Program-made: the position numbers and the translations under genes
Assembly (NCBI RefSeq): GCF_019747315.1
Contig: NZ_JAIEQY010000166.1
Location: 1-33,286, forward strand
Direction of reading: 5' to 3'
Length of the DNA stretch: 33,286 nt
From: Roseococcus sp.
GTDB lineage: Bacteria; Pseudomonadota; Alphaproteobacteria; Acetobacterales; Acetobacteraceae
Part shown: positions 1 to 33,286 of the stretch, piece by piece
Layout of the letters: every line of letters begins with the position of its first letter
Position numbering within the stretch: position 1 is the stretch's first letter
The notes under the pieces: generated by a model
What the model was told of the DNA's origin: nothing
Seen by the model: the letters and a program-made list of their open reading frames with translations, nothing else
The model's database searches: none

Positions 1-432
1 CTCCGCCTCCTGCGGGGCATGCCCCTCGGCGGCCATTGCGAAATCCAGCAGGCGGTGCGTGTAGTCGAAGGTCGGTCCCAGCACCTGGCCGCCGGGGAGG
101 TCCTTGTAAGTGGCGCTGATGCGGCGCTGCACGCGCATGGCACCCGTATCCACCGGCTCGCAGGCGGCAAAGCGCGAGAGGGTGTTGCGATAGGCGCGCA
201 GCAGGAAGGCGGCCTCGATCAGGTCGCCGCGCGCCTGCTGGATGGCGAGTGCGGCGAGGCCGCGGTCATGGCAACTGCCCTCGGCCATCACGCGGTCCAC
301 GGCGAGGCCGAGCTGCTGCTCAATTTGCCGGGGCGTGAGCGCGGGCAGCGCCTCATCGCCGCGCCGGCGTTCGGCGAGCCAGGCATGGGCAGCCTCGATC
401 GCGGCTTCGCCGCCCTTCACCGCGACATACAT
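1..432 (-). CDS. phnI: C-P lyase core complex subunit PhnI (N-terminal part, runs off the window)
   Basis: PhnI works with PhnG, PhnH and PhnL to attach phosphonate to the 1' position of ATP ribose, releasing adenine, ahead of C-P bond cleavage by PhnJ in the cytoplasm. The first 144 residues are present. They begin MYVAVKGGEAAIEAAHAWL and include the family signatures LAVDRVMAEGS, QARGDLIEAAFLLRAYR, RRISATYKDLPGGQ and GPTFDYTHRLLDFAM. The ATG at 432 shares its A with the TGA stop of phnH (TGATG), so the two genes are translationally coupled. The C-terminal part, and probably phnJKL, lie to the left of the window. The identification is firm because several conserved blocks are intact. Confidence 0.95.
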   Translation of the reverse strand, partial: MYVAVKGGEAAIEAAHAWLAERRRGDEALPALTPRQIEQQLGLAVDRVMAEGSCHDRGLAALAIQQARGDLIEAAFLLRAYRNTLSRFAACEPVDTGAMRVQRRISATYKDLPGGQVLGPTFDYTHRLLDFAMAAEGHAPQEAE

Positions 433-998
433 CAGACGGCCTCCGCGATGCGGGTGGGACGCGGCAGGGCCGCGAGGTGGCTGCCGGCGCAGAGGATGAG
501 GTCAACCCCGCGCGGGAATTGCGCGCGGTTGGCGGACCATTGGGTGGGGAAGTCGCCCGGCAGGCCGTGGGCGGCAAGGCGATGCTCGTGCTCGATGCCC
601 GGGCCGGTCAGGCGCCAGCCGGCGGCGTCATCCAGGGTGGCGATCTGCAAGATCAGCGTGGCGCTGTCCTGCGGCGTCTCATCGCTGCCCTGGTTGAGCG
701 CGGCGAGCCGCGGCATGAGCCCGAGCGCCAGGGCGAATTGTGCCTGCGCGAGGGCGACGAAGGGCGCGCCGGTGTGAAAGGCGATCCAGTCCCGCGCCTC
801 GCCCGTCGCATCGGTCCAGAGGGGCGTCTCCGAATCGGCTAGCGTTAGCAGCGCTGCTGCGGCGGCGGGTTCCAGGCCTGCCGGCAGGTCATGCAGCACG
901 GCGCACGCCTGAATGCGGCCGGGCCGGGCCATGGCATTCATCAGTGCGGAGAAACCCTCCTGCGCACCGAAGACGGTGTCGGGGAAGCCGGGCTTCAT
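432..998 (-). CDS. phnH: C-P lyase core complex subunit PhnH
   Basis: PhnH is a non-catalytic subunit of the C-P lyase core complex (PhnGHIJ) for phosphonate use as a phosphorus source. The product is 188 residues, normal for the family, starting MKPGFPDTVFGAQEGFSAL and carrying the typical NAMARPGRI segment near residue 25 and LCAG near the C-terminus. The ATG at 998 overlaps the stop of phnG by four bases (ATGA), and its own stop overlaps the phnI start, so phnG-phnH-phnI form one coupled operon. A longer upstream reading frame exists but is the antisense/out-of-frame shadow of phnG. The start is therefore set by the overlap. Confidence 0.93.
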   Translation of the reverse strand: MKPGFPDTVFGAQEGFSALMNAMARPGRIQACAVLHDLPAGLEPAAAAALLTLADSETPLWTDATGEARDWIAFHTGAPFVALAQAQFALALGLMPRLAALNQGSDETPQDSATLILQIATLDDAAGWRLTGPGIEHEHRLAAHGLPGDFPTQWSANRAQFPRGVDLILCAGSHLAALPRPTRIAEAV

Positions 999-1420
999 CG
1001 CATGGTCGCCAGGGTGGCGAAGCGGACTTCCGTGGCCGCGGCGCGTCGCGCGGTCAGGGCCGCAGCCTCCTGCTGGCGTTGCCGCAGTGGCGTCACGATC
1101 TCGGCCAAAAGCATCTCCTGCCATTCCGGCTGCTGCAGGCAGGCATCCAAAAGCGCGGCCAGTTCTGCCACGCGGCGGTCGCGCCCCAGGCGCCAGCAAT
1201 GGCCCAGTGTCCCATTCTCCAGCGTGACGGAGCAGCGGGTGATGGTGGCCTCGCCAAGGTTGAAGGCCGCGCCATCGCCGCCGGCGCGGCCGCGCAGCAT
1301 GGTCAGTCCGATTTCGGGGCCGCGGATCACGCGGTGGGCGGGCAGGGGGGAGGGAAGGTCCTGCAACTCCTCGGCGCTGGCGCGGGCGAGGATGGCCATC
1401 CATTCGGGGCGGGTCATCAT
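995..1420 (-). CDS. phnG: C-P lyase core complex subunit PhnG
   Basis: PhnG is the first gene of the leftward phosphonate operon and part of the PhnGHIJ core that makes alpha-D-ribose 1-methylphosphonate 5-triphosphate. The 141-residue product has the family block FNLGEATITRCSVTLENG around residues 53-70 and GHCWRLGRDR just after. Two ATG codons are adjacent (1420 and 1417). Neither has a Shine-Dalgarno sequence, and the palindrome TGTCTAGACA sits immediately upstream. The message could therefore be nearly leaderless if the candidate promoter at 1432-1458 is right. The gene is divergent from phnF, which probably encodes its repressor. Confidence 0.93.
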   Translation of the reverse strand: MMTRPEWMAILARASAEELQDLPSPLPAHRVIRGPEIGLTMLRGRAGGDGAAFNLGEATITRCSVTLENGTLGHCWRLGRDRRVAELAALLDACLQQPEWQEMLLAEIVTPLRQRQQEAAALTARRAAATEVRFATLATMR

Positions 1421-1421
1421 T

Positions 1422-1458
1422 TGTCTAGACAGCTATACATCCGCCCGTCTATGGTCAA
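1422..1458. promoter_or_regulatory. Divergent phnG/phnF regulatory region with palindromic operator
   Basis: TGTCTAGACA at 1422-1431 is a perfect 10-bp palindrome containing GTCTAGAC, which fits the GT-N-TA-N-AC operator pattern known for HutC/PhnF-subfamily GntR repressors. Reading toward phnG, a candidate sigma-70 promoter is TTGACC (complement of 1453-1458), 15 bp spacer, TATAGC (complement of 1432-1437). This puts the palindrome on the start site. A second imperfect half, GTCTATGG, lies at about 1447-1454. Seen: the palindrome and boxes. Inferred: repression of phnGHI by PhnF. Confidence 0.5.
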
Positions 1459-1501
1459 GTTGTTATTGCCACCCCGGAGCCGCTTCTTGGTTGAAACTTC
1501 C

Positions 1502-2239
1502 GTGACGTTCGCAGGGGCGCCGCTGGACCGCGGCGCCGGTATCGCGCTCTGGCGCCAGATCGGTGCGGCCATCGAGGCCGCGATCCGGCAGGGGCACCAC
1601 GCCCCCGGCCAGCGTCTGCCCACCGAGGCCGAGCTCGCGCAACTCTTCCGCGTGAACCGCCACACCATCCGTCGCGCCATGGAGGAGCTGGAATCGCGCG
1701 GCGTGGTGCGGGTCGAGCAGGGGCGTGGCAGCTTCGTGGCCGAGGATGTGCTGGACTACCCGCTCAACGCCCGCACGCGTTTCAGCGAAATCATCCGCGC
1801 GCAGAATCGCGAGCCTGCCGGTCGCATGCTTCGCCTGACCGAAATCCCGGCGGATCCGCGCATCGCCGAGCTCCTGGAAATCCGCCGCGGCCGCCTGGTG
1901 GTTCTGGCCGAGCGGATCGCCATGGCGGATGGCCGCCCGGTGGCGCTCGGCGCGCACCATTTCCCGCAGCATCGATTCCCCGGCATCATGGCGCTGCTGC
2001 AGGAGAATTCCTCAATCACCCATGCGTTGGCCGCTTGCGGCGTGCCGGATTACCGCCGCCGCTCGACCCGCATCACCGCCCGCATGCCCAGTGCCGAGGA
2101 GGCGGAAGTCTTGCAGCAATCGCGCAGTCGCCCGGTGCTGGTCAGCGAGGCGGTGAATGTGGATGGTGCCGGCAAGCCGGTGGACGCGACGGTCACGCGC
2201 TATGCCGCCGGCCGCACGCAGATGGTGGTGGAGTCCTGA
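1502..2239 (+). CDS. phnF: Phosphonate metabolism transcriptional regulator PhnF (GntR/HutC family)
   Basis: This is a DNA-binding regulator of the phosphonate genes. A winged helix-turn-helix occupies the first third, with GQRLPTEAELAQLFRVNRHT followed by IRRAMEELESRGVV and the wing RVEQGRGSFV. The remainder is a UTRA-type effector domain, as in HutC and PhnF. I placed the start at GTG 1502. An ATG at 1451 in the same frame would add 17 residues, but that stretch uses AT-rich codons (TTG TTA TTG) unlike the gene. It would also place the coding start inside the phnG promoter. Neither start has a clear Shine-Dalgarno. The gene runs into phnM with a two-base gap. Position and family together support PhnF. 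Confidence 0.88.
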   Translation: MTFAGAPLDRGAGIALWRQIGAAIEAAIRQGHHAPGQRLPTEAELAQLFRVNRHTIRRAMEELESRGVVRVEQGRGSFVAEDVLDYPLNARTRFSEIIRAQNREPAGRMLRLTEIPADPRIAELLEIRRGRLVVLAERIAMADGRPVALGAHHFPQHRFPGIMALLQENSSITHALAACGVPDYRRRSTRITARMPSAEEAEVLQQSRSRPVLVSEAVNVDGAGKPVDATVTRYAAGRTQMVVES

Positions 2240-2241
2240 AC

Positions 2242-3372
2242 ATGTCGTGGAAGATCACGGGCGGCCAGGTGCTGCGCGACGCACGTCTGCAACCCGGCAC
2301 GGTGGCGCTGGCCCTGGGCCGCATCGCCGAGGAGGCGCAGGGCGCCCGGCAGTTTGACGCGACCGGCCTGCTGGTGCTGCCCGGCATCGTGGACATCCAT
2401 GGCGACGCGCATGAACGCGCCCTGCAACCTCGCCCCAACGTGGATTTCCCCGCCCCCTTCGCCCTGCGCGACGCGGCGGCGCAATGCCTCGCTTCGGGCA
2501 TCACCACGGCCTATCTCGGGGTGACCCTCTCCTGGGAGCCCGGCCTGCGCTCGCTGCCCGCCTTCCTCGCCACGCTGGAGGCTCTCAAGACCCCGCCGGA
2601 TGGCCCGGAACTGCGCGTCCATCTGCGCTTTGAGGCCGATAACTTCGGCGCCGAGGCCGATGCGGTGGCGGCCATCGCCGCGGGCCAGGTGCATCTGCTG
2701 GGGTTCAACGACCATACGCCCAGCATCGTGAAGAAGCTGAAGAACCCCAAGGAGCTCGGCAAATATGCCGGCCGCGCCGGCGTCAGCGAGGCGGAGATGG
2801 TCACCCTCGCCCAGGCCGCCTTCAGCCGCCGCGCCGAGGTGCCGGCGATGCGCGCCCGCATGGCGCAGGCGGCGCAGGCCGCCGGCATCCCCATGCTCAG
2901 CCATGACGACGCGACGCTGGAAGATCGCGCCCTGTTCCGCACCCTCGGCGCCGGCATCTGCGAATTCCCGATGGCCGAGAACGTCGCCGAGGATGCCCGC
3001 GCGGCGGGCGAGGCGGTGGTGATGGGCGCGCCCAATGTGGTGCGCGGTGGCAGCCATCTCGGCTGGGCCAGCGCCGCCCCCCTGGCCGAGCGCGGCCTCG
3101 TCACCGTCCTGGCGAGCGATTACCATTGGCCGGCGCTGCTGGCTGCGCCCTTCCGCATGGCCGCGCGCGGCGCGCTGGACCTGGCGGCGAGCTGGGCGCT
3201 GGTCTCCGCCAACCCGGCCGATGCGCTGGGCTTGGCCGATCGCGGCCGTATCGCCGAAGGGCTGCGGGGGGATCTGGCGCTGACCACCCCGGAAGGGGCG
3301 ATGGCCGCGGTCTTCACCGGGGGGGAACTGGCCTGGATCGCCCCAGGCATGGCCGGGCGCCTCCAGGGCTGA
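2242..3372 (+). CDS. phnM: Alpha-D-ribose 1-methylphosphonate 5-triphosphate diphosphatase PhnM
   Basis: PhnM is an amidohydrolase-fold enzyme that removes pyrophosphate from the ribose 1-methylphosphonate 5-triphosphate made by PhnGHIL, giving the 5-monophosphate substrate of PhnJ. The 376-residue product matches the family length. Metal-site blocks are visible: LVLPGIVDIHGDAHER near residue 50, GFNDHTPS near 157, MLSHDDATLED near 215 and VLASDYHWPALL near 292. ATG 2242 lies two bases after the phnF stop, so phnF and phnM are probably co-transcribed, an arrangement that couples the repressor to one enzyme of its pathway. It converges with the small gene at 3381-3545. Confidence 0.93.
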   Translation: MSWKITGGQVLRDARLQPGTVALALGRIAEEAQGARQFDATGLLVLPGIVDIHGDAHERALQPRPNVDFPAPFALRDAAAQCLASGITTAYLGVTLSWEPGLRSLPAFLATLEALKTPPDGPELRVHLRFEADNFGAEADAVAAIAAGQVHLLGFNDHTPSIVKKLKNPKELGKYAGRAGVSEAEMVTLAQAAFSRRAEVPAMRARMAQAAQAAGIPMLSHDDATLEDRALFRTLGAGICEFPMAENVAEDARAAGEAVVMGAPNVVRGGSHLGWASAAPLAERGLVTVLASDYHWPALLAAPFRMAARGALDLAASWALVSANPADALGLADRGRIAEGLRGDLALTTPEGAMAAVFTGGELAWIAPGMAGRLQG

Positions 3373-3380
3373 GCGGCGGC

Positions 3381-3545
3381 CTACCGCGCCGCGGAGTCGG
3401 GCACGAAGACCGAGGTGGATTGCGGCGTCTCCGCTTCCTCCTTCGGCTTTTCCAGGATCAGGTAGATCCAGCCACCCGGCACGGGCAGGCGCAGCGTCCG
3501 GCGCTCCTTGTCGCTCTGGATCTTTTCCCAGGCTGGCAATTCCAT
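3381..3545 (-). CDS. Small hypothetical protein (54 residues)
   Basis: I do not recognise a family. The product starts MELPAWEKIQSDKERRTLRL and continues with PVPGGWIYLILEKPKEE, suggesting a short beta-rich fold with a charged tail. The ATG at 3545 is preceded by AGGGGG at 3555-3560 with a 9-base spacing, much better than the upstream in-frame ATG at 3572, which has no ribosome binding site. It is flanked by phnM, convergent eight bases away, and by the TPR gene upstream on the same strand. The good ribosome binding site and a sensible protein sequence make it likely real; function is unknown. Confidence 0.6.
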   Translation of the reverse strand: MELPAWEKIQSDKERRTLRLPVPGGWIYLILEKPKEEAETPQSTSVFVPDSAAR

Positions 3546-3622
3546 TTGGCGCGTTCCCCCTGAATCGCTCAACCGCGCGGATCATGCCTTGCGGGCTTGC
3601 CGGTGGTCCAGGGGGGGCCATT

Positions 3623-4102
3623 CTAGACATCGAGCCAGGGACCGAAGGCGTGGCGCAGCTGCTCCATCGTCGCGGGGTCGGGCGCCGGGGCCAGCCCGCG
3701 CCTTGCGGCCAGCAGGGTTTGCAGCGCCAGGGCGCGGCCATCCGCCGGCGCGCGGCGGAGCGCCTCGGCCAGGTCCTGCTCGGCCGCCGCATCGCGCCGC
3801 GCCAGCAATGCCAAGCCGGCGCGGGCCGTGAAGGGCACGGGATCGCGCGGCCCGGCGGCGGCGATGGCAGCGGCCAGCGTGGTCCGCGCCGCCTCCAACT
3901 CGCCCAGGCGATGCAGGGTGAGCGCACGCTCAGCCAGGAGGTCGGCGCGGCCGGGCGCCTCGCGCAGGGCCTGGTCGTAGTCGCGCAGTGCGGCGCCGAA
4001 TTCATCCAACGCGCGCCAGGCATTGCCCCGCGCCAGCAGCGCCGATGAATCCGCCAGGGCCGGGGTGGCAAGAAGCAATCCGGCCAGGATCATCCTTCGC
4101 AT
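3623..4102 (-). CDS. Exported tetratricopeptide-repeat protein
   Basis: The 159-residue product has an N-terminal signal peptide (MRRMILAGLLLATPALADSS, likely cut after ALA), so it should act in the periplasm. Two or three degenerate TPR units follow, for example GNAWRALDEFGAALRDYDQA at about 27-46 and ALTLHRLGELEAARTTLAAA at about 61-80. These resemble alanine-rich TPR adaptors that mediate protein contacts. No catalytic motif is seen. It ends FGPWLDV. The next gene upstream on this strand is a TauE exporter with a 41-base gap, so the two might be co-transcribed, but no functional link is evident. The specific partner cannot be told from sequence. Confidence 0.8.
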   Translation of the reverse strand: MRRMILAGLLLATPALADSSALLARGNAWRALDEFGAALRDYDQALREAPGRADLLAERALTLHRLGELEAARTTLAAAIAAAGPRDPVPFTARAGLALLARRDAAAEQDLAEALRRAPADGRALALQTLLAARRGLAPAPDPATMEQLRHAFGPWLDV

Positions 4103-4143
4103 GGCGAAGCCTCCCTCCGGCCCGCATCCTGCGCGCCCGCGCC

Positions 4144-4860
4144 TCAGCCCCGCAAGGCGATTGCGCTGCCCAGCAGCAGCAGACCCGCGAAGAAGACGCG
4201 CTTGAACATCGCCTCGGAGAGCCGCCCGCGCAGCCGCGCCCCGAGCGCCTGCCCGGCCAGCGCCGGCAGCAGCGCCAGCGCCGAGGCCAGCACCAGCCGC
4301 GGCTCCAGCGCGCCCGCGCCGCCCAGCAGCGCGCCCAGCGCCAGCGTCGAAACCAGGAAGGCCAGCCCCAGGGCGCGCACCAGCGCATCCCGCGCCAAGC
4401 CGATGCCCTGCAGCCAGGGCACCGCGGGAATGACAAAGACGCCCGTCGCCGCCGTCAGCGCGCCCGTCGCGGTGCCGACCACGGCCCCCCAGCGCTCCGG
4501 CCAGGCCGGCCGCCAGGCCAGCAGCCCGAGTGCCCCATAGGCGGCCAAGGCCAGCCCCAGCACCGTGGCGCCATAGCGCCCGCCAAACCCGCCCCAGAGC
4601 AACCCGCCCAGCGCCGTGCCCAGCACCACGCCGGCCAGCATGGGCCAGAGCCGGCGCGCCATGCGCCAGGCCTCCCGCGCGGGGGCGATCTGCACGAGGT
4701 TGGTGACGAAGCTCGGCAGCAGCAGCAGCGCCGCTGCTTCCACCGGGCTCGCCAGCAGGCTCAGCAGCGCCATGGCGATGGTGGGCAGGCCGAGGCCAAT
4801 CAGCCCCTTGCTGAAGCCGGCGAGCAAAAAGACAAAAGCGATCAGCGCAGAATCGATCAT
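4144..4860 (-). CDS. Sulfite exporter TauE/SafE family membrane protein
   Basis: The 238-residue product is an inner-membrane protein with about seven or eight hydrophobic helices, the usual size for PF01925 transporters that export sulfite, sulfoacetate or related organosulfur anions. The N-terminal repeat starts with FLLAGFSKGLIGLGLPTIAM (about 11-30), the typical GxxxGxxG-like entry of the family. The second repeat has GALTAATGVFVIPAVPWLQG (about 133-152). No sulfur-metabolism neighbour gives the substrate, so it should not be named more finely. ATG 4860 opens directly into the first membrane segment. Confidence in the family is high and in the substrate low. Confidence 0.88.
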   Translation of the reverse strand: MIDSALIAFVFLLAGFSKGLIGLGLPTIAMALLSLLASPVEAAALLLLPSFVTNLVQIAPAREAWRMARRLWPMLAGVVLGTALGGLLWGGFGGRYGATVLGLALAAYGALGLLAWRPAWPERWGAVVGTATGALTAATGVFVIPAVPWLQGIGLARDALVRALGLAFLVSTLALGALLGGAGALEPRLVLASALALLPALAGQALGARLRGRLSEAMFKRVFFAGLLLLGSAIALRG

Positions 4861-4924
4861 GGCCCGAGGCTACTCGCCCCGGGTTATGTGAAGCTTCGGC
4901 AAATGCCGAACTCAGGCGCATCGC

Positions 4925-5845
4925 TCACGCATCGGAGCGGTAGATCTCGATCATGTCGGCCAGCAGCTTCAGGGCTTCGTCGCGCGGGCGCTGGAAGGCG
5001 TTGCGGCCGACGATGGAGCCATTGCCGCCACCCGCATGGATCGCGCGCGCGGTGTCCAGCAGCGCATCGGCGCCGCCCATTTCCCCGCCCGAGAAGACCA
5101 CGAGGCGACGGCCGCCGAAGCAGGCCTGCACCACATGGGCGATGCGGGCCGCGGCGTCCTTCACGTTCACCGGGTTCTGCTCATAGGTCTTCTTCGCCGC
5201 ATCCAGCGAGATCGCCTCGGTCGGCGGCTTCACCTTGATGATGTGGGCCCCCATCAGCGCGGCCATGTGCGCGGCATAGGCGCAGATGTCGAGCGCCGTC
5301 TCACCCACCTTGTCCAGCATCGGGCCACGCGGATAGGACCAGACGACGACGGCAAGGCCGGCCGCCTTGGCTTCCGCCGAAAGCTCGCGCAGCTCTTCCA
5401 TCAGCTCGAACTGGTATTCGCTGCCGGGATAGATGGTGAAGCCGATGGCCGAGCAGCCCAGGCGCAGCGCATCCGCCACCGTCGCGGTCACGGCCTGGTC
5501 CTTCGTGGTGGACAGGCTGTTGGAGCTGTTGACCTTCAGGATGGTCGGGATGGCGCCGGCGAAGGTCGCGGCGCCGGCCTCGATCATGCCGAGCGGCGCG
5601 GCATAGGCGTTCAGGCCGGCATCCAGCGCCAGGCGGAAATGGTAGCGCGGGTCATAGGCATCGGGGTTCGGGCCGAAGCTGCGCGCCGGGCCATGCTCGA
5701 AGCCCTGGTCCACCGGCAGGATCACCATGCGGCCGGTGCCGCCCAGGCGGCCCTGCATGAGGATGCGGGAGAGGTTGGCCTTGGTGCCGGGGTTGTCGCT
5801 CTCGTACCAGTCGAGAATCTGCCTCACCTTGCGCGTCAGCTTCAT
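4925..5845 (-). CDS. fbaB: Class I fructose-bisphosphate aldolase (DhnA type)
   Basis: This enzyme interconverts fructose 1,6-bisphosphate with dihydroxyacetone phosphate and glyceraldehyde 3-phosphate through a Schiff-base lysine in glycolysis or gluconeogenesis. The 306-residue product carries MVILPVDQGFEHGPARSF near residue 40, KVNSSNSLSTTKDQA near 110, GCSAIGFTIYPGSEYQ near 138, and HIIKVKPPTEAI near 205, where a lysine is the likely Schiff-base residue. FSGGEMGGADALLD and GGNGSIVGRNAFQRP follow as phosphate-binding loops. ATG 5845 has AGGAAG eight or so bases upstream. This is the archaeal/bacterial class IA family rather than the zinc class II enzyme. The leader 5846-5943 shows no clear promoter. 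Confidence 0.93.
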   Translation of the reverse strand: MKLTRKVRQILDWYESDNPGTKANLSRILMQGRLGGTGRMVILPVDQGFEHGPARSFGPNPDAYDPRYHFRLALDAGLNAYAAPLGMIEAGAATFAGAIPTILKVNSSNSLSTTKDQAVTATVADALRLGCSAIGFTIYPGSEYQFELMEELRELSAEAKAAGLAVVVWSYPRGPMLDKVGETALDICAYAAHMAALMGAHIIKVKPPTEAISLDAAKKTYEQNPVNVKDAAARIAHVVQACFGGRRLVVFSGGEMGGADALLDTARAIHAGGGNGSIVGRNAFQRPRDEALKLLADMIEIYRSDA

Positions 5846-5943
5846 GGGGCGCTTCCTTTCAGTCTTGGCGGGCCGATTCGCCAGCCGCTTGCGGATTCGG
5901 GGGGTCGGGATCGGACCACGCGATCCAACCGTCGCGCGGGGTC

Positions 5944-6357
5944 TTAGGGCAGATCGAGCCAGCGTGAAAGATGGCAAACACCCTGCGGCTTGCGCAAATC
6001 CACCCGTGCGAGATCGAGCGCCGGCGGGGCTGCCGGCAGCAGCCGGGCGCCCAAGCCCACCGCCAGTTCCGCCAGCGCATCGAAGGCCGGGCTGGCAGGG
6101 TCCAGCACCACCTGGGGCAGGCCCGCGCGCAGCGCCGCCAGTGCATGGCCGGGCGCCCCCGCAGCATCCAGGATGGCCAGCGGCAGCGCCCCATGCGGCG
6201 CCAGCAGCGCCACGAAGCCCGCCACCCCCAGATACCCCGCGACCCCCGGCGCCGAGAGCAGCGCGACCGGCCGCCCCGCCGCGACCTCCAGCGTGGCGGC
6301 CACGTCGCGCGCCCCATGCACGATCACTGCCCGCCGCGCCTCTGGCGTGATGACCAC
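5944..6357 (-). CDS. Conserved-looking hypothetical protein (137 residues)
   Basis: I do not recognise a family with certainty. The product is alanine- and leucine-rich, beginning MVITPEARRAVIVHGARDVA, and has alternating short beta-strand and helix segments such as AGRPVALLSAPGVAGYLGV and LPQVVLDPASPAFDALAEL. This suggests a small alpha/beta (Rossmann-like) domain. It ends CHLSRWLDLP. It lies upstream of the aldolase on the same strand, about 98 bases away, and diverges from the zapA pair. Third-position GC bias is consistent with coding. The location between a glycolytic gene and a cell-division gene does not fix a role. Confidence 0.65.
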   Translation of the reverse strand: MVITPEARRAVIVHGARDVAATLEVAAGRPVALLSAPGVAGYLGVAGFVALLAPHGALPLAILDAAGAPGHALAALRAGLPQVVLDPASPAFDALAELAVGLGARLLPAAPPALDLARVDLRKPQGVCHLSRWLDLP

Positions 6358-6467
6358 CTAACGCGCCTCCGGCGCGATGACGGCCCGATGTGGTTGACCC
6401 TGGCCCGGCTGCATGCCAACGCTTTCCCATGGGCCGCGCTGCCGCGTCCAGCGCCCAGGAGCAGGAA

Positions 6468-6692
6468 TTGGACTCGAACGACATCACCTTGCGCGCGGCC
6501 GACCGGCTGGAGGCCGCGCTGGAACGGCTGGCAGTGGTGCTGGAAGCCCGGCTGGCCGCGCCCCTACCCGTGCACCCCGCCATGCCGGACATGGTGCCCC
6601 GCGACGAGGTCGCGCAGCTTTCGGCGCGGCTGGACGCGGCGCTGGAGCGGCTGCGCGGCGTGCTGGGCGATGACGGCGGCACCGGGATCTGA
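6468..6692 (+). CDS. Small coiled-coil protein upstream of zapA
   Basis: The 74-residue product is mostly helix with heptad-like spacing of leucine and alanine, as in ADRLEAALERLAVVLEARLA and QLSARLDAALERLRGVLG, separated by a proline-rich turn. In alphaproteobacteria a short coiled-coil protein (DUF4164-like) often precedes zapA, and this may be that protein. That assignment is by context and shape only. I chose TTG 6468 because AGGAG ends six bases upstream. An ATG at 6429 in frame would add 13 residues but has no ribosome binding site. The stop lies 14 bases before zapA, so they are very likely co-transcribed. Confidence 0.65.
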   Translation: MDSNDITLRAADRLEAALERLAVVLEARLAAPLPVHPAMPDMVPRDEVAQLSARLDAALERLRGVLGDDGGTGI

Positions 6693-6706
6693 GAGGGGAG
6701 GCTCCG

Positions 6707-7060
6707 ATGGGCCAGGTCAATGTTCGCGTGAATGGCTACAACCACACCATCGGTTGCAAGGATGGCGAGGAGCAGCACGTCCAGGACCTCGTCTCCCAGC
6801 TGGAGGAGAAGGTGCGCGTCATCCGCTCCATGGGCGGGCAGTTCAGCGAGTCGCGCATGCTGCTGCATGTCGCGCTGCTGTTCGCCGATGAGGCGAATGA
6901 CCTGCGCGTGGATCTGACGCGGCTGCGCAGCCAGGGGCCCGCGGCCCAGCACAGCGCGCCGCCGCCGCCACCCGCCGCACCCGACCCGCGCCTGGCCGAG
7001 CGCCTCTCGCGCATCGCCGAACGCATCGAAGGCATCGCGACCGCCATCGAGAAGAGCTGA
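6707..7060 (+). CDS. zapA: Cell division protein ZapA
   Basis: ZapA is a cytoplasmic FtsZ-ring cross-linking protein. The 117-residue product shows the ZapA domain in its first 75 residues: MGQVNVRVNGYNHTIGCKDG, EEQHVQDLVSQLEEKVRVIR and LLHVALLFADEANDLR. A proline-rich linker follows near 85, then a C-terminal helix IAERIEGIATAIEKS that would form the coiled coil of the dimer. A strong GAGGGGAGG ribosome binding site precedes ATG 6707. The gene directly precedes the 6S RNA, a gene order conserved across many proteobacteria, which supports both calls. Confidence 0.93.
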   Translation: MGQVNVRVNGYNHTIGCKDGEEQHVQDLVSQLEEKVRVIRSMGGQFSESRMLLHVALLFADEANDLRVDLTRLRSQGPAAQHSAPPPPPAAPDPRLAERLSRIAERIEGIATAIEKS

Positions 7061-7078
7061 CCGCCCCACCGCCCTTCC

Positions 7079-7107
7079 TTGCTTTTCGGGCCGCGACGCC
7101 CTACCTC
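7079..7107 (+). promoter_or_regulatory. Candidate sigma-70 promoter of the 6S RNA
   Basis: TTGCTT at 7079-7084 and TACCTC at 7102-7107 are separated by 17 bases, which would start transcription near 7114, just ahead of the closing stem of the 6S RNA. The -35 box is good and the -10 box is weak. The assignment depends mostly on position. Confidence 0.4.
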
Positions 7108-7113
7108 TGACGG

Positions 7114-7280
7114 GCGAGGCTGCCCGGTGCGTCCGGTCAGACATCCCCAGGGCCAATACGCATCTCCCGGGAACTGGCGCTGGTCGGGCCGTGGTCCGAC
7201 TACCTGGTGCCCACCTGCTTATGGCAGGCCTTGGGAGGATGCAGGAACCAACGGCCAGGGTGGCTTCGCACCTCTTTCGC
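7114..7280 (+). ncRNA. ssrS: 6S RNA (SsrS)
   Basis: 6S RNA mimics an open promoter and sequesters the housekeeping RNA polymerase holoenzyme in stationary phase. The segment directly follows zapA and folds as a long irregular hairpin. The closing stem pairs GGTGCG (7126-7131) with CGCACC (7267-7272). An inner stem pairs GCATCTCCC (7160-7168) with GGGAGGATGC (7233-7242, one bulge). The apical arm pairs GGCGC and GGTCGG with CCGACTACC and GTGCC (about 7176-7211), and a short hairpin CCTGC/GCAGG sits near 7214-7228 on the 3' side of the central bubble, as in the family. Ends are approximate, within about 10 bases. The fold and location were worked out by eye; a covariance-model search would settle it. 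Confidence 0.8.
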
Positions 7281-7308
7281 CACGCCGGCGCGGCCACGGA
7301 CGCGGCGT

Positions 7309-7839
7309 TCATCGCACCCGCCAGCGCCGCAGGTCGCCCCCCGCCTGCTTCAGGAGCTTCCCGGCCAGCGCGAAGAACCCACGTGGCGCGCGCCACGGGT
7401 CGTCCAGGTGGCGCAAAACCAGCTTTTTGACGGATTCGGACAAAGCCGGATCGGGCAGGTGGTACTCGGCCGCCGGCAAGGCCGCGCGCATGCCCACCCC
7501 TTCGGCCAGGCGCTTGGCCAGCAGGACCGAGCCCAGGCAGGCCAGCCGCGACACCCGCCGCCAGGCGCGGCAAATCCGCTCCCTCAGGCTCGCGAACGCA
7601 TCGCTCCTCGCCGCCACCAGCCAGGTGTCCAGCACGCCCTTGCGCATCCAGCGCCGCAATTGCCGCTGGGCCGCGTCCGGCTTGCCGAAGCGCGCGGGCA
7701 TGTCCGCCCAGATGCAGCGGGACATGACCACATGGAAAATGCCGTCGAGGGTTCGGCGCCGCTCAGGCGCGGGCCGGCCGCCGCCGGGGATGAGGGGGGA
7801 GAGGAGGGCGTATTCGGCGTCGGTGAGGAGGGGCTGCAT
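7309..7839 (-). CDS. IS5-type transposase N-terminal domain protein without a DDE domain
   Basis: The first 75 residues (MQPLLTDAEYALLSPLIPGG, then RRRTLDGIFHVVMSRCIWAD and QRQLRRWMRKGVLDTW) match the DUF4096-like DNA-binding domain that opens IS5/IS4-group transposases. The remaining 100 residues (for example RAWRRVSRLACLGSVLLAKR and WRAPRGFFALAGKLLKQAGG) are helical and basic, and no DDE catalytic motif is visible. No inverted repeats of an IS or target-site duplication flank it. It is either a decayed IS remnant with a coincidentally open frame or a transposase-derived DNA-binding protein. It lies antisense to and just beyond the 6S RNA. ATG 7839 begins the recognisable domain. Confidence 0.65.
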   Translation of the reverse strand: MQPLLTDAEYALLSPLIPGGGRPAPERRRTLDGIFHVVMSRCIWADMPARFGKPDAAQRQLRRWMRKGVLDTWLVAARSDAFASLRERICRAWRRVSRLACLGSVLLAKRLAEGVGMRAALPAAEYHLPDPALSESVKKLVLRHLDDPWRAPRGFFALAGKLLKQAGGDLRRWRVR

Positions 7840-7882
7840 TGGCGCGTTATAGGAAAAAATGCAGGAACAAAGCAAGAAAATA

Positions 7883-7914
7883 GGCCTCCGGCGGCCGAGG
7901 GGCTGGCCCCTCGG
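7883..7914. terminator. Hairpin related to the dispersed terminator element
   Basis: CCGAGGGGC and GCCCCTCGG (7895-7914) form a perfect 9-bp stem with a two-base gap. Next to it, 7883-7895 is the reverse complement of the GCCGCCGGAGGCC module found in the copies at 16702 and 32837. On the minus strand the module is followed by TATTTTCTTG. It lies between the transposase-like gene and the antitoxin-like ORF. Confidence 0.5.
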
Positions 7915-7955
7915 AACCCGTGAATTAGGGTTGTGCATGATTTGGGGGGCGGGGT

Positions 7956-8240
7956 GTGCCATGTTGGGGCGAGCGTGGCTTTATTCTTCGTGCCGGCCTG
8001 GATCTGCCATCGGACATCCAGGCCCGGCTTTCCACCATCGCGGGCAGCGTCGGGCAACCGGAAGCCTGGGTGATGGAACAGGCGCTTGGGGGTTATCTGC
8101 TCCTCCAAGCCAGCCAACTTGGCGCCATCGCGGCTGGAATGAAGGCCGCCAATGCCGGCCAGGTGGTGCCGCATGATGCGGTCGTGGCCTGGGTCGACTC
8201 CTGGGACACCCGGGATGAGTGCCATCCCCACGGACCCTGA
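7956..8240 (+). CDS. Orphan ribbon-helix-helix antitoxin-like protein
   Basis: From about residue 16 the product reads like a CopG/ParD-type antitoxin: LDLPSDIQARLSTIAGSVGQ is a strand-helix start, PEAWVMEQALGGYLLLQASQ is the second helix, and AANAGQVVPHDAVVAWVDSW is the usual toxin-contact tail. The first 15 residues (MPCWGERGFILRA) do not fit the family. A nearby GTG in another frame encodes MALFFV, which does look like the missing first strand, so a small indel may have disrupted the 5' end. No RelE/ParE toxin follows; after the stop there is only a terminator-like repeat. An ATG overlapping the end (8217) opens a nine-codon frame that could be a toxin relic. Confidence 0.5.
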   Translation: MPCWGERGFILRAGLDLPSDIQARLSTIAGSVGQPEAWVMEQALGGYLLLQASQLGAIAAGMKAANAGQVVPHDAVVAWVDSWDTRDECHPHGP

Positions 8241-8246
8241 ATAATC

Positions 8247-8300
8247 GGGGTCTGGGGCCTCTCGGCCCCAGCGGGTCCAGGGCAGCGCCCTGGCCTTTTC
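8247..8300 (+). terminator. Dispersed terminator element, copy 1 (variant)
   Basis: The first 26 bases (GGGGCC/GGCCCC stem with a TCTC loop) are identical to the copies at 16702 and 32837. The second half differs: CCAGGGC (8277-8283) pairs with GCCCTGG (8287-8293) and is followed by CCTTTT. It lies between a rightward ORF ending at 8240 and the leftward kinase ending at 8311. Confidence 0.6.
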
Positions 8301-8310
8301 CCCAGAAACG

Positions 8311-9405
8311 TCACCCCGCCTTCGGCGCCGCCCTTTCCCGCGTGAAGCGAATGCTCACCCGCAGCCCCTGGCCGGCGGCGGATTCCACGGCCAGCTTCGC
8401 GCCTGCGTTCTGCCGCAGGGATTGCACGATCAGCGCGCCCAGCCGGCCTGAGGTCGGCCACTCCACGCCGGGCGGCAGGCCCACGCCGTCATCGCCGATG
8501 GTCACCTCGCAGCCTTCCGCATCCACCAGGCTGTGCAGCGTGATGGTGCCGCCCTCGCGCCCCACGAAGGCGTGCTTGAGGGCGTTGACCAGCACCTCGT
8601 TCACCACGAGGCCGGTGGGCATCGCCACGTTGATGGAGACGGGCCAGGCATCCACCTTGAGGTCCAGCCGGATGCCCTCGACGGCATGGGCCTGCATGAC
8701 GGAGGAGGCGACCTGGCTCAGATAGGTGCCCAGATCGACGCTGTTGCCCATCGTCTCGACGGAGAGCGTCTCGTAGAGCAGCGCCAGCGCGCCGACGCGG
8801 CCGGCCAGGCGGTCCAGGCTGTCGCCCACCTCGTCATATTCCGCCTGGCGGCTCTCCATGCGGATGAGCGAGGTGATCATCTGCAGGTTGTTCTTCACGC
8901 GATGCTGCAATTCGCGCAGCAGCACGTCCTTCTCGCGCAGGCGGGTGCGCGCGGCCACGGCATCGGTGACGCGGGACGGCGCGGCGGGGGCGAGGGCGAC
9001 GAGGCGAAACGCCGGCGTGCCATCCTCATCCTGGATGGTGTTGGACCAGGCATCGAGGATGACGGGCGCTGCCGACCCTTCGGCGGCGATCGTGAAGCTG
9101 CCCAGGTGATCCTCCCCGTCCTGGATGGCGTCACTGAGGCGCCGCTGATCCCCTTCGGCGCTGGCGATGGCCTTCAGCCCGCTCCAGGGGTGGTGCAGCA
9201 ATTCGGCCGCCGGCTGGCCGGAGAGGCGCTCGAACTCCAGGTTCACATAGGTGATGCGTTCCTCCGGCTGCAGCTCCGCAACCGCGATGGCGAAGGGGAT
9301 ATGGTCGAGGAACTGCTTGAAGCGATCGCTGTCCAGCGCGCCGGCCAGGTTCGGGTCGTTCAGCAGCTCGGTCAGGGGCGGGTCGGGTTCGCCTTCGGTG
9401 GACAT
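8311..9405 (-). CDS. PAS-domain sensor histidine kinase (HisKA_2/HWE type)
   Basis: This is a cytoplasmic sensor kinase of 364 residues with no membrane segment. A PAS domain spans about 28-130 (DHIPFAIAVAELQPEERITY, NLEFERLSGQPAAELLHHPW). A HisKA_2 dimerisation domain follows with LRELQHRVKNNLQMITSLIR around 170-190; the phosphorylated histidine is in HRVKNN. The C-terminal ATPase domain has the N box NEVLVNALKHAF and the G1 box IGDDGVGLPPG. Kinases of this group act with PhyR/NepR general stress or light responses in alphaproteobacteria, but no response regulator is adjacent. ATG 9405 is preceded by AAGGA; an ATG at 9420 lacks one. Confidence 0.92.
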   Translation of the reverse strand: MSTEGEPDPPLTELLNDPNLAGALDSDRFKQFLDHIPFAIAVAELQPEERITYVNLEFERLSGQPAAELLHHPWSGLKAIASAEGDQRRLSDAIQDGEDHLGSFTIAAEGSAAPVILDAWSNTIQDEDGTPAFRLVALAPAAPSRVTDAVAARTRLREKDVLLRELQHRVKNNLQMITSLIRMESRQAEYDEVGDSLDRLAGRVGALALLYETLSVETMGNSVDLGTYLSQVASSVMQAHAVEGIRLDLKVDAWPVSINVAMPTGLVVNEVLVNALKHAFVGREGGTITLHSLVDAEGCEVTIGDDGVGLPPGVEWPTSGRLGALIVQSLRQNAGAKLAVESAAGQGLRVSIRFTRERAAPKAG

Positions 9406-9627
9406 GGGCGTCCTTCTCATCGGGCGGCTCGCTGCGCGCGGCGGGCTGCCGCGGTGACAGCGAGCGCTGAAAGGGCCGCGCAGCCTTGTCCGGGGTTCAG
9501 GGCTGCGCGGCGCCTTGTGTGAACCCCCGCACGCCCAGCGTCAACGCCGCCTGGCCGTGGCCCGCGCGGCGGTGGAAGGCCGCCGCATGCCGCATGATGT
9601 CCGGGGCCTGAGCGGCGGCCCCGATCC

Positions 9628-9650
9628 GTCACCCGCGCCGGGCGGGTGAC
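9628..9650 (-). terminator. Stem-loop just downstream of the RTX gene
   Basis: GTCACCCG (9628-9635) pairs perfectly with CGGGTGAC (9643-9650) around a seven-base loop, 14 bases after the stop codon of the RTX gene. There is no T tract, so it could be a weak or Rho-assisted terminator or an mRNA 3'-end stabiliser. The rest of 9406-9663 shows no convincing gene. Confidence 0.45.
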
Positions 9651-9663
9651 GGCGATGGGCCTG

Positions 9664-12270
9664 CTACAGCCAGATATTGGCTGCGGTGAGCAGCGCCGCA
9701 TTCTCGAAGGTGACCTGGAAATCGGCCACGCCATTGCCGTCCAGATCGCCCGCCAGCACCCCGCCGGCATAGCGGAGCTGGCCGGCCTGATTGCTGAAGG
9801 AGGCGCCGCCGATCCAGGCGAATGCCTGGTCACCGGCGAGGGCGGCGTTGGTGTCCATCCGCCGCAGGTCGATGCGGTCGCCCTGGGCGGCGCTGAAATC
9901 GGCGATCACGTCGCCATCCGCATCCAGGCTGGAGATGAAGATGAAGCGATCGGCGTGCAGCCCGCCCTCCAGCCGGTCGGCGCCGAGACCGCCGGAGAGG
10001 CGGTCCTTCCCGTCCCCGCCGACCAGCGTGTCCTGCCCGGCGCCGCCGCCCATCGTGTCATCGCCGGCGCCGCCCTCCAGCCGGTTGGCGCCGGCATTGC
10101 CCTGGATGAGATTGGACAACCCGTTGCCCGTGCCGGTGAGATTGCCCGAGCCCAGGAGGAGCAGGCGCTCGAACTCCGCCCCCAGGGTCCAGCTCACCGC
10201 GGCCTGCACCTGGTCATCCCCGCCGCCGGCGAGTTCCAGCACCACGTCACCGGCCTGGTCCGCGACGTAGATGTCATTGCCGGCCCCGCCCTCCATGCTG
10301 TCGGCGCCCGTGCCGCCGACCAGCAGGTCATCGCCGCTGCCGCCGAGGAGGTGGTCCTGGCCGGCATTGCCCGCCAGCGTGTCATTGCCGGCATCGCCAT
10401 CCAGGCGGTTGATGCCGACATTGCCGTCCAGCCGGTTGGCCAGGCCATTGCCCGTGCCGTCCAGGTTGCCGGTGCCGATCAGCAGCATGCGCTCGGTCTC
10501 CGCGGCTAGGGTCCAGCTCACCGAGGCCTTGACCAGGTCATTGCCGCCGCCGCCCAGCTCCACCGTGGTGTCGCCGGCATGGTCCACGACATAGGTGTCG
10601 TCCTCGTCGCCGCCCTCCATGCGGTCGGCGCCCTGGCCGCCATCGAGGGTGTCCAGCCCACTGCCGCCGAGCAGCCAGTCATTGCCGCCCAGGCCCGACA
10701 AGCGGTCATTGCCGCCCTCGCCGGAGATCACATCCTGGCCGTTGGTGCCGGGCAGGCTATTGGCGCCGGATGTACCGAGAATTCCGGGCAGGTCGTCATT
10801 GCGGATGGTCCCGCTCGCGGTCGCGGTGCCGAGGCTGGCGCCGACCGCGTCGGAGAGGGTGACGGTGAAGCCCTCATCCGCCTCATAGGACGTGTCGCCG
10901 GCGGTGGTGAAGGTGATGGTCTGGCTGGTCTCGCCGGCGGCGAAGCTGACCGTGCCGGAGGGGAGGAGGTTGCCGGCGAAGTCGCTCGCCGTGGCGCCAT
11001 CGCCGGCCACCGCCCAGGTGGCGCTGGCCACGCCTGTGGCATCGCCGCCGCGGGTGACGGTGAAGCTGAAGTTGGCACCCGTGCCGGTGCCTTCCTCCAG
11101 CGCCACCGGCGTGGCGGCGATGTTCAACACGGCGTCGTCATTGCCGATGGTGGCCTGGGCGGCCGCCGCACCAGGGGCCAGGCTGGCGCCGACCGCGCCG
11201 GAGAGCGTGACGGTGAAGCCCTCATCCGCTTCAAAGCCGGTGTCCCCCGCGACCTCGATGGTGATGCTCTGGCTGGTTTCGCCGGCGGCGAAGCTGACCG
11301 TGCCGGAGGGGAAGGCATTGCCCACGAAATCCGCCGCATCGGCCGCATTGCCGCTGACGGTCCAGGCGGCCGAGGAAGCGCCGCTGGTGTTGCCGCTGCG
11401 CGTCACGGTGAAGGTGAAGCTGGTGCTGCCGGCCTGCCCTTCGGCCAGGGCCGCGGCGACGGGCGCGATGCTCAGCACCGGGTCCGGGTCGGGCAGGTCC
11501 TCGCTCAGGATGGTCGCCTGGGCGGGGGTGCCGGTGATCAGGCCGGTGGCCCCGTTGCTGGTGAGGGTGACCTTGAAGCCCTCATCGGTTTCCAGCGTCG
11601 TGTCGCCCCGGACGTTGACCGTGATGGTCCTGGAGGTCTCTCCGGCCGCGAAGCTGACGACGCCGGCCGGCAGGGCGGAGCCTTCGAAATCCTCGGCATC
11701 GGCCGGGTTGGTGCCGCTGCCGGTGACGGCCCAGGCCACGCTGGTGGCCAGCGCCGTGTCGCCGGAGCGGGTCACCGTGAAGGTGAAGGGGCTGGCGCCC
11801 AGATCCCCCTCGGAGCGGCTGGCCTGGAGGGGGGTGATGGCAAAGCTGGTCTGGACGAAGGCGCCCGTCGTGAGGTTCAGGGTGCCGTTGGTGAAGCGGG
11901 CGAACTCCATGTCGCGGAGCGTGTCGGAGCCACCAGATCCAATCGACCAACCGAAACTGCCAAAGTTCTGCCCGATCGAGGCGGAGCCCGCATAATCATA
12001 CAGGGCGATATCCGTCCCTGTCCCGCCCTCCAGGATGTCGGCTCCCGCGCCGCCGATCAGCGTGTCGTCGCCGGCACCGCCGACGAGGCTGTCATTGCCC
12101 TCGAAGCCGTCAAGGATATTTGCCCCTGCGCCGCCCGGTGGCCGCCACGAGGCTTGCCCCGGGGGAGGGCGGCCGACCCCAGCCCTTGAATCAGGTGGAC
12201 GCGCCCGGCCGCACGCCCACACTATGCCTCCAAACGTCCGAACAAGCGGGGCCAAAGACGCCCCGCGCAT
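9664..12270 (-). CDS. Secreted Calx-beta/RTX calcium-binding protein, probably 5'-truncated
   Basis: The 868-residue product is an acidic repeat protein, probably exported by a type I system. A short RTX stretch comes first (about 49-85, GFEGNDSLVGGAGDDTLIGG). Three Calx-beta domains follow at about 145-460, recognised by repeated PSGTVSFAAGETSQ and DEGFTVTLS blocks. A long array of GGxGxDxLx nonapeptides covers about 480-770, interrupted by two near-identical VSWTL-ERLLLLGSGNLTGTG blocks. A serralysin-like C-terminal module (DVIADFSAAQGDRIDLRRMD, ending ALLTAANIWL) probably carries the secretion signal. ATG 12270 is a placeholder: the first 48 residues resemble no domain, the recognisable part starts in mid-RTX-repeat, and there is no ribosome binding site. 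No type I exporter genes are nearby. Confidence 0.75.
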   Translation of the reverse strand: MRGASLAPLVRTFGGIVWACGRARPPDSRAGVGRPPPGQASWRPPGGAGANILDGFEGNDSLVGGAGDDTLIGGAGADILEGGTGTDIALYDYAGSASIGQNFGSFGWSIGSGGSDTLRDMEFARFTNGTLNLTTGAFVQTSFAITPLQASRSEGDLGASPFTFTVTRSGDTALATSVAWAVTGSGTNPADAEDFEGSALPAGVVSFAAGETSRTITVNVRGDTTLETDEGFKVTLTSNGATGLITGTPAQATILSEDLPDPDPVLSIAPVAAALAEGQAGSTSFTFTVTRSGNTSGASSAAWTVSGNAADAADFVGNAFPSGTVSFAAGETSQSITIEVAGDTGFEADEGFTVTLSGAVGASLAPGAAAAQATIGNDDAVLNIAATPVALEEGTGTGANFSFTVTRGGDATGVASATWAVAGDGATASDFAGNLLPSGTVSFAAGETSQTITFTTAGDTSYEADEGFTVTLSDAVGASLGTATASGTIRNDDLPGILGTSGANSLPGTNGQDVISGEGGNDRLSGLGGNDWLLGGSGLDTLDGGQGADRMEGGDEDDTYVVDHAGDTTVELGGGGNDLVKASVSWTLAAETERMLLIGTGNLDGTGNGLANRLDGNVGINRLDGDAGNDTLAGNAGQDHLLGGSGDDLLVGGTGADSMEGGAGNDIYVADQAGDVVLELAGGGDDQVQAAVSWTLGAEFERLLLLGSGNLTGTGNGLSNLIQGNAGANRLEGGAGDDTMGGGAGQDTLVGGDGKDRLSGGLGADRLEGGLHADRFIFISSLDADGDVIADFSAAQGDRIDLRRMDTNAALAGDQAFAWIGGASFSNQAGQLRYAGGVLAGDLDGNGVADFQVTFENAALLTAANIWL

Positions 12271-12282
12271 AGGGAAACCGCC

Positions 12283-13248
12283 ATGAAGCGCGTCCTCGCC
12301 GCCCTGTTTGCCGCCCTGCTGGGCCTGCCCGCGCAGGCGCAGGAGTATCCCACCCGCAGCATCAACATGATCGTCGTCTTGGCGCCCGGCGGCGCCACGG
12401 ATGTGCTGGCGCGCATCGTGGCGCAGAGCATGTCCCGCACGCTCGGCCAGTCGGTGGTGGTGGAGAATGTGACGGGGGCCGGCGGCACCATCGGCGGCAC
12501 GCGGGGCGCGAATGCGGCGCCGGATGGCTATACGCTCACCGTGGGCAGCCTGGGCAGCCATGCCGCCTCGGCCTCGATCTACCGCAACCCCGGCTATGAT
12601 GCGCGGGAGTTGCAGCCGATCGGCCTGATCGCGGGTACGCCCATGTTCTTCGTGGTGCGCAACGGCCTGGCCGCCCGCAGCATGCAGGAATTCCTGGCCC
12701 TGGCGCGCGAGAATCCGGGCCGCGTCTCCAACGCGAATGCCGGCGTGGGCAGCACGAACCACCTGGGCTGCGCGCTCTTCTCCCACGTCACGGGCGTGCG
12801 GCTGAACGAGATCCCCTATCGCGGCGAAGGCCCGGCGATGAATGACGTGGTGGCCCAGCAGGTGGACAGCGCCTGCCTGCTCGCACCCGCCGCCGTGCCG
12901 CAGATCGCCTCGGGTACCATGCGGGCGCTGGTGGTGGGCGCCAGCGCCCGCAACCCGAATGCGGCGGGCGTGCCCTCGGCCGTCGAGGCCGGCGTGCCGG
13001 AGTTCATCTTCCAGGGCTGGAACGCCATCTTCGCGCCGCGCGGCACGCCGCCGGCCGTGGTGGCCAGGCTGGACCAGGCGCTGCGCACGGCGCTGGAGGA
13101 CCCCGCCATCATCCGCCGCATCGAGGAGCTGGGTTCGCTCCCCGCGCGCCCGGATCAGCGCGGCCCCGAGGCCTTGCAGGTGCTGGTCCGCGGCGAGGTG
13201 GAGCGCTGGGCGACGGTCATCCGCGCGGCTGGAATCCAGCCCCAGTGA
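12283..13248 (+). CDS. Tripartite tricarboxylate transporter substrate-binding protein (Bug/TctC family), copy 1
   Basis: This is a periplasmic solute receptor of 321 residues. The signal peptide MKRVLAALFAALLGLPAQAQ is followed by EYPTRSINMIVVLAPGGATD, where the APGGATD loop binds the carboxylate in this family. Later blocks are GGTIGGTRGANAAPDGYTLT, the GVGSTNHLG segment near residue 165, and the C-terminal RGTPPAVVARLDQAL. AGGGAA lies just upstream of ATG 12283. The genes for the membrane partners TctA and TctB are not in the window, as is common for the expanded Bug family, so the ligand cannot be named. A second Bug gene follows at 13310. Confidence 0.9.
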   Translation: MKRVLAALFAALLGLPAQAQEYPTRSINMIVVLAPGGATDVLARIVAQSMSRTLGQSVVVENVTGAGGTIGGTRGANAAPDGYTLTVGSLGSHAASASIYRNPGYDARELQPIGLIAGTPMFFVVRNGLAARSMQEFLALARENPGRVSNANAGVGSTNHLGCALFSHVTGVRLNEIPYRGEGPAMNDVVAQQVDSACLLAPAAVPQIASGTMRALVVGASARNPNAAGVPSAVEAGVPEFIFQGWNAIFAPRGTPPAVVARLDQALRTALEDPAIIRRIEELGSLPARPDQRGPEALQVLVRGEVERWATVIRAAGIQPQ

Positions 13249-13258
13249 GTTTTCGGGT

Positions 13259-13276
13259 GCGGCCGGCGCCGGCCGC
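13259..13276. repeat. 18-bp perfect GC palindrome between the two Bug genes
   Basis: Positions 13259-13276 read the same on both strands (GCGGCCGG, CG, CCGGCCGC), starting 11 bases after the copy-1 stop. It has no T tract. It may slow transcription or protect the upstream message, but it is too small to prove either. Confidence 0.4.
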
Positions 13277-13309
13277 CTGCTAGCCTCCCGCAAAATGGGA
13301 GATGAAACG

Positions 13310-14278
13310 ATGATCCAGCGCCGTGGCCTTCTGGCCGCCAGCACTCTGCTTGCGTCACCCGCCCTGGCGCAGGGCGTCTGGCCCAACCGCCCGGTGCGCG
13401 TGATCGTCGCCTTCCCGCCCGGCGGCTCGCTCGATGTGATGACGCGCCTGGCTTGCGAGGTGATGACGCAGCGCCTGGGCCAGAGCTTCGTGGTGGAAAC
13501 CCGCAGCGGCGCCTCCGGCAATATCGGCACCGAGGCGCTGGCCCGCGCGACGCCCGATGGCTACACCATCGGCACGGTCAGCATGCACAACATCGTGATC
13601 AACCCGATGCTGTTCACGCGCCTGCCCTTCGACCCCGCGAAGGATTTCCAGTGGATCAGCGCCATGTGGGACCTGCCCAATGTGGCGGTGGTGCCGGCGC
13701 AGCATGTGCCGGCGCGCAGCATTGCGGAATTCCTGGCCTGGGCGCGGGAACGCCCGCAGGGGATCAGCTACGGCTCCTCCGGCGTGGGGACGACGATCCA
13801 TCTCTCCGGCGCCTATCTGCTCAACCGCGGCGGCATCCAGGGGACGCATGTGGCCTTCCGGGGGGCGGCGCAGACCCTCCCGGCCATGCTCTCGGGCGAT
13901 ATCCAGGTGGCGGTGGACAATTTGGCCAGCTACACGCCCGTCATCGCCGAGGGCCGCATCCGCGCGCTGGCCGTGACCACGCCCGAGCGCTGGCCGACCC
14001 TGCCCAATGTGCCGACCATGGCGGAAGCCGGGCTCGACAATTTCAACGTGAGCCCCTGGCACCTCTGGGCCGCGCCCACGGGCACGCCACGCGCGGTCGT
14101 GGACCGGCTCAGCCAGGAAATCCGCACGGCCTTCGCGGACCCTGCCTTGCAGCAGCGGGCGATTGCGATCGGCACGCGGCTGACGGGCTCGACGCCGGAG
14201 CAGGTGACGGAGCGGCTGGCGCGGGAGACGCCGCGTTGGGCGGAGATGGTGCGGATCTCGGGGGCGACGCCGGAGTAG
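13310..14278 (+). CDS. Tripartite tricarboxylate transporter substrate-binding protein (Bug/TctC family), copy 2
   Basis: This is a second periplasmic receptor, 322 residues, clearly divergent from copy 1 and so not a recent duplication. MIQRRGLLAASTLLASPALA is the signal peptide and has a twin-arginine-like start. VWPNRPVRVIVAFPPGGSLD contains the ligand loop PPGGSLD. GNIGTEALARATPDGYTIGT, ISYGSSGVGTTIHLSGAYLL and PTGTPRAVVDRLSQEIRTAF are family blocks. ATG 13310 follows GGGAG at a good distance; the earlier in-frame ATG at 13295 contains that ribosome binding site. The ligand is unknown and no TctAB genes are adjacent. Confidence 0.9.
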   Translation: MIQRRGLLAASTLLASPALAQGVWPNRPVRVIVAFPPGGSLDVMTRLACEVMTQRLGQSFVVETRSGASGNIGTEALARATPDGYTIGTVSMHNIVINPMLFTRLPFDPAKDFQWISAMWDLPNVAVVPAQHVPARSIAEFLAWARERPQGISYGSSGVGTTIHLSGAYLLNRGGIQGTHVAFRGAAQTLPAMLSGDIQVAVDNLASYTPVIAEGRIRALAVTTPERWPTLPNVPTMAEAGLDNFNVSPWHLWAAPTGTPRAVVDRLSQEIRTAFADPALQQRAIAIGTRLTGSTPEQVTERLARETPRWAEMVRISGATPE

Positions 14279-14285
14279 CGGCCTT

Positions 14286-14398
14286 CGAGGGGCTCTGCCC
14301 CTCGAGCTCCCCGGCAAGAACCTCAGGTTCTTGCATCGCCGACAAATGGTGGCGCAGGAGGCTGGCCTCCTGCTGGGGGGCGCGGGGGGCAAAGCCCC
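14286..14398. terminator. Cluster of four hairpins between convergent genes
   Basis: Four inverted repeats sit side by side: CGAGGGGC/GCCCCTCG (14286-14304), CAAGAACCT/AGGTTCTTG (14315-14333), CAGGAGGC/GCCTCCTG (14355-14372) and GGGGC/GCCCC (14386-14398). They separate the rightward Bug gene, ending at 14278, from the leftward selO, ending at 14404. There is no long T tract. A bidirectional transcription barrier is the likely role. Confidence 0.5.
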
Positions 14399-14403
14399 TC
14401 GCA

Positions 14404-15792
14404 TCACCCGCGATAGGCGAGCCGCGCCTGTTCGATCGCCGCCAGCTTCGCGTGAAACGCGCGCCAATCATCGCCTTCCGCGATCGGCGCCCAGAGTGCC
14501 TCCACCTCCTCGATCAGCAGGGTGGCCGGGGCTTCGCCCTCGAAATACGGGTGGGCAGGCGCCGCGCCTTCGTAACCGGCGAGTGCGGCGCGCACCAGCG
14601 CCCAGGCGGCATGCGGATAGTCGCGCGCGCGCCCGCCGCGCCAGTCGAAGAAGGCCTGTTCGAAGGGCGCCTCGCTCTCCAGCAGCGCCGTGAAGAACAG
14701 GCCTGAGAGCGCGGCGTCGCGCTCGGGCTCGATCGGCTTCAGCCCCAGGCGCCAAAGCACGCAGCGGGCGAATTCCGCCTGCACCAGCGCGCCGAAGCCA
14801 TGCAGCGATTCCTCCAGCCGCGCCTTGAGGTCCGTCTCGCCCGCCAGCGGCAGGAGGCAGCCGCCGAGCCGCGCCAGGTTCCACAGCAGCGTCTCCGGCT
14901 GGCGGCCGAAGGCGTAGAGGCCGCCATAGTCGAAATAGGCGGCGGTGAATTTCGGGTCGTATGTCGGCAGGAAGCGCCAGGGGCCGTAGTCGAAGCTCTC
15001 GCCAGTGATGTTGATGTTGTCGGTGTTCAGCACGCCATGCACGAAGCCAGCGGCCATCCATTGCGCGCCCATGCGCGCCACGCGGCGGCAGACATCGGCG
15101 AAGAACAGCGCGGCGCGCTCGGGCTCGGCCTCAGCGGCGGCTTCGGGCAGGTAATGCCGCACCGTATGGGCGACGAGCGCGCTGATGGACGCGGCATCGC
15201 CAAGATAGGCCAGGCGCTGGAAGGTGCCGATGCGGATATGCGAATGGCTGAGGCGCACCAGCACCGAGGAACGCGTGGGCGAGGGCTCGTCATTGCGTTG
15301 CAGGTCCTCGCCCGTCTCGATCAGGGAGAAGCTTTTCGAGGTGTTGACGCCCAGCGCCTCCAGCATGGTGGTGGCCAGCACCTCGCGCACGCCGCCCTTG
15401 AGCGTCAGGCGCCCATCGGCGGTGCGGGACCAGGGCGTCTGGCCGCTGCCCTTGGTGCCGAAATCCAGCAGGCGGCCATCTTCCAGGTCATGCATCTGCG
15501 CGAAGAGGAAGCCGCGCCCGTCGCCGAGGTCCGGGTTGTAATGGCGGAACTGGTGGCCGTGATAGCGCAGCGCCAAGGGCTGCTCGAAGCTGCCCGGCAG
15601 CGGCTCGAAGCGGCCGAAATGGGCGATCCATTCGGCATCCGTCAGGCCGTCCAGGCCGAGGCGCGCGGCCTGGCGCTGGTCGCGGTGGCGGATGATGTGG
15701 GTGGGGAAGCGCGCGGCCTCCACCACATCGAAGAATTCGTCGCCGAGCGCGGCATGGGTGCGGGCGGGGCGGAAGGCGGGGCTGATGGGCAT
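14404..15792 (-). CDS. selO: Protein adenylyltransferase SelO (YdiU family)
   Basis: SelO is a pseudokinase-fold enzyme that transfers AMP from ATP to serine, threonine or tyrosine residues of proteins, with roles in redox stress. The 462-residue product is close to the bacterial family length of about 480. Visible blocks are ALRYHGHQFRHYNPDLGDGR near 80, RLLDFGTKGSGQTPWSRTAD near 105 (ATP-binding), LKGGVREVLATTMLEALGV near 130, and MAAGFVHGVLNTDNINITGE near 240, containing the catalytic and metal residues D and N. FDYGPWRFLPTYDPKFTAAY follows. There is no C-terminal selenocysteine or cysteine motif; it ends RLAYRG. ATG 15792 begins the conserved N-terminus. It is divergent from the VOC gene 60 bases away. 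Confidence 0.93.
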   Translation of the reverse strand: MPISPAFRPARTHAALGDEFFDVVEAARFPTHIIRHRDQRQAARLGLDGLTDAEWIAHFGRFEPLPGSFEQPLALRYHGHQFRHYNPDLGDGRGFLFAQMHDLEDGRLLDFGTKGSGQTPWSRTADGRLTLKGGVREVLATTMLEALGVNTSKSFSLIETGEDLQRNDEPSPTRSSVLVRLSHSHIRIGTFQRLAYLGDAASISALVAHTVRHYLPEAAAEAEPERAALFFADVCRRVARMGAQWMAAGFVHGVLNTDNINITGESFDYGPWRFLPTYDPKFTAAYFDYGGLYAFGRQPETLLWNLARLGGCLLPLAGETDLKARLEESLHGFGALVQAEFARCVLWRLGLKPIEPERDAALSGLFFTALLESEAPFEQAFFDWRGGRARDYPHAAWALVRAALAGYEGAAPAHPYFEGEAPATLLIEEVEALWAPIAEGDDWRAFHAKLAAIEQARLAYRG

Positions 15793-15852
15793 GGGGCCTG
15801 TTATCGCAGAAGCGGGGATGGGGGTAAGCTCTCTCCAACAACGGAGGTTCCC

Positions 15853-16698
15853 ATGGCGTTGCAGCATGTTGTCGGATTGGATCACGTCGTCGTCTCGGTG
15901 CGAGACCTGGATCAGGCGGCCGCCGCCTGGCGGGGGCTGGGCTTCACCGTCTCGCCGCGCGGCACGCATAGCCCGCATATGGGCTCGGCCAACTACACCA
16001 TGATGTTCGGCGAGGACTACATGGAGCTGCTCGGCGTGTTGGCGCCGACCGAGCACAACGCCGCCATGCGCGAATGGCTTGAGACGCAGGAAGGGATCGA
16101 GCGCGCGGCCTTCACGGCGCTGGATGCGGCGGCGGGGGTGGCGGAATTGCAGGCGCGCGGGATTGCCGCACTCGGCCCTGTGGCCTTTGGCCGGCCGGTG
16201 GAATTGCCGGGTGGCACGATCGCGGAGGCGCGGTTCAACGTGATGCGCTGGCCGGTGGGGCTGCGTCCCGGTGGCTTGCGGATTTTCGCCTGCCAGCATC
16301 TGACGCGCGAGAATGTCTGGGTGCCCTCGTTGCAGCAGCATGCGAATGGCGCGGCCTGCATCCTGCGGCTGGAGATGCTGACGGGTGATCCCCGCGCGGC
16401 CGCCGCTGAGATGGGTGCGCTGCTGGACCAGGCGCCGCGGCAGGATGCGGATGGCGGCTGGGTGGTGGCCACGGGCCCCGGCCGGGCCGATCTGGTGTTC
16501 CTGGACCGTGCCATCCTGGCCGCGCGCCATCCCGGGATTTCGCTGGATGGCTTGCCCTCCGAGGGGGCCGCGGCCTTGGTCCTCGGCACCCGCGACTATG
16601 CGGGCGCGGCGCGCGCGCTCGGCGTATCGGTGGAGGGTGCCGTAGGCGTCCCAGCCTCGCGCGCGACGGGCGTCCTGCTGCGGTTTTTGGCCGTCTGA
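15853..16698 (+). CDS. VOC-family (glyoxalase-like domain) protein
   Basis: The 281-residue product starts MALQHVVGLDHVVVSVRDLD, with the DHVVV strand and conserved histidine that opens the vicinal-oxygen-chelate fold. GSANYTMMFGEDYMELLGVL near residue 55 supplies a second metal-ligand strand with a glutamate. The layout fits the Glyoxalase_3-like group, where one chain holds two half-barrels. RRGLRIFACQHLT-like sequence near 145 is the third strand region, followed by ENVWVPSLQQHANGA. The substrate is unknown. GGAGG lies seven bases before ATG 15853. The stop is followed almost immediately by a terminator element. Confidence 0.85.
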   Translation: MALQHVVGLDHVVVSVRDLDQAAAAWRGLGFTVSPRGTHSPHMGSANYTMMFGEDYMELLGVLAPTEHNAAMREWLETQEGIERAAFTALDAAAGVAELQARGIAALGPVAFGRPVELPGGTIAEARFNVMRWPVGLRPGGLRIFACQHLTRENVWVPSLQQHANGAACILRLEMLTGDPRAAAAEMGALLDQAPRQDADGGWVVATGPGRADLVFLDRAILAARHPGISLDGLPSEGAAALVLGTRDYAGAARALGVSVEGAVGVPASRATGVLLRFLAV

Positions 16699-16701
16699 TT
16701 T

Positions 16702-16745
16702 GGGGTCTGGGGCCTCTCGGCCCCAGCCGCCGGAGGCCCTTTTTT
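16702..16745 (+). terminator. Dispersed terminator element, copy 2
   Basis: GGGCCTC (16710-16716) can pair with GAGGCCC (16733-16739), followed by six T, a normal intrinsic terminator for the VOC gene. The same strand can instead form GGGGCC-TCTC-GGCCCC, so the two hairpins exclude each other. The first 37 bases are identical to 32837-32873. Confidence 0.7.
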
Positions 16746-16746
16746 C

Positions 16747-17955
16747 TTACCCCGCCGCCCGCGGCAGATTGCCGCAATTGCCGCTGGCGGGCTGCCCCGC
16801 AAACCGCGCCCGCATCCACGCCAGCGCGGCCGGGGCGCCCGAGGCCATCACGCCATTGTGATCCACGCCCGGGAAGGTGCTGTAGGCCAGGGGCGTGCTG
16901 GCGGCGCAGAGGCGCTGGACCGTGGCGTCCGTGTCCTGCGGCCGCACCGTGACATCGCCGCCGCCCTGCATCACCAGTGTGGGGGTTGTGATGGCCAGCC
17001 CGCCCGGCTCATTGCGCGCGGCGATGGCGAGGAAGGCGGTGAGGTCGGGGTTGGGGAGGAACTGGTCCTTCGCGATGGCCGTCGCCCAATAGCCGGTGCT
17101 GAGCGCATGGGTCATGCATTGCACGCGCAGGTCGGGCAGGTGGGCGATGGCCTGCGGGGTCAGGATGCGCGTCAGGTCGATCTGCGGGAAGGTCGTGGCG
17201 TAGGATTGCAGCACATAGAGCACATAGGGCAGCGCCAGCTCATTGCGGGGCGAGGCCATGACGAGGGCCAGGCGGGCCGCGATCTGCGAGCCCGGCGCCA
17301 TGGCGATGGTGCCGAGGGCCTGGAGCTCAGGCGCATGGCGCGGCGCCTCGGCCGCGGTGAAGAGTGCCGCATGCCCGCCCTGGGAATGGCCCATCACGGT
17401 GAAGCGGGTGCCGAGGGCAGGCTCCAGCTCCCGCGCCGCGCGGATCATGTCGAGTGCGTTGCGCGCATTGGGCACGCCTTGCAGGAAGGGGTGGAAATCG
17501 CCCGCGCCGAGGCCCTGGTAGTCGGTGGCGACGATGGCGAAGCCGGCGCGGACGAGCTGGTCCAGCAGGGTCGCGATATGGGCGATATAGGGGTGCTCCG
17601 GCCCGGAAGCGGTGTCGAGCGAGGGCGCGCAGGGGGGTGCTATGCCGGTGGTGCCATGCGTCCAGGTGATGACGGGCCAGCCGCCGGGGGGCGGCGTGCC
17701 CGCGGGCATGCTGACGCTGCCGGAGACGGCGACGGGCCGCCCGGCCGGATCGCTGGAGCGGTACAGAACCAGCGTGTTCCGCGCCGCCCCCGGCAGCGCC
17801 ATGGTGCCGGTGAGCGGGCGTTGCCGCAGCACCCAGCCCGGGCTCGCGGGCAGGGGGGAGGGGGCGTTGTAGAAGGCATCGCCGGCGGGGGGGGGCGTCT
17901 GCGCCTGGGCCGCGAGGGCGAGGAGCAGGAAAGGGATGATCAGGATGCGGTGCAT
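16747..17955 (-). CDS. Secreted lipase-family alpha/beta hydrolase
   Basis: The 402-residue product has a signal peptide (MHRILIIPFLLLALAAQAQ) and belongs to the secretory lipase (LIP) type. It shows WPVITWTHGTTGIAPPCAPS near residue 93 (oxyanion region), FAIVATDYQGLGAGDFHPFL near 139, and the nucleophile elbow FTVMGHSQGGHAALF near 187. TLVMQGGGDVTVRPQDTDAT near 330 holds a likely catalytic aspartate, and FPGVDHNGVMASG near 365 the histidine. Paired cysteines (CAPS, RLCAAS, GNCGN) suggest disulfides, fitting export. Lipid or ester substrate is inferred from family only. It diverges from the peptide-type ABC operon, with 114 bases between starts. Confidence 0.85.
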   Translation of the reverse strand: MHRILIIPFLLLALAAQAQTPPPAGDAFYNAPSPLPASPGWVLRQRPLTGTMALPGAARNTLVLYRSSDPAGRPVAVSGSVSMPAGTPPPGGWPVITWTHGTTGIAPPCAPSLDTASGPEHPYIAHIATLLDQLVRAGFAIVATDYQGLGAGDFHPFLQGVPNARNALDMIRAARELEPALGTRFTVMGHSQGGHAALFTAAEAPRHAPELQALGTIAMAPGSQIAARLALVMASPRNELALPYVLYVLQSYATTFPQIDLTRILTPQAIAHLPDLRVQCMTHALSTGYWATAIAKDQFLPNPDLTAFLAIAARNEPGGLAITTPTLVMQGGGDVTVRPQDTDATVQRLCAASTPLAYSTFPGVDHNGVMASGAPAALAWMRARFAGQPASGNCGNLPRAAG

Positions 17956-18011
17956 GGCGCGGAGCTTTCCACCATCCGGGGGCATGCGCCAAGAGAAACC
18001 CGCGCCGATGA

Positions 18012-18041
18012 TTGACGCGGCGCCCCGCGCGCGGCCATGCT
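18012..18041 (+). promoter_or_regulatory. Candidate promoter of the seven-gene transporter operon
   Basis: TTGACG (18012-18017) and CATGCT (18036-18041) are 18 bases apart, giving a start near 18048 and a short leader containing AGGAAG at about 18057. The -35 box is close to consensus and the -10 box is weak. It is the only reasonable match between the divergent lipase and binding-protein genes. Confidence 0.4.
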
Positions 18042-18069
18042 GCGGCGCACCCAAATGAGGAAGATGCGC

Positions 18070-19671
18070 ATGGATGTCTCCCGCCGCGCCGCGATGCTCA
18101 CCTCGGCCGCCATCGCCGCCAGCGTGAACTTCCCCGAGGCCGCCCTCGCGCAGGAAACGCCGCGCCGGGGCGGGCAGATGACGGTTCATTTCGCCACCGA
18201 GCAGCGCATCCTGAACCCCAGCCTCCAGGCCTCCACCGGCGTCTATATCGTCGGCGGCAAGATCCAGGAGCCGCTGGTGGACCTGGACGCGCAAGGCGCA
18301 CCCGCGCCCTGCCTCGCCACCGCCTGGGAATCCACGCCCGATGGCCGGACCATCACCTTCCGCCTCCGCCAGGGTGTGACCTGGCATGACGGGCGACCCT
18401 TCACCTCGGCGGATGTGCAGTTCACCGCCATGGAGATGTGGAAGAAGATCCTGAACTACGGCACGGCGCTGCAACTCTTCCTCGACGCGGTCGAGACGCC
18501 GGACGCGCACACCGCCGTGTTCAAGTATTCGCAGCCCATGCCGCTGAACCTGCTGCTGCGCGCCCTGCCGGACCTCGGCTACGTCTCGGCGAAGCACATC
18601 TATGAGGGCACGGATATCCGGCAGAATCCGGCCAATACCGCGCCCATCGGCACCGGCCCCTTCCGCTTCGTGCAGTATGAGCGTGGGCAGTTCATCATCG
18701 CCGAGCGCAACCCGAATTACTGGCGGCCGAACCAGCCCTATCTGGACCGCGTGGTATGGCGCGTCATCACCGACCGCTCGGCCGCCGCGGCGCAGATGGA
18801 AGCCGGGCAGGTGCTCTACAGCCCCTTCTCGTCGCTCGCGCTGGCGGACCTGGCACGCCTTGGCCGCGATCCGCGCTTCGAGGTGACGACGCGCGGCAAT
18901 GAGGGCAATGCGCGCACCAACACGCTGGAATTCAACCAGCGCAACCCCATCCTGGCCGATCTGCGCGTGCGGCGGGCCATCGCGCATGCGCTGAACATCC
19001 CCTTCTTCATCGAGAATTTTCTCAGCCCCACCTTTGCGAAGCTGGGAACCGGGCCGATCCCCTCCACCTCCACGGATTTCCACCCGACCGGCATGCCGCA
19101 ATATGGCTTCGACCGCGCCGCGGCCAACCGCCTGCTGGACGAGGCCGGGCATCGCCGTGGTGCCGGCGGCGTGCGCTTCACGCTGCGCCTGAACCCCGCC
19201 CCCTGGGGCGAGGATATCGCGCTGTTCAGCACCTTCATCCAGCAGAGCCTGCAGGAAGTGGGCATCCGCGTGGAGATCGTCCGCCTCGACGCCGCGGGCT
19301 TCCTGCGCACGGTCTATAATGACTGGAATTTCGACCTTGCCACCGGCTGGCACCAGTACCGCAATGACCCTGCCGTCTCGACGACGGTGTGGTACCGCTC
19401 GGGCTCGCCGCGCGGGGCGCCGTGGACGAACCAGTTCGGCGTCGTGGATGCCGAGCTCGACACCATCATCGATGGCGCGGCGACCGAACTCGACCCCGCC
19501 CGCCGCCGCGCGCGCTACGCCGATTTCGTGCGCCGCGCGAATACCGAGCTGATGCTCTGGATGCCGATCGAGCAGATCTTCCTCTCCTGCATCAACCGGC
19601 GCCTGCGGAACCATTCCAACACGCCGCGCTGGGGGTCGTCCTCCTGGCATGACCTCTGGCTGGCCAGTTGA
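18070..19671 (+). CDS. ABC transporter peptide/nickel-type substrate-binding protein (SBP family 5)
   Basis: This is the periplasmic receptor of a Dpp/Opp-type importer, 533 residues. The N-terminus MDVSRRAAMLTSAAIAASVN resembles a twin-arginine signal (SRRAAML), with a cleavage site near ALAQ. The family 5 signature is visible as GRTITFRLRQGVTWHDGRPF near residue 95, then FTSADVQF, and IGTGPFRFVQYERGQFIIAE near 190. LRVRRAIAHALNIPFFIENF near 298 and the C-terminal QYRNDPAVSTTVWYRSGSPR follow. ATG 18070 has AGGAAG six bases upstream; earlier in-frame ATGs (18037, 18055) do not. Its stop overlaps the permease start. Peptide, opine or other small ligands are possible. Confidence 0.92.
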   Translation: MDVSRRAAMLTSAAIAASVNFPEAALAQETPRRGGQMTVHFATEQRILNPSLQASTGVYIVGGKIQEPLVDLDAQGAPAPCLATAWESTPDGRTITFRLRQGVTWHDGRPFTSADVQFTAMEMWKKILNYGTALQLFLDAVETPDAHTAVFKYSQPMPLNLLLRALPDLGYVSAKHIYEGTDIRQNPANTAPIGTGPFRFVQYERGQFIIAERNPNYWRPNQPYLDRVVWRVITDRSAAAAQMEAGQVLYSPFSSLALADLARLGRDPRFEVTTRGNEGNARTNTLEFNQRNPILADLRVRRAIAHALNIPFFIENFLSPTFAKLGTGPIPSTSTDFHPTGMPQYGFDRAAANRLLDEAGHRRGAGGVRFTLRLNPAPWGEDIALFSTFIQQSLQEVGIRVEIVRLDAAGFLRTVYNDWNFDLATGWHQYRNDPAVSTTVWYRSGSPRGAPWTNQFGVVDAELDTIIDGAATELDPARRRARYADFVRRANTELMLWMPIEQIFLSCINRRLRNHSNTPRWGSSSWHDLWLAS

Positions 19672-20636
19672 GAATTCTGTCGCTGGCGGGGCGGCGTCTT
19701 GCCGCCTCGCTGCCCTCGCTGCTCATCATCCTCGTTGGCGTCTTCCTGCTGCTGCAACTGGCGCCGGGCGATGCGGTGGATGCGCTGATCGCGCAGATGG
19801 GCGGTGGCGGCGATGCGGCGGCGATGCGCGCGCAACTCGGCCTCGACCAGTCGGTGGCCGCCCAGCTCGCGCAATATCTCTGGCGGCTCGTGCGCTTCGA
19901 CCTCGGCTTCTCCACCATCTACGGCAAGCCCGTGGCGACCGTGATCTTCGAGCGGCTGCCGGCGACGCTGCTGCTGATGACCTCCTCGCTCTCCTTCGCC
20001 TTCTTCTTCGGGCTGCTGTTTGGCGTGATCGCGGCGCGGCAAGTGAATTCCTGGCCGGATACGGTGATCTCCACCATCGGGCTGCTCTTCTACGCGACCC
20101 CTTCCTTCTGGTTCGGGCTGATGGCGATCGTCCTCTTCGCGGTCCATCTGCAATGGCTGCCGGCGGGCGGCTATGAAAGCGTGGGCGAGGGGCTGACGGG
20201 GCTGGCCCGCGCGCTTGATGTCGCCCGCCACTTCGTGCTGCCCACGCTGACGCTGGGCCTCATCTTCCTCGCCATCTATCTGCGCATCATGCGCGCCTCG
20301 ATGCTGGAGGTGCTGACGCTGGATTTCGTCCGCACGGCGCGGGCCAAGGGGCTGGATGAGACGCGGGTCGTGGTGCGGCATGTGCTGCGCAACGCCATGC
20401 TGCCCATGGTCACGCTGATCGGCCTCCAGGCCGGCACCATGCTGGGCGGCTCGGTCGTGGTGGAATCCGTCTTCTCGCTCCCTGGCCTCGGGCGGCTCGC
20501 CTATGAGGCGGTGGTGCAGCGCGACCTGAACACGCTGCTCGGCATCGTCTTCATCTCGGCGCTGCTGGTCATCTTCGTGAACTTCCTGGTGGACCTGGTC
20601 TATGCCCGGCTCGATCCGCGGATCGCCGGCCGATGA
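19668..20636 (+). CDS. ABC transporter permease, DppB type
   Basis: This is the first inner-membrane subunit of the importer, 322 residues with six hydrophobic helices. The start MRILSLAGRRLAASLPSLLI leads into the first helix, and the usual QLAPGDAVDALIAQMG comes before the periplasmic loop. The EAA loop that docks the ATPase is seen as DFVRTARAKGLDETRVVVRH (about 222-241), followed by VLRNAMLPMVTLIGLQ and GGSVVVESVFSLPGLGRLAY. It starts with TTG at 19668, overlapping the binding-protein TGA by four bases, so translation is coupled. The next permease also overlaps. Confidence 0.93.
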   Translation: MRILSLAGRRLAASLPSLLIILVGVFLLLQLAPGDAVDALIAQMGGGGDAAAMRAQLGLDQSVAAQLAQYLWRLVRFDLGFSTIYGKPVATVIFERLPATLLLMTSSLSFAFFFGLLFGVIAARQVNSWPDTVISTIGLLFYATPSFWFGLMAIVLFAVHLQWLPAGGYESVGEGLTGLARALDVARHFVLPTLTLGLIFLAIYLRIMRASMLEVLTLDFVRTARAKGLDETRVVVRHVLRNAMLPMVTLIGLQAGTMLGGSVVVESVFSLPGLGRLAYEAVVQRDLNTLLGIVFISALLVIFVNFLVDLVYARLDPRIAGR

Positions 20637-21478
20637 AGCGGTTCCTGCGCAACTACGCCCGCAGCCCGGCCGCGGTGATCGGCCTTATCCTGCTGCTCAT
20701 CGTCGTCTTCATGGCGGCGAGTGCCGACTGGTTCTTCCCGCGCGATCCGCTGAGCCTGGCCGGCCGGCCGCTGCAATGGCCTGGCGACAATCCGCGCTTC
20801 TGGCTCGGCACCGACAATTCCGGGCGCGACATCGCGGCCCAGATTTTTCACGGCGCGCGCATCTCGCTGCTGATCGGGCTGGTGGCCACCTCGATTGCGG
20901 TGAGCATCGGCATCGCGATCGGCGCCATCGCCGGCTATTACGGCGGCTGGGTGGATGACGTGCTGATGCGCGTGACGGAAGCCTTCCAGACGCTGCCGAA
21001 TTTCCTGCTGCTGCTGCTCTTCGTCTCGATCTTCGGTTCGGAACTGATGACGGTGGTGATCGCGGTCGGCGCCGTCTCCTGGCCGGCGCCCGCGCGGCTC
21101 ACGCGCGCCGAGTTCCTGTCCCTGCGCTCGCGCGAATTCGTCGAGGCCTGCCACACGCTCGGCATGCGGGACCGGCAGATCATCTTCCGCGAAATCCTGC
21201 CCAACGCGCTGCCGCCCGTCATCGTCTATGCCAGCGTGGTGATGGCCGTCGCCATCCTGCTGGAGGCGGCACTCGCCTTCCTGCGGCTTTCCGACCCCAA
21301 CGTCGCCTCCTGGGGCAACCTCATCGGCCTCGGGCGCGATGTGCTGCGGACGCAGTGGTATGTCTCGGCCATTCCAGGCTTCGCCATTCTCCTGACCGTG
21401 CTGGCGGTCTCGCTGGTGGGGCAGGGGCTGAATGACGCGCTGAACCCACGCCTCAAGGGCCGGGGTGGCCCGACATGA
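20633..21478 (+). CDS. ABC transporter permease, DppC type
   Basis: This is the second inner-membrane subunit, 281 residues with about five or six helices. The N-terminal extension MKRFLRNYARSPAAVIGLIL is typical of DppC/OppC proteins. The periplasmic segment FWLGTDNSGRDIAAQIFHGA (about 58-77) is a strong family marker, and the EAA loop reads SREFVEACHTLGMRDRQIIF. ASWGNLIGLGRD is the usual C-terminal signature. ATG 20633 overlaps the DppB-type stop by four bases, and the gene itself overlaps the ATPase start by four bases. Confidence 0.93.
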   Translation: MKRFLRNYARSPAAVIGLILLLIVVFMAASADWFFPRDPLSLAGRPLQWPGDNPRFWLGTDNSGRDIAAQIFHGARISLLIGLVATSIAVSIGIAIGAIAGYYGGWVDDVLMRVTEAFQTLPNFLLLLLFVSIFGSELMTVVIAVGAVSWPAPARLTRAEFLSLRSREFVEACHTLGMRDRQIIFREILPNALPPVIVYASVVMAVAILLEAALAFLRLSDPNVASWGNLIGLGRDVLRTQWYVSAIPGFAILLTVLAVSLVGQGLNDALNPRLKGRGGPT

Positions 21479-23079
21479 GCGCCGTGCTTTCCATCCAGGC
21501 GCTCAGCGTGGCACTGCCGAAGGGTGCCGACCGCCCGCATGCGCTGCATGACGTCACGCTGGAACTGCGCGCGGGCGAGATCCTTTGCGTGGTGGGGGAA
21601 TCCGGCTCCGGCAAGTCCATGACGGCGAGTGCCATCATGCGCCTGCTGCCGCCGGGCGTGGCCATCGATTCCGGGCGCATCCTCTTCGACGGGCGGGACC
21701 TTGCCAGCGCCGATGAGACCGAGATGCGCCAGATCCGCGGCGCCGGCATCGCCATGGTCTTCCAGGAGCCGATGACGGCGCTGAACCCGCTCCGCCCCAT
21801 CGGCGACCAGATCGGCGAGATGTTCCGCATCCACACGCAGCTCGGCAAGGCGGAGATCGAGGCGAAGGTCCTGGCGCTGCTGGAGGAGGTCCGCATCCCC
21901 GACCCCCGCCAGGCCTTCCGCGCCTATCCGCATGAATTGTCCGGCGGCCAGCGCCAGCGCGCGATGATCGCGATGGCGCTCGCGCTCAAGCCCCGCGTGC
22001 TGATCTGCGACGAGCCGACCACGGCACTGGATGTGACGACGCAGGCGCAGATCCTCTCCCTGATCCGGGATTTGCAGCAGCGCCTCGGCACCGCCGTGCT
22101 CTTCATCACCCATGATTTCGGCGTGGTGGCGGAAATCGCGGACCGCGTGGCCGTCATGCAGCATGGCCTGGTGGTGGAGCAGGGGGCGGCGCGGGACGTG
22201 CTGCAAAGCCCGCAGCATGATTACACCAAGGCCCTCATCGCCGCCGTCCCGCCGCTCACTGCCCCGCCGCCGCGCGCGATCTCGGACGAGGCGATCCTGC
22301 GCATCGAGCATGTCAGCAAGACCTATCGCAATGGCGGCTTCTTCGGCCGTGGCCGTCGCGTCACGCGCGCGGTGCGCGATGTCTCGCTGATCCTGCCCAA
22401 GGGCGGCACGCTCGGCATCGTGGGCGAGAGCGGCTCGGGCAAATCCACCCTCGCGCGCTGCATCATGCGGCTGGTCAAGCCCGAGGCCGGGGCGATCCGC
22501 CTCGGCAACACGGATTTCGCGACGCTCAGCAAGGCGCAGCTCCGCGCCAGCGCCAAGCGGATGCAGATGGTCTTCCAGGACCCCTATGGCTCACTCAACC
22601 CGCGCCGCCGCGCGGGTGAGCTGGTGGCGCAGGGCCCGATGATCCATGGCATGGGGCGCGAGCAGGCCATGGCCCGCGCGCGGGAACTCTTCGCCCTCGT
22701 CGGCCTCGATCCGGCCGGCGTCGAGCGCTACCCGCATGAATTCTCGGGCGGTCAGCGCCAGCGCATCGGCATCGCCCGCGCGCTGGCCCTGGAACCCGAG
22801 GTGCTGGTGGCGGATGAACCGGTCTCGGCGCTCGATGTCTCCGTCCAGGCGCAGGTGCTGCGGCTGCTGGCGGAACTCCGCGCGCGGCTTGGCCTTTCCA
22901 TCATCCTCATCACGCATGATCTGCGCGTGGCCGTGCAGGTCTGCGACCTGGTCGCCGTCATGAAGGATGGCGAGGTGGTGGAGCACGGCCCGATCGGCCG
23001 AGTGTTCGAAGCCCCCGAACACGCCTATACCCGATCGCTCCTCGCTTCCGTGCCGGGACGGGGTTTCGCGACCAGTTGA
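21475..23079 (+). CDS. Fused double ABC ATPase (DppD-DppF type)
   Basis: Both ATPase halves of the importer are in one 534-residue chain. Half one has Walker A GESGSGKS at about 41-48, signature [20 protein letters not shown] at about 157-176 and Walker [13 protein letters not shown]. Half two begins after a linker near 260 and has Walker [10 protein letters not shown] near 318, signature [20 protein letters not shown] near 423 and Walker [13 protein letters not shown]. Each half also carries a switch histidine (ITHD). Fused ATPases of this kind are known for YejF, GsiA and related systems. ATG 21475 overlaps the permease stop. The fold therefore completes a full importer with the three upstream genes. 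Confidence 0.93.
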
Positions 23080-23090
23080 GGACGCCACAC

Positions 23091-23996
23091 ATGCTGCGTT
23101 TCATCCTGCCCGCCCTGCTGCTGGCGATGCCGGCCCTCGCGCAGATCTCTGCCCTGCCGCCCGAGACCCAGGCCGCCATCCGCGCCATCGGTCCCACCAT
23201 GGGCGCCGAGGGCGTGAGACGCACCGCCGAGGCGCTGGCCGCCCTGCAACCGCCGCCCGCGGTGGAGCCGCTGCGCGACCAGCGCTACGGCCCCGATCCG
23301 CGCCATCGCCTTGATGTCTTCTCGCCCAATGCATCGGGCGCCCGGCCCGTGCTGGTCTTCGTGCATGGCGGCGGCTTCATGGGCGGCGACAAGACGCGGC
23401 CCGGTGCCTTCTACTACGACAATATCGGCCAATGGGCCGCGCGCTCGGGCCTGGTCGGCGTGAACATCACCTATCGGCTGGCGCCGCAGCACACTTACCC
23501 GGCCGTGGTGGAGGACATCGCGGCGGCCCTCGCCTGGGTGCGGGCCAATATCGCGGCCCATGGCGGTGATCCCGCGCGGATCGTGCTGATGGGGCAATCG
23601 GCCGGCGCGGCGCATGTGGGCGACTATCTGGCCGCGCATGCGGCGGCACCGGGCGTCGCTTCGGCCATGCTGGTTTCGGGCGTGCATGATGTGGGCAGCT
23701 ACCCGGCCTCGCCCACCACGGGCGCCTATTATGGGACGGACCCCGTGAAGCTCGCGCAGCGCTCGGCGATCCCGGGGCTCACGCGGCTCACCATCCCGCT
23801 GTTCCTGGCCTCGGCCGATCTCGAGCCGCGCCCCTTCCAGGACCAGGTGGCGCGGCTGAACGCCGCACTTTGCCTCGCCGGGCGCTGCCCGCCCTATCTG
23901 CACATGGCGGGGCACAACCATTTCTCGACGGTGTTCGCCATCGGCACGGCGGATCAGGAGCTGACCATCCCGCTGCTGGCCCTCGCCAACCGATGA
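23091..23996 (+). CDS. Exported alpha/beta hydrolase (esterase)
   Basis: The 301-residue product has a signal peptide MLRFILPALLLAMPALAQ. It is a HGGG-type esterase: PVLVFVHGGGFMGGDKTRPG near residue 87 forms the oxyanion hole, IVLMGQSAGAAHVGDYLAAH near 164 holds the catalytic serine, an aspartate lies in FLASADLEPRPF near 245, and HMAGHNHFSTVFAIG near 271 supplies the histidine. It sits 11 bases after the transporter ATPase and overlaps the next gene by four bases, so it belongs to the operon. It might release a ligand from an ester in the periplasm before import; that is inference. GAGGA precedes ATG 23091. A TTG at 23076 is an alternative start. Confidence 0.88.
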   Translation: MLRFILPALLLAMPALAQISALPPETQAAIRAIGPTMGAEGVRRTAEALAALQPPPAVEPLRDQRYGPDPRHRLDVFSPNASGARPVLVFVHGGGFMGGDKTRPGAFYYDNIGQWAARSGLVGVNITYRLAPQHTYPAVVEDIAAALAWVRANIAAHGGDPARIVLMGQSAGAAHVGDYLAAHAAAPGVASAMLVSGVHDVGSYPASPTTGAYYGTDPVKLAQRSAIPGLTRLTIPLFLASADLEPRPFQDQVARLNAALCLAGRCPPYLHMAGHNHFSTVFAIGTADQELTIPLLALANR

Positions 23997-25189
23997 GCGC
24001 GCCTTTCGCCGTCATCGGCGCCGGCCCGGCCGGGCTGATGGCGGCGGAAACCCTGGCGCTGGCCGGCCGCGAGGTCGTGATCTTCGACCAGATGGCGGCG
24101 CCCGCGCGGAAATTCCTGCTGGCGGGGCGCGGCGGGCTGAACCTGACCCACTCCGAACCCCTGGAGCGGTTCCTCACCCGCTACGGCGATGCCGCCCAAC
24201 GCCTGCGCCCGGCCATCGACGCCTTCCCGCCCGCCGCCCTGATCGCCTGGGCCGAAGGCCTGGGGCAGGAGGTCTTCACCGGCAGCTCCGGCCGCGTGTT
24301 CCCTCGCGCCATGAAGGCCTCGCCCCTGCTGCGTGCCTGGCTGGCGCGGCTGGAAGGCCTGGGCGTCACGCTCCGCCGCCGCCATCGCTGGATGGGCTGG
24401 GATGAGAGCGGCGCGCTGCGCTTCGCGACACCCGAGGGAGAGCTGCGTTTCGCAGCCGCCGCGTCGCTCCTGGCGCTTGGCGGCGCCTCCTGGCCCCGGC
24501 TCGGTTCGGATGGCGCCTGGGCGGGGTTGCTGGCCGATGTGGCGCCTTTTCGCCCATCCAATATGGGCTTTCGCGTGGATTGGAGCCCGCATTTCGCCGC
24601 CCGCTTCCAGGGGATGCCGCTGAAGCGGGTGGCGCTGTCCTTCGCGGGCCGAACCCAGCGCGGCGAGGCGATGATCACGCGCGACGGCATCGAAGGCGGC
24701 CTGATCTACGCCTTCAGCGCAGTGCTACGGGAGGCCCTGGCGCGGGATGGCTTTGCCGAGATCATGCTGGATCTGCGGCCGGATCTGGAGCGAATCAGCC
24801 TCTCGGGCGGCTCCCTCTCGCTCTCCAACCAGCTGCGCAAGCAGGCGGGCCTCTCGCCCGTCGCGGTGGGGCTGGTGCAGGAGGCGCTGCATGCCGGCGT
24901 GGCGCGGCCGGTGGCGGAGCTGGTGAAGGCGCTGCCGCTGCGGCTGCATGGCACGCAGGGGCTGGACCGGGCGATTTCCTCGGCGGGCGGCCTGCGCTTT
25001 GCTGCCATGGACGAACACTTCATGCTGCAAGCGCGGCCGGGCGTCTTCGTCGCGGGCGAGATGCTGGATTGGGAGGCGCCGACCGGGGGCTATCTGCTCC
25101 AGGCCTGCTTCAGCACGGGCGTCGCCGCGGCGCAGGGCATGCTGGCGTCTTGCAGCGCCGAGGCTGCATCGCCACATCCCCGCGTATGA
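23993..25189 (+). CDS. HI0933-like FAD-dependent oxidoreductase (TIGR03862-type flavoprotein)
   Basis: This is a cytoplasmic flavoprotein of 398 residues. The FAD-binding fingerprint is MSAPFAVIGAGPAGLMAAET, GxGxxG at about 9-14. RKFLLAGRGGLNLTHSEPLE near 44 is the HI0933 family hallmark, followed by GQEVFTGSSGRVFPRAMKAS near 97 and SLLALGGASWPRLGSDGAWA near 160. The C-terminal FVAGEMLDWEAPTGGYLLQA binds flavin again. This group is widespread and its reaction is not well defined. ATG 23993 overlaps the esterase stop by four bases and its own stop overlaps the TerB-like gene. Confidence 0.92.
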   Translation: MSAPFAVIGAGPAGLMAAETLALAGREVVIFDQMAAPARKFLLAGRGGLNLTHSEPLERFLTRYGDAAQRLRPAIDAFPPAALIAWAEGLGQEVFTGSSGRVFPRAMKASPLLRAWLARLEGLGVTLRRRHRWMGWDESGALRFATPEGELRFAAAASLLALGGASWPRLGSDGAWAGLLADVAPFRPSNMGFRVDWSPHFAARFQGMPLKRVALSFAGRTQRGEAMITRDGIEGGLIYAFSAVLREALARDGFAEIMLDLRPDLERISLSGGSLSLSNQLRKQAGLSPVAVGLVQEALHAGVARPVAELVKALPLRLHGTQGLDRAISSAGGLRFAAMDEHFMLQARPGVFVAGEMLDWEAPTGGYLLQACFSTGVAAAQGMLASCSAEAASPHPRV

Positions 25190-25884
25190 TCGACGCAAAA
25201 AACCTTCTGAATCAATTTCTCGGCTCGCAAGCTGGCGGCTCCCAAGGGGGCGGTGCCCCGCGTGAGAGTGGCAACCGTGCCGGCGGGCTGGGTGGGCTTG
25301 GTGGCTTTGCCGGGGGCGCCGCCGCGGGCGGCATCCTGGGGATGCTGCTGGGCGGCAAGCGCAAGGGCGGATTGCTGAGCCATGGCGGCGCCGCCGTGAT
25401 CGGCGCGCTGGCCCATCGCGCCTGGCAGAATTGGCAGGCTGGCCAGGCAAACCCTGGCCCGGCCGTGAGCGATGAGCGCTTCCTGCCCGGCGCCGCGCCG
25501 GCGGCCAATGGCGAAGCCTTCGAGCTTTCGCTGATCCGCGCCATGATCGGCGCTGCAAGGGCCGATGGCCATATCGACGCGACCGAGCAGGGCCGCATCT
25601 TCGCGCAGGTGGAGAAGGCCGGCCTCGATGCCGAGGCCAAGGCCTTCGTCTTTGACACGCTGAACGCGCCGATCGGCGTCAGTGAGGTGGCGGCGGCCGC
25701 ACGGACCCCGGAGCAGGCGGCGGAACTCTACCTGATTTCCCGCATGGCGATGGATGTGGACCAGCCGGCGGAGCGCGCCTATCTGGCCGCGCTGGCCCAT
25801 CGCCTGTCCCTGCCGGCTGATCTGGTCACGATGCTGGACCGCGAAGCCGCGACCCCTGGCGACCCGCAGCCCGCCCTTCGCTGA
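25186..25884 (+). CDS. TerB/DUF533 family tellurite-resistance-like protein
   Basis: The 232-residue product starts with MIDAKNLLNQFLGSQAGGSQ and a glycine-rich segment (GGLGGLGGFAGGAAAGGILG, about 33-52) that may be a single membrane-inserting helix. HGGAAVIGALAHRAWQNWQA follows, as in DUF533 proteins. The C-terminal 125 residues form the all-helical TerB fold: LIRAMIGAARADGHIDATEQ (acidic metal-binding motif DGHID), then LYLISRMAMDVDQPAERAYL. Tellurite resistance is the family name rather than evidence of function. ATG 25186 overlaps the flavoprotein stop by four bases. It ends the operon, followed by a bidirectional terminator. Confidence 0.88.
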   Translation: MIDAKNLLNQFLGSQAGGSQGGGAPRESGNRAGGLGGLGGFAGGAAAGGILGMLLGGKRKGGLLSHGGAAVIGALAHRAWQNWQAGQANPGPAVSDERFLPGAAPAANGEAFELSLIRAMIGAARADGHIDATEQGRIFAQVEKAGLDAEAKAFVFDTLNAPIGVSEVAAAARTPEQAAELYLISRMAMDVDQPAERAYLAALAHRLSLPADLVTMLDREAATPGDPQPALR

Positions 25885-25892
25885 CCTCCTAT

Positions 25893-25918
25893 GCGGACGC
25901 GGCCGATGCCGCGTCCGC
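25893..25918. terminator. Bidirectional stem-loop between terB-like gene and aapM
   Basis: GCGGACGCGGC (25893-25903) and GCCGCGTCCGC (25908-25918) make a perfect 11-bp stem with a CGAT loop, in the 42-base gap of two convergent genes. There is no T tract on either side, so it would act with Rho or as a 3'-end stabiliser. Confidence 0.6.
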
Positions 25919-25926
25919 CTCCCGCA

Positions 25927-27006
25927 TCACCGATGCGCCGGCTGGAAATCGCGCTCCAGCTTCTGGCTGTACTTGGACATCGCAAAGCACAGGATGAAGT
26001 AAACGCCGGCGGCAAACACATAGGCCTCGGTCGGGAAGCCCAGCCAGTTCGGATCGCCCAGCGCCGAGCGCAGCGTGGTGAAGAAGTCGAACACGCCGAT
26101 CACGATCACCAGTGTCGTGTCCTTGAACAGGCCGATGAAGGTGTTCACCTGCGACGGGATGGTGATGGAGAGCGCCTGCGGCAGGATGACGAGGCGCATC
26201 TTCTGCCAGTAGCTGAGGCCCACGGCATCGGCCGCCTCATACTGCCCGCGCGGCATGGCCTGCAGCCCGCCGCGCACCACCTCCGCCATATAGGCCGCGG
26301 TGAAGATGGTGTAGGCGACCAGCACGCGCGCCAGGCGATCGAGGGTGATGCCCTCGGGCAGGAACAGCGGCAGCATGATGGCCGCCATGAAGAGCAGGCT
26401 GATCAGCGGCACGCCGCGCACGCATTCGATCACCGCGGTCGAGAACCAGCGCACCAGGGTGAGGTTGGAACGCCGGCCCAGCGCCAGCAGGATCGCCAGA
26501 GGATAGCCAAGTGCGAGGCCATAGACGGCGATGATGCCGGTGATGGTGATGCCGCCCCACAGCCGCGTCGCCACCGGCGTGAGCCCGAAGACGCCGCCGC
26601 CCATGAGCAGCAGCATGCCCGGCGCCGCCACCACCCAGGCGATGATCAGCCACTTGTTCCAGCAGGCGCGGAAGGTGGAGGAGATGACGAGGGTGACGAG
26701 GATCACCAGCATCAGCCCCGGCCGCCAGCGCTCCTCATAGGGGTAGAGGCCGAAGACGCTGAACCAGAATTTCTCGCGGATGAAGGCCCAGCAGGCGCCG
26801 CCATTCTCGCGGCAGGTGGCGGCCGTGCCGTTCCAGGTGGCATCCCAGATGAACCAGTTGAACATCGGCGGCACCAGCCAGACCAGCAGCGCGATGCAGA
26901 CGGCGCTGATCGCGATGTTGATCGGCCCGTTGAAGCAGGCGCGCGCGAAGGTGGCGGTCCGTTCGGCGAAATTGGGCCCAAGGGGGGCAGTTGCGGGGGC
27001 GGCCAT
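25927..27006 (-). CDS. aapM: General L-amino acid ABC transporter permease AapM
   Basis: This is the inner-membrane subunit of an Aap/Bzt-type broad L-amino-acid importer, 359 residues. The long N-terminal part with extra helices and a periplasmic insert rich in W and C (NGGACWAFIREKFWFSVFGL near 70-89) is typical of the AapM/BztC group. The core permease shows TLVRWFSTAVIECVRGVPLI near 200 and the EAA-like loop GQYEAADAVGLSYWQKMRLV near 265, followed by ILPQALSITIPSQVNTFIGL. It starts one base after the aapQ stop. The expected ATPase gene aapP is not downstream; the next gene is convergent. Confidence 0.92.
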   Translation of the reverse strand: MAAPATAPLGPNFAERTATFARACFNGPINIAISAVCIALLVWLVPPMFNWFIWDATWNGTAATCRENGGACWAFIREKFWFSVFGLYPYEERWRPGLMLVILVTLVISSTFRACWNKWLIIAWVVAAPGMLLLMGGGVFGLTPVATRLWGGITITGIIAVYGLALGYPLAILLALGRRSNLTLVRWFSTAVIECVRGVPLISLLFMAAIMLPLFLPEGITLDRLARVLVAYTIFTAAYMAEVVRGGLQAMPRGQYEAADAVGLSYWQKMRLVILPQALSITIPSQVNTFIGLFKDTTLVIVIGVFDFFTTLRSALGDPNWLGFPTEAYVFAAGVYFILCFAMSKYSQKLERDFQPAHR

Positions 27007-27007
27007 C

Positions 27008-28192
27008 TCAGCGCTCCTTCAGCGCGACGGCGCGGTTGTACATGTTCATGAGCAGCGAGGTGATGAGGCTGATGGCGAGGTAGATCGCCATGAAGAGGCT
27101 GATCACCTCCACTGCCTGTCCCGTCTGGTTGATCGAGGTGTTGGCGACCGAGACCAGGTCCGGATAGCCGATGACGACGGCGAGCGACGAGTTCTTCGTC
27201 AGGTTCAGGAATTGCGAGGTCATTGGCGGGATGATGACGCGCAGCGCCTGCGGCAGGATGACCAGGCGCATGATGCGCCCTGGCGCCATGCCCAGCGCGC
27301 GGGCCGCCTCCCACTGCCCCTTGTGCACCGACTGGATGCCCGAGCGCACGATCTCGGCGATGAAGGCCGAGGTGTAGATGACAAGGCCGATGAGGAGGGC
27401 GAAGAATTCGGGGCTCAGCGCCAGGCCGCCCTCGAAGTTGAAGCCGGTCAGCTCCGGCCATTCCACCGTGGGCCGGCCGAAGACGAAGGCGGCCGCGACA
27501 GGCAGGCCGATCAGCAGCGCGAAGCCGGGGATGAGGGTGGATTTGCGCTCGCCCGTCTCGATCTGGCGGGCGCGCTCGCGCCGGGCCAGGCCATACCAGA
27601 GGATGCCGGCCGTCACGAGGGCGAGGAGGAAGGAATAGAGCGCAGGCTCGGCCAGCAGGGCCGGCAGCTTCACGCCGCGCTGCGAGAGGAAGAAACCGGG
27701 CAGCGGGTTCAGCGCCTGCCGCACCGAGGGCAGCTGCAGGATGATGGAGTGCCAGAACACCAGCTGGAGGACGAGCGGCGTGTTGCGGATGACCTCGATA
27801 TAGCCGCCGGTCAGGCTGCGCAGCAGCGGGTTGGCGGAAAGCCGCGCCAGGCCCAGCAGCACGCCGAGCACGGTGGCCAGCACGATGCCGACGATCGCGA
27901 CGCGCAGCGTGTTGAGGAAGCCCTGCGTCAGCGCGCGGGCATAGGTGTCCGACGGCGTGTAGTTGAGCAGGCCTTCGCCGATGGGAAAGCCGGCGGAACG
28001 GTTCAGGAACCCGTAGCCGAATTGCAGGCCGCGCGCCGCCATGTTGGTCAGCATGTTGTTGTAGAGCGACCAGCCGATGAAGATCACCGCGGCGGCAAGG
28101 CCCGCCTGCCAAAGCACGCCGCGCAGGGTGGTGCCGGCGGGCAGGGGGATCAGCGGCTTGGCCGCTGGCATGATGGGGGTGGTGGTGCTCAT
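27008..28192 (-). CDS. aapQ: General L-amino acid ABC transporter permease AapQ
   Basis: This is the second permease of the Aap importer, 394 residues. The N-terminal region has the group-specific FGYGFLNRSAGFPIGEGLLN and YTPSDTYARALTQGFLNTLR (about 58-97), the standard start of the AapQ/BztB core. YIEVIRNTPLVLQLVFWHSI near 133 is a family block. The EAA loop reads GQWEAARALGMAPGRIMRLV, followed by ILPQALRVIIPPMTSQFLNL near 320. It lies between aapJ and aapM on the same strand, 68 bases after aapJ with a hairpin in the gap. AAGGG precedes ATG 28192. Confidence 0.93.
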   Translation of the reverse strand: MSTTTPIMPAAKPLIPLPAGTTLRGVLWQAGLAAAVIFIGWSLYNNMLTNMAARGLQFGYGFLNRSAGFPIGEGLLNYTPSDTYARALTQGFLNTLRVAIVGIVLATVLGVLLGLARLSANPLLRSLTGGYIEVIRNTPLVLQLVFWHSIILQLPSVRQALNPLPGFFLSQRGVKLPALLAEPALYSFLLALVTAGILWYGLARRERARQIETGERKSTLIPGFALLIGLPVAAAFVFGRPTVEWPELTGFNFEGGLALSPEFFALLIGLVIYTSAFIAEIVRSGIQSVHKGQWEAARALGMAPGRIMRLVILPQALRVIIPPMTSQFLNLTKNSSLAVVIGYPDLVSVANTSINQTGQAVEVISLFMAIYLAISLITSLLMNMYNRAVALKER

Positions 28193-28226
28193 GCGGCGCC
28201 CTTTTCACTCAACCTGAAACAGAAAT

Positions 28227-28252
28227 GGGGCCGGCGCTCGCGCGCCGGCCCC
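28227..28252 (-). terminator. Stem-loop between aapJ and aapQ (partial terminator or mRNA processing site)
   Basis: GGGGCCGGCGC (28227-28237) and GCGCCGGCCCC (28242-28252) form a perfect 11-bp stem with a TCGC loop. On the minus strand it is followed by ATTTCTGTTT. Such hairpins after binding-protein genes commonly let the receptor be made in excess over the permeases; that role is inferred. Confidence 0.6.
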
Positions 28253-28260
28253 GGTCACAC

Positions 28261-29292
28261 TCAGCGCGCAGGCGGAGCGTAGAGCAGGCCGCCCTGCGTC
28301 CAGATGTTGTTCTGGGCGCGGTCCAGGGCGAGCGGCGTCTGCGGGCCCAGGTGGCGGTTGAAGATCTCGCCGTAATTGCCGAACTGGCGGATGATCTGGC
28401 GGGCATAGTCGGCGCGGGCCGCGCTGATGCTCTCACCCATGTTGCCCTCGACGCCCAGGAAGCGGCGGACCAGCGGGTTGGTGCTGGAGCCGGCGATCTG
28501 CTCGACATTGGCCATGGTGATGCCGAGTTCCTCGGCCTCGATCAGGGCGAAGACGGTCCAGGCGACGATGTTCGTCAGCTCTTCGTCACCCTGGCGGATC
28601 ACGGGGCCGAGCGGCTCCTTGCTGATGCGCTCGGGCAGGATCACGTGGTCGGCCGGGCGGGTCAGCAGCGTGCGCTGGGCGGCGAGGGCGGCGAAGTCGT
28701 TCGTGAACACGTCGCAGCGGCCGCTGTCATAGGCGCGGCGCAGCTCGTCCAGGTCCGAGATCACGACGGGCGTGAACCGCAGATTGTGCTGGCGGAAGAA
28801 GTCATTGAGGTTCAGCTCGGTCGTCGTGCCGGGCTGCACGCAGACGGTGGCGCCGTTCAGCGCGCGGGCCGAGGTCACGTTCAGGCGGCGCGGCACCATC
28901 ACGGACTGGCCGTCATAGAAGACGATGGCGGGGAAGTTGAAGCGGTTCACGTTGGAATCGCGCGTCAGCGTCCAGGTCGAGTTGTTCGAGAGGATGTCCA
29001 CCTCGCCCGCCGCCAGGGCCGGGAAGCGGCTCTGCGAGGTGACGGGGACGAATTCCACGCGGTTCGCGTCGTTGAAGATCGTGATCGCGACGGCGCGGCA
29101 GATCTCGACATTGAAGCCCTGCCAGCGGCCCTGGCTGTCGGGCACGCCGAAGCCGGGGTTGGAGGGGCCCTGGACGCCGCAGCGCAGCGTGCCGCGCTGG
29201 CGGATGTTGTCGAGGTCACGGCCGGCCAGGGCTTCCACCGGCCCGAAGGCCAGGAAAGCCGCCGCGGCTGCGGCAAAGGCGGTCAACTTCAT
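28261..29292 (-). CDS. aapJ: General L-amino acid ABC transporter binding protein AapJ
   Basis: This is the periplasmic receptor of the Aap importer, 343 residues with a signal peptide (MKLTAFAAAAAAFLAFGPVE, cut near ALAG). NIRQRGTLRCGVQGPSNPGF near residue 30, NVEICRAVAITIFNDANRVE near 60 and AALAAGEVDILSNNSTWTLT-like sequence near 92 are the family ligand-site blocks. NMGESISAARADYARQIIRQ near 284 and GNYGEIFNRHLGPQTPLALD near 305 are strong AapJ/BztA C-terminal markers. AAGGGA lies seven bases before ATG 29292. It heads the operon aapJ-aapQ-aapM. Confidence 0.95.
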   Translation of the reverse strand: MKLTAFAAAAAAFLAFGPVEALAGRDLDNIRQRGTLRCGVQGPSNPGFGVPDSQGRWQGFNVEICRAVAITIFNDANRVEFVPVTSQSRFPALAAGEVDILSNNSTWTLTRDSNVNRFNFPAIVFYDGQSVMVPRRLNVTSARALNGATVCVQPGTTTELNLNDFFRQHNLRFTPVVISDLDELRRAYDSGRCDVFTNDFAALAAQRTLLTRPADHVILPERISKEPLGPVIRQGDEELTNIVAWTVFALIEAEELGITMANVEQIAGSSTNPLVRRFLGVEGNMGESISAARADYARQIIRQFGNYGEIFNRHLGPQTPLALDRAQNNIWTQGGLLYAPPAR

Positions 29293-29483
29293 CGGAAAAT
29301 CCCTTTTTCGCTTGGTCCGGCGAGGTATGCCCTCCCGGCTGGGCTGGCATGTGCCTGGAAGCTGGCGGCGTTGCAAGAGGGTTAACAAGACGCAATCACA
29401 CTTGCATGGCTGGCGCCGCCCATGGCTTGGGCAGCGGCCCGGGCATCGGCGGGAAACCGCCCGCCATCCGGGCAAACCCTTAG
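29293..29483. other. Upstream region of aapJ
   Basis: This stretch holds the aapJ leader and presumably its promoter on the minus strand. TTGTTAACC and TTGCAACG are the only AT-rich stretches (about 29370-29390), and no pair of -35/-10 boxes at normal spacing stands out. No gene is seen. Confidence 0.3.
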
Positions 29484-29548
29484 CGCAGACCCGTCAGCGC
29501 AGCCGGGCCCGCAGGCTCTGCGCCACCTGTCTTCCAGGCCGGTCCAGA

Positions 29549-29648
29549 TGATGACAAGGCCGAGATCACCCCCGCTTCAGGCCATTGGCTGATGGAGGAA
29601 CAACCCGAGCTGATGGCCGGGAAGATCATCGGCTTCTGCCGCGGCTGA
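29549..29648 (+). pseudogene. C-terminal remnant of an alpha/beta hydrolase
   Basis: The frame ending in TGA at 29646-29648 reads AEITPASGHWLMEEQPELMA followed by GKIIGFCRG. GHWLMEEQPE is the typical catalytic-histidine segment at the C-terminus of epoxide hydrolase/haloalkane dehalogenase-type alpha/beta hydrolases, and KIIGFCRG fits the terminal helix. The frame is open only back to about 29484, the earlier part does not look like a hydrolase, and the rest of the gene is absent. So this is the tail of a deleted gene, left between aapJ and the transglycosylase. Seen: the tail motif. Inferred: deletion. Confidence 0.5.
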
Positions 29649-29654
29649 GCGCGC

Positions 29655-30422
29655 TCAGCGGCGGATCAGGCTGCCCGGCACCATCGCGACCTGCCGGCCG
29701 GTGACCGGGATGGGGTTGGCGCGATAGGCATCCAGCCCGCGCCCGGCGCCGCCGGCGCTGGGCAGCACCTGGGCGCGATCATCCCGATTCGAGAGGGAGA
29801 GGCTGGTGGGCGGCGCCGTGGCCTGCTGGCGGGGCAAGTTCAGCCCTACCAGAGCCCGGTCCTCGGCATGGCGCGCCTGCGCCGCGGGCCAGGCGGCCTG
29901 GATTCGGGCGCGATAGGCCTGGGCCAGGTCCGGCGTGTGGGAGTGGTAGTGCCCGGCCGCGACCATCCAGTCGCCGCGCGCCGCATGCAGCTGCGTCAGG
30001 AATTGCGCGGCGTAGCGGGCATTGCTGACGGGGTCGAAGGCTTCCTCCAGGCTCGCGAAGGCGCGGGGGTGGTGGTGGAGGTTCACCTGCATGCAGCCGA
30101 CATCGATGATCCGCACGCCGCGGCCCTGCAATTCCCGCACGGCGGCAATTGCTGCCGCCCTGTCCGGGAAGAAATGGCCGCGTCCCTCGGCATTGATGGT
30201 CCAGGGCCAGGGGCCGGCGGTGCCCGTCTCGGGGTTGCGGCGGCCCGATTCCACCCGGCCGATGGCCTGGAGCAGCCCGGGCGGGATCTGCGCGTCCAGC
30301 TCGGCCCGGGCAATGGCGGCGCGGCATTGCAGGGTGGGATCCGGGCCCGGCGCGGGCTGGGCGAGGCCCAGGCTTGCGTTGAGCGTGATCCAGGCGAGCA
30401 GAAGGAGAGGGAGGGGGCGCAT
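29655..30422 (-). CDS. Lytic transglycosylase (SLT domain) protein
   Basis: This predicted exported enzyme cleaves peptidoglycan between N-acetylmuramic acid and N-acetylglucosamine. The 255-residue product has a signal peptide (MRPLPLLLLAWITLNASLGL, cut near LAQ). The catalytic glutamate is probably the E in LQAIGRVESGRRNPETGTAG near residue 55. DVGCMQVNLHHHPRAFASLE near 106 and NARYAAQFLTQLHAARGDWM near 133 are the other SLT-fold blocks, and AAGHYHSHTPDLAQAYRARI follows. The C-terminal 70 residues are low-complexity. Small SLT proteins like this often serve secretion or flagellar assembly, but no such genes are adjacent. ATG 30422 was chosen because it opens the signal peptide. Confidence 0.88.
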   Translation of the reverse strand: MRPLPLLLLAWITLNASLGLAQPAPGPDPTLQCRAAIARAELDAQIPPGLLQAIGRVESGRRNPETGTAGPWPWTINAEGRGHFFPDRAAAIAAVRELQGRGVRIIDVGCMQVNLHHHPRAFASLEEAFDPVSNARYAAQFLTQLHAARGDWMVAAGHYHSHTPDLAQAYRARIQAAWPAAQARHAEDRALVGLNLPRQQATAPPTSLSLSNRDDRAQVLPSAGGAGRGLDAYRANPIPVTGRQVAMVPGSLIRR

Positions 30423-30490
30423 GGCGAGCCCTGCGCAAACCGCATGCCAGACCCAACCGGATTTCGCCATGCTGCACCGCAAAAAATCGC

Positions 30491-30519
30491 TTGCATACGA
30501 GCGATCCCTCGCCTATGTT
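30491..30519 (+). promoter_or_regulatory. Sigma-70-like promoter of the sRNA candidate
   Basis: TTGCAT (30491-30496) and TATGTT (30514-30519) are spaced by exactly 17 bases. This is one of the best sigma-70 matches in this GC-rich window, yet no protein gene lies downstream on this strand. It would start transcription at about 30525-30527. Confidence 0.65.
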
Positions 30520-30525
30520 TCTGGA

Positions 30526-30611
30526 GGCGGCAGGAACTTCGGTTCTTGCCTGCTTTCTTGGACGTTTCCTCCCTAAACTTGGCGGCGCAGCAATGCGTCG
30601 CCACTTTTTTT
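30526..30611 (+). ncRNA. Candidate trans-acting small RNA with anti-Shine-Dalgarno segment
   Basis: About 86 nt are bounded by a good promoter and a textbook intrinsic terminator. Hairpin 1 pairs GGCAGGAAC (30529-30537) with GTTCTTGCC (30542-30550), one G-U, closing a C(UUCG)G tetraloop. A 30-nt linker follows with TTTCCTCCCTAAA exposed; CCTCCC is at 30568-30573. The terminator pairs GGCGGCGCA (30581-30589) with TGCGTCGCC (30594-30602) around a GCAA loop, then seven T (30605-30611). CU-rich anti-Shine-Dalgarno segments between two hairpins are known in alphaproteobacterial regulatory RNAs (for example the CcsR and AbcR groups), but I cannot assign it to a named family. It is antisense to the 3' region of the cupin gene, ten bases from its stop. 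The 35-codon frame across it is not protein-like. Confidence 0.68.
30581..30611 (+). terminator. Intrinsic terminator of the sRNA candidate
   Basis: A perfect 9-bp stem (one G-U) with a GNRA-type GCAA loop is followed after AC by seven T. It is the strongest rho-independent terminator in the window. On the opposite strand it lies just after the cupin stop but is not followed by a long T run. Confidence 0.85.
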
Positions 30612-30620
30612 GTCCGAACC

Positions 30621-30998
30621 TTAAGGCGCTTCTACCAGCCTGGTTTCGAACTGGGCGGGCGATGTGATCTCCACCAGCTCCAGATCATCGGAATGGGACA
30701 GCTCCCGGTGGCGGATGCGCGGGGGTTGCAGCACGCTGGTGCCGGCGGTCAGCGTCACCTCGCCGATATCCTCATATTCGAAACGAACCCAGCCCTTCAC
30801 GATCCAGACCATCTGGAAGTCCAATTCATGCAGATGCCATTGCGGCTCGGCATGAACCCCGGGGATGGCACGGATCACATGGGCCGCGAAGCCGCCCTGC
30901 GTCGCCTCGGCGATGCCGAGGTCGCCATATTCAAAGAAAGCGCGCAGGCCGCGGGTGAAATCCCGCCCATCGGCATGGCGGACGACGGTCCCGGTCAT
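30621..30998 (-). CDS. Cupin-domain protein
   Basis: A single cupin barrel of 125 residues if started at the last of six in-frame ATGs (30998, MTGTVVRHADGRDFTRGLRA). Cupin motif 1 is PQWHLHELDFQMVWIVKGWV with metal ligands H, H and a downstream E-like position. Motif 2 is SVLQPPRIRHRELSHSDDLE. The fold binds a metal and may be an isomerase, dioxygenase or sensor; the role is unknown. Five upstream in-frame ATGs (31013 to 31073) each add the peptide MKEGV and lie in the 15-bp repeat, so the N-terminus is uncertain by up to 25 residues. The furthest, 31073, overlaps the GST stop. Co-transcription with GST is near certain. Confidence 0.82.
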   Translation of the reverse strand: MTGTVVRHADGRDFTRGLRAFFEYGDLGIAEATQGGFAAHVIRAIPGVHAEPQWHLHELDFQMVWIVKGWVRFEYEDIGEVTLTAGTSVLQPPRIRHRELSHSDDLELVEITSPAQFETRLVEAP

Positions 30999-31070
30999 GA
31001 CCCCCTCTTTCATGACCCCCTCCTTCATGACCCCTTCCTTCATGACCCCTTCCTTCATGACCCCCTCCTT
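30996..31070 (-). repeat. Five tandem 15-bp repeats, each a stop/Shine-Dalgarno/ATG module
   Basis: Five units at 30996, 31011, 31026, 31041 and 31056 read, on the coding strand, ATGAAGGAGGGGGTC with one to two base changes (AAGGAAGGGG or AAAGAGGGGG). Each unit carries an AGGAGG-type Shine-Dalgarno sequence five bases before the next ATG, and each ATGA also contains a TGA in the frame of the upstream GST gene. The array therefore repeats a whole termination-reinitiation signal. The 15-bp length keeps the cupin frame, so copy changes would add or remove starts and MKEGV peptides without a frameshift. Confidence 0.9.
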
Positions 31071-31696
31071 CATGACATCGGGACCGCGATGTGCCGGGCA
31101 TAGCCGGGCCGCGCCATCAGCCGCCCATGCCAGGCCTGGATTCGCGGCTGCGGCGCGCGGGTGATGGGCAGGGCCAGCCAGCGATGCAGATAGGGGCCGA
31201 GCGCGATATCGGCCAGGCCCAGATGGTCACCGCCGAGATAGGGGGCGATGCCGAGTGCATTCTCCACCATGTCCCACAGCGCCTGCGCCTCGTCCCGCGC
31301 GGCGTTGGTGGCGGGCCAGTCGCGCTTTTCCTCGGGCGTGCGGACATAGGTGAAGAAGATGGTGGTCATCGGCGCGTTGAGGTGGCCCAGCTGCCAATCC
31401 ATCCAGCGCTCGGCGCGCGCCCGGGCGCGGGGCTCCGCCGGGTGCAGCGTGTGGCCGGGGGCGCGGGTGGCCACCAGGTAGCGGCAGATGGTGTTGCTCT
31501 CCCACAGCGAATAGCCATCCGGCTCCTCGATGGTGGGGACGCGGGCATTGGGGTTCATTTCGAGATAGGCGGGCTCCCGCGTGCGGCCGAAGCTGCCGCC
31601 GGCATCCAGCCGCTGATAGGGAATCCCCAGCTCCTCGCAGAGCCAGAGCAGTTTCATGACGTTGGACGAAGTGGCGCGTCCCCAGATCTTCAGCAT
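31070..31696 (-). CDS. Glutathione S-transferase family protein
   Basis: The 208-residue product has the two GST domains. The thioredoxin-like N-terminal domain starts MLKIWGRATSSNVMKLLWLC, with SSNV as the likely glutathione-activating serine region, and EMNPNARVPTIEEPDGYSLW gives the cis-proline VPT motif. ESNTICRYLVA is the usual glutathione-contact ES. The helical C-terminal domain includes RARAERWMDWQLGHLNAPMT and the N-capping block LGLADIALGPYLHRWLAL. It acts in the cytoplasm on electrophiles or as an isomerase; the substrate is unknown. AGGGAG lies seven bases before ATG 31696. Its stop overlaps the first start of the cupin gene and the tandem repeat. Confidence 0.9.
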   Translation of the reverse strand: MLKIWGRATSSNVMKLLWLCEELGIPYQRLDAGGSFGRTREPAYLEMNPNARVPTIEEPDGYSLWESNTICRYLVATRAPGHTLHPAEPRARARAERWMDWQLGHLNAPMTTIFFTYVRTPEEKRDWPATNAARDEAQALWDMVENALGIAPYLGGDHLGLADIALGPYLHRWLALPITRAPQPRIQAWHGRLMARPGYARHIAVPMS

Positions 31697-31789
31697 GGCG
31701 TGTCTCCCTGAACCGCTGGAAAGCCTAGGGCCGGAGGGGAGGGGGCGTGAAGGGCGCGGAATGTCATTGGCGGCCGGCCTGTGGCCTGC

Positions 31790-31815
31790 GTAACCTTCCA
31801 AGAATGTCCCGCGAA
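31790..31815 (+). promoter_or_regulatory. ECF-sigma-type promoter of the catalase-like gene
   Basis: GTAACC (31790-31795), 16 bases, CGAA (31812-31815). As I recall, this is the form reported for Caulobacter SigF, an ECF factor answering oxidative and heavy-metal stress. It would start transcription near 31822, with AAGGAG (31832-31837) and the ATG at 31845 in a short leader. The sigma factor gene is not in the window. Confidence 0.55.
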
Positions 31816-31844
31816 GCAGGGGGGCACGTCCAAGGAGAGACAAC

Positions 31845-32831
31845 ATGCAACGCCGCTCCCTCAGCCTCGCCGCCTGTGCCATCGCTCTTTGCCTGGGGGG
31901 ACTGCAAGCGCGCGCCGAACCCACGCCGGAGGAAATCATCGAGGGCTTCGAGGGCGTGCTGGGCCCGATCCGCACGCATCGGCCGAGCCACCCGAAGGGC
32001 ATCTGCGCCGCCGGCACCTTCACGGCGACGCCCGAGGGCACCCGGCTTTCCGTGGCGCCCGTCTTCAACGGGCAGCGGGTGACCACCACGATCCGTTTCG
32101 GCGTCGCCGGCGCCAATCCGCAGGCCGATGACCGGGCGCGGACCACGCGCGGCCTGTCCATCCGCTTCGAGACGGCGGCGGGCGATGTCTGGGACATGGC
32201 CAATATCTCGGCCCCCATCTTCGGCGCCCCCAATCCGACGGTCTTCCTCGCCAATCTGCGGGTCCGCGCGCCGGACCCCGCGACGGGCCGGCCCAATGCC
32301 GAGCGCATCGCGGCCTTTGTGGCGGCCAACCCCTCGGTCACGCTGCAAGGCGCCTGGCTGGGTGCCACCCTGCCACCGGCGAGCTGGGCGACCACGCCCT
32401 ATTTCGGCGTGAACGCCTTCCGCTTCAAAGGCCAGGATGGCGAGGTGCGCCACGCCCGCTGGGTCTTCGAGCCGCGCGCCGGCGTTGCGCGGCTGACCGC
32501 CGAGCAGATGCAATCCCTGCCGCGCGACTTTCTGGCCGATGAGATTCGCGGGCGCGTGGCGCAGGGCCCCGTCGAGTTCGACATGGTGCTGCAATTCCCG
32601 GCGGCCGGGGATGATCTGCTGAACCCGACCGTCGCCTGGCCGGAGGATCGCCCGCGGACGGTCGTGGGCCGCCTGACCGTGACCTCGGTTGCCGCCGGGC
32701 CGGGTGGCCCTTGCGACCCCATCAGCTTCATGACGCTGGACCAGGAGCCCGGGATCGCCTTCAGCGACGACCCCACTTTGCATGCCAGGGCAGCCCCTTA
32801 CGCCGTGTCCCTCTCACGCCGTACGAACTAA
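31845..32831 (+). CDS. Exported catalase-family peroxidase (SrpA-like)
   Basis: This is a small haem peroxidase of the catalase superfamily, 328 residues, in the periplasm by its signal peptide (MQRRSLSLAACAIALCLGGL, cut near ARA). THRPSHPKGICAAGTFTATP near residue 45 holds the probable distal histidine. RFGVAGANPQADDRARTTRG near 85 corresponds to the catalase asparagine region, followed by LSIRFETAAGDVWDMANISA. TPYFGVNAFRFKGQDGEVRH near 184 is characteristic of SrpA-like proteins. The C-terminal half-domain of true catalases is absent, as expected for this group. AAGGAG lies eight bases before ATG 31845. The probable ECF promoter upstream fits an oxidative-stress role. Confidence 0.9.
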   Translation: MQRRSLSLAACAIALCLGGLQARAEPTPEEIIEGFEGVLGPIRTHRPSHPKGICAAGTFTATPEGTRLSVAPVFNGQRVTTTIRFGVAGANPQADDRARTTRGLSIRFETAAGDVWDMANISAPIFGAPNPTVFLANLRVRAPDPATGRPNAERIAAFVAANPSVTLQGAWLGATLPPASWATTPYFGVNAFRFKGQDGEVRHARWVFEPRAGVARLTAEQMQSLPRDFLADEIRGRVAQGPVEFDMVLQFPAAGDDLLNPTVAWPEDRPRTVVGRLTVTSVAAGPGGPCDPISFMTLDQEPGIAFSDDPTLHARAAPYAVSLSRRTN

Positions 32832-32836
32832 GGATT

Positions 32837-32877
32837 GGGGTCTGGGGCCTCTCGGCCCCAGCCGCCGGAGGCCTTTT
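32837..32877 (+). terminator. Dispersed terminator element, copy 3
   Basis: The first 37 bases are identical to copy 2 at 16702. GGCCTC pairs with GAGGCC and is followed by TTTT, five bases after the catalase-like stop. The alternative GGGGCC-TCTC-GGCCCC hairpin is also possible. Confidence 0.65.
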
Positions 32878-32927
32878 GTTACTTCTTCCTGCCTTGCCGC
32901 CATCCGCCCCCTGGCGTCACATGGGCC

Positions 32928-33286
32928 ATGTCTTCCGCCCTGCTGATCGCCCTCCTCGCCTTCGGCGCCCCGTTCTTCGCGCGGGGTTCCGAGGGCTGGT
33001 TCGGCCTCGCCCCCTGTGAGCTCTGCCTCTGGCAGCGCTGGCCTTATTGGGTCGCAGGGGGCTTCGCGCTGCTGGGGGTGTTTCTCTGGCGCCGTCCGGC
33101 GCTGCTGCTGGCGGGGATGGCCGCCGCCACCTCGGCCGCCATCGGCGCCTTCCATCTCGGTGTGGAATTCGGCTGGTGGCCTTCGCCCTTGCCCGGCTGC
33201 CAGGCGCCCACCTCGGGCGGCATGGCCAGCGTGGAGGATCTGATGCGCAGCATGGCGCCCACGCCCACCAAGCCCTGCGACCAGCC
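32928..33286 (+). CDS. dsbB: Disulfide bond formation protein B (partial, runs off the window)
   Basis: DsbB is an inner-membrane protein that reoxidises the periplasmic oxidase DsbA and passes electrons to quinone. The first 119 residues are present. The first helix MSSALLIALLAFGAPFFARG leads to the first redox pair in LAPCELCLWQRWPYWVAGGF (CELC, then QRWPY, the family signature). Two further helices include FALLGVFLWRRPALLLAGMA and ATSAAIGAFHLGVEFGWWPS. The periplasmic loop has the second cysteine pair, GCQAP and KPCDQ, at the window edge. The N-terminus is a little short, so an earlier start is possible; ATG 32928 has no clear Shine-Dalgarno. Confidence 0.9.
   Translation, partial: MSSALLIALLAFGAPFFARGSEGWFGLAPCELCLWQRWPYWVAGGFALLGVFLWRRPALLLAGMAAATSAAIGAFHLGVEFGWWPSPLPGCQAPTSGGMASVEDLMRSMAPTPTKPCDQ

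Follow-up and report, generated by a model that had tools for sequence, protein, structure and literature searches.

The alphaR8 RNAs (suhB/mmgR, RF00519) are Hfq-bound, trans-acting RNAs of about 77 nt, and in related bacteria they adjust how carbon is stored and taken up. For SisA of Caulobacter, compensatory mutations showed that the core pairs upstream of the start codon and represses the target, and that study reports no upstream motif shared by sisA-D (PMC12559287). In Sinorhizobium, binding of the regulator PhaR to mmgR was shown by EMSA, its promoter being one of those tested, and the S. meliloti PhaR/AniA operator is described there as WNWD2NYGCRNYGCRNH2WNW (PMC12542648). In the literature consulted, the link between alphaR8 and PhaR is made for S. 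meliloti only (PMC12542648, PMC8401924), and among the entries listed by a search of titles and the openings of abstracts, from which subscription papers are largely missing, none points to such a link in Acetobacteraceae.

The window analysed here (the whole stretch of DNA, 33,286 nt) comes from an Acetobacteraceae genome close to Roseococcus, with Roseococcus and Rubritepida as the nearest named relatives by cupin protein. An Rfam scan of the window gave two matches above threshold, a 6S RNA (RF00013, 7114-7270, 64.6 bits) and RF00519 (suhB/mmgR), the latter at 30545-30618 with a score of 48.6 bits (gathering score, 41). The original prediction, which had proposed such a search, called the RNA at this position unannotated, a description that is only partly fair, as the scan names it as RF00519. 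The RNA delimited in Table 1 is a real small regulatory RNA of the known family alphaR8, and represents no new kind of RNA. Its 10-mer UUUCCUCCCU is letter for letter identical to the single-stranded alphaR8 core, a hairpin precedes and a Rho-independent terminator follows this core, and the covariance-model score exceeds the curated threshold. The predicted length is 87 nt, and a gene for Hfq is present in the same genome. Linkage to an FGase gene, which is typical of alphaR8 without defining it, was not found, the neighbours here being SLT, cupin and GST genes, and no family named AbcR (alphar15) was present among the 8 family matches. The earlier view that the RNA acts in trans by presenting a CU-rich segment to ribosome-binding sites is supported, this being the mode of action described for the RF00519/alphaR8 family (PMC12559287). 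Three copies of RF00519 above threshold were found in this genome; in a survey of 120 genomes of the bacterial family, 98 matched RF00519 at E ≤ 0.001 (96 exceeded the cut-off), and in a class survey of 142 genomes 81 matched, with 65 exceeding the cut-off.

Table 1. Positions within the window of the alphaR8 small RNA, its control elements and the flanking genes
Feature	Position	Strand	Basis or remark
SLT transglycosylase gene	29655..30422	-	PF01464; divergent, conserved neighbour
PhaR/AniA-like operator CCATGCTGCACCGCAAAAAAT	30467..30487		core TGCACCGCA at 30473-30481; just upstream of -35; matrix rank 1
-35 element TTGCAT	30491..30496	+	sequence; TTG invariant in 52-locus alignment
-10 element TATGTT	30514..30519	+	sequence; TA largely conserved in 52-locus alignment
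alphaR8/mmgR-family small RNA	30525..30611	+	about 87 nt; start inferred from -10, end from T run
5′ hairpin, C(UUCG)G cap	30526..30554	+	folding and genus covariation
Exposed anti-Shine-Dalgarno 10-mer UUUCCUCCCU (alphaR8 core)	30565..30574	+	identical to the core given in PMC12559287
Intrinsic terminator (10-pair stem, GCAA loop, T7)	30580..30611	+	terminator scan; stem 30580-30603
Cupin gene	30621..31073	-	PF07883; convergent, neighbour outside the sRNA unit

Direct reading, folding and a terminator scan all confirmed the proposed arrangement of a UUCG hairpin, an exposed CU-rich segment and a strong terminator, with corrections to both stems. The 5′ stem has the predicted 9 bp below its C(UUCG)G cap, to which folding added 3 more past a bulge, and the terminator has the predicted GCAA loop and seven T (30605-30611, separated from the stem by one C), while its stem contains 10 pairs in the terminator scan instead of nine. 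The linker between the hairpins was read directly as TTTCCTCCCTAAA (30565-30577). The fold of the 87-nt RNA has an energy of -38 kcal/mol (z -5.1; 0/200 shuffles were as good), each hairpin is non-random when taken alone (z -4.4 for the 5′ hairpin and -5.4 for the terminator), and both stems were reported by the terminator scan. Together the two hairpins would keep the UUUCCUCCCU segment open; on folding, a weak GGA(CGUU)UCC stem touches the 5′ half of this 10-mer, and the mean unpaired probability of CCUCCCU across 105 alphaR8 loci has a median of 0.68 and a lowest value of 0.39. The ORFs overlapping the sRNA are not supported as coding sequences, since the relatives show indels in the hairpin while the RNA elements stay fixed.

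All 21 genomes surveyed in the genus matched some part of 30380-31110, and 20 of these cover most of the block 30466-30612, which spans the RNA with its promoter and the upstream element; the exception is G130, an incomplete genome matched over just a short piece of the cupin region. Both in the genus and in an alignment of 52 loci the RNA and promoter block is kept while the neighbours change, and the invariance of the core in these two sets is partly circular, as similarity or the core string itself had served to select the loci. The class-wide loci were chosen by covariance model and not by the core string, and here TTTCCTCCC passed the filter in 29 of 30 loci. The covariation set consisted of 18 (16 of them unique over the RNA) of the 21 different sequences from the genus, leaving out L120, L121 and L126, which have a differently built 5′ hairpin. 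Over both helices, 99.1% of the cells in these 18 sequences are standard pairs and 17 cells changed on both sides, and the observed paired percentage, both-side cell count and covariation score were reached by 0/500 shuffles, whereas the number of pairs with both-side changes (4) and that of further pair types (13) were not above the shuffles (136/500 and 218/500, respectively). The 5′ hairpin is paired in 100% of the cells of the 16 distinct sequences, with changes on both sides in one pair and on a single side in four; in the terminator, three stem pairs changed on both sides within the genus. The proposal of a structured RNA had been made dependent on relatives preserving the hairpins by compensatory changes; the helices in the genus do show such changes, which favours it. 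The 5′ segment varies in sequence, yet folds non-randomly in 96 of 105 loci (z < -2, mononucleotide shuffles). RNAalifold did not recover the 5′ hairpin from a 63-sequence alignment because the variable 5′ part is poorly aligned, and single-sequence folding was used instead.

The promoter had been predicted as TTGCAT-17-TATGTT, and both hexamers and the 17 bp spacer are present and conserved to the extent given in Table 1, but the region fails a sigma-70 consensus scan, which found 0 promoters and called neither hexamer. Judged by sequence and homology, the sRNA would be transcribed from this promoter of its own and end at the intrinsic terminator. In 24 of the 52 aligned loci the -35 element is overlapped by a second conserved element, CTTGCRYRCRANYGAYC (30490-30506), which is near-palindromic in several members of the genus (ATCGCTTGCATGCGAGCGAT) and perhaps represents the operator of another regulator.

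Directly before the -35 element, the 52-locus alignment contains a second conserved block, TGCTGCAATGCAAAAA, which resembles the S. meliloti PhaR/AniA operator. Using a matrix built from 10 S. meliloti sites listed in the table of PMC12542648, with the mmgR site excluded, the segment at this position ranks first among the 33,266 positions of the window with a score of 19.6, the next best scoring 11.0; for comparison, the S. meliloti mmgR site reaches 18.1. The sequence TGCACCGCA and its flanks have the palindromic core YGCRNYGCR with AT-rich arms, and by eye all positions of the 21-bp consensus fit, except for the outermost first W, which is a C here. The core is found upstream of 94 of 105 alphaR8 loci, compared to 4/105 in an adjacent interval of equal width, although the query by which some of these loci (those of the genus) were retrieved contained the promoter. 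When counted at [-100,-70] of the RNA core, it is present in 61 of 63 loci linked to a transglycosylase gene and in 33 of the 42 others, with 3/63 and 1/42 in the adjacent control interval. The class-wide test is cleaner in this respect, with the operator core present within [-110,-39] of 21 of 29 loci, from 28 families, and at equal width in 16/29 at [-98,-58] versus 2/29 at [-151,-111]. The carbon-storage regulator PhaR probably uses the site upstream of the sRNA. A second core at the transcription start, within [-69,-39], was detected in 21/63 transglycosylase-linked and 11/42 other loci of the bacterial family, and is absent from the sRNA locus here and in its genus. The two other alphaR8 copies of the same genome (L001, 1501-1579, and L003, 1501-1572) lack an operator core, in keeping with PMC12559287, where the promoters of the copies are said to be unrelated. 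The L001 copy is located between ORFs with translations resembling, by eye, prolyl-tRNA synthetase and an RNase J-type protein. A further locus (L006) has three alphaR8 cores in tandem, approximately 250-270 bases apart, with an operator core upstream of each.

The genome encodes PhaR (TIGR01848, G000:C268), as do 92 of the 120 genomes of the bacterial family. Both alphaR8 and PhaR were found in 91 genomes, neither in 21, alphaR8 only in 7 and PhaR only in 1, which corresponds to a Fisher p of 2e-16 in a test that ignores shared ancestry, with the double absences falling mainly in small genomes, which may represent a small number of clades. Several of the alphaR8-only genomes are incomplete assemblies; of the six represented by loci, five keep the operator core at its usual place (L203, L204, L205/L206, L208 and L210), while in the sixth (L207) its only occurrence is at -41. 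Phasin genes served as a positive control for the operator motif: of the two in the genome, one (L261) carries two operator cores, 58 bases apart, which flank a promoter-like stretch, with one core just before CTTGCA and one just after TAGATA, a layout that was also observed at many alphaR8 promoters of the family. The second phasin gene (L151) has no operator core within 300 bases. In the genus, from which 30 phasin loci were retrieved, core pairs were found 57 to 59 apart in six (L147, L153, L159, L161, L162 and L171) and 61 to 62 apart in three (L158, L166 and L170), while in many of the 30 no core was seen, in part through failure of the ORF picker to locate the gene.

These occurrence data also bear on the possibility that the RNA is an alphaR8 member free of control by PHB status, with an upstream box that serves another factor, for example an activator or an UP-like element. 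Most genomes lacking a PhaR match retain the box, the motif YGCRNYGCR is short, and the CTTGCRYRCRANYGAYC element over the -35 means that other regulators may act at this promoter; the report of sisA-D, which gives no shared upstream motif (PMC12559287), likewise counts against reading the box as a PhaR operator. We nevertheless consider control by another factor to be quite unlikely, as the full 21-bp S. meliloti matrix scores this site far above every other position of the window, pairs of the same core occur at phasin genes of the genus (including one in this genome), where PhaR would be expected to act, and PhaR and alphaR8 co-occur.

A local role in regulating the cupin gene had been suggested as well, either as antisense RNA to the 3′ end of its mRNA or by pairing of CCUCC with the Shine-Dalgarno-like repeat at 30995-31076. 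The convergent arrangement of the two genes and the possible G-U pairing of CCUCC with GGAGGGGG would suit such a role, but there is no overlap between the RNA, with its end at 30611, and the cupin stop at 30621, and tblastn of the flanks found no cupin beside the sRNA at seven genus loci (L115, L117, L118, L119, L120, L121 and L126), all of which keep the sRNA together with the divergent transglycosylase gene. The AGGAGGGGG repeat is not a special partner either, since its duplexes of -13.0 to -14.4 kcal/mol are surpassed by 32 to 58 of 244 gene starts of the same genome, and the five-unit repeat is restricted to this genome among the relatives compared, which have none to two units. The absence of overlap, the seven loci without cupin and the unexceptional duplexes argue against a local cupin function, which we regard as extremely improbable. 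It is hardly more credible that the segment is only a terminator or an mRNA leader element that yields no independent RNA. The weak match to the promoter consensus would agree with this, but the stretch is not a leader of the next gene, which is convergent, conservation extends to the promoter block as well as the RNA, and members of the family are known as independent RNAs (PMC12559287, PMC8401924).

At the start of the cupin gene, a 15-bp unit (ATGAAGGAGGGGGTC on the - strand) is repeated 5.5 times, and because each unit carries its own Shine-Dalgarno-like sequence and an in-frame ATG, a change in their number could shift the start or alter its strength. The transglycosylase gene, on the other side, lies divergently and ≤900 bp upstream at 63 of the 105 alphaR8 loci.

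We are fairly confident that the locus encodes an alphaR8 anti-Shine-Dalgarno RNA with its own promoter, which acts by Hfq-assisted repression and is itself probably repressed by PhaR until PHB granules form; the sRNA is thus probably an anti-Shine-Dalgarno RNA linked to PHB. While PHB stores are low, PhaR would repress the sRNA from the operator directly upstream of the -35 element, as suggested by the sequence, and by homology the formation of PHB granules would draw PhaR away and release the sRNA. With Hfq, the exposed segment would pair with the Shine-Dalgarno regions of several mRNAs and block their translation, as in the homologous Caulobacter SisA. We infer independent transcription, Hfq-assisted pairing, translational repression and the relief of PhaR repression by PHB alike.

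Uptake genes of the TctC type are candidate targets of this RNA, and serve as a lead only, with mixed evidence. A search of the genus for perfect complements gave 52 rows (51 places, one of which was counted twice) in 20 of the 21 genomes, compared to 3 matches for a reversed control pattern. Thirty of the 51 places, with perfect AGGGAGGAAA located 3-9 nt before the ATG, were fetched as loci, 27 of which have an ORF of 100 aa or more, and 15 of the 30 encode TctC/Bug substrate-binding proteins, although these 15 are not independent and include groups of 4 and of 3 close homologues (≥70% identity). The control pattern GAGGAGGTGA gave 0/30 TctC, but is a poor control, with an ORF of 100 aa or more in only 12 of the 30 loci. 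The genome itself contains at least 150 TctC-type genes (225 candidates, 150 scored). An exact complement of at least 7 nt was present in 12 of 47 TctC genes versus 11 of 230 others (p 5e-5), where the 47 genes, 14 from 21 stretches and 33 from the best-scoring TctC match loci, are not a random sample, and gene starts were picked by a home-made Shine-Dalgarno score. Among genes with a strong Shine-Dalgarno sequence only, the proportions were 10/29 and 11/81 (p 0.025), and 3/200 shuffled decoys shifted as far. This enrichment of exact matches is confounded, because TctC genes have stronger Shine-Dalgarno sequences altogether: the difference between pairing to alphaR8 and to 16S rRNA was not significant over all genes (p 0.47), and for the strong Shine-Dalgarno genes the median duplex energy of TctC genes (-12.3) was not better than that of the others (-12.9, p 0.28). 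By analogy with MmgR, phasin start regions were considered as direct targets, and no strong pairing was seen in the phasin loci of the genus, a weak result, as the ORF picker took the wrong strand or frame for several.

The window contains two adjacent TctC/Bug genes (12409-14239). Tandem repeats at 10003-10722 lie within a long ORF on the - strand (9664-12200), the translation of which displays, by eye, GGxGxD-type glycine/aspartate repeats as in calcium-binding RTX proteins.

That PhaR, alphaR8 and TctC form a PHB-sensing circuit conserved in the Acetobacteraceae is a tentative proposal, which we think rather doubtful. If true, PhaR would leave the alphaR8 promoter when PHB stores are full and the RNA would shut down TctC/Bug translation, and stored carbon would set the appetite for new carboxylates via the very large TctC set.

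The RNA itself is a family member, and the new part is the conserved PhaR-type operator beside alphaR8, across the Acetobacteraceae and in 21 of the 29 class-wide loci. Its conservation suggests an old storage-to-translation circuit instead of a rhizobial peculiarity, and yields a directly testable operator as well as a short list of candidate targets. In comparison with the described systems, the locus shares with MmgR of Sinorhizobium meliloti the family model, the core 10-mer, the terminator and a PhaR/AniA operator in the promoter, which is EMSA-proven for MmgR and a sequence match here. The MmgR operator is close to the transcription start (PMC12542648) and MmgR is the sole copy in its genome (PMC12559287), whereas the operator described here is located upstream of the -35 element in a genome with three copies. 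With SisA-D of Caulobacter crescentus it has in common the UUUCCUCCCU core, the hairpin before this core, the terminator and the presence of several copies with unrelated promoters, while sisA adjoins an FGase gene (PMC12559287) and the RNA described here is flanked by transglycosylase and cupin genes. The AbcR1/AbcR2 RNAs (alphar15) are described as repressing uptake genes in an anti-Shine-Dalgarno manner (PMC7143759), which the RNA described here would share, but AbcR has three stem-loops and two CU-rich motifs, compared to the two strong hairpins and single motif of this alphaR8 RNA.
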